From IMG/VR virus record IMGVR_UViG_3300045975_000215, positions 1 through 45,223 of that record: a DNA stretch of 45,223 nt. The stretch is one strand, 5' to 3'. The notes under the pieces are model-generated. The model did no database searches, had not been told where the DNA came from, and saw only the letters and a program-made list of their open reading frames with translations. Of the stretch, positions 1 through 45,223 are shown in pieces (position 1 is the first letter of the stretch; every line of letters starts with the position of its first letter). The DNA comes from a virus. Made by a program: the position numbers and the translations under genes.

Positions 1-127
1 CAGCGAGCCGGCGAGACGGATGCCGAGTTCAAGGTGCGGTCCCAAGGGGCGCTGAGTCAACAACAGGCCATCATGACGACGATCAGCGCCCTTGTGGGGA
101 CCGTTGGGCGGACGCTTCAGATCTTCG
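1..127. repeat. Terminal direct repeat, left copy (circular overlap)
   Basis: The first 127 bases are identical to the last 127 (45097-45223). The repeat lies inside the tape measure gene and keeps its frame. This is what an assembler leaves when it walks round a circular or circularly permuted molecule; 127 is a common largest k-mer size in short-read assemblers. The unique genome is therefore 45,096 bp. Confidence 0.95.
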
Positions 128-1830
128 CTGACGCGCAGAAGGGAAAGGCGCCATCGGTCGTCGGGACGATCCTGAGCTTTGGCGTGACCGGCGCGACGAT
201 CGGTTCTCTGTTCCCCGGCCTCGGGACGATCATCGGCGCCGCCATCGGTGTCATCGCCGGAGCGATTGTCGGCGTCCTCGGTCAGGCGAAGGCGAAGGCT
301 CAGCAGCCCTACGCCGCCTACGGCATCGAGGGCGGCGTGCCCTACGTCCGCCCGTTCGAGGGCATGGAGCGGAATTTCCTCAACGTCTCCGCGCAGCAGC
401 AGCACGACATGATCCGGCAGATGACGGAGACCCTGGAGGACACGCAGAACCAGTACATCAGCCTGCTACTGAAATTTCCGAAAAACATCTACGACGGCGT
501 CGTCGCGGGCATCACCGCCGAGAGCTACGGCCCGACGATGACGCAGTGGAAGAACATCGGCGCTTCGTTCCTCCACTATCTGGTCGGCGCGGCCACCGGT
601 TGGGGCCAATGGGCGAGGTGGGCCGGAGCAGCCGACCGGTGGCGCCAGCAGGGGGAGGGCGGCGAGATCGGCAATCCGCTGGAAGGTCCCGGTGCAGCTC
701 GTCGCGCTGCCCGCGAACAGTGGATGTCGGACTTCCAGAACTGGGTCAACAACACGCTGCCGCAGCAGATCATCGACACCTTCAAGGAGCCGCTGGCCCG
801 CGGGTTCGAGGAGCTGGGCCTCGATGCGGAACGGTTCGCTCAGATCTGGGATCGCATCCGCGACATCGAGCCGAAGGAGGCCATCGAGACACTGAACAAG
901 CTGTTCGATGCCCTGTCGGCGTTCAAGGGCTTCGAGGAGTGGGTGCCGACGACGGCTTCGCTCTACGGCGGTCCGGGGTTCCAGTTCGGCGGCGGCGCGC
1001 TGGATCAGGCGCGGGCTCAGAACACCCAGTCGTTCGCGGATGCGCTGGCGCAGGCCGACGTCTCGCTGTACGCGATGGGCGAGACGATGACCATGCTGAT
1101 CGGTCCCGATCAGGTCGCGGCGGCGAAGGAGTGGGGCGACGCGCTGCTTCAACGCCAGAAGGCGGTGCAGGAGTTCTTCCAGCAGATCGCGAAGGCGATC
1201 GACAACGTCTACGCCTCGTACCAGAAGTCCATCCGCGAGCTGACCCTGGAGGGCATGGTCACGCCCGAGGGCGCCCCGGACACTCAGGCCCAGATCAACT
1301 TCCTCAAGACGTACGCGGACCAGCTATGGGGTCAGATCCAGCGAGCGACCACCCCAGAGCAGGTGACCCAGTACTCGCAGGAGTTGCAGGAGACGATCCT
1401 CCGGATCAAGCAGCTCGGCGGGACGATGGGCGCGGACGCGGCGGAGGCATACCGAAAGTGGGCGATCGAGCAACTGACGCGGGCGCAAGACCTCGTCGTC
1501 GACCAGCTTGAGAAGCTCGCCCAGGACGTCGCGGACCAGAATCAAGCGTTCCTCGATTCGATCGAGGACTTCATCGAGGCGTTCCGCAACGCGACCGCCG
1601 CGATCAACGAAACGACCGACACGACTACGACGACGACTGAGGAGGGGCCGCCGCCGCGACCGACCGGGCCGCGGTGGCATCCTGGCGACCCGGGACCAGG
1701 CCGCGGCGCGCCGCCGGGACCGCCGATGACCGGCGAGCTGCACGTCTACGTCAACGGCGAGTACTCCGAGACGGTCGTGCTGGAGCAGAGCTACGTCAAG
1801 CGCACGCGGGCGGCGCGGGGGAGGAGATAG
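1..1830 (+). CDS. Tail tape measure protein, C-terminal part (gene begins at 43873 across the circle join)
   Basis: This is the C-terminal 609 codons of a 1,017-residue protein whose start is at 43873; base 1 is a first codon position in the same frame. Tape measure proteins fill the tail tube, set its length and help DNA cross the host membrane. A long hydrophobic Gly/Ala/Ile stretch is encoded at about 160-285 (residues about 461-503 of the joined protein), typical of the membrane-active part of such proteins. Helical, Gln- and Glu-rich sequence follows, ending in a Thr-rich and Pro/Gly-rich linker (1615-1730) and a short basic tail. It stops one base-step before the next tail gene. The role is inferred from length, composition and position between tail chaperones and tail-tip genes. 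Confidence 0.85.
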   Translation, partial: QRAGETDAEFKVRSQGALSQQQAIMTTISALVGTVGRTLQIFADAQKGKAPSVVGTILSFGVTGATIGSLFPGLGTIIGAAIGVIAGAIVGVLGQAKAKAQQPYAAYGIEGGVPYVRPFEGMERNFLNVSAQQQHDMIRQMTETLEDTQNQYISLLLKFPKNIYDGVVAGITAESYGPTMTQWKNIGASFLHYLVGAATGWGQWARWAGAADRWRQQGEGGEIGNPLEGPGAARRAAREQWMSDFQNWVNNTLPQQIIDTFKEPLARGFEELGLDAERFAQIWDRIRDIEPKEAIETLNKLFDALSAFKGFEEWVPTTASLYGGPGFQFGGGALDQARAQNTQSFADALAQADVSLYAMGETMTMLIGPDQVAAAKEWGDALLQRQKAVQEFFQQIAKAIDNVYASYQKSIRELTLEGMVTPEGAPDTQAQINFLKTYADQLWGQIQRATTPEQVTQYSQELQETILRIKQLGGTMGADAAEAYRKWAIEQLTRAQDLVVDQLEKLAQDVADQNQAFLDSIEDFIEAFRNATAAINETTDTTTTTTEEGPPPRPTGPRWHPGDPGPGRGAPPGPPMTGELHVYVNGEYSETVVLEQSYVKRTRAARGRR

Positions 1831-2577
1831 ATGCCGCGCACGGTCGGGCTGCCGCCGTCATGGTTCGCCGATTCGATGGTCCACCGGGCGTTCTACGTCA
1901 AGATGGAGTTCCCCTCGCCGATCGGAACGAAGCGGTGGACGACGAAGCAGATCCTCGCGGGCAGCGAGTCGCGGGATCTCGAGGGCAGTTCCGAGACGTG
2001 GGACGCGACGAAGGCGTGGGAGCCGGGGACGATCGAGGCCGGAACGACGTCGGTCCTCCAGGTCAACGATGTCTCGTTTGGCAACGCCGACAACCAGTTC
2101 TCCGACCTGGCCTACCTCGCCGGGGGCGTCCGCGATGTGGCGATCACGCTCTGGTGCGTCGGGTTCCACCGGACGACCGGCGCGGACGTGGGCTCGTTCG
2201 TGCTGTTCGCGGGCCGGATGGATCGGATGGAGGGCGGCGAGCAGATCCGCGTCTCGATCATCCCGCACAAGCAGCCGTTCCTCTCGCCGTTCCCGCGCCG
2301 CCGGTTCACGACGGCCTTCGGCTTCCTGTGGCTGCCGCCGCCCAACTTCAAGATCGTTTGGGGCTCGCCGGTAAACCTCGCGGGCGCGTCGGATCGGCAG
2401 ACGAACACCGTCATCCAGAATCCGTACCTCTTCCCGCCGCCGGGGGACATAGAAGCGCCGGGGCGCCGTCAGCCGCCGATCACGGTGCCGAATCACGGAA
2501 AGCCAGGGGAGCCTCCTCCACGCCCCCTGGACTGGGATGCTGGTCCGACTCATCAGCCACCGACGAGGGGAAGATGA
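1831..2577 (+). CDS. Minor tail protein (distal tail/tip region)
   Basis: A 248-residue protein directly after the tape measure, with a good GAGGAGA ribosome site before its ATG. The sequence looks beta-rich and globular, with many aromatic residues, and has a Pro-rich C-terminal tail. No signal peptide or membrane segment is visible. In siphoviruses and gene transfer agents this position holds distal tail or baseplate-hub proteins, such as the DUF2163 and DUF2460 types. The next gene looks DUF2460-like, so this one probably fills the partner slot. I do not recognise a specific motif, so the role rests on synteny. It overlaps the next start by four bases. Confidence 0.6.
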   Translation: MPRTVGLPPSWFADSMVHRAFYVKMEFPSPIGTKRWTTKQILAGSESRDLEGSSETWDATKAWEPGTIEAGTTSVLQVNDVSFGNADNQFSDLAYLAGGVRDVAITLWCVGFHRTTGADVGSFVLFAGRMDRMEGGEQIRVSIIPHKQPFLSPFPRRRFTTAFGFLWLPPPNFKIVWGSPVNLAGASDRQTNTVIQNPYLFPPPGDIEAPGRRQPPITVPNHGKPGEPPPRPLDWDAGPTHQPPTRGR

Positions 2578-3194
2578 CAGCACCGACCACGTACTTTCCC
2601 GACGTCGTTTATAAGATCGGCTTCCAGCACTCGCGCCGCTGGTCTACCCGCGTCTCGCCCGAGGGTCCGAGCGGGCGCGTGCAGCGGTTCAAGGAATGGA
2701 CGACGCCGAAACGGCGGATGACCCTGACCGTCCTCGGCATCGGCGGCACTTCGTTCTCCGTATCGGCGACGACGATCAAGACCGTCCGCAACTTCCTCTA
2801 CGGCGTCGCGGGCCGCTACGGCAGCTTCTACATCTTCAACCCGCGGGCGGAGGACTACGACCACGTCGGCGATCCGCAGCAGACGCTCGTCGGGACGTAC
2901 TCGGCGTGGCCGATGGTCTGCCCGTTCAAGGGCGGGGCGATCACGACGGTCTATGACGACGGGGTTGCGCTGTCCACCTTCGGAACGGACTCGAACGGTG
3001 CTGGGGGCGAGACGCGGATCACCACGAGCTCGCCGACGCCGGCGGGCGGCTCGATCATCACGGTTGACGTGACTGGGGCGAAGGAGCGGATCCCGGTCAT
3101 CCAGCTCGACGACACGGATGACTTCGCTTTCGACTGGACCGCCGCGCAGCCGCCGACCGAGATCGCGCTGGACCTGGAGGAGGACTTTGGCTAA
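2574..3194 (+). CDS. Tail protein resembling DUF2460 family
   Basis: A 206-residue protein starting at the ATG that overlaps the previous stop. The first 100 residues follow the DUF2460 pattern: an FPD start, a strand ending in STRV about 20 residues later, an SGR turn, then a segment resembling 'LRNFLYGVAGRYGSFYIFNP', where the family matches a terminus of a tail-tube domain to the length of a fill-in. In gene transfer agents this family lies between the tape measure and the tail-tip hub and is thought to be a distal tail component. The C-terminal half is a separate beta-rich domain. Its last codons contain the ribosome site for the next gene. Family assignment is by eye. Confidence 0.6.
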   Translation: MTAPTTYFPDVVYKIGFQHSRRWSTRVSPEGPSGRVQRFKEWTTPKRRMTLTVLGIGGTSFSVSATTIKTVRNFLYGVAGRYGSFYIFNPRAEDYDHVGDPQQTLVGTYSAWPMVCPFKGGAITTVYDDGVALSTFGTDSNGAGGETRITTSSPTPAGGSIITVDVTGAKERIPVIQLDDTDDFAFDWTAAQPPTEIALDLEEDFG

Positions 3195-6159
3195 GCGCCA
3201 GAAGCCGATCCTGGCCGACGAGGTCCGGCAGCGGCAGGAGCGCGGCGTCGTCTACATCCAGATCGACGACCGAGGGCAGCGTGGCGGGATCGGCGATCCG
3301 CCGGACGGTCCGGACGGGCGACAGCCGCAGTCGGGCCTCGAGACGACCGGCGGCGCTGGTCAGGCGCAGAACCGCGAGCTGACGGTCAACGCGGCGGAGG
3401 GCGCGGTGCCGGTCATCTTCGGCGGCAACATCGACGTCGGCGGCTACGTCATCTACGCGGCGGTCAAGCAGGTCGCCGGCATCGGGAAGCTGCTCGTCGA
3501 TTTCGCGCTCGGCGAGGGGCCGATCCACGGGATCGCGTTCATCTACATCGACGGCAAGGTGGTCTACGGCGCGACGTCGCAGATCCCCGGCGCATCGGTC
3601 GAGGTCCACCTGGGCGTGGCGGGCGACACGACATCGACCCTGATCGGCGCGGTCGAGCCGACGTACACGATCCCCGAGTACATCGCGCACGTCGCCATCA
3701 TGTTCCCGTGGCCGAACACGCAGACGGGGAACTTCGACCCGTTCGTGTTCAAGGCGACGCTCAACGGGATCACCTGCTCCCCCGTCGGCGGCGGCTCCGC
3801 GGCGTACTCGTCCAACCCCGTCCTGATCGCCCACGAGATGCTGTGCAACCCGCGTTTCGGCCCCGGCATGGACACGGCGACCGACTTCGTCGATGCGGAG
3901 TGGACGGCGGCGGTCGCCGCGTGCGACTACGACATCGATCCCGGTGCCGGGACGACGAAGCGGTGGGAGATTCACGGGCGCATCGATTCGCAGTCGACCG
4001 CCGAGGACTGGATCAACGCGGTTCTGGACCACTGCAACGGCCACATCCGCTACGCCGGCGAGAAGTACGGCATCTGGCTGGATCTGCCGCGCGCGGTCGC
4101 GCAGGACGCTACCCCGGCGGACTTCCTGTTCACAGACGAAGGCGCAGCGGCGAACCTGTCCGCGATCCCGACCGTGGTGAACAAGGGGCGAAGCGAGATG
4201 CCGACGGTCGTCATCGTGGACTTCACCGAGTACGACACGGCGACGTTCACCTGGAACGATCAGAGCGTGCAGGTGCCGGACGCGGGACCATCGGGCGACT
4301 GGATCGAGCAGCGGTACTCGAGGAAGTGGATCACCACCCGGGAGCGGGCGCGGCGGATGGCGACGTACCTCTACAACCTCGGTCAGCTCCCGCAGGACAT
4401 CAGCCTTCAGGCGTGGATGATCGGGGTGCTGCCGCTGGTCGGCGATCGGGTGAAGCTGCGGAGCGGGCGGGTGCTGCCGGGAACCGAGGTCCCGGTGGAC
4501 GTTTCCGGGGCGGTCGCGGGTGAGCAGCACGTCGTGATCACGGACCAGACTATCGGGCCGACCGGCGTCACACTGCGGGCCTCGCTCTATCGAGACGGAA
4601 CCTTCTCGGACGTGATCGACACGTCGGGGGGCGGCGGGCCGCCGTCGCAGGGCGGCAACGACCCCGACCCGCCGACCGATCTGGTCCTGACGAGCGAGAC
4701 GCAGTACGAGGACGGTTACGGCTCGACGCGAATCAAGATCGAGTGGACCCCGGCGGATGAGCCCTACACGACCTTCACGCGGATCCTCTACTCCTACCCG
4801 GATCAGGTCGGCAACACGATCTCCCTTGAGCTCGGCTCCGGCTTCCGCAACGGGCCGGTCTATATCGAGAACCCGGTGCTCGGGCGCGAGTACACGATCG
4901 ACCTGTACACCGTGCGGACGTCGACCGGTCAAGTGTCGGCGGCGGCCGAGGACATGATCACCCCGGCGATAACGCTGCCCGCGTTCATCCCGGTGGTCCC
5001 GCACATCCACGCCTCCGGCAACGTCGGCTCGGTCTGGTGGGAGAGGCCGCGAGACGAGCGGGTGACGGCGACCTACGGGTCGTCGTTCTGGACGAACAGC
5101 GGCTTCGGCAACTTCGACGCGGCGAAGGTCAACGACGGCGACGTCGGCGGCAACAAGGCGTTCGATCTGGGCGGCACGGGCGTCGGCTCGACCCTGACGC
5201 TGGACCTCGGTTCCGGCAACGACGTGAAGTTCGGGTCCGTCGTCCTGCACGTCAACAAGCAGGACGGGCTCGGCACCGGGGTCATCGTCGAGTACTCCGA
5301 CAACGGCTCGTCGTGGACGGACACGACCAACACCTACCACGTCGACTTCGCCGACACGAAGGTGGCGTACTCCTGGGACGACGCCGGGGCGCACCGCTAC
5401 TGGCGTCTGCGGAACACCGGGATCGGGGCCGACGCGACCGTCACCGTCTACGAGGTCCAGTTCGTGGAGCTGCTCGGGGCCGTGTCGCCGTTCGTGGCGG
5501 GCTACGAGATCTACGACCTGTTCTTCGTCACGTCGTCATGGGGTCCGCAGATCCTCGCCCGCACCTGGAACAATCCCGTGCCGCCGACGTCCGACTATCC
5601 GCTCGACCTGAACATCATCGGCCACAGCCAGTCGGGAGGGACGTTCATCTCCTTCGGGATCCTCGCGTTCGGCCCCTACGGCCCGTCGATCGTGCGCGGG
5701 CTGGCGAAGCCCGCCGGAATGCCGGGGGAGACCCCGGGGACCCGGCGCGACGCCGCGATCCAAGATACCGCCGTCGGTAGCCTCGTCGATCAGACCGGCA
5801 GCATCGCGATCGACGGCTTCGTCAAGGCGAAGGCGCTGCTCGGCGGACGGCGGTCGCTGACGCTCACCAACGGGAACAACAACGACATCGACATCGCGGA
5901 GACGTCCCTTCAGATCATTCAGGGGCCAACGGGGGCGTTCACGATCACCGGGATCGACAACGGCAACGACGGCCAGCGGGTGGCCTTCCACAACCCGACG
6001 ACGCAGACGATGACGTTCGCCTACAACAGCGGCAGCTCCTCGGCGGGCAACAAGATCTTCCCGCCGGGTGCCGCCGACAAGACCTACTCGACGCAGTACG
6101 CGACGGTGGAGCTGGTCTACGACGGAGCAGCAGCGGGATGGTACATCCTCGACTCGTAG
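3187..6159 (+). CDS. Tail tip / host specificity protein (lambda J-like) with FN3-like and discoidin-like domains
   Basis: A 990-residue tail-tip protein. I chose the TTG at 3187 because a strong GGAGGAGGA site (about 3175-3183) ends just before it; the upstream in-frame ATG at 3118 lies deep inside the previous gene. Residues about 60-450 resemble J-type hub proteins: a 'NPVLIAHEMLCNPRFG' block, a 'GRIDSQSTAEDWINAVLDHC' block, and a 'GDRVKL' block. About residues 500-590 look like a fibronectin type III domain. Residues about 625-760 resemble an F5/8 (discoidin) carbohydrate-binding fold, with a 'VNDGD' start, 'VEYSDNGSSW' strand and 'YWRLRNTG' end. The C-terminus (about 860-990) is a further beta-rich domain. 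It should sit at the tail tip and contact the cell surface. Confidence 0.85.
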   Translation: MAKRQKPILADEVRQRQERGVVYIQIDDRGQRGGIGDPPDGPDGRQPQSGLETTGGAGQAQNRELTVNAAEGAVPVIFGGNIDVGGYVIYAAVKQVAGIGKLLVDFALGEGPIHGIAFIYIDGKVVYGATSQIPGASVEVHLGVAGDTTSTLIGAVEPTYTIPEYIAHVAIMFPWPNTQTGNFDPFVFKATLNGITCSPVGGGSAAYSSNPVLIAHEMLCNPRFGPGMDTATDFVDAEWTAAVAACDYDIDPGAGTTKRWEIHGRIDSQSTAEDWINAVLDHCNGHIRYAGEKYGIWLDLPRAVAQDATPADFLFTDEGAAANLSAIPTVVNKGRSEMPTVVIVDFTEYDTATFTWNDQSVQVPDAGPSGDWIEQRYSRKWITTRERARRMATYLYNLGQLPQDISLQAWMIGVLPLVGDRVKLRSGRVLPGTEVPVDVSGAVAGEQHVVITDQTIGPTGVTLRASLYRDGTFSDVIDTSGGGGPPSQGGNDPDPPTDLVLTSETQYEDGYGSTRIKIEWTPADEPYTTFTRILYSYPDQVGNTISLELGSGFRNGPVYIENPVLGREYTIDLYTVRTSTGQVSAAAEDMITPAITLPAFIPVVPHIHASGNVGSVWWERPRDERVTATYGSSFWTNSGFGNFDAAKVNDGDVGGNKAFDLGGTGVGSTLTLDLGSGNDVKFGSVVLHVNKQDGLGTGVIVEYSDNGSSWTDTTNTYHVDFADTKVAYSWDDAGAHRYWRLRNTGIGADATVTVYEVQFVELLGAVSPFVAGYEIYDLFFVTSSWGPQILARTWNNPVPPTSDYPLDLNIIGHSQSGGTFISFGILAFGPYGPSIVRGLAKPAGMPGETPGTRRDAAIQDTAVGSLVDQTGSIAIDGFVKAKALLGGRRSLTLTNGNNNDIDIAETSLQIIQGPTGAFTITGIDNGNDGQRVAFHNPTTQTMTFAYNSGSSSAGNKIFPPGAADKTYSTQYATVELVYDGAAAGWYILDS

Positions 6160-6458
6160 CGGTCGCGCTCTGCGCGGCGGTTGCCTCCTGCCGGACGGCG
6201 GGTGAGTCGCAGCGAATGGAAATCGGCGCGGCGCTGAACGTCTACAAGGCCAAGCGGGACGCCTACGCCGTCGCGTGCATCCCGACGACGCCGGACAAGG
6301 CGGGTTCGTGCTGGCGCTGGCGCGATGGCCTCGCCGACTGCTACGCGCGAATCGGCGCCGCGACGAAGGCCGCGAAGCTTGGCGACGCGAAGCCGCAGCT
6401 CGACGCGATGGAGAAGGCGTGCGACGGCGCGCCGTCTGCCCTGCCGGAGATGCCATGA
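6138..6458 (+). CDS. Small predicted lipoprotein (possible spanin subunit or surface-exclusion protein)
   Basis: A 106-residue protein beginning inside the last codons of the tail-tip gene. The N-terminus is a short lipoprotein signal: one Arg, a hydrophobic run, then the lipobox VASC with Cys18 as the lipidation site. The mature part has four more Cys (in segments around ACIPTT, SCWRW, DCYAR and ACDG) and is predicted to be mostly helical. Phage lipoproteins placed before lysis genes are often outer-membrane spanins or exclusion proteins; which one this is cannot be told from sequence. A lipobox fits either a diderm host or a lipoprotein-bearing monoderm host. Confidence 0.6.
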   Translation: MVHPRLVAVALCAAVASCRTAGESQRMEIGAALNVYKAKRDAYAVACIPTTPDKAGSCWRWRDGLADCYARIGAATKAAKLGDAKPQLDAMEKACDGAPSALPEMP

Positions 6459-6628
6459 CGGATGAGGTGATAGTGAATCCGGGCTTCACAATCTTGGGTG
6501 CCAAGTACCCGTGCGGGTGCGAGTGGATGACGGATGCCAACGGGATCGTGACTGAGGAGCGTTGCGAGGACCATCCGCCAGGCACCAGTTTCGCTGGGAT
6601 TCGCACGCCAGAGACGGATCTGCAATGA
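6455..6628 (+). CDS. Small Cys-containing protein, unknown function
   Basis: A 57-residue protein in a four-base overlap chain (ATGA at both ends) between the lipoprotein and the next small gene. It carries a 'PCGCEW' motif and a later 'RCEDH', a pattern resembling a small zinc-binding knuckle. No signal peptide is visible. I do not recognise a family. Coupled start and stop codons on both sides make it likely to be translated. Confidence 0.5.
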   Translation: MTDEVIVNPGFTILGAKYPCGCEWMTDANGIVTEERCEDHPPGTSFAGIRTPETDLQ

Positions 6629-6849
6629 CGGATCTCGGCGCACTTCTCGGCAACATCCTGTCCGGCCCGTACGCGGGGCTGTTGACGGCGCTGCTCCAGC
6701 TGCTCGGCTCGGCCGAGGGGCAGAAGGCGCTCAACCGGCTGCTGGGCGAAGCCGGCGTGACTCAGGAAATGTTGGAGGCCGCGCTGCGGGAGATCGGCCC
6801 GCCGCCCGACCCGACCGTGCCGCGACCGATCAGAAAAGGGGAATGGTGA
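6625..6849 (+). CDS. Small protein, unknown function
   Basis: A 74-residue protein starting at an ATG that overlaps the previous stop. The first 50 residues would form two amphipathic helices rich in Leu, Gly and Ala; the C-terminus is Pro-rich and basic. It overlaps the membrane-protein gene that follows by up to seven bases. It belongs to the run of small lysis-region genes, but nothing in its sequence gives a function. Confidence 0.5.
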   Translation: MTDLGALLGNILSGPYAGLLTALLQLLGSAEGQKALNRLLGEAGVTQEMLEAALREIGPPPDPTVPRPIRKGEW

Positions 6850-7028
6850 TGATCTCGCTTCTGATCGTCGTCCTGATCCTCGGCTTGATCGCGTGGGCGA
6901 TCGGCGCGTTGCCGGTCGCGCAGCCGTTCCGCACGATCGCTTACGTCATCCTTGTCATCATCCTGCTGCTCGTCCTGCTCCAGGCCGTGGGGCTCGTGTC
7001 GGTCCATCAACCCGTGATTCTCAGATAG
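6843..7028 (+). CDS. Small membrane protein with two transmembrane segments
   Basis: A 61-residue protein made almost wholly of two hydrophobic helices (residues about 3-22 and 32-54) split by a short polar turn. It could start at the ATG at 6843 or the one at 6849. The look is that of small two-helix proteins such as Thivi_2564-type membrane proteins, found in phages and bacteria, and also of small holins. It is one of several membrane proteins upstream of the peptidase, so a part in lysis is plausible but unproven. Confidence 0.55.
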   Translation: MVMISLLIVVLILGLIAWAIGALPVAQPFRTIAYVILVIILLLVLLQAVGLVSVHQPVILR

Positions 7029-7035
7029 GAAAGCC

Positions 7036-7623
7036 ATGCCGCTCGTTAGATGCGTCAACGGCCATTTTTACGCTGAGTCTTCTGATTGCCGCGCTTGCCG
7101 ACGGCCGCCTCGGCGTAAGCAGCAGTGCAACTACGGTCATCCGAGCAGTCGCTACAAGCACTACGCTGGGCCGAACGGATCTGTTAACGGCTCTTGCCTT
7201 GACTGCAACAAGAACGCGAACAGAAGCTTTCGTTCCAGACATCCCGAGGCCCAGCATCGTTACTACCTCAGATGGAAAGACAAGAATCCGGAGAGTTATC
7301 GTCGCCGTCTCGACATCAGCCACGAGTCCAAGCGCCAACTGAAAGAAGAACTCATCGCAGCTTATGGCGGCTGTTGTGCTTGCTGTGGTGAGTCGACCTT
7401 TGAATTTCTAAGCATCGACCATACAGATCAGGTTGGCAGGAGACACAGGCGCGAGGTCAAGGGCGGCCACAATATCTACAAGTGGCTGAAAAAACGGGGA
7501 TTCCCAAGAGCAGGCTTCCAGTTACTTTGTTTCAACTGTAATTCTGCTCTCGGGTTTTACGGCAAATGTCCGCATAGAGAAACGACACGTCCGGTCATCC
7601 GAAAGGGAGGCGCAATCCAATGA
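7036..7623 (+). CDS. HNH endonuclease (free-standing homing type)
   Basis: A 195-residue protein with three N-terminal Cys/His pairs ('CRAC', 'QCNYGH', 'SCLDC') and a C-terminal HNH-like nuclease core: 'CCACCGE' (about residues 113-119), 'LSIDHTD', then 'LLCFNCNSALGFYG' and 'CPHRE'. HNH enzymes cut DNA using a beta-beta-alpha metal site; free-standing copies in phages usually act as homing endonucleases. An AGGAAAG site lies before the ATG. The base composition is clearly less GC-rich than its neighbours, and the gene splits a run of small lysis-region genes, which points to recent arrival. Its end overlaps the next start by four bases. Confidence 0.85.
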   Translation: MPLVRCVNGHFYAESSDCRACRRPPRRKQQCNYGHPSSRYKHYAGPNGSVNGSCLDCNKNANRSFRSRHPEAQHRYYLRWKDKNPESYRRRLDISHESKRQLKEELIAAYGGCCACCGESTFEFLSIDHTDQVGRRHRREVKGGHNIYKWLKKRGFPRAGFQLLCFNCNSALGFYGKCPHRETTRPVIRKGGAIQ

Positions 7624-7970
7624 TCGTCCCGACAGCGTTATTGGCAAAGCTGGCAGCGATTCTCGTTTCTGCTGGAATCGTGTATTCCGCGATAAATGGT
7701 CTGAAGGACCAGTTCCCGAACTGGACTGCCGCGCACCCGAAGAGCCTGAAGGCGTTCAACGCGATCGGCTCGCTCGCCGCGGCACTGCTCGTTTGCATCG
7801 GCGGGCATCAGCCGACCGCCGACAAGCCGATCCTCGAACTGATCCCGTGCGTCCTCACGGCCGCGATGACGTTCCTGGTCGCGAGCGGGTTCCACGAGGC
7901 GAAGTCCTCGGCAGACACCGCGCGTGCATCCTCAACGGTGTCCGAATTCAAGGAAGCCGAGAAGAAGTAA
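7620..7970 (+). CDS. Holin-like membrane protein
   Basis: A 116-residue protein with hydrophobic segments at about residues 7-24, 47-64 and 75-90 and a short charged C-terminal tail. Size, three-helix layout and position three genes before the peptidase fit a holin, which would let the endolysin out by opening the inner membrane. No family signature was recognised. It starts at the ATG overlapping the HNH stop, so it is likely translated by coupling. Two further membrane proteins follow, so the holin role could lie with any of them. Confidence 0.5.
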   Translation: MIVPTALLAKLAAILVSAGIVYSAINGLKDQFPNWTAAHPKSLKAFNAIGSLAAALLVCIGGHQPTADKPILELIPCVLTAAMTFLVASGFHEAKSSADTARASSTVSEFKEAEKK

Positions 7971-8058
7971 AGGGGGTGACGTGAGTGCGCGACGAGTCGT
8001 TGCGATCGGGTGGTACGACCGGCGGCGACATCCGCGTGCGCTGGGGGAGACTCGCATC

Positions 8059-8415
8059 GTGAGCGAGCAGCAGCAGACGAACGGGCGGGATGCGGTCGGC
8101 TTCTTCACCGTCGGCAAGCTGCTCTTCCCGTTCGTCGCCATCATGACGGCGCTGCTGACGGCGCACACGCTCGTCATGAAGTCGATGTGGACGGAGACGA
8201 TCGACGAGCGGCTGACCCGGCAGACGGTCAGCCGGATCGAGTACGACATCCGCCGGGCCGAGCTGGAGAAGGCGTTCACAAAGATGGAGTTCGTCGACGC
8301 GGGGCAGACGAGCGACGTCGCCAAGCTGCAACAGCGGGTCGATGAGCTTCAGGGTGAGCTGCGCGCTATCCGCGAGCGGCAGGAGCGGGTGATGCGAACG
8401 CTCCAGCTGAAATGA
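8059..8415 (+). CDS. Membrane protein with C-terminal coiled coil
   Basis: A 118-residue protein with a hydrophobic helix at about residues 15-38 and a long charged helix rich in Glu, Arg and Gln afterwards, giving a coiled coil. I prefer the GTG at 8059 because a GGGGAGA site sits eight bases before it. An in-frame GTG at 7981, closer to the previous gene, would add 26 residues but has its purine run nearly touching the start. The layout (one anchor, long periplasm-type coiled coil) resembles inner-membrane spanins or antiholin-like proteins. It overlaps the next gene by four bases. Confidence 0.5.
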   Translation: MSEQQQTNGRDAVGFFTVGKLLFPFVAIMTALLTAHTLVMKSMWTETIDERLTRQTVSRIEYDIRRAELEKAFTKMEFVDAGQTSDVAKLQQRVDELQGELRAIRERQERVMRTLQLK

Positions 8416-8696
8416 CCGAGACGGACGACGCGATCAAGATCTTCCGCGCCGTGCCGACGTGGGCGAAGCTCGTCGGCGCGGTCGCCGCGATCATCACCTC
8501 GCTCTACGCCGGGATTCGCTTCATCGTCCGCACGGAGATCCGCGACGGGATCGAGGCGTGGGAGAAGGAGCGGGACTCCCGTCGCAACGGCTGGCAGCAG
8601 CAGGCGCGGGACCGCATCCAGAAGGAGCTGGACGAAGTGAAGCGGAAGCTTGAGAAGCTCGACGACCGGATCGACGCGGTGGAGCGAGGCCGATGA
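8412..8696 (+). CDS. Membrane-anchored coiled-coil protein (spanin- or holin-like)
   Basis: A 94-residue protein with a short polar N-terminus, one hydrophobic helix (residues about 19-39), and a highly charged C-terminal helix with heptad-like spacing ('ELDEVKRKLEKLDDRI'). It starts at an ATG overlapping the previous stop and ends overlapping the peptidase start, so it is tightly coupled to the endolysin. Phage proteins of this form directly before an endolysin are commonly holins or i-spanins. The exact role cannot be settled here. Confidence 0.55.
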   Translation: MTETDDAIKIFRAVPTWAKLVGAVAAIITSLYAGIRFIVRTEIRDGIEAWEKERDSRRNGWQQQARDRIQKELDEVKRKLEKLDDRIDAVERGR

Positions 8697-9091
8697 AATT
8701 CATCCATCCCGAGAAGCTGGACGTTCGGCTGATCGATGGAATGGAGGCGTATGAGCGATACCTGCAACGGCATTTCCCGAAGGCCGAGGTCATCGTCCAC
8801 AACGACTGGGCCGAGAAGGGGCACACGGAGAACTCGCGCCACTACCTCGGCGAAGCCGTGGACTTTCATGTGGTGGGCGTCTCCGCTCTCGAAGCCTTCC
8901 TGGCTCTGGAACGGTTCACCGTATTCGGCGGGGTCGGTTATTACCCCGAGTGGCGGCCCGTTGCAGGGTTCCACGCGGACGTGCGAGATCCGATTCCGTA
9001 TCGGGCGCGATGGGCGCGAGTCACCAACGCTGCCGGAAAACAGGAGTACGTGGCGCTCGATCGCAAGATCGTGGAGGGCATGACGGCGTGA
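8693..9091 (+). CDS. M15-type peptidase, likely endolysin
   Basis: A 132-residue protein with the M15 (VanY/D,D-carboxypeptidase) zinc site: 'SRHYLGEAVDFHV' supplies His50 and Asp57, and 'AGFHADVR' supplies His94. Enzymes of this family cleave peptide bonds in peptidoglycan stem peptides. The protein is only the catalytic domain, with no visible cell-wall-binding domain and no signal peptide, so it would need a holin to reach the wall. It closes the block of coupled lysis-region genes and is followed by a hairpin. Confidence 0.8.
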   Translation: MKFIHPEKLDVRLIDGMEAYERYLQRHFPKAEVIVHNDWAEKGHTENSRHYLGEAVDFHVVGVSALEAFLALERFTVFGGVGYYPEWRPVAGFHADVRDPIPYRARWARVTNAAGKQEYVALDRKIVEGMTA

Positions 9092-9120
9092 AAAGACGAA
9101 AGCCGGGGTCTCCCCCGGCT
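9091..9120 (-). terminator. Rho-independent terminator on the minus strand
   Basis: An 8-bp perfect GC stem (AGCCGGGG / CCCCGGCT, 9101-9120) with loop TCTC. Read on the minus strand it is followed by TTCGTCTTTT, a terminator-type T-rich tail; the plus strand has no such tail. It lies where leftward integrase and tRNA transcription would meet the end of the lysis genes, and may stop both directions to some degree. Confidence 0.7.
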
Positions 9121-9179
9121 CTGCCTGTGGCGCTGGAAGCGCTTCAGTCGCACGATCTCAACCGGATTCTAGCACCGAA

Positions 9180-9251
9180 TGGCCCCGCCGGGATTCGAAC
9201 CCGGACCTCGATCGTGCGACGAAAGTGCGCTGTCCATTACGCCACGGGGCC
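9180..9251 (-). tRNA. tRNA-like gene, tRNA-Arg-type body with irregular anticodon arm
   Basis: The minus strand folds as a tRNA: acceptor GGCCCCG/CGGGGCC (7 bp), D-arm GCGT/GCGC with A14 and GG at 18-19, and a perfect T-arm CCGGG-TTCGAAT-CCCGG with discriminator A. No CCA is encoded. The D-arm resembles bacterial tRNA-Arg. The anticodon arm is odd: with a standard 7-base loop GTCGCAC the stem has only three of five pairs (mismatches at 28:42 and 29:41), and the anticodon would be CGC, an Ala anticodon, although the Ala mark G3:U70 is missing. It may be a degenerate or recombined tRNA. It lies just left of attP. Confidence 0.6.
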
Positions 9252-9274
9252 ATGCTCGAATCATCAGACCTCGT

Positions 9275-9295
9275 CTCGGACAGATAACGTCCGAG
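9275..9295. repeat. Perfect 7-bp inverted repeat in the attP arm region
   Basis: CTCGGAC and GTCCGAG separated by seven AT-rich bases (agataac). It lies in the 185-bp gap between the tRNA-like gene and the attP core. Tyrosine integrases often have arm-type sites in such gaps; this could be one, or a regulatory or hairpin element of the leftward transcript. Confidence 0.5.
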
Positions 9296-9345
9296 TACGC
9301 TTTCCGGGCACGTTTCCAAGTGTGTGCTTTTTGTCCCGTGTAGAC

Positions 9346-9367
9346 CGGAATTTCCCGGGCAATTCCG
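9346..9367. repeat. Perfect 7-bp inverted repeat in the attP arm region
   Basis: CGGAATT and AATTCCG flank TCCCGGGC, giving a 22-base dyad about 70 bases from the attP core. Together with the dyad at 9275-9295 it is the only structure I see between 9252 and 9437. It is a candidate integrase, IHF or excisionase site. Confidence 0.5.
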
Positions 9368-9437
9368 ACAACCCTCGATCACTGGAAACACCGCACCAGT
9401 CGTGCTTTCGAGCGCCTGCATCAGCCGGGGCGCTATC

Positions 9438-9482
9438 TTTACACGCAGGGGGCCAAGGGTTCGAACCCCTTACCTCCCACCA
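9438..9482 (+). other. attP core: 3' half of a tRNA-Val (TAC) gene
   Basis: These 45 bases read exactly like a tRNA from the anticodon loop to CCA: loop TTTACAC with anticodon TAC, 3' stem GCAGG, variable GGGCC, T-arm AAGGG-TTCGAAC-CCCTT, acceptor ACCTCCC, then ACCA. The 5' half of the tRNA is absent: upstream bases (CTATC) do not pair with GCAGG. It lies six bases beyond the integrase stop. A tRNA 3' segment beside int is the classic form of attP; integration would restore a complete host tRNA-Val. Confidence 0.85.
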
Positions 9483-9488
9483 ACTTAT

Positions 9489-10556
9489 CTAACGCCGCCG
9501 CCTCGCTGTGCGTGCCACTGTCCGAGCCTTGGCCCTCCAATTGACTCCCGCCGGCGCCGTCCCGGTTGGGGAGGAGTGCGAGTAACGGTCGGTCATCCGA
9601 CTCGTCTTGTGGCCGAGCTGGTCCTGCAGGACGCGCGGCCAGCCACCACGGCGCAGGAACTCCGACGCGAACGTGTGCCGAAGATCATGGAAACGGAGCA
9701 TCGGCATCCCGGCCTTCTCGCGAACGTGGTGCCAGAACTTGCGATACCGATCCTTCGGCAGCGATTTCCCAGCGAACGGCTCGTCTGACTCCCGTAGCAG
9801 CCGCGCGAGATCGCGGCCGTTCTCTTGTAGCAGTGTGAACGATCGGTCGGAGCCTCCCTTCAGGGCACGGATCCTGAGTACGCCCGTTGACGAATCGAAG
9901 TCTTGCCGTGCGATCTGGCAGAGTTCGCCGATGCGTGCGCCCGTCTCGAGGGCGAGCCGGAGCAGGAGATGCGCGCGGCGGTGCTCTGGTAGGGCGAGCG
10001 CACGACGAGCAGCGACCTCCAGAAGCTTCCGAACCTCCGCCTCATTCAGGAACCGCGGCTGGCGTGGTGCTCGCCCCGAAGGCGGTACCCAGTCCCGCAA
10101 GCGATACTCCGACAACCCGGTCTCGGCCTTCCATCGGTGTGCCTGGAGCAGCGCATGCCGGAGAATGTTCGCCTCGGCCCTGACGGTCGAGACGGCCTTC
10201 CCGGCGCGGAGGCGGGCCACGGCATAGCCGTCAAGCTCTGCCGGCCCGATGGACTCGATCGGGGTCTGTCTCCCGAGACGTTCGAGAATGCGCTGGAGCC
10301 TGTCGCGGCGCCATGTCGCAGACCGTGGCTTCAGTTCGTCCATTCGGTCAAGGTAGACATCTGATAGCTCGCCGAGCGTCCACACCGACTTAGCCTTCCG
10401 GTCGAGAAAGCGCCCCTCGGCAACCTCCGTCTCAATCTTTGCCAGGATGCGGGCCGCGACCTTCGCCGACTTCGTGCGTGCCGAGAAGCGGATCTCCTGC
10501 CCGTCAACGTACGCCGCGATCCAGTAGACCTTGCCGCGGAGGTACTTCCGCGCCAC
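9489..10556 (-). CDS. int: Tyrosine site-specific integrase
   Basis: A 355-residue tyrosine recombinase. The C-terminal catalytic domain has the full set of residues: Arg208 ('ETGARIGEL'), Lys233, His290 and Arg293 ('HDLRHTF'), His316 ('LGHKT') and Tyr325 ('TDRYSH') as the nucleophile. Residues 1-55 form an arm-binding-type N-terminal segment and about 60-150 a SAM-like core-binding domain. It integrates and excises the prophage, most likely at a host tRNA-Val gene, whose 3' half lies just past its stop codon. The start is a GTG two bases after the stop of the upstream small gene, with GGGGAAG as ribosome site. Confidence 0.95.
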   Translation of the reverse strand: MARKYLRGKVYWIAAYVDGQEIRFSARTKSAKVAARILAKIETEVAEGRFLDRKAKSVWTLGELSDVYLDRMDELKPRSATWRRDRLQRILERLGRQTPIESIGPAELDGYAVARLRAGKAVSTVRAEANILRHALLQAHRWKAETGLSEYRLRDWVPPSGRAPRQPRFLNEAEVRKLLEVAARRALALPEHRRAHLLLRLALETGARIGELCQIARQDFDSSTGVLRIRALKGGSDRSFTLLQENGRDLARLLRESDEPFAGKSLPKDRYRKFWHHVREKAGMPMLRFHDLRHTFASEFLRRGGWPRVLQDQLGHKTSRMTDRYSHSSPTGTAPAGVNWRAKARTVARTARRRR

Positions 10557-10557
10557 G

Positions 10558-10707
10558 CTACTTCCCCGGCTTCTCTCGCTTCGGCTTCGGCCGAACGATG
10601 CGCGTGACCTTTGAGGCCGGCGGAGTGATCGAGATCGTCTTCTGCCGGTGCAGGCGGATTCGCACTGCGACGCGGCGATCCAGCGCCGGCTTTTCGGTGT
10701 CCCTCAC
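10558..10707 (-). CDS. Small basic protein between zinc-ribbon gene and integrase, unknown
   Basis: A 49-residue, very basic protein (many Arg and Lys; C-terminus Lys/Pro-rich). Its GTG start overlaps the stop of the upstream gene (GTGA), and its stop lies two bases before the integrase start, so the three genes form one operon. Size, charge and position recall recombination directionality factors (excisionases) or small DNA-binding proteins, but I see no recognisable helix-turn-helix. Translation is supported by the tight coupling rather than by homology. Confidence 0.5.
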   Translation of the reverse strand: MRDTEKPALDRRVAVRIRLHRQKTISITPPASKVTRIVRPKPKREKPGK

Positions 10708-10961
10708 GCCGATGCGGCTACCGCTACGACGTCACGACCGCAATAGCGGCACACCTTCGCCTCGCGCTGGATCAGTTCCGCGCAGTGCGGACACTTCTTG
10801 CGCATATCGGCGCGCGTCACGCCGCTGACCGCGAACATCAACGGCGACGCCAGTCCGAGCACGGCACCACCGAGAACCCCGGCCACCGGGCTGTAGTCCC
10901 TCTTTCTCGCTGCGGCATAGCCAACCGCTGCACCGAACAGGATCCATAGAATAAGTACCAT
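10704..10961 (-). CDS. Membrane protein with C-terminal zinc ribbon
   Basis: An 85-residue protein with two short hydrophobic segments (about residues 2-19 and 26-46) followed by a zinc ribbon: 'CPHCAELIQ' and 'CRYCGRD', four Cys for one zinc. The layout 'KKCPHCAE...AKVCRYCG' is widespread in small bacterial and phage membrane proteins of unknown role. The ribbon should face the cytoplasm. As the first gene of the integrase operon it would be made in the lysogen and could act in immunity or superinfection exclusion; that is inference only. Confidence 0.75.
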   Translation of the reverse strand: MVLILWILFGAAVGYAAARKRDYSPVAGVLGGAVLGLASPLMFAVSGVTRADMRKKCPHCAELIQREAKVCRYCGRDVVAVAASA

Positions 10962-10974
10962 TTTGGGGCCTCCT

Positions 10975-11190
10975 TCACTGACTCCTTCCTCCTGGAATAA
11001 TCCGAAGACGCGGTCGATCGCTACACACGACGTCGTCGTCGAACAGTGGCGCCTGCCTTGGCCGGACGCCGAGTGCCGTCTCGACCAGGATCCTCGTTAC
11101 CTCCGACGTGCGGCGCCGTTCCTTTCTGCAGAGCGCCTGAATCAGAGCGAAGCTCTCCTCCGTCACCCGGATCGTAATGCCGCGCGCCAT
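10975..11190 (-). CDS. Ribbon-helix-helix (RHH) regulator 2
   Basis: A 71-residue protein with RHH pattern: a short strand ('GITIRVTEE'), helix A ('SFALIQALCRKER'), a turn at Arg-Thr-Ser, and helix B ('EVTRILVETALGV'). RHH dimers insert the paired strands into the DNA major groove. I chose the ATG at 11190 because a GGAGGAGACGG ribosome site precedes it. It lies wholly inside the 3' part of the next RHH gene in another frame. It should bind operators in the phage, probably those at 11441-11486. Confidence 0.65.
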   Translation of the reverse strand: MARGITIRVTEESFALIQALCRKERRRTSEVTRILVETALGVRPRQAPLFDDDVVCSDRPRLRIIPGGRSQ

Positions 11191-11416
11191 CCGTCTCCTC
11201 CATCTTGTCGAGCAGGTCAACGAGTCGTGTTCGCGGCTCACGTTCTCGGGTCCGGTCATACAAATGAAGTCCGAGCGCGACGAGAAATGCGGCCGTCTCA
11301 CTCATCGAGCGGCGATGCTCCGAAGTCATGATCCGGCGTACCTGCTCGTAGAGACCCCGGCGCAGACTGACGTTGATCGCCGGCATCGTCCCGTCCGGGT
11401 TGGGTTTACGGCCCAT
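11021..11416 (-). CDS. Ribbon-helix-helix regulator 1, with an unusual C-terminal extension
   Basis: A 131-residue reading frame whose first 75 residues look like an RHH protein ('PAINVSLRRGLYEQVRRIM', then 'SMSETAAFLVALGLHLYD'). From about residue 76 the frame overlaps the second RHH gene for about 170 bases and becomes low-complexity and Arg-rich, like a shadow frame. Either two proteins are made from overlapping frames, or a frameshift joins RHH1 to RHH2. It reads away from the AT-rich switch region and has no clear ribosome site. It is a candidate lysogeny repressor of the Arc/Mnt kind. Confidence 0.55.
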   Translation of the reverse strand: MGRKPNPDGTMPAINVSLRRGLYEQVRRIMTSEHRRSMSETAAFLVALGLHLYDRTREREPRTRLVDLLDKMEETDGARHYDPGDGGELRSDSGALQKGTAPHVGGNEDPGRDGTRRPAKAGATVRRRRRV

Positions 11417-11440
11417 TTAAGTAGAAATATATCCCTTGTT

Positions 11441-11454
11441 TTCAAGCGGTTGAA
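11441..11454. promoter_or_regulatory. Candidate operator palindrome TTCAA-gcgg-TTGAA
   Basis: A perfect 5-bp dyad with a 4-base spacer, just downstream of the minus-strand -10 and so near its start point. RHH repressors bind short dyads of this size. It shares the half-site TTGA/TCAA with the dyad at 11471-11486. Confidence 0.5.
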
Positions 11455-11485
11455 ACTATAGCAAATTTATGTTGATTTCCGTCAA
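11455..11485 (-). promoter_or_regulatory. Leftward promoter for the RHH/integrase side
   Basis: On the minus strand: -35 TTGACG (complement of 11480-11485), 19-base spacer, -10 TATAGT (complement of 11455-11460) preceded by TGC, an extended -10. The spacer is a little long. It would drive RHH regulator 1 and perhaps the whole leftward operon. Confidence 0.5.
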
Positions 11486-11486
11486 C
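11471..11486. promoter_or_regulatory. Candidate operator GTTGA-tttccg-TCAAC
   Basis: A 5-bp perfect dyad with a 6-base spacer. It covers the -35 of the leftward promoter and the -35 of the rightward promoter, so a repressor bound here would block both. Confidence 0.5.
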
Positions 11487-11500
11487 AGATTATTTATTCT
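11472..11500 (+). promoter_or_regulatory. Rightward promoter for the early region
   Basis: TTGATT (11472-11477), a 17-base spacer and TATTCT (11495-11500). The transcript would begin around 11507, only a few bases before the ATG at 11512, so the first mRNA would be leaderless or nearly so. The call rests on spacing and AT-rich context. Confidence 0.45.
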
Positions 11501-11511
11501 GCGCGGCAGCC

Positions 11512-11688
11512 ATGAAGAACAAATCGCGCAGGAAGAGAAACGGTGTGCCCATGACGCCGCTCACCGCGACGGTCTCGCCCGAGACAAAGCGGCGCCTGGA
11601 AGAGATGGCACGGGCCGGCCATCGCAACCTCTCGCAGGTCGTCCGCCTCGCTCTCGAGCAGTACCTCGAACGGCAACCCGCGGCCTGA
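11512..11688 (+). CDS. Ribbon-helix-helix regulator 3 (CopG-like)
   Basis: A 58-residue protein with a basic N-terminus and an RHH domain: strand 'PLTATVSPE', helix A 'TKRRLEEMARAG', turn 'HRNLSQ', helix B 'VVRLALEQYLE'. It is the first gene of the rightward early region and faces the two leftward RHH genes across a region with two dyads. By position it is the Cro counterpart of an RHH-based switch, or an antitoxin-type autoregulator. The gene has no strong ribosome site; its promoter may give a near-leaderless transcript. Confidence 0.65.
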   Translation: MKNKSRRKRNGVPMTPLTATVSPETKRRLEEMARAGHRNLSQVVRLALEQYLERQPAA

Positions 11689-11692
11689 CGCC

Positions 11693-12064
11693 ATGCATCC
11701 AGCATCCCGCGGCGCGATTGCGGCGACAACGCCGAAGTCGGTTGCGACTCGCAACGAGCGGTCCGCAACCCTTTGCGAACGAGTCCATGCCCGCGTCGAC
11801 GATGTCCGCCGAGCTCTCGTAACTTCCGCGCCGCACGGCTTCCAGGTCCGCGTCGCCGCCGTCATGGGCTGGCGCAAAGAGCGGCCGACACGCGAGAAGA
11901 GTGGCGTCGAGAAGCTCTCTGTCGAACTGGTCTTCGCCGAGGTGGCGATGCACGAGGAAGAAGGCAGGCCCGACGACGCGACGCGGGTCCTCGCGGCCTT
12001 CCAGCGGAAGCAGACGCCCGTAATCCGGCTCCGCGACGGGCAGTACCTCTTGGAGTTTGAGTGA
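11693..12064 (+). CDS. Early-region protein, unknown function
   Basis: A 123-residue protein between RHH regulator 3 and the methyltransferase. It is rich in Arg, Glu and Ala; the C-terminal half is predicted as helix followed by strands ('PVIRLRDGQYLLEFE'). No motif is recognised. The start codon lies four bases after the previous stop and there is no good ribosome site, so translation may be coupled. Its stop shares one base with the methyltransferase ATG. Confidence 0.5.
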   Translation: MHPASRGAIAATTPKSVATRNERSATLCERVHARVDDVRRALVTSAPHGFQVRVAAVMGWRKERPTREKSGVEKLSVELVFAEVAMHEEEGRPDDATRVLAAFQRKQTPVIRLRDGQYLLEFE

Positions 12065-12621
12065 TGCGCGTCCTCGTCGCCTGCGAATACTCAGGCCGCG
12101 TTCGCGACGCCTTCGCCGCGCTCGGGCATGACGCGTGGTCGTGCGATCTACTCCCGTCAGAGGCTCCGGGGAACCATGCCCAATGCGACGTGCGGGAAGT
12201 CCTCGGCGCGGTCGAGTGGGATCTGCTCATCGCCCATCCGCCCTGCACGTACTTGGCAGTGAGCGGCGCACGCTGGTTCGCTGGCCGGCGCCGGCAACAG
12301 GTCGACGCGCTCGACTTCGTGCGGCTGCTCATGGCAACTCCGGTTCCGCGTATCGCGATCGAGAACCCGGTCGGCGTCATCAGCTCGCGGATCCGCAAGC
12401 CTGACCAGATCGTCCAGCCGTGGATGTTCGGCCACGGGGAGACGAAGGCGACGTGCCTCTGGTTGAAGGGTCTGCCGAAACTCCTGCCGTCCGAGATCGT
12501 CGCCGGCCGCGAGGCGCGGGTCCACCGGATGCCGCCCGGACCGAACCGCTGGAAGGAGCGCAGCCGGACGTACAGCGGGATCGCCGCGGCGATGGCGGCA
12601 CAGTGGGGGCAGGCAGCATGA
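12064..12621 (+). CDS. C5 cytosine DNA methyltransferase-like protein (compact phage type)
   Basis: A 185-residue protein resembling a minimal cytosine-C5 methyltransferase. The N-terminus 'MRVLVACEYSGRVRDAF' matches the SAM-binding motif I region. 'HPPCTYLAVSG' supplies the Pro-Cys of motif IV (the catalytic Cys), and 'IAIENPVG' matches the ENV-type motif VI. It lacks the large target-recognition domain of full enzymes, as in many phage versions, so sequence specificity and even activity are uncertain. It could protect phage DNA from restriction or mark it. The ATG at 12064 overlaps the previous stop; a GTG at 12061 would add one residue. Confidence 0.75.
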   Translation: MRVLVACEYSGRVRDAFAALGHDAWSCDLLPSEAPGNHAQCDVREVLGAVEWDLLIAHPPCTYLAVSGARWFAGRRRQQVDALDFVRLLMATPVPRIAIENPVGVISSRIRKPDQIVQPWMFGHGETKATCLWLKGLPKLLPSEIVAGREARVHRMPPGPNRWKERSRTYSGIAAAMAAQWGQAA

Positions 12622-12887
12622 CCGCTCCGCTGACCCTCGCCGAAGCCGCGCCGCTGCTCTGCCGCAGCGTCTCTGGCCTGCGCAAGCTGCTCCGGCACCC
12701 GGATCCCGCGAAGCGGCCACCCGCACACCGCGTCGGCGGCCGGATCCTCTTCTACGCCGAGGAGCTCGAGGCGTTCGTCAAGGCGACGAGCGTCGAGTAC
12801 CGGCGCATCCAGATCCGTCCGACGCGGCGAGCAGTCCGCGATGTCAAGGCGCGGCTCGAGCTGATCGCACAGGAGGCCCGCTCGTGA
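12618..12887 (+). CDS. Excisionase-like helix-turn-helix DNA-binding protein
   Basis: An 89-residue protein with a MerR/Xis-type winged HTH: 'LTLAEAAPLLCRSVSGLRKL' (helix-turn-helix), then 'PAHRVGGRILFYAEELEAFVKA' (wing and third helix), the pattern of the HTH_17 family. Such proteins act as excisionases or small regulators. The C-terminal 30 residues are basic and helical. It starts at an ATG overlapping the methyltransferase stop. Because the integrase operon has no clear Xis, this is a good candidate for the directionality factor, expressed from the lytic side. Confidence 0.7.
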   Translation: MTAPLTLAEAAPLLCRSVSGLRKLLRHPDPAKRPPAHRVGGRILFYAEELEAFVKATSVEYRRIQIRPTRRAVRDVKARLELIAQEARS

Positions 12888-13120
12888 GCGCCGTCGACGT
12901 TCTCTACACCTGCACCGAGTGCAAGCGCGAGTTCGCTCCGAAGATCAGCGATCGATTTTGCCCGCAGTGCCGCGACGCATGGAACACCGTGCAGATGGCG
13001 CGCACCGAGTGCCCGCGTTGCCGAAAGCCGTGGGCGCCGACGAGCCCGAATGCCTGGGCCTGCGATGACTGCGAACAGACGCGGTTCCTCGAGGACATCG
13101 CGCGCTACGGGAGCAACTAG
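12884..13120 (+). CDS. Small protein with two zinc-binding Cys pairs of pairs
   Basis: A 78-residue protein with a GTG start overlapping the HTH gene. It has two four-Cys sites: 'CTEC' with 'CPQC', and 'CPRC' with 'CDDC'. This is a double zinc ribbon. Its role is unknown; small zinc-ribbon proteins in phage early regions may modify host transcription or bind nucleic acid. It is one of several such genes in this operon. Confidence 0.65.
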   Translation: MSAVDVLYTCTECKREFAPKISDRFCPQCRDAWNTVQMARTECPRCRKPWAPTSPNAWACDDCEQTRFLEDIARYGSN

Positions 13121-13137
13121 AAAAAGAGGAGGGATCA

Positions 13138-13350
13138 ATGAGCCAAAAGCTGCGATTCGCTGGTGTTCGCCCCGACTTCCCGGATCGCTACGTGGTTCAG
13201 CGCTGTGGCGGCGTCCTGCCCTACGAACTCTTCGAATCGGTGGACTGGGTCAAGCGCGACCACTCGGAAGGAGTGCTCGCATATTTCTGCACGGAGCGTG
13301 ACGCGCGAGCGGTGGCGGACGCCCTGAACGCGATCGAGGAGGCGAAATGA
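13138..13350 (+). CDS. Small protein, unknown function
   Basis: A 70-residue protein with an AGGAGGG ribosome site before its ATG. Predicted alpha/beta with a C-terminal helix ('DARAVADALNAIEEAK'). The form 'YFCTERDARAVADALN' resembles small phage proteins with a single sensor-like fold, but I cannot name a family. It overlaps the next start by four bases. Confidence 0.55.
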   Translation: MSQKLRFAGVRPDFPDRYVVQRCGGVLPYELFESVDWVKRDHSEGVLAYFCTERDARAVADALNAIEEAK

Positions 13351-13679
13351 ATCTACCCGGCCCTTCGATCCGCATCGGTGATCTCGCCTTCTGCGCGTCT
13401 TGCGACGCGGCCTTCAGCACGTCGGAAAAGGCATGCCCGCGCTGCGCTGCCGAGATCGGCATCTTCCGGCTCATCACGGATCACCCGAGCCAGGAGATGC
13501 GCCGCCTGCGCGAGACGCTCGAGCTCGCCGCAGGCGCCTTCGCTCAGATCGCGTTCGGCAAGTTCAGCACGGGATTCAAGGTGCGTCTGGCCGAGAAGGC
13601 TCTCGACCAGATCAACAAAACGAAACGACCCGCGCCGAGTGACGTCGTCGCGGGCCAGAAAGGAGAAGAACTAAATTGA
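13347..13679 (+). CDS. Zinc-ribbon protein with helical tail, unknown function
   Basis: A 110-residue protein with an N-terminal four-Cys ribbon ('CASC' and 'CPRC') followed by a long helical segment containing Lys- and Ala-rich turns. The ATG overlaps the previous stop. The ribbon plus helix layout suggests nucleic acid or protein binding. No family recognised. Confidence 0.55.
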   Translation: MNLPGPSIRIGDLAFCASCDAAFSTSEKACPRCAAEIGIFRLITDHPSQEMRRLRETLELAAGAFAQIAFGKFSTGFKVRLAEKALDQINKTKRPAPSDVVAGQKGEELN

Positions 13680-13858
13680 CTATCCCGGATCGAATCTTAG
13701 CCTTTTGCGGCCGCATCGTGCAACGGCTTGATCAGCGGCGCGCCGCGAAGCTGCGCCGGCGCATCCAGCACCTGATCGCCGAGGAGCCGCACAACCCCTA
13801 CGGCGACGACAGGCCGCCGATCGTCAGACCGCTCGGAAAGGGATCGGCGAGACCATGA
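13676..13858 (+). CDS. Small basic protein, unknown function
   Basis: A 60-residue Arg-rich protein starting at a TTG that overlaps the previous stop (AATTGACT), with AGGAGAAG just upstream as ribosome site. It is predicted to be one long basic helix ('RIVQRLDQRRAAKLRRRIQ'). Its stop overlaps the next ATG. No function can be given. Confidence 0.5.
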   Translation: MTIPDRILAFCGRIVQRLDQRRAAKLRRRIQHLIAEEPHNPYGDDRPPIVRPLGKGSARP

Positions 13859-14088
13859 GCGCGCTCTTCCAGGCTACCGCCCGCCACGCCAATGCAGCGG
13901 CCCGCGCCTGCCAGCACGCGCTCCGTGGCTGCGACATCTGCCCGAAGACGCTCGCGCAGTTTCTCTACCGCAGCGGCACGCAGCAGTTCTGCGAGGCCGG
14001 CTGGAAGCTCGTCGCAGAGATCCGCGACTCCGAAGCCGCGATCGCGGAGGCCGTCGCAACGCCGGAACCGAAGGAGCAGATCCAGTGA
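13855..14088 (+). CDS. Small Cys-containing protein, unknown function
   Basis: A 77-residue mostly helical protein with His and Cys residues spaced as 'CQHALRGCDICPK' and a later single Cys ('QQFCEAGW'), a possible zinc site. This pattern resembles short phage proteins with a 'C..C..C' core and a helical tail. It starts and ends in four-base overlaps with its neighbours. Confidence 0.5.
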   Translation: MSALFQATARHANAAARACQHALRGCDICPKTLAQFLYRSGTQQFCEAGWKLVAEIRDSEAAIAEAVATPEPKEQIQ

Positions 14089-14255
14089 ACGAGCTGGGCC
14101 TGGTCGAGCTCGTCTGCGTCCGCTGCGAGCTGGCGTTCGCCGTCCGCAACCCGAACCTCGACACGATCGAATATTTCGTCTGCGAGTCCTGCCGCACCGC
14201 GCCCGTCGAAGGATGCGACGACGACGAGACGCTGCCCGGACTCGCAGACGCCTGA
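14085..14255 (+). CDS. Very small zinc-ribbon protein
   Basis: A 56-residue protein beginning at a GTG overlapping the previous stop. It carries 'CVRCELAF' and 'FVCESC' about 25 residues apart, a single four-Cys zinc ribbon, and an acidic C-terminus ending in a Leu-Ala-Asp-Ala stretch. Function unknown. The AAGGAG that starts right at its stop serves the next gene. Confidence 0.5.
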   Translation: MNELGLVELVCVRCELAFAVRNPNLDTIEYFVCESCRTAPVEGCDDDETLPGLADA

Positions 14256-14268
14256 AGGAGAAACACAA

Positions 14269-14442
14269 ATGGCGACTCTCGAAGTGCTTCGCTCCGACTG
14301 TCACGAAACGAATTGCAAGGCTCGAGCGACACGGCGCGTCCGCAAGGACGACGGCACGATCGACGGCGACTACTGCGCCAGACACGGCAACACGCGTCTC
14401 GTCGAGCTCGGGAAGCTCGAAGGCGCGGGGAGGAACGCATGA
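14269..14442 (+). CDS. Small protein, unknown function
   Basis: A 57-residue protein with a clear AAGGAG site nine bases before the ATG. It has three Cys and one Cys-Ala-Arg-His stretch ('DCHETNCKA', 'YCARHG'), a likely CCCH-type zinc site. Basic and polar. The stop overlaps the next ATG. No family recognised. Confidence 0.5.
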   Translation: MATLEVLRSDCHETNCKARATRRVRKDDGTIDGDYCARHGNTRLVELGKLEGAGRNA

Positions 14443-14861
14443 GCCGAACGGACGTGCGGGCCTTCTTCGAATCCAAGTATCTCGGTGCTTGGGACGTCGC
14501 CGAGAAGGGCGACGTGATCCTGGTGATCGACCGGTGCGAAGGTCAGGTCATCAAGGGCCAGGGCGGCAAGGAAGACAAGTGCCCGGTGCTCTATTTCCGC
14601 AACATCACCAACCGCGCGAAAGGGATGGTGCTCAACAAGACGAACACCAAAGCCCTGATCCGGCTCTACGGCGCCTACATCGAAGACTGGCCCGGGAAGC
14701 GCATCTTCGTCTATGCGACCAAAACGACTGTCGGCGGCGAGGAGGTCGACTGCCTCCGCATCAGGCCGAAGGAGCCGCCAGCGAAGGCCAGCAATCCGGA
14801 GCTGCCGACGTCGCCATCCGAGCGCGAGCCGGGCGATGAGCAGGGGAGTTTTGCGCCATGA
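14439..14861 (+). CDS. Conserved phage recombination-region protein, unknown function
   Basis: A 140-residue protein just before the RecE-like exonuclease. The core matches a pattern I know from many phages: 'FFESKYLGAWDV' at the start, 'PVLYFRN', then 'KGMVLNKTNTKALIRLYG', a 'W.GKRI' stretch and a C-terminal 'LRIRPKEPP'. Family members usually lie beside exonuclease or annealing genes, but their role is not established. A small OB-like beta fold is plausible. Its C-terminal tail is Ser/Pro/Glu-rich, as in some single-strand DNA-binding proteins. It overlaps the exonuclease start by four bases. Confidence 0.65.
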   Translation: MSRTDVRAFFESKYLGAWDVAEKGDVILVIDRCEGQVIKGQGGKEDKCPVLYFRNITNRAKGMVLNKTNTKALIRLYGAYIEDWPGKRIFVYATKTTVGGEEVDCLRIRPKEPPAKASNPELPTSPSEREPGDEQGSFAP

Positions 14862-15628
14862 CCGAGCCACTGCGATTCGGCCAACTGAAGTGGATGGCGC
14901 GCTCGCCGGCGCACTGCCGCTTCGCAATCGACCATCCGGACGCTCTACCGAGCTCGCCGGCGATGCGGTTCGGCCGGCTCGCCCACAGCCTCTACCTGGG
15001 CGCCCAGGCCGGCGAGGCCGTGCCGGTGGTCTTCGACGGCGAGCGCCGCGGCAACAAGTGGAAAGAGTTCTGCGAACAGAACAAAGACAAGGACATCGTC
15101 ACGGCTTCCGAGTTCGAACGTGTTGCAGAGATGGCCTCGCAACTGCACCTCCACAAAGAGGCCGTCTCGCTCTTGATGGGACAGCGCGAGCGAACGATTC
15201 TTTTCGAGTCTGCTGGCAGGCCGTGCCGCGCCACGCCGGACGTCGTCTCCGCCGATCATCTGGTCGAGATCAAGACGACGACCGATGCGTCGCCCGGGCG
15301 GTTTCCGTATACCGCGATGCGGCTCGCGTACCACGCCCAACTCGCCTTCTACCTGAACGCCGTCGGAAGCGTGCGCAGCGGGTTTGGTGTCCCGAAGACG
15401 GTTGCGATCGTTGCAATCGAAGTTAAGCCTCCGTTCGCGGTCGCCGTCTACCGGCTGAGCGATCGGGCGATCGACTTCGGCGAGCGGCTCTGGCGCGGCT
15501 GGTTCGAAGAGTTCCGAGTCTGCGAAGAGTCGGGCATCTGGCCGGGCTACCCGGCCGCGTTGACCCTGGATGCGCCGGAGACACTCGAGCTCGTCGGAGC
15601 GGATGGGGAAGTGATGGAAGTGGAATGA
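14858..15628 (+). CDS. RecE/exonuclease VIII-like PD-(D/E)XK nuclease
   Basis: A 256-residue nuclease of the exonuclease VIII (RecE C-terminal, DUF3799) type. Catalytic pattern: His43 in 'GRLAHSLYLG', Asp128 in 'ATPDVV', Glu137 and Lys139 in 'LVEIKTTT', and the Gln/Tyr helix 'HAQLAFYLNA' (Gln161, Tyr165). Such enzymes chew one strand of double-stranded DNA to make 3' tails for annealing-based recombination. No RecT or Beta annealing protein is recognised nearby; the preceding 140-residue protein may fill that place. It is followed in a four-base overlap by the TcmP-like gene. Confidence 0.8.
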   Translation: MTEPLRFGQLKWMARSPAHCRFAIDHPDALPSSPAMRFGRLAHSLYLGAQAGEAVPVVFDGERRGNKWKEFCEQNKDKDIVTASEFERVAEMASQLHLHKEAVSLLMGQRERTILFESAGRPCRATPDVVSADHLVEIKTTTDASPGRFPYTAMRLAYHAQLAFYLNAVGSVRSGFGVPKTVAIVAIEVKPPFAVAVYRLSDRAIDFGERLWRGWFEEFRVCEESGIWPGYPAALTLDAPETLELVGADGEVMEVE

Positions 15629-16524
15629 GCAGGAAGGTTCACGGCGAGTCAGCAGGTACGCGCCCGAAAGAAGCGAATCTCTCCGCCATAATAACGGTCG
15701 AATTCTTGAGGCGTGTGTTCGCGGCGAAAGACCCGTTCGTCTATATCGACGCGAATGCCGGCAGTGGCTACAACGCCATGTCGAATACGCACGGTAGCCC
15801 GCTCATCGCACTCAACAATCTGCGCGGTTGGGTCCGGCGCTCGCGCTGGCGGCAGGCGCCTCCATGTGCCGCCTACCTGATCGAGCGCGATCCTCGCCAC
15901 ATGGCATCGCTGCGGCAAGCGCTTCTGGCGCGTGAGTCCCAAGGTCGACTCTTCGCCGACGACACGGTCTGGCCAACGCTCGTTTTTCGAGAGAGCGACA
16001 ATCGCTTCGCCTTACCTGAGTTGGCCAAAACGATAATCGACACTTTCGGGCGCGGGGTTCACGGCGTTGCATTCTTCGACCCCAACGGGATTTTCACTCG
16101 GGATCAATCACGCTCGAATTCAAAACTCCAGTGGTTCCCTCCGATCCAAGAACTCGCCGCACAACTCCCCAACGTGGCTATGGTCTTCGACCTGAATCGA
16201 GACGCGGCATCGCGAGTCGACGGTGTTCGCAGGAATGGTCAATTGAGAATGGCGGAGCCGATGTGGGCGACGGATCTGCTTGATGCGGTGCGTCGTCGTT
16301 TCGCGTTGGTCACGCCAATGCGAGAGCGTAAGAAATGGGCAATGTTGTGTGCCACGAATAACGGCCTTAATCGGACGTGGGTAAGAACCCCGGAAGTGGC
16401 GTGGTATCGCACTGAAGAAGCTCGCGGGAAGGTCTTGCTGAGGGGGTTGAGCAATGGAGCCGCATCCAATCGCCGAGATCCTGCCGAAGATGACGGACTC
16501 GGAATTCAAGGAGCTCAAGGCTGA
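15625..16524 (+). CDS. TcmP-like (three-Cys-motif partner) protein
   Basis: A 299-residue protein. 'FVYIDANAGSGYNAM' followed by 'GSPLIALNNL', then 'AAYLIERDPRHMASL' and 'GVAFFDPNGIF', follow the pattern of three-Cys-motif partner proteins (TcmP), which look like SAM-dependent methyltransferases with a GxG loop and a DP motif. TcmP genes are typically found next to genes for DUF5131 (phage Gp37/Gp68) proteins with a Cx3Cx2C motif, exactly as here. The partner's biochemical role is not known. The gene is visibly less GC-rich than its neighbours, which suggests transfer. It overlaps the exonuclease by four bases and its partner by 71. Confidence 0.65.
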   Translation: MSRKVHGESAGTRPKEANLSAIITVEFLRRVFAAKDPFVYIDANAGSGYNAMSNTHGSPLIALNNLRGWVRRSRWRQAPPCAAYLIERDPRHMASLRQALLARESQGRLFADDTVWPTLVFRESDNRFALPELAKTIIDTFGRGVHGVAFFDPNGIFTRDQSRSNSKLQWFPPIQELAAQLPNVAMVFDLNRDAASRVDGVRRNGQLRMAEPMWATDLLDAVRRRFALVTPMRERKKWAMLCATNNGLNRTWVRTPEVAWYRTEEARGKVLLRGLSNGAASNRRDPAEDDGLGIQGAQG

Positions 16525-17938
16525 CATTGAACTCCGAGGCCTTCTCAACCCAATCATTCGATTTGAGGGGAAGGTGCTCGATGGTCGCCATCGGCTGCTG
16601 GCGTGCGAGGAACTGCGGCAGCGACCCCGCTTCGAAGACTACGTCGGTGATGACCCGCGTGGATTCGTCATCGCCCAGAACCTGAAGCGCCGGCATCTGG
16701 ACGAGTCGCAGCGCGGCCTCGTCGGCGCCCGCCTGGCGACCCTGAAATGGGGACAACACGCGGACGACGGCAGAGAGGGAAATTCCCCCCTCTCGATCCC
16801 CGAGGTCGCCGCGATGGTCAACGTCGACCCGACCACCATCAAGCACGCCCGAAAGGTTGAAGAGCTCGGATGTCCGAAGCTGGTCGCGGCTGTCGAATCT
16901 GGCGGGCTGTCCGTCTCCGCGGCTGCATCTGTCGCTGTGCTCGACACAAAAGACCAGCTCGCCGTGCTTCAAGTCAAGGAGCCGCGGAAACGGCGCGCCG
17001 TGCTTCGCCAAGCGAAGGCGAAGGCTAGGCGCATAGCAGCCGCGAAGAAGGAGAAGAAGGCGCAGGAGAAGGCGCAGGAGCTACATTTACAGCCCGACCC
17101 GGCGTCGCCGGAATACGTCACGCTCGATCAGTGGAAGGGAATGACGCCCGCCGCTCGCGCTGAAGTCTTCAACGTGAAGCCGTCGAAGCGCGGCTGGAAT
17201 CCGCAGGCGACTGACAACATCGAGTGGGCGCGGTGGTCGTGGAATCCCGTTACAGGATGCCGCCATGACTGCCCCTACTGCTATGCACGCGACATCGCGG
17301 TGAAGATATTCCCAACGGAGTTTGAGCCAACGCTCTATCCGCCCCGTCTGCTGGCACCGGGACTCTCTGAGCCTCCATCCGAGGCTAGCGACGACATCTC
17401 GTTCCGCAACGTCTTCACGTGCAGCATGGCCGACCTTTTCGGCCAATGGGTCCCGAAGGAGTGGATCGAGGCGGTGCTGAAAGTCTGCGCCGAGAACCGC
17501 CAATGGAATTTCCTGATGCTCACCAAGTTCCCTCAGCGCGCAGCCGACTTCGACTTCACGCAGAACGTCTGGATGGGAACGACCGTTGATGCTCAGGCCC
17601 GCGTGGACAACGCCGAGCGCGCAATGGCCAAGATCCGATGCGGTACGAAGTGGCTCTCTGTAGAGCCGATGCTGGAACGGTTGACGTTCAAGGACCTGAG
17701 CGCATTCAAGTGGATCGTGATCGGCGGAGCGAGTGATAGCACGAAGACGCCAACATGGATTCCACCGATCGATTGGATTGCTGATCTTCACTCGGCCGCC
17801 CGCAAGGCTGGCTGCAGGATCTATTACAAGACCAACTGCGGTATGGACGACGCTCTGCGCGTGCGGGAATTTCCGTGGGGCCCGACGCCGAAGCAGCGCA
17901 CTCTCCCTGGAGCATTCAAATACCTACGTGGGATGTGA
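16454..17938 (+). CDS. ParB-like nuclease/HTH domain fused to DUF5131 (Gp37/Gp68) three-Cys radical-SAM-like domain
   Basis: A 494-residue fusion. Residues 1-95 are ParB/Spo0J N-terminal-like ('NPIIRFEGKVLDGRHRLLAC', with DGRHR at 43-47). Residues about 110-165 form a KorB-type HTH ('SIPEVAAMVNVDPTTIKHAR'). A Lys-rich linker (180-212) leads to the DUF5131 domain (about 245-494) with 'GCRHDCPYCYARDIA': Cys269, Cys273 and Cys276 in the Cx3Cx2C spacing that binds a 4Fe-4S cluster in radical SAM enzymes. The start is the ATG at 16454 with a GAGGGGG site about eight bases before it, inside the TcmP-like gene. The likely work is a DNA-linked radical reaction, but substrate and product are unknown. 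Confidence 0.8.
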   Translation: MEPHPIAEILPKMTDSEFKELKADIELRGLLNPIIRFEGKVLDGRHRLLACEELRQRPRFEDYVGDDPRGFVIAQNLKRRHLDESQRGLVGARLATLKWGQHADDGREGNSPLSIPEVAAMVNVDPTTIKHARKVEELGCPKLVAAVESGGLSVSAAASVAVLDTKDQLAVLQVKEPRKRRAVLRQAKAKARRIAAAKKEKKAQEKAQELHLQPDPASPEYVTLDQWKGMTPAARAEVFNVKPSKRGWNPQATDNIEWARWSWNPVTGCRHDCPYCYARDIAVKIFPTEFEPTLYPPRLLAPGLSEPPSEASDDISFRNVFTCSMADLFGQWVPKEWIEAVLKVCAENRQWNFLMLTKFPQRAADFDFTQNVWMGTTVDAQARVDNAERAMAKIRCGTKWLSVEPMLERLTFKDLSAFKWIVIGGASDSTKTPTWIPPIDWIADLHSAARKAGCRIYYKTNCGMDDALRVREFPWGPTPKQRTLPGAFKYLRGM

Positions 17939-17955
17939 AGCGGGGCGGCGCGTTG

Positions 17956-17987
17956 TGTCCGGGCTCTGCCGCCCTCGAGCCCGGACA
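17956..17987 (+). terminator. GC-rich hairpin after the ParB-DUF5131 gene (terminator or attenuator)
   Basis: An 11-bp perfect stem (TGTCCGGGCTC / GAGCCCGGACA) with a 10-base loop, 18 bases after the stop of the fusion gene. No T-run follows, so it may only slow polymerase or shield the mRNA end. It occupies most of the 80-base gap before the next gene. Confidence 0.5.
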
Positions 17988-18018
17988 ACTTGATTCGAGA
18001 GACGAGAGGAGGAAGACG

Positions 18019-18294
18019 GTGGACGCGACGCTTCCCGGCATCACGCTTCGCGACGAGCTCGAGGGTTGCCTGATCGGCGCGAAGAAGCTCCGCCGCGACG
18101 TCGCGGACCTCGCCGCCGCAATCGCCGCCGAAGGCATCGTCTTCACGGAGTCGCCCGCGCTGATCGAGGCCGCAGACCACTACCTCAGCGACCTGCAAAA
18201 GACGCTCGACGCGCTGGTGCCACAAGTCGCCGCGGCACTCGCCGCCAGGTTCGCCGAAGAGCTGCCGGGGTATCCCGAGAAGGACGCGCCGTGA
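18019..18294 (+). CDS. Small helical protein, unknown function
   Basis: A 91-residue protein starting at GTG with a strong GAGAGGAGGA site just before. Mostly Ala-rich helices, acidic overall, with no Cys motifs or membrane segment. The predicted fold is a helical bundle or coiled coil ('IEAADHYLSDLQKTLDALV'). No family recognised. Confidence 0.55.
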   Translation: MDATLPGITLRDELEGCLIGAKKLRRDVADLAAAIAAEGIVFTESPALIEAADHYLSDLQKTLDALVPQVAAALAARFAEELPGYPEKDAP

Positions 18295-18348
18295 GTGGCT
18301 ACAGCGTGGCGTCGTGGCGTTTTGCGCCCGTAATTACGGGGCAGGCCT

Positions 18349-18543
18349 ATGCCGCTCTGTGACTACTGCCATGAGCCTTACAGAGCCACCAGGCGAAATC
18401 GGCGGTTCTGCCGGGAATCGCACCGCGTAATGGCATCGACCGCCCGACGGCTTGGCCGCCGACCGGCACAGCCCATCCGCATCCCATCCCGCCAAGAACG
18501 AATCGCAGAAGCCGCCGAGGCGCTGAAGGAATTGGAGGCCTGA
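18349..18543 (+). CDS. Small zinc-finger protein
   Basis: A 64-residue protein with an N-terminal zinc knuckle ('CDYCHEPY' then 'RFCRESH', giving Cys, Cys, Cys and His) and a basic, helical C-terminus. Similar short proteins with 'C..C...CS..CR' occur widely in phages as putative DNA-binding or endonuclease-like fragments. Its stop shares a base with the next gene's ATG. Role unknown. Confidence 0.6.
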   Translation: MPLCDYCHEPYRATRRNRRFCRESHRVMASTARRLGRRPAQPIRIPSRQERIAEAAEALKELEA

Positions 18544-19019
18544 TGCGAGTGCTTTCGCTCGACCTCGCTACCCGGACCGGCTGGGCCGCATGGAACGGCA
18601 TCCGCCGCGAGTCTGGCTACGTGGACTTCGACCTCAAACGCGGCGAATCCCCAGGCACCCGCTTCATCCGCTTCAACCGCTGGCTGCTCGACATCCTCGT
18701 GACCGTCGATCCGGAGCTCGTCGTCTACGAGAAGGCGTTCGGCCTGATGAAATCCGGCGCCGCCGCAGAGATCGCGCTCGGCCTCGCAACCCGCGTCATG
18801 GAAGCGTGTGACAAGCGGGAGCCGCCGATCCCGTACCTCCCGATCCACGGCTCGACGCTCAAGAAATGGACTGTCGGCCACGGCCGGGCATCGAAGTCCG
18901 AGATGGTCGCGGCGGTCGCGCGCCGATTCTCGGGCGAGCTCAATGCCGACGAGGACGAAACCGACGCGATCGCACTCTTGTGTTACGCAATGGAGGAACT
19001 GTGTCCGACGAGAGACTAA
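18543..19019 (+). CDS. RuvC-like Holliday junction resolvase
   Basis: A 158-residue RNase H-fold nuclease of the RuvC type. Acidic catalytic residues are visible: Asp7 in 'VLSLDLATRTGWA', Glu63 in 'LVVYEKAFG', and the Asp/Glu cluster 'ADEDETDAIALL' near residues 135-141. Length fits phage RuvC-like resolvases. It would cleave branched DNA from replication and recombination before packaging. It overlaps the HNH gene that follows by 19 bases. Confidence 0.8.
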   Translation: MRVLSLDLATRTGWAAWNGIRRESGYVDFDLKRGESPGTRFIRFNRWLLDILVTVDPELVVYEKAFGLMKSGAAAEIALGLATRVMEACDKREPPIPYLPIHGSTLKKWTVGHGRASKSEMVAAVARRFSGELNADEDETDAIALLCYAMEELCPTRD

Positions 19020-19615
19020 CGCTTGAACAACCCATTCCAGTGACGTGCCAATGCGGTTGTGGTGAGCCAACGGTGATTGCGCGAAAGACTGATAGTCGGC
19101 TTGGATACAAGCGTGGAGTACCACAACGGTACATCCTCGGCCACAGGGCACGGTTGCCCAACCCGGGCCGCCGGACCGGTCGGCGATGGCTCACCGAGAG
19201 CGGCCACGTAAAACTGTATGCGCCAGAGCACCCAATGGCGTTTGGGCCTGGCTTCGCCTACGAACACGCGATGATCGCTGCAGACACGATCGGACGAAGG
19301 CTGCCGCCGGGTACGGTCGTCCATCATGTCAACGGTATTCCGTGTGACAACAGGCGCAAGAACCTCGTCATTTGCCAGAGTGCGTCCTACCACAAGCTGC
19401 TTCATGAGCGCGCCGAGGCTCTAGCTGCCTGCGGTGACGCTGACTCCTCTCGCTGCATCTACTGCCAGCGGTGGGACAACCCGGCGAAGAATCCCGACTT
19501 CCAGCATCGACGCAGCGCATATCACCGGAATTGTCGCGCCGAGATGTCGGCGAGGCTTAACGGCGGGACGGTCTCGAGTCGTGGCATCAAGCGCCAAAAG
19601 AGTCTTGAGTTGTGA
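19001..19615 (+). CDS. HNH endonuclease (HNH_3-type)
   Basis: A 204-residue protein with an HNH_3-like core: 'YEHAMIAADTIGRRLPPGTVVHHVNGI' then 'NRRKNLVICQSASYHKLLH'. An N-terminal zinc pair ('CQCGCGE') and a C-terminal one ('CIYCQRW') flank it. I chose the GTG at 19001 because GGAGG lies four to five bases before it. The start sits inside the end of the RuvC-like gene, and the composition is lower in GC than its neighbours, as expected for a homing gene. Confidence 0.8.
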   Translation: MSDERLTLEQPIPVTCQCGCGEPTVIARKTDSRLGYKRGVPQRYILGHRARLPNPGRRTGRRWLTESGHVKLYAPEHPMAFGPGFAYEHAMIAADTIGRRLPPGTVVHHVNGIPCDNRRKNLVICQSASYHKLLHERAEALAACGDADSSRCIYCQRWDNPAKNPDFQHRRSAYHRNCRAEMSARLNGGTVSSRGIKRQKSLEL

Positions 19616-19707
19616 GTCGCGCCATCGGACTTCTCGAATACGCGAAGGCGGAACTGATGCCGGCGGAGCAGCCCCGCGCCGCCCTCGCGGCGAAGGAGGG
19701 GGAGTGA
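19612..19707 (+). CDS. Tiny 31-residue reading frame ending in the repeated C-terminal motif
   Basis: A GTG start overlapping the HNH stop opens a 31-residue frame that ends in ALAAKEGE. The same ending closes the next gene, and a similar one the gene after. It may be the remnant of a longer gene cut down when the HNH gene arrived, since only the C-terminal repeat is shared. Translation is uncertain. Confidence 0.35.
   Translation: MSRAIGLLEYAKAELMPAEQPRAALAAKEGE
19677..19707 (+). repeat. Gene-junction repeat A (hairpin plus ribosome site)
   Basis: A 31-base unit: CGCCGC-CCTC-GCGGCG hairpin, then AAGGAGGGGGAGTGA. It encodes the end of one gene, holds the ribosome site for the next, and provides the GTGA overlap. 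Copies B (19991-20021) and C (20299-20329) lie at the next two junctions. Confidence 0.75.
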
Positions 19708-20021
19708 CCGACGATAAGGTGCCGGTCTGGACGCTGCACACCGAGAAGATGGCGACAGGCAGGCTCTCGGTCGATGCGTGCCGTGCCGACTATGGCTACT
19801 GTGAAGACTGCTTTCAGGAAAAGGTACACGGACGCAAACTCAACAACATTCGCGTCGTCCCCGAGGCCGCGCTGGACGCGTTGCGGGCGGCGCTCTATGA
19901 CTGCCTCATTTTCCTTGAGGAACGCGACAAGATGAACGCGGCGGTTCATTGTCAAGACCCGCGCTGGTCGCCCCTGACCGAACGTGTCCGCGCCGCTCTC
20001 GCGGCAAAGGAGGGGGAGTGA
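19704..20021 (+). CDS. Early-region protein, unknown function
   Basis: A 105-residue protein starting at GTG from the GTGA overlap. It has three Cys in its middle ('DYGYCEDCFQEK' with an upstream Cys), a possible zinc site, followed by a helical half ('EAALDALRAALYDCLIFLEE'). The last nine residues, ALAAKEGE after Arg-Ala, repeat those of the preceding small frame. No family recognised. Confidence 0.5.
   Translation: MTDDKVPVWTLHTEKMATGRLSVDACRADYGYCEDCFQEKVHGRKLNNIRVVPEAALDALRAALYDCLIFLEERDKMNAAVHCQDPRWSPLTERVRAALAAKEGE
19991..20021 (+). repeat. Gene-junction repeat B
   Basis: Differs from copy A at two bases (T for C in the loop, A for G at the outer stem position), so the hairpin has five pairs instead of six. 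The AAGGAGGGGGAGTGA part is unchanged. Confidence 0.75.
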
Positions 20022-20329
20022 AGCCGAGAACCTTCTACGCTTGGGTTTCGTATGACGAGGTTCCAGAATCGCCACGCCCCGTCCGCGTCGTCCCAGAGGC
20101 GCCGCGCATCGCGTCGTCGCTGCTCATGGATGAGATGTCGTCGCCCTTGGCCGAGAAAATGGCTAAGGAGATCAACGTCGCGATCCGCGCCTACGGCGAC
20201 CAGCGCGCAGCCGAGGGGCGGCAGAAGGCGCTGGCCGACATTCAGAGCATCATCGTGTGGGACGGCAAGACCTCGACGGCGGAAATGCTCAGGCGCATCG
20301 CCGCCCTCGCGGCGAAGGAGAAGCCGTGA
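20018..20329 (+). CDS. Early-region protein, unknown function
   Basis: A 103-residue protein with a GTG start in the junction repeat. Its first 35 residues contain aromatic and Pro-rich strands; the rest is helical ('EKMAKEINVAIRAYGDQRAAEGRQ'). It ends in AALAAKEKP, a variant of the shared C-terminal motif. The segment 'VRVVPEA' also occurs in the previous protein, so the two may be distant relatives or share recombined modules. Confidence 0.5.
   Translation: MKPRTFYAWVSYDEVPESPRPVRVVPEAPRIASSLLMDEMSSPLAEKMAKEINVAIRAYGDQRAAEGRQKALADIQSIIVWDGKTSTAEMLRRIAALAAKEKP
20299..20329 (+). repeat. Gene-junction repeat C
   Basis: Same 6-bp hairpin (CGCCGC/GCGGCG) and AAGGAG as copy A, but the last bases before the stop are AAGCCG rather than GGGGAG. 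It still gives a GTGA overlap with the next gene. Confidence 0.7.
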
Positions 20330-20733
20330 CCGTCCCGCGTCACGCCTTCGAGGGCCCCGAGCTCGCCATCGTCGACGCCGTTCCAGGCGACGACAACCCT
20401 CACCGCCGCGTCCGCATCGCTCTCCTCGCCGCACTCCACGCCGGCCAGAACACCGAAATCGAGCTCGCAACCTTCGCTGAATGGCTCGCCTTCGCACTCG
20501 AAGATCCGCCACATTCCCTTTTCTGGTACGGCCCGCTCGCCGCAACAGAGCTCGCAGCCCGCCTCGAGAACCTCGCACGCGAGCTTCATAAAGCGGCCCG
20601 CGCCATCGATGCCGCCAAACCACAATGGACGATTCAAACAGATTCGATTCCGGAGGGTAACGATGTCGTCGTCGGTCTTCGATCAGATCGGCAGGAATCT
20701 CCAGACGACCACGACCGGGAAGTTCCCTTCTGA
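20326..20733 (+). CDS. Early-region protein, unknown function
   Basis: A 135-residue protein starting at GTG in junction repeat C. Mostly helical in the middle, with an aromatic stretch ('HSLFWYGPL') and an acidic tail. No motif recognised. The last 71 bases overlap the helicase gene in another frame, so the C-terminal 23 residues are read from shared DNA. Confidence 0.5.
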   Translation: MTVPRHAFEGPELAIVDAVPGDDNPHRRVRIALLAALHAGQNTEIELATFAEWLAFALEDPPHSLFWYGPLAATELAARLENLARELHKAARAIDAAKPQWTIQTDSIPEGNDVVVGLRSDRQESPDDHDREVPF

Positions 20734-21814
20734 TTATGCGCTCTCTACCGCCGAAGTCATCGCTCGCATGGCCGAGGACGGCGAGCCCGTCGCCACCGGC
20801 ATCCCCTGGCTCGACGCGCGCTTCCGCCGGGGCGGCCTGACCCAGGGACGAGTCGCAATCGTCGGCGGTCCACCCTTCGCTGGCAAAACGAACATCCTCG
20901 TCGACGCGGCGCTCCAGATGGCGCAGCGCGCCCCAGTCTTCGCACTCTTCCACGACGAGGGCCGCACACAGGCCGCCGTCCGGCTCGGCGTCATGCTCGG
21001 TGTGCCCGTCGAGGACATCGAAGGCAACCCAACGCGCGCATCCGCCAGAGTCGCCGAACTCTCCGCCGAACGCTCCCTCTACCTGATCTCGCCCGACTCC
21101 GAGTTCGCAAACGCAGAAGATGTCTTCGACTTCGTCTCTTCGAAAACCCCAGCCGGCGAGATCGCCGTCGTTGTCCTCGACTCCGTCCAGACCATCCCAG
21201 CCAGACGCGAGATGAACGGACTCGGTGACAAGGCCAGGCTCGACGAATTCATGTCCATCACCCGCGGCCGCACCGAATCCGATCGCCGCATCACCCTCAT
21301 CAGCTCACAGGCCAACCGCGCCTTCTACCGCTCGAAAAACATCGACGACAATGCCACTGCGATAACAGCCTTCACCGGCTCGAGCTCCATCGAATTCCTC
21401 TGTGACTTCGGCGTCGTCCTCGCTCTACCGGAAGACGAAACCGAGATCGTGCGCGCCGAGATCGTCAAGAATCGGCTCGGCACTTTCCGCAAAGGCCAAC
21501 GCCTGCCGAAAGTCTTCTTCATCCGATACGACGACGACTCCGGCCGCATGCTCGAGGTCGATGATGCCGCCAGGGAAAGCGCCGCCCTCGAAGCTGCTAC
21601 CGCCGCGCTCGCCCCCAAAAAACTAAAAGTCAAGGACACCCTGAAAGATGCACGCAGGGGAGATGGACTCTCTGCCGCCCAAGTGATCCAACTCACGCAT
21701 CTCCGGCGCTCCGACGTCTATGCATCACTCTCACGACTCGTCGATGAGAAAACCGTCTACGCCGAGACGAAAGGCCGCTCCGTCACCTACTTCTACGACC
21801 GGAGCCTCGAATGA
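20663..21814 (+). CDS. RecA-fold helicase/ATPase (DnaB/RadA-like) with C-terminal winged helix
   Basis: A 383-residue ATPase. Walker A is 'GGPPFAGKT' (68-76) and Walker B 'EIAVVVLDSVQ' (Asp173). Its motif order ('FHDEG' after Walker A, then 'ITLISSQ' as a sensor-like strand) is that of DnaB/RadA/KaiC RecA-fold proteins. It lacks the DnaB N-terminal primase-binding domain. Residues about 330-383 form a winged helix ('LSAAQVIQLTHLRRSDVYAS'). It is likely the replicative helicase or loader. The ATG at 20663 was chosen for the GGAGG seven bases before it; it overlaps the previous gene by 71 bases. Confidence 0.75.
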   Translation: MSSSVFDQIGRNLQTTTTGKFPSDYALSTAEVIARMAEDGEPVATGIPWLDARFRRGGLTQGRVAIVGGPPFAGKTNILVDAALQMAQRAPVFALFHDEGRTQAAVRLGVMLGVPVEDIEGNPTRASARVAELSAERSLYLISPDSEFANAEDVFDFVSSKTPAGEIAVVVLDSVQTIPARREMNGLGDKARLDEFMSITRGRTESDRRITLISSQANRAFYRSKNIDDNATAITAFTGSSSIEFLCDFGVVLALPEDETEIVRAEIVKNRLGTFRKGQRLPKVFFIRYDDDSGRMLEVDDAARESAALEAATAALAPKKLKVKDTLKDARRGDGLSAAQVIQLTHLRRSDVYASLSRLVDEKTVYAETKGRSVTYFYDRSLE

Positions 21815-22422
21815 CGCTATTCCACCCATCGATGCCTGTCGATGGCTCCTGGAACCACTTCCGCTATCGATGGGACGCGTTGCGCGACGGCTTCCCGCCG
21901 CCCAGCACGCTCGAGGCCGACGCGCTCGCACGCGATCTCACACGCTACCCGGAGGAATTTCGTGTGCGCTCAGTCGAACGCCTCGAGTTCGCCAAACTCG
22001 TCCCACTCAACCTCTGGGACGAAAACATCCCGGACCCCTATTCGCGGATCCTGCGCGACGCCACGACCGCCCTGGAGGCCCTGCACACGAAATGGGAGCC
22101 AGCCGGAACAATCCCACTCGGCCCGCCACAGGCACATGACGCGGCATTCGCTTTCTACCAGCTCGGGATGTTCACGCGACTGGTCGAACTACACCCCGAC
22201 GACGAGATCTTCCGCGAGCGCCTCATCGATGCCGCAGAGGTCTGGAAAGTATTCCTGGCCGGGTATGGCTGCCTCGGCATCTACGACGGCGAATTGCTGA
22301 CCTATCTGGTCGCCCGCGGAGACTCCATAGCACCCCCTAGAAAGGCCAAAGTTCCCAGAGTTCCCAGAAGTTCCCGCGGAACCGAGGAACGAGCACATGC
22401 ATCAGTTCCCGAGTTCCTATAG
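21811..22422 (+). CDS. Protein downstream of helicase, unknown function
   Basis: A 203-residue, mostly helical protein that starts in a four-base overlap with the helicase. It is rich in Trp, Phe and Pro in its first third ('WNHFRYRWDALRDGF'). The last 30 residues are basic and Ser/Pro-rich and are encoded by the GTTCC repeat cluster, so this tail may be shaped by the DNA repeats rather than by protein function. Primase or helicase-partner roles are possible from position only. Confidence 0.5.
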   Translation: MTLFHPSMPVDGSWNHFRYRWDALRDGFPPPSTLEADALARDLTRYPEEFRVRSVERLEFAKLVPLNLWDENIPDPYSRILRDATTALEALHTKWEPAGTIPLGPPQAHDAAFAFYQLGMFTRLVELHPDDEIFRERLIDAAEVWKVFLAGYGCLGIYDGELLTYLVARGDSIAPPRKAKVPRVPRSSRGTEERAHASVPEFL

Positions 22423-22476
22423 GAAACGGGAACTGTATGCGTGCGTTCTGGCACCTCCTGAGCAGTTCCGGTTCCC
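22351..22476. repeat. GTTCC repeat cluster, candidate replication origin
   Basis: Ten exact GTTCC/GGAAC units lie in 126 bases: seven forward (22351, 22360, 22370, 22405, 22413, 22465, 22471) and three reverse (22378, 22386, 22428). The first three forward copies are spaced 9-10 bases. A perfect 12-bp palindrome, TTCCTATAGGAA, lies at 22414-22425. It sits two genes after the helicase, partly outside coding sequence, and is an iteron-like candidate for the origin. Confidence 0.55.
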
Positions 22477-22483
22477 ACGAAAA

Positions 22484-22717
22484 ATGACCTCACAAAAACC
22501 TAGGCCAGCCACCCCAGTGACCCGCCGCCGCCAGGCCGTCTCCTGCCCAAACTGCAAATCCCGCCGATCCGACCTCCTCGACGTCCGCCCACTCCCCGAC
22601 GGATCCGTCCGACGCCTCCGCGAATGCTTCAGCTGCGGCACCGTCTTCACCTCCGCCGAACGCGCCGAAGACGCTTACCCAAAACGCTACCTCCGCGACC
22701 AACTAACAACCCGCTGA
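22484..22717 (+). CDS. NrdR-like zinc-ribbon protein
   Basis: A 77-residue protein with 'SCPNCKSRRSDLLDVRPLPD', then 'VRRLRECFSCGTVFTSAER': the pattern of the NrdR N-terminal zinc ribbon (CPxC, R-rich turn, ECxxC, FT.E). The NrdR ATP-cone is absent. Phages carry many such stand-alone ribbons, perhaps as regulators. I prefer the ATG at 22484; one at 22397 would add 29 residues encoded by the repeat cluster. Confidence 0.65.
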   Translation: MTSQKPRPATPVTRRRQAVSCPNCKSRRSDLLDVRPLPDGSVRRLRECFSCGTVFTSAERAEDAYPKRYLRDQLTTR

Positions 22718-22768
22718 TAGTTCGTTGGTCCGTGGGCGACTACATGCGCGCATTCTGTCGGCGAACGC

Positions 22769-23410
22769 ATGCCGACAGCAACTCAAGCGGCGTTACCAAA
22801 GCCAAAGCGCATCCGACACCGCACCGAGCGCGATCGCACGGACATCGGGACAGGTCTGGTCATCGGGCGCCTTCGCCATCCGAAAGATCTCGAGGCGCGC
22901 GGCCGCGGTCGAATGCTGCCAGCGTTCGAAGAAGTCGTGCGTCGCAGCGGACAGACCGGCCCGCTGTCGGGGCTGGCGAGCATTCCGGAAGGAAACATGC
23001 GCTTCTACCTGCTCGGTGTGTCGCACAAAGGCACGCCGGCGGTTGTCGGCGCGATGTGTTTCGGTGTGCATCCATCGACGGTGTCGAGCTGGCTCACGGA
23101 GGGCCGCGATCCTGAATGCCCGGATGCGCTGAAGCGGGAATTCGCGCGGCGCACGGACCAGGCGGTGGCATACGGGCGCGTCGAAGCGGAGCTCGAGGTC
23201 GGGCGCACCGATCCACTCTCGGCGTTGAAGTGGGGCCCGCTCGGCCGCACGACGAAGGACGTTCCAGGGTGGAGCGACGAGCGCCGGATCATGTTGACTG
23301 ACGGCGAAGGCGGTCCGCCGGTGTTCCGACTTCGGCTCGAGGTCGGTGACGGCTACGCGACGAAGCCGGAGCTGCCGCCGCGCGACGTGACAGACGAGGG
23401 CGCGGAATGA
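22769..23410 (+). CDS. Possible small terminase subunit (HTH protein)
   Basis: A 213-residue protein. A helix-turn-helix is visible at about residues 88-112 ('AVVGAMCFGVHPSTVSSWL'). After an Ala/Glu-rich helical stretch comes 'DPLSALKWGPLGRTTKDVPGWSDE', resembling the 'WL..GP.R..PGW' region of phage small terminase-like proteins. Small terminases bind the packaging site and hand DNA to the large subunit. The large subunit gene is about 9 kb away, after the surface-protein region, which is unusual. No strong ribosome site precedes the ATG. Confidence 0.5.
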   Translation: MPTATQAALPKPKRIRHRTERDRTDIGTGLVIGRLRHPKDLEARGRGRMLPAFEEVVRRSGQTGPLSGLASIPEGNMRFYLLGVSHKGTPAVVGAMCFGVHPSTVSSWLTEGRDPECPDALKREFARRTDQAVAYGRVEAELEVGRTDPLSALKWGPLGRTTKDVPGWSDERRIMLTDGEGGPPVFRLRLEVGDGYATKPELPPRDVTDEGAE

Positions 23411-24423
23411 CACCGCGAACGAAACTCGCCCTGATCGGGGCCGGCCTCGCCGCCGCGACGGCGACGATCCTCTACGTCCTCGTGCCCGAAGGGCAGCAGC
23501 CGACGATCTCCGGCTCGACGCCAGCCAACGTCGTCCACAACCTCAACTACGGTCAGCCGTGTCCGCCCGCCGGAAGCGCCGCGTGCGTCTACTCGGGCGA
23601 GTTCATCGTCCACACGCAAAGCTACGGCCTCTACGCGATCAACACGACGAAGGCGACGTGGGCGATTAACGCGAGCGGCGGGATGCAGACCGGCGTCATT
23701 CACAAGTTGCCCAACCAGCAGTCCGCCTGGATCGCGAACTGCAACGGGGACTTCTACCAGTCGTCGCAGTATGTCGTCGCCTCGGCTGGCGCGGCGAAGT
23801 GGGCGGTCAGCACGATCCCGAACGTGGCGCAGTCTGGCGGCTGTACGTCGGCGTCCGGTCTCGGCACGGACGGCGCACCGGCCACTGCGGTCTACTCGCT
23901 TTCAAGCGGCGGCAACCTCGCGGAGCGCGGCTGGCTGGTCCCCGGCGGCTACGGCGGGATCATCGAGGGCGACACGCTGTACCTCGACACGGGCGATGGG
24001 ATGTGGCTGCCGGTTGACCTGAACAGCTGCAACCCGAGCTGCGCCGCGCAGCCGAAGGTCGGGACACTTCCGGCGCACACCAAGCAGCTCGACATCAACG
24101 GCTACACCTACACGATCGCCGGAATTGACCAAACGCATTTCACGGCGACGCGCCAAGGCGGAGCGCTGCCGCCGACGCCGACCGCAGCTGCGCCGCCCGT
24201 GACGGTGCCGCCGGCGAGCTCGCACCCCTACGCCGACTACATCGAGGGGATCTACCAGGACGGGATCACCGGCGGCTGCGGGGCGAACGTCTTCTGTCCG
24301 GACAACCCGCTGACTCGAGGGCAGGCCGCGGTGTGGATCTGGCGGGCGAAGCACGGGGCACAGGCGCCGCCCAAGTGCGTGCCGGGGCGGTTCACGGACG
24401 TGCCTTGTCTGTCGACGCCATGA
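23407..24423 (+). CDS. Exported or membrane-anchored protein with C-terminal SLH domain
   Basis: A 338-residue protein. The N-terminus has Arg/Lys then a hydrophobic helix (residues about 7-26), a signal peptide or anchor. The middle (30-245) is beta-rich, with repeated 'NTTKATW...'-like strands and four or more Cys pairs. After a Thr/Pro/Ala linker comes an S-layer homology domain (about 275-333): 'HPYADYIEGIYQDGITGGC' then 'FCPDNPLTRGQAAVWI' and 'RFTDVP'. SLH domains bind cell-wall polysaccharide in S-layer bacteria. It could be a lysogen surface protein or a virion part gripping the wall. It starts in a four-base overlap with the HTH gene. Confidence 0.75.
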   Translation: MTPRTKLALIGAGLAAATATILYVLVPEGQQPTISGSTPANVVHNLNYGQPCPPAGSAACVYSGEFIVHTQSYGLYAINTTKATWAINASGGMQTGVIHKLPNQQSAWIANCNGDFYQSSQYVVASAGAAKWAVSTIPNVAQSGGCTSASGLGTDGAPATAVYSLSSGGNLAERGWLVPGGYGGIIEGDTLYLDTGDGMWLPVDLNSCNPSCAAQPKVGTLPAHTKQLDINGYTYTIAGIDQTHFTATRQGGALPPTPTAAAPPVTVPPASSHPYADYIEGIYQDGITGGCGANVFCPDNPLTRGQAAVWIWRAKHGAQAPPKCVPGRFTDVPCLSTP

Positions 24424-24436
24424 AGGAGGCGAAACG

Positions 24437-24916
24437 ATGAAACGCTGGCTGCTGGCTCTTACCCTGCTTCTGGCGGCGATTCCATGCGTCCGTGGTCAGA
24501 CGCCGACGCCGACGCCGGTACCCGACGAGCTGGACAAGGCGCAGATCTCCTGCAACTGGGTCACCGCTGCGGCGATCACCGCATCGACCGCCGAGAGCTG
24601 GGCGGCCGAGGCCACGGCGCCATGCCGGACCATCATCACCGACGGCGTCAAGCTGGTCTGCGCGACGATTCAGGCGGGCAGCGCAACGACGACGTCCACG
24701 GTGATCCTCGAGGTCAAGGGTTGCAAGCTGTGCGACTGGGTGGCGTACCCGCCGGTGAATCAGGCGCCGATCACCGACATCAGCTGCACGACGACGGGGA
24801 CGCGGACGAGCTGCTCGCGGACGTTCTCGGTCTCGGGCATCTACTCGGCGCGATGGCATCCGCTGACGCTCTCAAGCGGGACGCTGCTCGGACTGATTCG
24901 GGCGGCGACGCCATGA
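24437..24916 (+). CDS. Secreted protein, unknown function
   Basis: A 159-residue protein with a clear Sec signal ('MKRWLLALTLLLAAIPCVRG', cleavage likely near residue 20), then a Thr-Pro repeat and a beta-rich mature domain with several Cys. A GGAGG site lies 11 bases before the ATG. An exported protein is unusual in a structural region of a phage. No family recognised. It overlaps the next gene by four bases. Confidence 0.6.
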   Translation: MKRWLLALTLLLAAIPCVRGQTPTPTPVPDELDKAQISCNWVTAAAITASTAESWAAEATAPCRTIITDGVKLVCATIQAGSATTTSTVILEVKGCKLCDWVAYPPVNQAPITDISCTTTGTRTSCSRTFSVSGIYSARWHPLTLSSGTLLGLIRAATP

Positions 24917-26451
24917 CCAGGTCGCGCTTCTCCTGGCCGGTCTTCTGGGCGACGATCGGCGTCGGCCTGATGTTGAAGGCCGCGTGCGCGAAGGCGCAGG
25001 ACATAGTCGAGATTCCGTACGCGATTCAGGAGATCAATCTGACGATCCCGGCGACCGTTCCCACGGTGAATACGTTCCGGCTGACCACGATGCCGTCGAT
25101 CACCAGCAATCCGGTCGGCGGAGCGACGACGGGCGACGTGGACATCACTCTTGCCTGGACGACCCCGACCGACGACTTCGCGCTGGTCGGCAGCGGGACG
25201 GACTTCGAGTCGAAGGCGTTGCCGAATTGTCCCGGCGCGAACGACGCCCTGTACTACCTGACAGCGACGAACGCCTTCGGTTGCCGCGCCATCTCCGTCA
25301 CGGGAACCTCGACGCTCGGCGGCGACACGCTCTGGGCGGCGAAGGGCGACTCGGTTTGGGGGACAGCCAACGACACGGCGCAGATCGAGACGGCTGGCGC
25401 CAACGGGTCGATGTGCTGCAAGTACGATTCGGCGCAGACGCGCGGCGTCATCAAGGTGACTGCGGCGACGACGGCGGAGATCAGCGACGTCACCGTGGGC
25501 AGCGCGGAGAGCGCGGGGACGGCGACGGCGACGACGTATGCGCCGCCGGACCACAAGCACCAGCTCGTTCAGTCGACCAACAAACTCCTGGGCCGCACGA
25601 CGGCCGCGACGGGTCTGACCGAGGAGATCGGGGTCGGCGCGGGCCTGACCTTTTCGGCGCTGTCGCTCGGACGTGCCGCGTTGACTGGCGATGTGACGGC
25701 CTCAGCCGACTCCAACACGACGACGATTGCGAACGACGCGGTGACCTACGCGAAGCTCCAGAACGTCGCTGGTCAGTCGGTGGTCGGCAAGGCCGGGTCC
25801 GGTTCGGGTGACGCCGCGGCCATCACGGCGGGCGCGGCAGGGGATTTGCTCGGGATGCCGAGCAGCACGGTTGGCTTCAACGCGCCGAGCGCCTACAACA
25901 TCCCGACTGTTCTCTGCCGTCAAGCCGGGACGAGCGCGGTCAGCTCCGCGTCCGAAGTCGTCGTCGTAGCTTGTCAGATCCCGGCGCTCGGAACGACCGG
26001 CCTCTTTCACGTCATTCACCACGGCTACATGATCTACAACAACAACGCCGCCGACACGCTGCGGCTGAAGTGGAAGTACGGCTGCACCAACGGGACGGAC
26101 TCGACCGGCTGCACGAACGTGTGGGATTCCGGCGCGCAGGTTCCGTTCGGCTCAATCAGCGGCTCGGCGATGGCCTGGAACTTCGACTTCTACGTCTACG
26201 CGGACGGCTCTACGTCGGCGCAGATCGCGGGCGGAAACTACTGCGGCGGCTTCCGGGGCGGAACGATCACGAACTCGATCGGGTCGATCATCGCGAGCGG
26301 CAACATGGAATGCAAGGCGCTGATCCAGACGGGCGCGCTCGCGATCGATGCCAGCTCGGCGACGTACTTTCAATTCACGGCGCAATGGTCGGCGTCGGCG
26401 TCGACCAACGTGTACCACGCATCGCGGGGCTACGTCGAGGTTCTGCCTTGA
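24913..26451 (+). CDS. Tail-fibre-like protein with N-terminal signal peptide
   Basis: A 512-residue protein. Residues 1-28 look like a Sec signal ('[16 protein letters not shown]', then 'AKAQ' cleavage). The middle carries tail-fibre-type repeats: '[20 protein letters not shown]' followed by '[20 protein letters not shown]', a pattern seen in many phage fibres. The C-terminal third is a beta-rich domain with aromatic strands. Fibre repeats combined with a signal peptide are contradictory for an ordinary tail fibre, which is assembled in the cytoplasm. It may be an exported adhesin, or the N-terminal helix may anchor it to the virion. Confidence 0.7.
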
Positions 26452-28376
26452 GCCAATCGGGTCGCCGCCTTGCGCTCGCCGCCGCGACCGTTGGTGGGGT
26501 GCTCGCTGCGGTCTGGCTCGCGATTCCTGGTCGCGCTGCCACGACGTGGTACGTGTCCAACACCGACAAAGGCAACTGCACGACCGGATACTCGACTGCG
26601 TGCCAGTTCTCAGAGCTGTGGATGAAGACGATTGCCCCCGGCGACGTCGTCAACGTTGAGGCCGGGGTCTATCAGGGGGCGAACAATATGTTTGTCCCGC
26701 CCAGTACGGTCAGCGGGCAGGCGGGCAACACGATCACCTTCAACGCCCAGGTGCCGAACTCCAACGGGGTCTACGGCACGACGATCATCGATGGGGAGGG
26801 CGTCCGCCAGCCCGCGAGCATCTCGGGGAACGCCTATCTTGTCGTCAACGGACTGAACTTCGTTCGGGCGAGGGAGGTCGCCTGCGGCAGCGTCTCGAGC
26901 AATGCGACGTTCACCAACGCCGCCCACAACAACATCCTGAACAACGTGGGCATGGCGGTGGGGACGTTCTACGGAAATTCCGGCATCCTCACCCAGTACG
27001 GCAGCGCATACGACAACGAGTGCAACGACTGCGCGATCATCGGCGTTGGTCGCAAGGGGCCGTCATCGCAGGGAACCGGGGCCGCGACGACACACGATCT
27101 GATCACCCGCCGCCTCGTCACGATCTACGACGGCAACATTCACGTCGGCCCGAAGATGGCGATCTCGATCGCGTACAACTCGGACAGCGACAAGCACATC
27201 GATTCGCTGAACTTCTGGCGTAACCGCTCGTTGCCGTCGAGCTACACGCTGAAGGGTCACAACAGCTCGGGCGTGGACTACGGCGAGTATACGCGGGCGA
27301 CCGCGTCCTTCTGCCCATCCGGGACCTGCCAGAACGCGACGCCGTGCGGTACCGCGTACTCCTCCTACGCCCTCGACCAACCCTACGGTGTGATGGCGTC
27401 GGACACCTCCGCGTACAAGGGTCGGATCTACGGCGGGATCAACCTGATTCGCTTCGGTGATCGGACGGGCGGCATCGGGCAGTTCATCTACATGCCGCCG
27501 GGAAACAACGACAACATTCCGGGCGACCACGTCGGCCCGCTGGACGTGATCATTCAGGACGTGACGAACGTCTCGGGTCCAGGCGCGCCGACGATCAAGA
27601 CAGTCAATCTGGGGAACAACTCGACGTCGAATCCCGGCAACTTGATCGTCAGCCGCATCACGCAAATCAACCCGTCGGCGTCCGCCGACATCATCGGCTC
27701 GGACTGGACGATGGACGGCAACGGCGACGGGACGACCGGGGATGGGCCGGTCCGGCTCGCCGATGCTTCGACCTACCGCTACGACGCTTCGACCGGAGCG
27801 TCGAAGGCGAACAACTGCAAGCGGAAGAACGACGATGGGACGCTCTCCGCCACAGGCATATGGCCCTACCTGATGGACGCCGCGATCTTCGGCCTGATGA
27901 CGGACTACGGGATCCCCGAGCCGATCCACGTCAACGACCAGGTCTATGCGATTCTCGGCCAGCCGCCCGCCCCGTGCTTCTGGACGGGCGGCGGTACGAC
28001 GCCGACGAACACGCACACGTTCACTGCAACGTTGACGTTCACGCAGACTTTCACGCCGACCAGAACTTTCACTTCGTCTGCCACGCCGACCGCGACGCAC
28101 ACGCCAACCGCGACCAGCTCGCACACGGCGACGCGGACCCCGACCGGGACGCTGACCCCGTCGGCCACGGTGACTCAGACCTTCACGGCCACCCGGACGC
28201 CGACCAATACCTTCACGCCGACGCGCACCGGCACGCCGTCTGCCGACATGGCGACGTACCGTCACGACTTCTGCGTGTCGGTCAGCGGGAATCTGCGCCG
28301 CCTCGCGCAACCCGACCTGCGCGAAGAGCCGAAGAACGTCGGCGCGCACTACCACCCGTGCGGGGGCGGACGGTGA
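26448..28376 (+). CDS. Exported right-handed beta-helix protein with Thr/Pro repeat tract
   Basis: A 642-residue protein starting at TTG in an overlap with the previous stop. A signal peptide spans residues 1-31 (Arg-Arg, a hydrophobic run, then GRAA). The next part ('[12 protein letters not shown]', '[20 protein letters not shown]') is the start pattern of pectate-lyase-like parallel beta-helices, with rungs to about residue 450. Residues about 518-600 are a Thr/Pro repeat tract (TxTPT units), followed by a Cys-containing C-terminal cap. Such proteins bind or cut polysaccharides. Exported proteins with TP repeats are common in some environmental bacteria, so host origin is possible. Confidence 0.7.
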
Positions 28377-28591
28377 GCAGCGAGTACGCTCGGCTGAAGT
28401 TCGTCGCGACGACGGACGTCACCGCCAACGCATGGCGGGTGCTGGTCGTCGTGCCGGACGGGACGGAGTACGTGCTGCCGGTCGCGGCCGTCTCGCTTTC
28501 GGCGGACGCGGCGGAAGGCGGCCCGCCGATCCTATCGGTCGACGTTCCGGCGCCGATCATCGTGGTCGACACGCCGAGGGTGATTCGATGA
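28373..28591 (+). CDS. Small beta-rich protein, unknown function
   Basis: A 72-residue protein starting at a GTG overlapping the previous stop. Strongly beta: '[20 protein letters not shown]' reads as paired strands, and the C-terminus is Pro/Val-rich. It may be a small structural or fibre-linked protein. No family recognised. Confidence 0.5.
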
Positions 28592-28617
28592 ACCATCTCG
28601 CGAAGGAGGAATGAGAA

Positions 28618-29028
28618 ATGTCCGCGATGTCCGACTACCTGGAGGTGGAGATTCGGAAGCACGTCTTCCGCACCGGCACGTTCACGAAGCCGTCGGCGCT
28701 GTACGTCGCGCTGTACACGGCAGCGCCGTCGGACTCGGGCGGCGGCACGGAAGTCACGGGCGGCAGCTACGCGCGCGTGCAGCGCGATCCGCTCGACGCG
28801 AACTGGACCGCCGCATCGGCGACGGACGGGAAGACCGATAACGCGGCGGCGATCACGTTTCCCGCGCCAACTGGGAACTGGGGTCAGGTGACGCACTTCG
28901 GGATCTTCGACGCATCGACCAGCGGAAATCTCCTGTTCCACGGCGCGCTGCAAACGCCGAAGACGGTCAACGCTTCAGATCCGGCTCCGGAATTTGCGAT
29001 CGGCGCGCTGGCGGTGACGTTCGCGTGA
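28618..29028 (+). CDS. Phage structural protein, tail-fibre-linked family
   Basis: A 136-residue protein in a form seen across many phages: 'SDYLEVEIRKHVFRTGTF', 'PSALYVALYTAAPSD', 'GTEVTGGSYARVQ' and 'WGQVTHFGIFDA', ending in 'LLFHGAL'. Members lie with tail-fibre genes and are treated as virion structural proteins of unknown exact role. AAGGAGG precedes the ATG at 28618; the ATG at 28611 is too close to it. Confidence 0.7.
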   Translation: MSAMSDYLEVEIRKHVFRTGTFTKPSALYVALYTAAPSDSGGGTEVTGGSYARVQRDPLDANWTAASATDGKTDNAAAITFPAPTGNWGQVTHFGIFDASTSGNLLFHGALQTPKTVNASDPAPEFAIGALAVTFA

Positions 29029-29813
29029 CGGATCTCCCCATCTGGCTGCTGACCGAGCTGACGGCGCCCGCGCTCGAGGATCTGCTGGTCGGGGTGGACG
29101 CTCCGGGCGGCTCGGCGGCGGACAAGAAGCTCTCGATCGCGAATCTGATCACCGCGCTGCTGATCAACGACGTCGCGGTTCAGGTGAAGACGGTCGGCAG
29201 CGGCACGTATACGCCGACCGCCGGAATGAAGGCGGTCCTCGCTATAGCGGTCGGCGCGGGCGGGGGCGGTGACGCGGGGCTCGCGACCGACTCGGCCGGC
29301 GGCGGTGGCGGTGGAGGAGGAACCGTGATCCGGCTGCTGACCGCGGCGCAGATCGGGGCATCGAAAGCCTATGTCGTCGGTTCGCACGGGCTCGGACGGA
29401 CCTCCGCGCAGGCGTCTACGGCTGGCGGGGCGACGACGCTGGACGCGGCGGGGGCGCTGATGAATGCGGGCGGGGGCTCGCAGGGTTCCGCTGGCGCGCA
29501 GGCGGGGGCGCTCGGCGCGCAGGCCGCCGGTGGCGCGGGCGGGACGGCGGCGAACGGCGACCTGAACATGCCGGGGTTCCCCGGTCAACGAGGCGTGACC
29601 TACAGCGGCACGGCGGGAAACGGCGGCAGAGGCGGCTCGTCCAGGTTCGGCTTCGGCGGCGAGCGTCCGGCGAGCAACGTTGCCGGGGTGGTCGGCGGTA
29701 ACTACGGCGGCGGAGGCAGCGGAGGCCACGCCTCCTCCACTACGGATCGCAACGGGGCGAACGGGGCCGATGGCGTGCTCTGGCTGCTGGAGTTTCTGGC
29801 GGTTGCGGCGTAG
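29025..29813 (+). CDS. Glycine-rich tail fibre/adhesin protein, paralogue 1
   Basis: A 262-residue protein. An N-terminal helical region (1-45) with 'GSAADKKLSIANLI' resembles the tip-binding start of phage fibres. The remainder is dominated by Gly runs and Gly-Gly-X motifs ('GAGGGG', 'GNGGRGG', 'GGNYGGGG'), as in polyglycine-helix receptor-binding domains of phage adhesins. It ends in 'GADGVLWLLEF'. A paralogue with the same layout lies at 30240-31025. It starts at GTG overlapping the previous stop. Confidence 0.7.
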   Translation: MTDLPIWLLTELTAPALEDLLVGVDAPGGSAADKKLSIANLITALLINDVAVQVKTVGSGTYTPTAGMKAVLAIAVGAGGGGDAGLATDSAGGGGGGGGTVIRLLTAAQIGASKAYVVGSHGLGRTSAQASTAGGATTLDAAGALMNAGGGSQGSAGAQAGALGAQAAGGAGGTAANGDLNMPGFPGQRGVTYSGTAGNGGRGGSSRFGFGGERPASNVAGVVGGNYGGGGSGGHASSTTDRNGANGADGVLWLLEFLAVAA

Positions 29814-29827
29814 ATGTGGGAGTTCTG

Positions 29828-30274
29828 ATGCCAGCGAAGGGTAGTGGCGGATATGACGCCGCGCTGTACCAGTCCCCGATCTATCGGGTCTGGTCGAACA
29901 TGAAGAACCGCTGCTACAACCGCCGCCAGCAGATCGACTTCCAGCGTTACGGCGGGCGCGGCATTACCGTCTGCCACAAATGGCAGAAATTCTCAGGCTT
30001 CTTCGAGGACATGGCCGACACCTACCGCAACGGCCTGACGCTGGAGAGGATCGACAACAACTCCGGGTACTCAAAGCAGAATTGTCGATGGGCTTCACGC
30101 ATTGAGCAGGCCAACAACCGTCGGAGCAATCGGTCTTTCGTGATCGGCGGCGTGACGCGAACGATGGCGGAGTGGATCAGGCTGTCCAGCCTGAAGCCCA
30201 GCACGGTGCGGCAACGGTTCTACGGCCGGAATTGGCCTATTGAGCGTGCGCTCGGCGAGGTGTGCCATCGTTGA
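29828..30274 (+). CDS. Homing endonuclease-like protein (phage HNH/AP2-type)
   Basis: A 148-residue protein following a well-known phage pattern: 'YRVWSNMKNRCYN', 'YGGRGITVCHKWQKFSGFF', 'GLTLERIDNNSGYSKQNCRW', 'EQANNRRSNR', then a short DNA-binding tail ('MAEWIRLSSLKPSTVRQRF'). Such proteins are commonly annotated as HNH endonucleases. It lies between two fibre paralogues and overlaps the second one's start. It is less GC-rich than its neighbours and ends 35 bases into the second paralogue's frame. The ATG at 29828 was chosen over the GTG at 29816. Confidence 0.75.
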   Translation: MPAKGSGGYDAALYQSPIYRVWSNMKNRCYNRRQQIDFQRYGGRGITVCHKWQKFSGFFEDMADTYRNGLTLERIDNNSGYSKQNCRWASRIEQANNRRSNRSFVIGGVTRTMAEWIRLSSLKPSTVRQRFYGRNWPIERALGEVCHR

Positions 30275-31025
30275 CACGAAGATCACCGGCTTTACCGCCC
30301 TGACCACTCCGACCACGGACGACCTGCTCGCCATCGTGGACGATCCCTCGGGTACACCCGTCACGAAGAAGCTCGCGCTCTCGGATCTGATCTCCACACT
30401 TCTGCTCTCAAACGTCACGATCCAGACGCTCACCTCCAGCTCCGGCACCTACACGCCGACGACCGGAATGAAGAAGTGCCTTGTGATCGCAGTCGGTGGA
30501 GGCGGTGGAGGGGGCGGGGCGACGCTCGCGGACGAATGCGGCGGCGGGGGCGGTGGAGGATCGACCGTCATCCGGCTGTTCACGGCGGCGGAGATTTCGG
30601 GCCACGACGGCTACGCGGTCGGCGCTTCGGTCAACGGCGACACCAACGGCAACGACACGACCTTCTCCAGCTCGCCGACGCTGCTGACGGCGGGCGGCGG
30701 CACGGCGGGCGGGAAGTCGGGCAACACCACCACCCTCGGCGCGCAGGCGGGATCTGGTAATCCGGGTGCTGCGACGGGCGGTGATCTGAACATCCCGGGC
30801 GAAGCGGGCGGGCGCGGCATCATGTACTCGACCACCGCATCCATCGGCGGATACGGCGGTCGCTCGACGTTTGGCGCGGGCGGGTCCGAGGGCAACAGTT
30901 CCAACGGCGGCAACGGTGGAAACTACGGCGGCGGTGGCGGCGGAGCATCGAGCAACGATGACACCGACAGAACCGGCGGCACCGGGGCGGCAGGCGTCAT
31001 CTGGATTTTGGAGTGGATTGCTTGA
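30240..31025 (+). CDS. Glycine-rich tail fibre/adhesin protein, paralogue 2
   Basis: A 261-residue protein with the same layout as paralogue 1: 'TTDDLLAIVDD' and 'KKLALSDLISTLL', then 'TYTPTTGMKKCLVIAVGGG', Gly-rich motifs, and a C-terminal 'GAAGVIWILEW'. The start is doubtful: TTG at 30240 or GTG at 30246 are the only in-frame options before the homologous region, and neither has a ribosome site. Where paralogue 1 has its GTG start, this gene has GTT at 30270. Insertion of the endonuclease gene may have replaced the true start. Confidence 0.65.
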   Translation: MSVRSARCAIVDTKITGFTALTTPTTDDLLAIVDDPSGTPVTKKLALSDLISTLLLSNVTIQTLTSSSGTYTPTTGMKKCLVIAVGGGGGGGGATLADECGGGGGGGSTVIRLFTAAEISGHDGYAVGASVNGDTNGNDTTFSSSPTLLTAGGGTAGGKSGNTTTLGAQAGSGNPGAATGGDLNIPGEAGGRGIMYSTTASIGGYGGRSTFGAGGSEGNSSNGGNGGNYGGGGGGASSNDDTDRTGGTGAAGVIWILEWIA

Positions 31026-31035
31026 TGAGCTTCTC

Positions 31036-32166
31036 ATGAGCGTCAAGATCCTGCTCGAAGATGGCAGCGGAGCGATCCTCCAGGAGGACGGCTCCTACCT
31101 GCTCCACTCGGAGGAGGCGGACACTTCGGTTGCGGCATCGGTCACGGGCGCGGCGACGGTCAGCGCGGCGCTGACGACGGCGATCGCGCTGGTGGGCTCG
31201 CTCGCGGCCGCGGCGACCTTGTCTGCCGCCTTGACCACGGCCATTCCGCTCGCGGCAGCGGTCCCGGCGTCGGCTACCGTCGCGGCGGATCTGACCACGG
31301 CGATACCGCTCGCCGCATCGGTGTCCGGGTCCGCGACGGTCGCGGCGGACCTGACGACCGAGATCCAGATGGCGGCGGCGGTCGATGGGACCGCGACGGT
31401 CGAAGGCGAGCTGACGAACGAGGTGGCGCGGTTCGTCGCCAGCGTCACGGGCTCGGCGACGGTTGCGGGCGATCTGACCACGGCGATTCCATTGGCGGCG
31501 TCGATCGCCGCCTCGGCGGAAGTCACGGGCGCGGAGCTGACGACGGCGATTCCGCTGGCCTCCTCGGTCAGCGCGGCTGCCTCGACCGTCGGGGACCTCA
31601 GCACGGCGATTCCCCTGGCTGCTTCCACCGCCGGGGCGGCAACCGCCACCGCCGACCTCTCGACCGCAATCCGCTTCGCTGCGACCCCGACCGGGACCGC
31701 GACGGCGGACGGCGACCTGACCACGGCCATTCGGCTCGAAGCCAGCGTCGTCGGGACGGCCACGGCCGAGGCCGAGTTCGCGGGCGGGGCCGCGCAACTG
31801 CGGGCCGATGTCGCATCGACCGCCACGGCAACCGCCGATCTTTCGACCGCCATCGCACTCGCGAGCGCAATACAGGGGACCGCCACCACAACGGCAGACC
31901 TCTCCACCCAGATCGCGCTCGCGGGTGGGCTGGCGGCGACGGCGACCGCGACGGCGGACCTGATGGTCGAAGCGCCGGAGCTCGAGATCCCCGGCGGGCG
32001 GGCGATCGGGCCGGTGCGACCGAATCGTGCCGTGGCGTTCCCGTCGGAGATTCGGGCCGCCGGACAGAGTCGGCCGGACCGTGCCGAAGCGTTCCCGTCA
32101 ATGCTCCGCTCCATTGGGCCGGACAGGCCGAACGTCGCCACGGGACCAGCGAGGCCGAACCGATGA
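31036..32166 (+). CDS. Repeat protein with about 14 copies of a 20-residue unit (fibre-like)
   Basis: A 376-residue protein. Residues 1-30 form a short beta start ('VKILLEDGSGAILQEDGSYL'). Then about 14 tandem 20-residue units follow the pattern [A/S]-T-V-x-x-[D/E]-L-[T/S]-T-[A/E]-I-[P/A]-L-A-A-S-V-x-[G/A]. The period suggests a beta-solenoid or a long alternating fibre shaft. The C-terminus is a Pro/Arg-rich tail with three rough repeats of 'RPNRAxAFPS'. It is probably a shaft for the adhesins nearby. I know no family for it. The ATG at 31036 follows the previous stop by ten bases. Confidence 0.65.
   Translation: MSVKILLEDGSGAILQEDGSYLLHSEEADTSVAASVTGAATVSAALTTAIALVGSLAAAATLSAALTTAIPLAAAVPASATVAADLTTAIPLAASVSGSATVAADLTTEIQMAAAVDGTATVEGELTNEVARFVASVTGSATVAGDLTTAIPLAASIAASAEVTGAELTTAIPLASSVSAAASTVGDLSTAIPLAASTAGAATATADLSTAIRFAATPTGTATADGDLTTAIRLEASVVGTATAEAEFAGGAAQLRADVASTATATADLSTAIALASAIQGTATTTADLSTQIALAGGLAATATATADLMVEAPELEIPGGRAIGPVRPNRAVAFPSEIRAAGQSRPDRAEAFPSMLRSIGPDRPNVATGPARPNR
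31126..31974 (+). repeat. In-frame tandem repeats, 60-bp period
   Basis: About 14 units of 60 bp, diverged in sequence, encode the 20-residue repeats of the protein above. The shared core is the Leu-Thr/Ser-Thr-Ala-Ile stretch. Units are not identical, so they are old enough to have drifted, but conserved at the protein level. Confidence 0.8.
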
Positions 32167-32480
32167 AAGATCCGAAGCTGTTCGAGCAGTTCGCCGATGA
32201 GGAGCGCGTCTACGAGTGGGACTTCTCGAAGTTCCCGGAGCAGGCGACGCCGGACATCGTTGCGGCGGTCATGACGATCATCGAGAACACGACGACGACG
32301 CCGCTGGTCGTCGGGACGCCGGACTTCAGCGAGCCGCCCATCGTTGCTGCCGAACTGAAGGGCGGCGAGGTTAATGCGATCTACATCGTGAAGTGCCGCG
32401 TCGAGACGACCGAAGGGTCGTTTCTGGACGTGTTCCTGAAGCTGAAGATCGTTCCGCCGCCGGACAACGTCGAGGCATAA
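32163..32480 (+). CDS. Small structural protein, fibre-tail adaptor-like
   Basis: A 105-residue beta-rich protein. 'ERVYEWDFSKFPEQATPDIV' followed by strands ending in 'FLDVFLKLKIVPP' matches a phage family with 'KDP....YDWS.WL..GDTI', Ig-like folds often placed next to tail fibres or connectors. It overlaps the repeat protein by four bases. It closes the surface-protein region, before the terminase. Confidence 0.6.
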   Translation: MKDPKLFEQFADEERVYEWDFSKFPEQATPDIVAAVMTIIENTTTTPLVVGTPDFSEPPIVAAELKGGEVNAIYIVKCRVETTEGSFLDVFLKLKIVPPPDNVEA

Positions 32481-32546
32481 ATCCTGAGTTCCGTCGCGGA
32501 AGCAATTCCTTCACCCACTCGGGCAGTCATCGACATCGCGGTCCGC

Positions 32547-33854
32547 GTGACGGAGCGGCAGCGCCAGATGATCGAGCATCCGGCGCGGTTCCTGTTTATC
32601 GGCGCAGCCACAAAAACTGGGAAAACGATCGCTCTGGAGCTCCGTGCGGTGAATGCCATTCTTGAGGGCCGACCTGTTGCGTGGTCCGGGTCGCTCCTGC
32701 GACGCACGATGAAGACCTATCGACGACTCAAGCAGATCCTCGCCGAACCGATCGAACGAGGCGTGCTCGTAGGCAATGACTCGAGCGGGACCATCTTCGA
32801 TGCGCATGACAATCCCCGGTTCGTCTCCTTCACGGGCGAGCATCCGGACGCGATCTATGGCGACGGTTATCACCTCTTCATCATCGACGAGGCGAGCCGT
32901 CAGCCTGCGGCGGTCTACACGGCGGCCCTGACGACGACCACGGCGACGCGCGGCTCGATCGTCTGCGCGTTCAACCTGGATCATGGCGCGCACAACTGGG
33001 CCATACGGAAGCTGCTCGAGGTCGAGGCGATGACCGAAGAGGAGCGGCGTACGAAATCCCAGGCGGCGATGCGTTTCCCGACGCTCGCCGAACCGTGGTG
33101 CGATCCTCTCAGCGTCGATGAGATCCGGGCCGGCATGCCGCAGGCGCTGTTCGATGCGCTCTACAACGCGGTCATTCCGAGAGACGACGTCGCGCTGTTC
33201 CCGAACCTGGACGAGCTCTGGACTGGCGCCGCTCCGAAGGAGCCGGAGCTGGGCCACACGTACATCATGGGTGTCGATCTCGGGCGGAAGCACGATTTCA
33301 CGGTCGGGACCGTTCTGGACGTCACGCGGAAACGTTTTGTCGCTGCGGTGCGCCTCTACAAGGTTGGCTGGACGGTTCAGTACGAGCGAATCGCGGAATT
33401 GTATCGGCGCTGGCATTGCGCGCGCGCGTGGGTCGATCAGACCGGCCTCGGCGATCCCGTCGTCGAGGAACTCTCGGAACGCGGGATGACAGTCGAGGGT
33501 TACATCTTCACCGAGCCGTCGCGGAAAGCGCTGGTCGAGGGCTTCGCTGCGGCGTGTGATGGGAAGCGCTTCACGGTGGTGGATACAGACGATCTCGCAC
33601 AGCACAAACGCGAGCTCGACCACTTCGAGGTTGCGATCTCAAAAACCGCGCAGGCGAAGATCACCTATCGCGTGCAGGAGCATGAGCACGACGACGCGGC
33701 CTTTTCGATGATGCTCGCTTGGTTCGGCTCGGAGGCTGGGAATTTCGGCCCACCGCGTATTGAGTCGCTGCGGCGCGAGCGGCCAGGCGAGGATGAGCGA
33801 GACGGCGGTCTGCGGTTCGGCATCGTGACGAAACGCGACCTCTCGGGCTTCTAA
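32547..33854 (+). CDS. terL: Terminase large subunit
   Basis: A 435-residue terminase. Walker A 'GAATKTGKT' (19-27), Walker B 'LFIIDEA' (Asp114, Glu115). The nuclease domain has 'MGVDLGRKHDF' (Asp244), 'AWVDQTGLGD' (Asp297) and 'HDDAAFSM' (Asp382 and Asp383), the three acid positions of the RNase H fold. It cuts and pumps DNA into the prohead. The start used is GTG at 32547; the frame stays open upstream to about 32481 without a good start. Its neighbour is a DUF935 portal, so a Mu gp28-like terminase is likely. Confidence 0.9.
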   Translation: MTERQRQMIEHPARFLFIGAATKTGKTIALELRAVNAILEGRPVAWSGSLLRRTMKTYRRLKQILAEPIERGVLVGNDSSGTIFDAHDNPRFVSFTGEHPDAIYGDGYHLFIIDEASRQPAAVYTAALTTTTATRGSIVCAFNLDHGAHNWAIRKLLEVEAMTEEERRTKSQAAMRFPTLAEPWCDPLSVDEIRAGMPQALFDALYNAVIPRDDVALFPNLDELWTGAAPKEPELGHTYIMGVDLGRKHDFTVGTVLDVTRKRFVAAVRLYKVGWTVQYERIAELYRRWHCARAWVDQTGLGDPVVEELSERGMTVEGYIFTEPSRKALVEGFAAACDGKRFTVVDTDDLAQHKRELDHFEVAISKTAQAKITYRVQEHEHDDAAFSMMLAWFGSEAGNFGPPRIESLRRERPGEDERDGGLRFGIVTKRDLSGF

Positions 33855-33866
33855 CCGGCATGCTGT

Positions 33867-33903
33867 GAAACGTCTCGAAAGGGCCGGTTTTCCGAGGCGT
33901 TTC
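33867..33903. repeat. Hairpin between terL and portal
   Basis: Arms GAAACGTCTCG (33867-33877) and CGAGGCGTTTC (33893-33903) pair over 11 positions, one a G-T wobble, with a 15-base loop. It fills most of the 96-base gap between terL and portal. No T-run follows. It could process the mRNA, or be a packaging or attenuation site. Confidence 0.55.
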
Positions 33904-33950
33904 CGCACAACCGGCGAACGAAGTTGCGTAACCCCATACGCTCTGGGTAG

Positions 33951-35675
33951 ATGGCGAGCGTCTCTGTCCCGCGGCTGGTCGACTATACCGGCACGGAGAT
34001 TCCTCTACCGGGCCCGCCACAACCTCCCGCGACGAGAGTAGTTCCTACTGGCGTCGATGCGGAGGCAACCGACCGCTATCGCCTCTACCCGTCGCGGGAT
34101 CTGCGCCCCTGGACGATCGTCGAGATCCTCGAGGAAGCCGACGCCGGCGACCCGTACCGCCTGATCGAGCTTGAAGAGGAGATGGTCGAGAAGGACGGGA
34201 AGATCGAAGCGATCCTCGGCGCGCGCACGAAATCGATTCAGGGGCTCGACTGGGAAGTCGCGCCGCCGAAGCTGACCGCGGCGAACCAGGACGCGGACGA
34301 GAAGGCGAATGAGATCGCGGGTTTCTGCGAGGAGGCGCTGCGCGGCGTCGAGTTCGTCGAGCTCGTCGGCGATCTGATGGACGCGGTCGGCAAGCCCTTC
34401 GCGGTGGACTGGATCACCTGGGGTACGGACAGCGGTGGGCGGATTGTCCCGCAACTATTCTCACGCATCCCGACCAAGCACATCCGCTGGGCGTTCAAGA
34501 CGGACGAGGTCCGCGTGTTCGATCCGATGAAGCCGAACATGAACAGCACGGGCGATTGGGGCGAGCCGTTGCCACCGTACTCGACCGTGCGTGCAATCGA
34601 CATGACGCGGCGCGACCATCCGACGCGCGCCGGCGTGTTGCGGACGCTCGTCTGGCCGTACTTCTTCAAGGTCACAGTCGTCAAGGACATGGTCGCCTAC
34701 GGCGAGAGATTCGGCTTACCGCCGCGGGTGCTGAAGATCGACGAAGCGGACTTCGACAACACGGAGCGGTACACGAAGTTTCGTAGCGCGATGAAAGACT
34801 TTGCGCAGGATCTCTCAGCCGTAGTCTCGAAGAACACGGAGCTCGACGTCAAGGTCGTCGCGACGCGCGACGGCGTCGAGGTCTTCGGCGCGCAGATCGA
34901 CTACTTCGACAAGTGGATGGCCTGGAAGGTCCTGGGCCACGAGCTGACGTCGCAGTCCTCGCCCGGGCAGGGGCAACTTGGGATCACCGCGGCGATGGAC
35001 GTGCGCCAGGACATCAGAGAGGCTGATTGCCGCTGGCTGTCCGGGATCATCAAGCGGGACATCTTCACGCCGATGGTCGGTTGGAACTTTGGCTGGGACG
35101 CGGTCGCGCAGCATCTGGTCCCGTCGCTCTGGTTCGACGTCGAGCTGCCGCGGGACATGAACGCGGAATCGACAGTCACCGATCGAATCCTCCGGCTGTT
35201 CCCGTCCTTGACAGCCTCGAGGCAGCAGATCCGCGAGGACTACGGGATCGCGGCGCCGGTGGGCGAAGAGGAAGAGGACGACGTGCTGCAACCGGTCCAG
35301 GCGACCGCCGTGCCGTCTTTCGGGGGCGGCACCGACGGAGAAGAGGACGGCGGCGACGAAGAGGATCGCAGCGAGGGTCCGCGCGACATGCCGGAGCGGA
35401 TCATGGCAGACGCGGGCCGGCCAGCTTCCCCCGGCGCGAAGCAAGCCGCCGTCGATAAGCTCGCCTCCCGCGGCATCAAGTCCGCCGCGCCGCTCGCGGA
35501 GGCGTGGCTGTCGAAGATCCGGGCTGCCCTGCGGCAGGCCGTCGCGGACGGGCTGACGCTCGCGCAGGCGCAGCGGCGCATCGTCGAGCTGTACCCGGAG
35601 CTCAAGGTCGCGGACCTCGAGCAGACCTTGCGCGAGCAGATCCTGCTCGTTCGGCTTCACGGAAGGAATTCCTGA
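33951..35675 (+). CDS. Portal protein, DUF935 (Mu gp29-like)
   Basis: A 574-residue portal of the Mu gp29 type. Characteristic stretches: 'RYRLYPSRDLRPWTIVEILE', 'ADAGDPYRLIELEEEM', 'KDGKIEAILGARTKSIQGLDW', then 'KPFAVDWITWG' and 'RIPTKHIRW'. Portals form the twelve-fold ring through which DNA enters the head. The last 100 residues are acidic then helical ('AEAWLSKIRAALRQAVADG'), resembling a MuF-related start. It ends at the left copy of the 11-bp repeat flanking a minus-strand insert. Confidence 0.85.
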   Translation: MASVSVPRLVDYTGTEIPLPGPPQPPATRVVPTGVDAEATDRYRLYPSRDLRPWTIVEILEEADAGDPYRLIELEEEMVEKDGKIEAILGARTKSIQGLDWEVAPPKLTAANQDADEKANEIAGFCEEALRGVEFVELVGDLMDAVGKPFAVDWITWGTDSGGRIVPQLFSRIPTKHIRWAFKTDEVRVFDPMKPNMNSTGDWGEPLPPYSTVRAIDMTRRDHPTRAGVLRTLVWPYFFKVTVVKDMVAYGERFGLPPRVLKIDEADFDNTERYTKFRSAMKDFAQDLSAVVSKNTELDVKVVATRDGVEVFGAQIDYFDKWMAWKVLGHELTSQSSPGQGQLGITAAMDVRQDIREADCRWLSGIIKRDIFTPMVGWNFGWDAVAQHLVPSLWFDVELPRDMNAESTVTDRILRLFPSLTASRQQIREDYGIAAPVGEEEEDDVLQPVQATAVPSFGGGTDGEEDGGDEEDRSEGPRDMPERIMADAGRPASPGAKQAAVDKLASRGIKSAAPLAEAWLSKIRAALRQAVADGLTLAQAQRRIVELYPELKVADLEQTLREQILLVRLHGRNS

Positions 35676-35682
35676 GATGCCG
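35672..35682. repeat. Direct repeat CTGAGATGCCG, left copy
   Basis: Contains the portal stop (TGA) and an ATG one base later; an AAGGAA site lies a few bases upstream. The same 11 bases recur at 36162-36172 at the MuF start. The pair brackets the minus-strand cassette. Confidence 0.8.
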
Positions 35683-35683
35683 A

Positions 35684-35815
35684 CTAGATCTTACCGCCGA
35701 GCCACGCCAGCAGAAGCGAGAGTAGAAGGCTCCGGATCGGAACGCCCTCTTTTGCGGCCTTCACCTTCACGCGGCGCCAGAAGTCCGGGTCGATGTCGCG
35801 AAGCAGGTAGGTCAC
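35684..35815 (-). CDS. Tiny ribbon-helix-helix protein of the portal/MuF moron
   Basis: A 43-residue protein: strand 'TYLLRDIDPD', helix 'FWRRVKVKAAKEG', turn, and helix 'IRSLLLSLLLAWLGG', an Arc-type RHH. Its GTG start overlaps the stop of the gene before it (GTGA). As the second gene of a two-gene minus-strand unit with a palindrome over the -10, it is the natural autoregulator. It could also be an antitoxin. Confidence 0.6.
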   Translation of the reverse strand: MTYLLRDIDPDFWRRVKVKAAKEGVPIRSLLLSLLLAWLGGKI

Positions 35816-36102
35816 AGCTCCGCTCCCGGCGGCTCGACGCCCTTCGCCAGATGGATCGCCATCGTCTTGGAGATCTCCACGGCGCCGTTGTCAGCCCGGA
35901 AGTCGCAGTATGCGCAGGCGTCTTCGAGGAAACTCTTCTTGCCACTATCGGGCCACAGTACCTCGACGCGAGCGTGCGGATGTTCCCCGCCTTCGGGATC
36001 GGGCGCGGGCTTGCCGGTCTTGGGGTTGGTGTAGTGATCTGGCACCAACCACACCCTGTCGATCAGAACCACCTTGCCACCAAACGCCGTGTAGATAGCC
36101 AT
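35812..36102 (-). CDS. Moron protein, unknown function
   Basis: A 96-residue protein transcribed against the head genes from its own strong promoter, with AGGAGGT six bases before the ATG. It is predicted beta-rich at the start ('YTAFGGKVVLIDRVWLV') then mixed, with a Cys pair ('ACAYCDF') and Pro-rich loops. It pairs with an RHH gene. This layout fits a lysogeny-expressed moron (exclusion or host-benefit) or a toxin-antitoxin-like pair. No family recognised. Confidence 0.65.
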   Translation of the reverse strand: MAIYTAFGGKVVLIDRVWLVPDHYTNPKTGKPAPDPEGGEHPHARVEVLWPDSGKKSFLEDACAYCDFRADNGAVEISKTMAIHLAKGVEPPGAEL

Positions 36103-36116
36103 TCGTTACCTCCTGA

Positions 36117-36128
36117 TTATCATGATAA
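36117..36128. promoter_or_regulatory. Palindromic operator TTATCATGATAA
   Basis: A perfect 12-bp palindrome covering the -10 of the minus-strand promoter. A dimeric RHH protein bound here would shut off the cassette, giving autoregulation. Confidence 0.6.
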
Positions 36129-36150
36129 CACAAGTAATTGGGTTTGTCAA
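36122..36150 (-). promoter_or_regulatory. Strong sigma-70-type promoter for the moron
   Basis: On the minus strand: a consensus -35 TTGACA (complement of 36145-36150), a 17-base spacer, and -10 TATCAT (complement of 36122-36127), five of six consensus. It is the best promoter I see in the window and is AT-rich in a GC-rich genome. Confidence 0.75.
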
Positions 36151-36161
36151 GTAGGCCAGGA

Positions 36162-36172
36162 CTGAGATGCCG
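36162..36172. repeat. Direct repeat CTGAGATGCCG, right copy
   Basis: Spans the MuF start ATG (36167-36169). Collapsing the two copies would join the portal stop to the MuF start with a normal overlap and put the AAGGAA ribosome site in place. Confidence 0.8.
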
Positions 36173-36835
36173 GCGAAGTGGATCGATCTGCCGTTTCTCG
36201 AGGCGGTGCGGTTCCTCCGTTCGCTCGCGCCGACTTCCCGCGAAGTCTTCGATGAGATGAGTGTCGAGGCGCGGTCGCGGGCGTTCACGGTTGCGCACGT
36301 CTCGAAGATGGGCGCGTTGCAGGACGTGCTTGATGCCCTCGCAGGCGCGGCGGAATCCGGCATGACGCTGTCGGAATTCGTCGACGCGTTCGAGCCGCTC
36401 GGACTCTCGGAAGCGCATCTCGAGACGATCTTCCGCACGAATCTTCAGAGCGCGTTCGGCCGCGGCAGCTACGAGAAGCTGACCGACCCCGCACTCGGCG
36501 GCGCGCTGTGGGGGTGGAGGTACGGCACCGTGGGCGATGACCGGGTGCGCGAGTCCCACGCGGCGCTTGACGGATTGACGTTCGAGAAGAACGCACACCC
36601 GGAAATCTATCCGCCCTGGTCGTGGAACTGCCGTTGCAGCGCCGAACCCATCACTCGCCGCGAGGCACGCGAGAACGACTACGTCTCCGCGTCCCTGCCC
36701 GCAGAGGTTCAGGAAGACCTCGCCTCGAGCGAATTCACCTCCCCCGCGCTCGGCATCGAATACCAGGCGGATCTCGGCAGCTTCGATCTCGGGCTCGTAT
36801 CGGAGTTTCTCAACGACCAGGGGGGACCGCAGTGA
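36167..36835 (+). CDS. MuF-like minor head protein
   Basis: A 222-residue head morphogenesis protein of the Mu gpF/MuF type. Signature: 'LETIFRTNLQSAFGRGSYE', 'WRYGTVGDDRVRESHAALDG', 'PEIYPPWSWNCRCSAEPIT'. MuF proteins ride inside the prohead and are thought to link portal and head interior. The gene follows the minus-strand cassette and lacks a strong ribosome site. Its last bases overlap the protease start by four. Confidence 0.8.
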   Translation: MPAKWIDLPFLEAVRFLRSLAPTSREVFDEMSVEARSRAFTVAHVSKMGALQDVLDALAGAAESGMTLSEFVDAFEPLGLSEAHLETIFRTNLQSAFGRGSYEKLTDPALGGALWGWRYGTVGDDRVRESHAALDGLTFEKNAHPEIYPPWSWNCRCSAEPITRREARENDYVSASLPAEVQEDLASSEFTSPALGIEYQADLGSFDLGLVSEFLNDQGGPQ

Positions 36836-38001
36836 AACGCTTCTTCACGCAGACCGCCGACCTGAAGCCGCTCGAGATCCTTGAATCGGGGCCGGACGGC
36901 GTCAACGGCAAGCCGCGCGCGATGAAGGTTCGCGCTCGGGTCTACCGCACCGGCAGAAACAAGAACTACGTCCGATTCGACGAGGGCGAGCTCGAGCAGT
37001 TCGCCGCGTCGTTCGTCGGTCGACCGTTTCTCCAGGACCATTCTCGCAAGCAGGCCGATCGCGCCGGGACGATTCTCGAATCGGTGCTCGAGAACGACGG
37101 CGACGAGAAGGCGATCCGGCAGACGCTGCTCGCCGTCAAGCCGTGGGCGATCGACAGCCTATCCGATGGAACGATGGATCGGTTCTCGATCGGATGGGAT
37201 GCGGAGGAGTACGTCTGCACGGTCTGCAACGCGGACATCTTCGGTTGCAAGCACGGTCCGTTCAGCGTCGGGAGCAAGGACAAAAAGACCGGGGAAACGG
37301 TCGAAGTTCTGATGAGGGGTCTCGAGGGGATGGAAGTCTCGGCGGTGACGCATCCTGCCGTAGGCGGGACGGGTGTCGACGAGGTTCTTTCTCAGCTTCA
37401 GCAGATGACGGAATCACGCGCTTCCGAACGGACAGCAATTCCGCCCGTCCGGCGATCGGGAGGCATCGACCAGGAGGTAGCGATGTTGGACAAGTTTCTG
37501 GCTCTCCTGGGCCTGCCCGCGGACACTGCGGAACCGGAGGCGCTCGCCGCACTCGAGACGCGCCTGACGGCTCCGCTGGCGGTTCCGGCCGGCCTGCTAA
37601 CGGCGTTGGGCCTCGGCGCCGAGGCGACGACGGACGAGGCGATCGCAAAGGCGTACACGCTCGTGCCGCGCGAGGATCTCGAGGCGGAGCGGAAGAAGGT
37701 CGCCGAGGCGAAGGCCGACGAGCTCATCAGGCAGGGCAAGGCGGCCGGGAAGATCACGCCGGCGATGGAGGCGTGGGCGACAGAGTTCGCCAAGCGCGAC
37801 TCGGCGGAGTTCGAGAAGTGCCTGGCGACGATGCCGGTGCAGTTCCAGCCCGCCGCAGCTCCTCCGGCGACGGAGGATCCGAAGAAGACGAATCCGCACG
37901 ACGAGGACGACGCGGAAGCGGCGCGTCTCGCGGGACTCTCGATCGAGAACTACCGCAAGGGAAAGCAGGAGTTCCTGAAGCTCCTGAAGGGAGGGAGGTA
38001 A
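36832..38001 (+). CDS. Head maturation protease/scaffold (Mu gpI-like)
   Basis: A 389-residue protein starting at GTG overlapping the MuF stop. The first 200 residues resemble a prohead protease ('VYRTGRNKNYVRFDEGEL', 'FVGRPFLQDHSR', 'SIGWDAEEYVCTVCNADIFG', 'VSAVTHPAVGGT'). A zinc-type Cys set (VCTVC, GCKHG) is visible. The rest is a scaffold: acidic, Ala/Glu-rich, ending with 'GKITPAMEAWATEFAKRD', as in Mu gpI. It would be cleaved off during head maturation. Confidence 0.8.
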   Translation: MKRFFTQTADLKPLEILESGPDGVNGKPRAMKVRARVYRTGRNKNYVRFDEGELEQFAASFVGRPFLQDHSRKQADRAGTILESVLENDGDEKAIRQTLLAVKPWAIDSLSDGTMDRFSIGWDAEEYVCTVCNADIFGCKHGPFSVGSKDKKTGETVEVLMRGLEGMEVSAVTHPAVGGTGVDEVLSQLQQMTESRASERTAIPPVRRSGGIDQEVAMLDKFLALLGLPADTAEPEALAALETRLTAPLAVPAGLLTALGLGAEATTDEAIAKAYTLVPREDLEAERKKVAEAKADELIRQGKAAGKITPAMEAWATEFAKRDSAEFEKCLATMPVQFQPAAAPPATEDPKKTNPHDEDDAEAARLAGLSIENYRKGKQEFLKLLKGGR

Positions 38002-38004
38002 CGA

Positions 38005-38493
38005 ATGGCTGCGCTCAGCGCTCCTCGGCCGATCACGATGTTGGGCGAGGACACGGTCCCGCCGATCCGTGCCGCGGGAGTCTTGACGAACAAAGTCGTC
38101 TACCACGGCGCGATGGTGGGCATCTCCAGCAGCTACATCGCCCCGGCAACGACTGCGATCCGACCGATCGGTGTGGTCGATCTCGAGATGTGGAACGACC
38201 TAGCATCGAACGGTCAGGCCACTGGCGCGACGATTCCGACTCCAGGCTACAAGATCGACACGACGGGCATCTCCTCCGGTGTGCGCAAGTGCGTGGTCCG
38301 CGGCGGCGTCTTCCTCATGAACAACAAGAGCGGGGATCTCGTTACGGCCGCGCACATCGGCGGTCCCGTGAGCGTAGAGGATGACCAGACCGTGCGTGCC
38401 ACTGCTGCGGGAAGCGTGATCGCCGGCATTCTGCAGGGCTTCAACGACGCGGGATTGCCTCTGGTGCTTATCCAGGACAACGCGCTCGCGTAA
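38005..38493 (+). CDS. Head decoration-like protein, copy 1
   Basis: A 162-residue protein beginning four bases after the protease stop. Beta-rich, with 'PRPITMLGEDTVPPIRAAGV' and ending 'AGLPLVLIQDNALA'. Location between protease/scaffold and capsid fits a decoration or cement protein. A same-length paralogue follows immediately. Confidence 0.7.
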   Translation: MAALSAPRPITMLGEDTVPPIRAAGVLTNKVVYHGAMVGISSSYIAPATTAIRPIGVVDLEMWNDLASNGQATGATIPTPGYKIDTTGISSGVRKCVVRGGVFLMNNKSGDLVTAAHIGGPVSVEDDQTVRATAAGSVIAGILQGFNDAGLPLVLIQDNALA

Positions 38494-38511
38494 GGGAGGG
38501 GGGGGATAGAC

Positions 38512-39000
38512 ATGGCACTTTCAGCACCTCGGCCCATCGTCATGTTGGGAGAGGGTACGGTTCCACCGCTGCGGAAGGCCGGGGTGGCCGCAGACGCGAT
38601 CATTTTCCACGGCGCTGCCGTCGGCCCGGACGCGAACGGTTACATGGCGCCGGCATCGACGACGTTGCGGCCGCTCGGCGTAGCCGATCTCGAGATGTTC
38701 GCCGATCAGGCAGCGAGCGGGCAGTCTGTCGGTGCGACTCTGCTGACTCCCGGCTACAAGGTGGACAACACGGGCGGCGCGGACGGAGCGCGGAGCATCG
38801 TGGTGCGCTGCGGCGTCTTCGCGATGAAGAACAAGGTCGGCGACGAGGTCACGGCGGCGTTGATCGGCGCCCCTTGCTATGTCGAGGATGACGAAACCGT
38901 CCGCGCGACCTCGACCGATTCGGTTGTTGCCGGGATCGTCCATGGTTTCACCGATGCGGGTCTTCCGCTCGTGCTCATTCAGGACAACGCACTGGCCTAA
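38512..39000 (+). CDS. Head decoration-like protein, copy 2
   Basis: A 162-residue paralogue of the previous gene, sharing start ('SAPRPI.MLGE.TVPP.R.AGV') and end ('GLPLVLIQDNALA') and about half its residues. A tandem duplication with later divergence. Both copies keep full length and a good ribosome site (a G-rich GGGAGGG tract upstream), so both are probably used. Confidence 0.7.
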   Translation: MALSAPRPIVMLGEGTVPPLRKAGVAADAIIFHGAAVGPDANGYMAPASTTLRPLGVADLEMFADQAASGQSVGATLLTPGYKVDNTGGADGARSIVVRCGVFAMKNKVGDEVTAALIGAPCYVEDDETVRATSTDSVVAGIVHGFTDAGLPLVLIQDNALA

Positions 39001-39027
39001 CAGATAGGAAAGGAAGGAGAGAGAGCA

Positions 39028-39930
39028 ATGCCCACGATTTCACCGGCCGTCGTTGCCCAGATCTCAGGTGGCGTCAACGGTCGATTCGCAGCCGGACTCG
39101 ACGCGGCCCAATCGTTCTACCCGCGCGTCGCGGAGATCATTCCATCGTCGAAGGCGTTCGAGATCTACCCCTTCGACAACATGTGGCCGTCGATCGAGGA
39201 GTGGATCGGAGCTCGCCAGATCAAGCAGCTCAAGACTCAGGATTTCACGATCACCAACAAGCACTTCGAGGGCACGCTGTCGATCAACGCCGACAAGGTC
39301 GCGGACTCCGACGTCGCGGCGCTCTACCCGAGAGCCGAGAAGCTCGGGCGCGCGGCCGGCGTCTTCCCGGACAAGCTCATCACGACGCTGATTCAGGCCG
39401 GGTTCGCAACGAACTGCTACGACGGGCAGTACTTCTTCGACACGGACCATCCGATGGGCAGCACGGTCGGCAGCAACACGGGTACGACCGCGCTCTCGGC
39501 GACCTCTTACGCCGCCGCGCGTGCCGCGATGGGCGCGTTCACCAACGACTCGGGCGAACCGCTGGGGATCATCCCGAACCTGCTCATGGTCCCGCCGGCG
39601 CTCGAGGGCATGGCCCGGTCGATCCTCAACGCGGACATCGTCGTCGCCGGCACGGCGGACGCCTCCGGGGTGACGAACGTCTGGCGCGGCTCGGCGGATC
39701 TGCTCGTCAACCCGTGGCTGACCGACGCGAACAACTGGTATCTGTTCGCGACGACTCAGCTCATGCCGGCGCTCGTCTACCAAGAGCGCCAGCCGGCGCG
39801 CATCGTGCCGAAGGTGGACATGCGCGACGACAACCTGTTCATGCTGAACGAGCTTCGCTGGGGCGTCGATCTGCGCAGCAACGCTGGGTACGCTGCTTGG
39901 CAGTGCGCATTCGGCGCGGCCGTGACGTAG
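39028..39930 (+). CDS. Major capsid protein, Mu gpT-like
   Basis: A 300-residue capsid protein. Signature: 'NMWPSIEEWIGARQIKQLK', 'NKHFEGTLSINADKVADSD', 'LIQAGFATNCYDGQYFFDTD', and 'NPWLTDANNWYLF'. These match Mu gpT family, which has the HK97-type capsid fold. AAGGAAGGAGAGAG precedes the ATG. The gene is the most strongly ribosome-bound in this module, fitting the main structural protein. Confidence 0.9.
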   Translation: MPTISPAVVAQISGGVNGRFAAGLDAAQSFYPRVAEIIPSSKAFEIYPFDNMWPSIEEWIGARQIKQLKTQDFTITNKHFEGTLSINADKVADSDVAALYPRAEKLGRAAGVFPDKLITTLIQAGFATNCYDGQYFFDTDHPMGSTVGSNTGTTALSATSYAAARAAMGAFTNDSGEPLGIIPNLLMVPPALEGMARSILNADIVVAGTADASGVTNVWRGSADLLVNPWLTDANNWYLFATTQLMPALVYQERQPARIVPKVDMRDDNLFMLNELRWGVDLRSNAGYAAWQCAFGAAVT

Positions 39931-39934
39931 TTCG

Positions 39935-40261
39935 GTGACTCCCAAGACTCGCTCTCGTTCAAAGGCTGCTGGGGCCGCCAGGAAAAAGGCGGTCCCGGTA
40001 CCCGTTTCGCATCCAATCGAGAAACCGTCGAAAGCTGTTTCCAAGACAACCGAGGCGCCGCCGGACGTTCGTCTCCCTGGCGGCGCTCCTCGTGTCCGCA
40101 TCACACCTGGCGGCAACCGGCAGACCTACGAATTCAAGGGCCGTGCGTTCACGCGCGACGGCCAGCGAATCTTCACGGCAGAAGAGCTCGGCTGGACACA
40201 CGGAGATGTCCAGGAGGCTCTCGCCGATCCGAATCTCATCATCCAGCCGATGAAGGACTAA
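39935..40261 (+). CDS. Head-module protein, unknown function
   Basis: A 108-residue protein starting at GTG four bases after the capsid stop. The first half is Lys/Ala/Pro-rich and disordered; the second half contains an orderly stretch ('YEFKGRAFTRDGQRIFTAEE'). Small proteins in this position can be decoration or head-to-tail parts. No family recognised. Confidence 0.55.
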   Translation: MTPKTRSRSKAAGAARKKAVPVPVSHPIEKPSKAVSKTTEAPPDVRLPGGAPRVRITPGGNRQTYEFKGRAFTRDGQRIFTAEELGWTHGDVQEALADPNLIIQPMKD

Positions 40262-40264
40262 TCT

Positions 40265-40708
40265 GTGGCCGAGCCATACATCACGACCGAAGAACTTCAG
40301 GCGCGGGTCGGCGGCGCGACGCTCTACATCGAGCTGACCGACGACACCGTGCCGCCGGATGGCGTGACGGACTCGGATGTCGAAGACTGGATTCTGGACG
40401 TGGTGAAGGATCTGGCGAACGGGTACGCGCGCCGCGGCGGCTACACGGTGCCGCTCTCCAACGCGGACTCGTCGCTACTCAACTCCTTTCTCTTGGACAT
40501 CGCGAACTACAAGCTGAAGGCTCGCCGCGGCACGCCATCGGACACCGATCGGCGGCTTTACGAAGACGCGATGAAGATCCTCGAGGCTGTCGCCACGGGG
40601 GGGTTCACGTTGCCGTCGAGCTCGTCTGGATCCACGGGCGCCTTTGCGAACTTGGACTTCGACGGCTACCCGCAGCAGCTCAACCGTTCGACGTTGAGGG
40701 ATCTCTGA
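40265..40708 (+). CDS. Head-tail connector, Mu gp36-like (DUF1320)
   Basis: A 147-residue protein with DUF1320 pattern: 'YITTEELQARVGG', 'ELTDD', 'DVEDWILDVVKDLANGYARR' and 'YTVPLSN', then 'LLDIANYKLKARRG'. This family sits at the head-tail junction in Mu-like phages. Starts at GTG three bases after the previous stop. Confidence 0.75.
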   Translation: MAEPYITTEELQARVGGATLYIELTDDTVPPDGVTDSDVEDWILDVVKDLANGYARRGGYTVPLSNADSSLLNSFLLDIANYKLKARRGTPSDTDRRLYEDAMKILEAVATGGFTLPSSSSGSTGAFANLDFDGYPQQLNRSTLRDL

Positions 40709-40709
40709 C

Positions 40710-41168
40710 ATGCCGTCGGGATTTTTCGGTGGAGAGCAGCTTGCCGAGGCGCTCGCGCCACTGGGCGAACGGCTGGCCGATCCGGGCGTGTTGCAGTTGA
40801 TCGGCACGCTCGGGGCCCGGGCTTGTCGGCGAAACATCGACCGACAGGCGTCGCCCGAGGGAGAAGCCTACACGCCGACGGAACGCGGTGGAACCATTCT
40901 GCGCGACACCGGGATCCTCTACAACGGGATTACCTTCGAGGTGGAGACGGGCCGTTCCGTCCTAGTCGGTGCCGGCGCGGCATCGAGCGCGTACAACGCC
41001 TACCAGCACTTCGGCTCGGAGCTATGGAATTCCGGCGCGATGTGGCTGGATGGCAAGAAGGCGGGCCGGCGCAAGGGCAATCCGCCGCGGCCGTTCATCG
41101 GGATCTCGCCGGACGACGTTGACGAGATCGCCGAGGAAGTCGCGGACTTTCTCGTCGGCGAGCCGTGA
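40710..41168 (+). CDS. Virion morphogenesis/tail completion protein, Mu gpG-like
   Basis: A 152-residue protein with 'LRDTGILYNGITFEV', 'AYQHFGSELW' and 'RPFIGISPDDVDEIAEEV', matching the gpG/virion morphogenesis family, which helps join tail to head. It starts two bases after the connector stop. Confidence 0.75.
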   Translation: MPSGFFGGEQLAEALAPLGERLADPGVLQLIGTLGARACRRNIDRQASPEGEAYTPTERGGTILRDTGILYNGITFEVETGRSVLVGAGAASSAYNAYQHFGSELWNSGAMWLDGKKAGRRKGNPPRPFIGISPDDVDEIAEEVADFLVGEP

Positions 41169-41642
41169 ATGGCGACGACGGACTGGGGCGCGGTCGAGGC
41201 GGAGGTGATCGCGAGGCTCATCTCGCAGATCACGACGACTGACTCCAGGACAGTGAAGTCAGCGCTGTCGGAGAAGAAGGCCGACGAGTTCTCAAAGGGT
41301 ATCAACTCCATCTTCACCGTCAACCGCGGCTCGACGGCCCGCGACTCGGGCCGCAGCGGCAACGGGTATCTGCGGCAGGATGAGGAATGGGCGATCCAGA
41401 TCCTCATCTATTCGGCATCCGGGAAGGTGCAGGACGTAGACCGGCGCGCGATCCAGACGCTTGCGGCGAAAGTCAAGGCGGCGATCAACGGCTACACGCC
41501 GCCGTCGCAGGTGGACGACAACCAGTGCCTCCGCCTGCGCCGCGACGAGCCCGTGGAGGAGTACTCAACCGTCGCCAGCATGGGATTGAAGATCAGGCAG
41601 ACCTATGTCTTGCCATGTTTGTTGAACGCGCTCGTCGTGTGA
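41169..41642 (+). CDS. Tail terminator-like protein, Mu gp37-like
   Basis: A 157-residue protein placed directly after gpG, with no gap. The helix-strand alternation and ending ('YVLPCLLNALVV') fit the tail-terminator fold, in which a hexamer caps the tail tube. The assignment rests mainly on position between gpG and the tail tube gene. Confidence 0.55.
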   Translation: MATTDWGAVEAEVIARLISQITTTDSRTVKSALSEKKADEFSKGINSIFTVNRGSTARDSGRSGNGYLRQDEEWAIQILIYSASGKVQDVDRRAIQTLAAKVKAAINGYTPPSQVDDNQCLRLRRDEPVEEYSTVASMGLKIRQTYVLPCLLNALVV

Positions 41643-41659
41643 AGGAGGAGGGCTAACAG

Positions 41660-42955
41660 ATGGATCCACGACAGGGACCGCTTTCCCGCATTTCGCGCTA
41701 CAGGGAGGCGTCGTGGGGGACGGACCCCGCCGCGCCGACCGCTTACCTGATCCCGTTTCTGACGGATGGCTTCCAGCTGCGACAGCCGCGAGCCGTCGGG
41801 AACTTCTACGACGGGGTCATCTCGGCGAAGGGTTCATACCTCGAGCCGATCACCTGCTCGGGCGAGATCCAGACGTCGCTCGACTACTGGGCGGTCGGGT
41901 ACGACCTGATGGACTGCCTGGGCTCGACCGGCTACGCCCGGACTGGCGGGTTTCACCGCTGGTCCGCGCTCGGCAACCCGCTGCCGCACGGTATCCGCAA
42001 GGAATTCCTCCAGTCGCCGGCGATCGTCCACCGCTACCCGGCGGTCATCGCTACGATGCTTCGGTTCGCCCAGGCGGCGCGTGGCCAGCAGCAGTACGGC
42101 GTCACTCGGCTCGGCAAGGGCAAGGAGGAGACGACCGACATCGGCTCGACGACGCTCTCGGATCTGACGACGAAGTCGGTCAACAGCTACTACAACGGCC
42201 AGCTGATCCACGACGGCGTCGTGCTGGCGAACGCGGCGGCATTCGACTTCACGCTCGACCGCCACGTCACCGGCAAGGAAGGCGTCTTCTTCGGCGGCGA
42301 GCTCGCGGCGTACTCCATCGGCCCGCCTGAGGTCCGCGGCACGCTCGGCAAGATCTTCACGACCGAGGACGGCGACGCCTTCTACCTCCAGGCGAAGAAC
42401 GAGACGCCGACCTCGCTGGTCTGCATCTACGCGAACAGGCCAATCACTGGGGCGCCGACCGGCATCCTGCGATTCATCTTCCCGCGGATCCTGCTCGACC
42501 GGGTCGCCCCGGCGGCTGGCGGCGATGTGATCCCCGACCAGACGCAGACGTGGTACGCGGAGGTCGCCACGGCGGTCTACCCCGCGCACGCGATCGGCTC
42601 GGTCGTCGGTCCGTACAACGTCGGTCCGACGAACAAGGTCGTCTCGGTCAAGTTCCAGGGCGGCTCGACCATCGACGTCACGCTCGCGGAGGACGCGACG
42701 ACGACGGTGGACGAAATCGTGACAGCGCTGAACGCGGACGGGACGTTCAACGTCGCGGGAATCGCCCGTAACGTCGGCAATCACCTCGAGATCGCGTCGC
42801 TCGACGCCACGTCGTCCTCCTCGGTGCAGTGGCAGACGGCCACGGCCAACTCGGCCCACACCCTGCTCGGCTTCGACACGACGACCTGGACGGAGTACCC
42901 GGCGGCGGAGATGTACGTCGAGCTCCTCAACGGCGTCACGGCGGACTACACGTAG
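41660..42955 (+). CDS. Major tail (tube) protein
   Basis: A 431-residue beta-rich protein. The opening 'PLSRISRYREASWGTDPAAP' and 'NFYDGVISAKGSYLEPITCSGEIQTSLDY' (given here in part) resemble tail tube proteins of siphoviruses. Residues about 300-400 form an Ig-like or flagellin-like insert ('TIDVTLAEDATTTVDEIVTAL'). GAAGGAGGAGG lies before the ATG. No sheath gene follows, so the tail is non-contractile. Confidence 0.7.
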   Translation: MDPRQGPLSRISRYREASWGTDPAAPTAYLIPFLTDGFQLRQPRAVGNFYDGVISAKGSYLEPITCSGEIQTSLDYWAVGYDLMDCLGSTGYARTGGFHRWSALGNPLPHGIRKEFLQSPAIVHRYPAVIATMLRFAQAARGQQQYGVTRLGKGKEETTDIGSTTLSDLTTKSVNSYYNGQLIHDGVVLANAAAFDFTLDRHVTGKEGVFFGGELAAYSIGPPEVRGTLGKIFTTEDGDAFYLQAKNETPTSLVCIYANRPITGAPTGILRFIFPRILLDRVAPAAGGDVIPDQTQTWYAEVATAVYPAHAIGSVVGPYNVGPTNKVVSVKFQGGSTIDVTLAEDATTTVDEIVTALNADGTFNVAGIARNVGNHLEIASLDATSSSSVQWQTATANSAHTLLGFDTTTWTEYPAAEMYVELLNGVTADYT

Positions 42956-42969
42956 AAAGGAAGGAAGGC

Positions 42970-43071
42970 ATGGACAGGGACAAGCAAGAGCCGATCACGG
43001 AACCCGATGCGCCTCCGGCACCCGAGCCCGAGCCGGAACCGGAGCCGAAAGAGGAGGACGCCGAGCTATGA
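42970..43071 (+). CDS. Tiny acidic protein, unknown function
   Basis: A 33-residue Glu/Pro-rich protein with an AAGGAAGG site just before its ATG and a four-base overlap with the tail chaperone. No fold is expected. It may serve mainly to couple translation from the tail tube gene to the chaperone. Confidence 0.45.
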   Translation: MDRDKQEPITEPDAPPAPEPEPEPEPKEEDAEL

Positions 43072-43487
43072 AGCTGTACGAGTTGGAGCCCATGACGGCG
43101 GAGATCCGTCATCCCAACGATGCGGACCTCTGCTTCGTCGTCATCGAGCCGGACGTGTTGGACACGCTGGCCCACACGGAGAAGCTGACCGAGAACGCGA
43201 CCACGACCGTCAAGTTTCAGGCGGCGGTCGAATTCCTAGCGCAGCACACGAAGGAGGTCTTCGGACTCGTCGACCGCTCGGGCGCGAAGGTGGTATTCAA
43301 GGCGCCGATCGAGCCGTCGGCGCTGATGCCGTTCTTCCGGCCCGTCTACAACTGCACGTACCGGAAGCCCGGGGAGGACGAGCAGACGACAGAGGCGTGG
43401 GCAAACTACGTCATCGCCCGTCTGATGGATCGGGAGACCTTCTCACGCCCTTTGGAGCCGGGGACCTCGACCGCCATTTCGAGCTGA
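43068..43487 (+). CDS. Tail assembly chaperone G
   Basis: A 139-residue protein just before the tape measure. It is mixed alpha/beta and acidic, as expected for a gpG-type chaperone that coats the tape measure during assembly. Its frame stops at 43487, but a slippery site near the end (43448-43454) would send a fraction of ribosomes into the -1 frame. Confidence 0.75.
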   Translation: MKLYELEPMTAEIRHPNDADLCFVVIEPDVLDTLAHTEKLTENATTTVKFQAAVEFLAQHTKEVFGLVDRSGAKVVFKAPIEPSALMPFFRPVYNCTYRKPGEDEQTTEAWANYVIARLMDRETFSRPLEPGTSTAISS

Positions 43488-43873
43488 CGTACGGCGAGCG
43501 GGGCCGGACCTGTGCGGCGTGCCGCGAGATGGGGTTCAACCTCTACGGCGAGGAGCGGTGCCGCCTTCCCGGCGGCTGCACCGAACCTCCGGCGCCGCGC
43601 CTGTCAAGGGCGGACCAGGTCGCGTGGTTCGTCTTCCGGGCATCGGCGTCCTGCTGGAACTGGTTCGGCGGAGGGCTTGGCGGCGGCGGACGCACCGGGC
43701 TGCGGTACTCCGACGTGCGGGTCGTGGCCGAGGCGTACGGGTTCGCGCTCAACGCGCCGCTGCTGGTCCGGATCCAGAGGCTCGAGATGCTGACGTTGGC
43801 CGACGACGCGAAGCGGCGCGACATCGAGGCGCGGCAGCGGCGCCAGGACGATGACGAGGCGCGGGTGAACTGA
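43068..43873 (+). CDS. Tail assembly chaperone G-T fusion by -1 frameshift
   Basis: Zero-frame reading to the slip site then the -1 frame to the stop at 43871-43873 gives a protein of about 268 residues. The T part ('DRHFELTYGERGRTCAACRE', ending 'RQRRQDDDEARVN') has no plausible start of its own, stays open for over 400 bases, and reads like protein with Cys pairs. In lambda and most siphoviruses the G-T protein bridges tape measure and tube. The last base of its stop is the tape measure ATG. Confidence 0.75.
43448..43454 (+). promoter_or_regulatory. Slippery heptamer C-CCT-TTG for -1 frameshifting
   Basis: In the zero frame the codons read CGC CCT TTG, giving X-XXY-YYZ with X=C, Y=T, Z=G. 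A -1 slip re-pairs as CCC and TTT. A GC-rich stretch follows and could form a stimulating hairpin. Confidence 0.75.
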
Positions 43874-45223
43874 TGGGTGATCTCGATCGGGATGTCACTC
43901 TAAGGGTCCAACTCGACAGCGGCGAGGCCGAGCAGTCGCTTCAGCGCTTCGGGGAGACGGCGTCGAAGGCCGCGCGCGATGCGAGCGGGCAGGTCGAGGT
44001 CCTCGCCCGGCAGATGCTCAAGGTCGGCGTTCAGTTCCACGAGACCGGCCGCATCTCGACCCAGCAGCTCGCCTCGATCGGCGTCCAGCTGAAGGACATC
44101 AACCGGAACGTCGATCAGCTGACCGAGGCGGAGCGAAAGTGGCTGACCGAGGCCAACAAGGCGTATGCGACGGCGATCAAGAACCAGCGGGAGTACAACG
44201 AGCAGCTCCGAGAAGTCCGAGCGGCGACGCAGGGCTTCACCTCGCTCCACGGGCTGATCGACTCGCTCGCCGGTCCGATCGGCAAGGTCGCATCCGCGGC
44301 CTTCCTCATGTACGAGGCCTTCAAGCTCGGCTGGCAGATCGGCGAGAAGCTCAACGAGCAGTTCACCAAGTACCTGCCGAACTGGACAAAGAGTTGGGAC
44401 GATCTAGCCGCGTCAGTCCTCGGCTACGAGAAGAACGTCAAGAGTCTCTCGCAAGTCCTCGAAGATCCGAAGTACGGATTCACTGCGAAGACGCAGGCGA
44501 TGGCTGGGCAGATCGCCTCTCGCGAGGCGGCGGCGCGGCAGCGTGCCGTGACACAGGACGGCGAGGTCATCGACTACGGCTCGAAGCTGATGGAGGCGTA
44601 CTACACCGATCGGCTCCGGAAGCAGCAGGAAGCCAACCGGAAGGCCGAGGCGGAGGCGAAGCGGAACGCCGACGCGCTGAAGAAGATCTACGAGGAGGTC
44701 TTCAAGTACGCCGGCCCGGGTCAGCAGCGGATCCCGGCCATCGCCGCCGGGGCCACCTCGGTCCAGGGGCTCCAGTCGCTGGAGATGACGCAGTGGCTCG
44801 AGTGGCTACGGACGACTGGGATCGAAGTCGAGAAGATCCTCGACGAAGGCTCTAAGGCGGTGACCGCAGCCGCGAAGGAGTCCGCCGAAGAGTGGAAGAA
44901 AACAGTCGAGGATGTATTCCACTCGGCGATTGCCGACTTCTCCTCTCAGATGGCCGACGTCTTCACGGCCGGGATGATCGACGGGGCGAGAGGCTTCGCG
45001 GACGCAGCCTCGTCCCTCTTCGCGCAGAACCTGAGCAAGAGCCTGCAAGGCTTGATCGGAGACGCGGTAACGGCGGCGTTCGGCGGCGCCCCAGTGCAGC
45101 GAGCCGGCGAGACGGATGCCGAGTTCAAGGTGCGGTCCCAAGGGGCGCTGAGTCAACAACAGGCCATCATGACGACGATCAGCGCCCTTGTGGGGACCGT
45201 TGGGCGGACGCTTCAGATCTTCG
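43873..45223 (+). CDS. Tail tape measure protein, N-terminal part (continues at base 1)
   Basis: The start of the 1,017-residue tape measure. The ATG shares a base with the frameshift product's stop. The first 130 residues are helical and coiled-coil-rich ('LASIGVQLKDINRNVDQL'). A short hydrophobic helix lies near residues 140-150. A charged coiled coil at about 245-275 ('QQEANRKAEAEAKRNADALK') follows. After 45096 the frame continues at base 1. Together both parts match a tail of modest length (tape measures give roughly 0.15 nm per residue). Confidence 0.85.
   Translation, partial: MGDLDRDVTLRVQLDSGEAEQSLQRFGETASKAARDASGQVEVLARQMLKVGVQFHETGRISTQQLASIGVQLKDINRNVDQLTEAERKWLTEANKAYATAIKNQREYNEQLREVRAATQGFTSLHGLIDSLAGPIGKVASAAFLMYEAFKLGWQIGEKLNEQFTKYLPNWTKSWDDLAASVLGYEKNVKSLSQVLEDPKYGFTAKTQAMAGQIASREAAARQRAVTQDGEVIDYGSKLMEAYYTDRLRKQQEANRKAEAEAKRNADALKKIYEEVFKYAGPGQQRIPAIAAGATSVQGLQSLEMTQWLEWLRTTGIEVEKILDEGSKAVTAAAKESAEEWKKTVEDVFHSAIADFSSQMADVFTAGMIDGARGFADAASSLFAQNLSKSLQGLIGDAVTAAFGGAPVQRAGETDAEFKVRSQGALSQQQAIMTTISALVGTVGRTLQIF
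45097..45223. repeat. Terminal direct repeat, right copy (circular overlap)
   Basis: Identical to bases 1-127. Removing one copy closes the circle and gives an intact tape measure gene. Confidence 0.95.

Follow-up and report, generated by a model that had tools for sequence, protein, structure and literature searches.

Within the virion gene region of the window (the whole stretch of DNA analysed, which is an entire IMG/VR record of 45,223 bases), four consecutive genes are predicted to encode proteins with export signals. They and their neighbours are as follows.

22769-23410, plus strand: upstream gene, sharing 4 nt with the SLH gene; a TerS candidate by eye only
23407-24423, plus strand: SLH protein, 338 aa, with a predicted N-terminal signal anchor, a 230-aa body and an SLH domain; 10 Cys
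24437-24916, plus strand: small secreted protein, 159 aa, with a predicted cleavable signal MKRWLLALTLLLAAIPCVRG; mature part with 7 Cys (5%)
24913-26451, plus strand: fibre-like protein, 512 aa, with a predicted cleavable signal (..ACAKA), a DUF5907-type fibre repeat and a C-terminal domain
26448-28376, plus strand: fourth protein, 642 aa, TTG start, with a predicted signal, a 12-Cys body and a Thr/Pro-rich linker near the C-terminus
28373-28591, plus strand: downstream gene, 72 aa, sharing 4 nt with the fourth gene; no signal
28618-31025, plus strand: canonical signal-less fibre region (PF23140, E 1e-46; PF21722 and tail-fibre PHROGs)

The four reading frames described in the sequence-only reading are present, and their coupling holds. 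Overlaps of 4 nt occur at 23407 (with the gene ending at 23410), 24913, 26448 (where the TTG start overlaps the upstream TGA) and 28373, and the single gap, of 13 nt, precedes 24437, the start of which has the ribosome-binding site AAGGAGG ahead of it. The TerS suggested for the upstream gene gained no HMM support, as no PHROG or Pfam match and only a weak HTH-like match were obtained. A search for a sigma-70-like promoter for the block found none, and the host's promoter type may differ; terminator-like sites at the block were no more frequent than by chance. The fibre region comprises a gp80-like fibre gene (28618-29028) and glycine-rich tail-fibre genes (29025-29813 and 30246-31025), all lacking a signal by our scorer. 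By eye, an HNH-like ORF (29828-30274) sits between the two glycine-rich paralogs, while the same region of a near relative (L083, 865-1368) carries a LAGLIDADG-like ORF instead, which suggests that homing endonucleases are at work on this locus.

The genome was taken as complete because of the identical 127-bp ends of the record and the tape-measure gene region that runs across them. Recognised genes include those for the large terminase, portal, protease, major head protein, neck, tape measure, a J-like protein and fibres. A tyrosine integrase gene (9489-10556, phrog_1 match) adjoins a tRNA-Ala(CGC) gene on the minus strand (9179-9252), and the phage is therefore temperate; it is a temperate siphovirus with a complete genome. 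The attachment site probably lies within the tRNA-Ala gene and could point to the host. Contaminating host DNA was ruled out as the source of the block, given a complete phage with identical ends and a block that overlaps both flanking genes by 4 nt. Elsewhere in the genome, a 376-aa protein (31036-32166) consists of repeated Ala/Thr-rich units (approximately SVTGxATVxADLTTAIPLAA), and two small ORFs lie on the minus strand between the portal and the next head gene (35684-36102). The smaller of these looks like a ribbon-helix-helix antitoxin by eye, and near-relative strains have no alignable stretch exactly there. Ahead of the major head protein lie two adjacent look-alike genes (38005-38493 and 38512-39000), the first of which matches the virion structural family phrog_1731, so the pair looks like a duplicated structural gene. 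A scan for relatives using the large terminase returned two close strains and one weak match. A tblastn search of INPHARED cultured phages gave no match for the SLH, fibre-like or fourth protein, PDB sequence searches gave nothing meaningful, and a genome scan for relatives of the fibre-like protein found the shared repeat only, in scattered bacteria, and pinpointed no host.

The SLH protein has one complete SLH domain at residues 271-308 (PF00395, E 2.7e-6, 27.7 bits against a curated cut-off of 20.8), and a second repeat appears by eye to begin and then stop at the C-terminus. SLH repeats usually come in sets of three, and the protein falls short of this with one full stretch only. Its start is more likely an uncleaved anchor than a cleaved signal, because the hydrophobic run of about 20 residues ends in PEGQQP without a good cleavage site. 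The small secreted protein matched no family in Pfam, PHROG or NCBIfam. In the fibre-like protein, the repeat at approximately 206-314 resembles PF19264 (E 4e-5, 24.1 bits, just below the cut-off of 27) and was matched in 361 viral-contig stretches; no family was identified for the C-terminal domain (330-512). The fourth gene has GAGG upstream of its TTG start at 26448, and the alternative GTG start at 26499 would remove the signal. Its product had been read as a beta-helix protein, which was not borne out: no Pfam family was found, its PHROG match was weak and confined to the Thr/Pro-rich part (516-604), and its single-sequence model (pLDDT 32) was too poor to compare. AlphaFold2 models from single sequences reached pLDDT 43 for the small protein and 32 for the fourth and were not usable. 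Pfam and NCBIfam searches found no enzyme domain in the block proteins, and three of the four could be assigned to no receptor-binding or enzyme family.

Export signals were scored with a home-made signal-peptide scorer with a pass mark of 6, which was reached by 13/13 known E. coli signals and at 10/963 internal Met positions. The four block proteins scored, in gene order, 6.5 (SLH), 7.4 (small), 6.9 (fibre-like) and 7.3 (fourth), while 0/36 other window genes reached 6, in agreement with the earlier claim that each begins with a signal peptide or anchor. Each starts with a positively charged n-region followed by a hydrophobic run, and three of the four look cleavable, showing n-, h- and c-regions and acceptable residues at -3 and -1. 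Lipoproteins were rejected, as inspection by eye showed no lipobox in any of the three cleavable signals. Furthermore, Cys makes up 39/1543 residues (2.5%) of the predicted mature proteins versus 35/6586 (0.53%) in 23 virion-region genes (p=7e-11). This test makes no use of the signals, so the enrichment supports export independently and fits disulphide-bonded exported proteins; it is strong in the window and uneven in other contigs, with p=0.09 in a per-gene test.

Comparison with the near relative L086, which covers three of the block genes (the fibre-like gene in part only), indicates that these three are under purifying selection, with dN/dS values of 0.05 (SLH gene), 0.12 (small protein gene) and 0.24. 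Changes in the signal regions (M1V at the start, I15V, R3K, I15V and K27R) are conservative or a start-codon swap, and the signal of the fibre-like protein is conserved. Across the stretch aligned with L086 (18471-25346), 18.8-23.2 kb is almost free of differences, and the number of differences in 300 bp, which is 0-1 upstream, climbs sharply to 20-30 within 24.2-25.0 kb (≤10%). As divergence is concentrated in the block, the block is a fast-evolving or exchanged module.

We then considered comparable blocks in other phages, for which the sequence-only reading had called. Two scans yielded 95 non-redundant fibre-repeat ORFs in other viral contigs, of which 11 carry a predicted signal peptide and 84 do not, and tandem signal-bearing sets do recur. 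Among neighbours up to two genes away, signals were found on 16/41 beside signal-bearing fibres versus 5/267 beside signal-less ones (p=7e-12). Virion genes flank the signal-bearing sets in about half of the contigs: in L047 three signal-bearing genes lie between portal and protease, in L060 three follow the portal, in L041 one lies between tape measure and J, in L160 four come directly behind baseplate genes, in L126 two follow a head-closure gene, and the set of L135 follows a tail protein. No recognised virion gene was confirmed beside the sets of L050, L080, L133, L141 and L157. Additional signal-bearing cases, in L166, L167 and L182, came from another scan. In L080 the second protein carries a signal, as does its relative in L103 (81% identity), and the same body occurs without a signal in L104, L105 and Microcystis phage Mae-JY24 (43-54% identity), with a different N-terminal extension in front in two of these three. 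Thus one protein body is used both with and without a predicted signal in different phages. Taken together, the signals, their preservation from strain to strain, the Cys content and the occurrence of such sets in unrelated phages support export well, and the four block proteins are very probably Sec-exported.

Signals, gene chaining, Cys enrichment, purifying selection and tandem recurrence can be read directly from the sequence. Because canonical signal-less fibres are also encoded, the exported fibre-like proteins appear to be additional to them. The SLH domain, a known envelope-binding module, suggests an envelope location and the DUF5907-type repeat a fibre, and together with the signal-less fibres this favours a non-virion binding coat. 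Our tentative interpretation, to which we give not quite an even chance, is a late Sec-exported fibre-like cassette that would coat the producing cell and its debris. The four genes would be expressed late, together with the virion genes, and their products would cross the inner membrane and undergo disulphide folding in the periplasm or outside. The SLH protein would remain anchored in the envelope, and the other three would be displayed on it, be the cell dying or lysogenic, or released, massively at lysis, forming a binding coat on producer cell and debris rather than parts of the virion. Fibre-type and Cys-rich modules might then occupy surface receptors or glycans, and such masking would spare other phages and the phage's own progeny from loss by adsorption to the producer. 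Translocation itself, late timing and surface retention are what we further infer, and masking of receptors or glycans, taken alone, is more doubtful. No promoter for expression in the lysogen was found, and if expression is late only, superinfection exclusion would gain little time. Among the functions proposed earlier, export is supported and the SLH and fibre modules favour binding or coating, while matrix degradation lacks direct support, there being no enzyme domain; recoating, dispersal, matrix degradation and an extracellular structure cannot be told apart from sequence.

The main rivals to a binding coat are adhesins of the lysogen and virion fibres matured in the periplasm. In the former, lysogenic conversion would equip the lysogen for attachment, aggregation or biofilm, and the host would benefit rather than phages being blocked. 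The phage is temperate, with its phrog_1 integrase beside tRNA-Ala, bacterial genomes encode their own secreted fibre-repeat proteins (Flavobacteriales L090 and Betaproteobacteria L094), the comparable set in L133 contains YadA-head repeats, and lambda Lom is expressed in lysogeny (PMC12309495). Nevertheless, 4-nt overlaps chain the block to the virion-region genes that flank it, and the search for a sigma-70-like promoter of its own found none; we consider such adhesins unlikely. Alternatively, disulphide-bonded fibres might be exported, oxidised and joined to released particles at lysis, as the fibre-type modules, the high Cys content, the fibre-slot positions seen in some contigs (in L041 between tape measure and J, in L160 directly behind the baseplate genes) and the occurrence of the same bodies without signals in other phages would allow. 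Yet the window already has signal-less fibres, an envelope-anchored SLH protein fits poorly, and we know of no precedent in tailed phages, which together make this distinctly unlikely.

It is improbable that the hydrophobic starts are simply membrane or virion anchors of cytoplasmic-facing or virion-bound proteins. The start of the SLH protein has no clear cleavage site and the scorer is home-made, but three of the four have the n-, h- and c-regions and acceptable -3/-1 residues of cleavable signals, signals recur on tandem neighbours across phages, and Cys is enriched. Captured bacterial cargo with no lasting phage role would agree with the similar secreted proteins encoded by bacteria and with the concentration of strain divergence in the block (from 0-1 to 20-30 per 300 bp, 24.2-25.0 kb); it is rendered highly improbable by dN/dS well under 1 for all three genes measured and by comparable architecture across many unrelated phages.

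Fibres of tailed phages are treated as virion parts made in the cytoplasm. Tandem Sec-exported fibre-like cassettes could, with some reserve, represent a widespread unrecognised layer of tailed phages, either a second, non-virion fibre-like set outside the infected cell or fibres matured in the periplasm, with signals gained or lost on the same bodies. If approximately one in ten members of a common fibre class is exported in tandem sets, annotation by fibre domain misplaces many proteins, and if export is true, phages have further means of altering the surface of infected or lysogenic cells. Similar sets in many unrelated viruses suggest an overlooked viral habit of changing the exterior of infected cells, and bodies with and without signals in different phages offer a direct test.

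Among known systems, the prophage endolysin LysBT1 has an SLH domain that binds cells (PMC12285257). It shares with the block SLH protein a domain able to bind the cell surface, but LysBT1 is an amidase lysin, whereas the block protein has no enzyme domain, an N-terminal anchor and one full SLH repeat. DUF5907-type (PF19264) phage tail fibres share the repeat of the fibre-like protein, and fibres also neighbour the block; most are signal-less (84/95), whereas the fibre-like protein of the window has a predicted signal (score 6.9) and 2% Cys. Bacterial secreted fibre-repeat proteins such as that of L090 have, as in the block, a signal followed by phage-fibre-type modules, but they lie on bacterial contigs and the block genes inside a complete phage genome. 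The nearest precedent is lambda Lom, which has a signal peptide and is encoded between the tail-spike and tail-fibre genes, so that the premise that tail regions lack Sec proteins was too absolute (PMC12309495). Both Lom and the block are phage-encoded signal-peptide proteins among tail or virion genes. However, Lom is a single outer-membrane beta-barrel, a family without Pfam, PHROG or NCBIfam match among the block proteins, whereas the four genes of the block are chained and encode SLH, fibre-type and Cys-rich products. Our searches of the open-licence literature turned up neither tandem exported fibre-like cassettes in phages nor phage fibres with signal peptides. Single exported proteins in tail regions, such as Lom, and bacterial secreted fibre-repeat proteins were already known.
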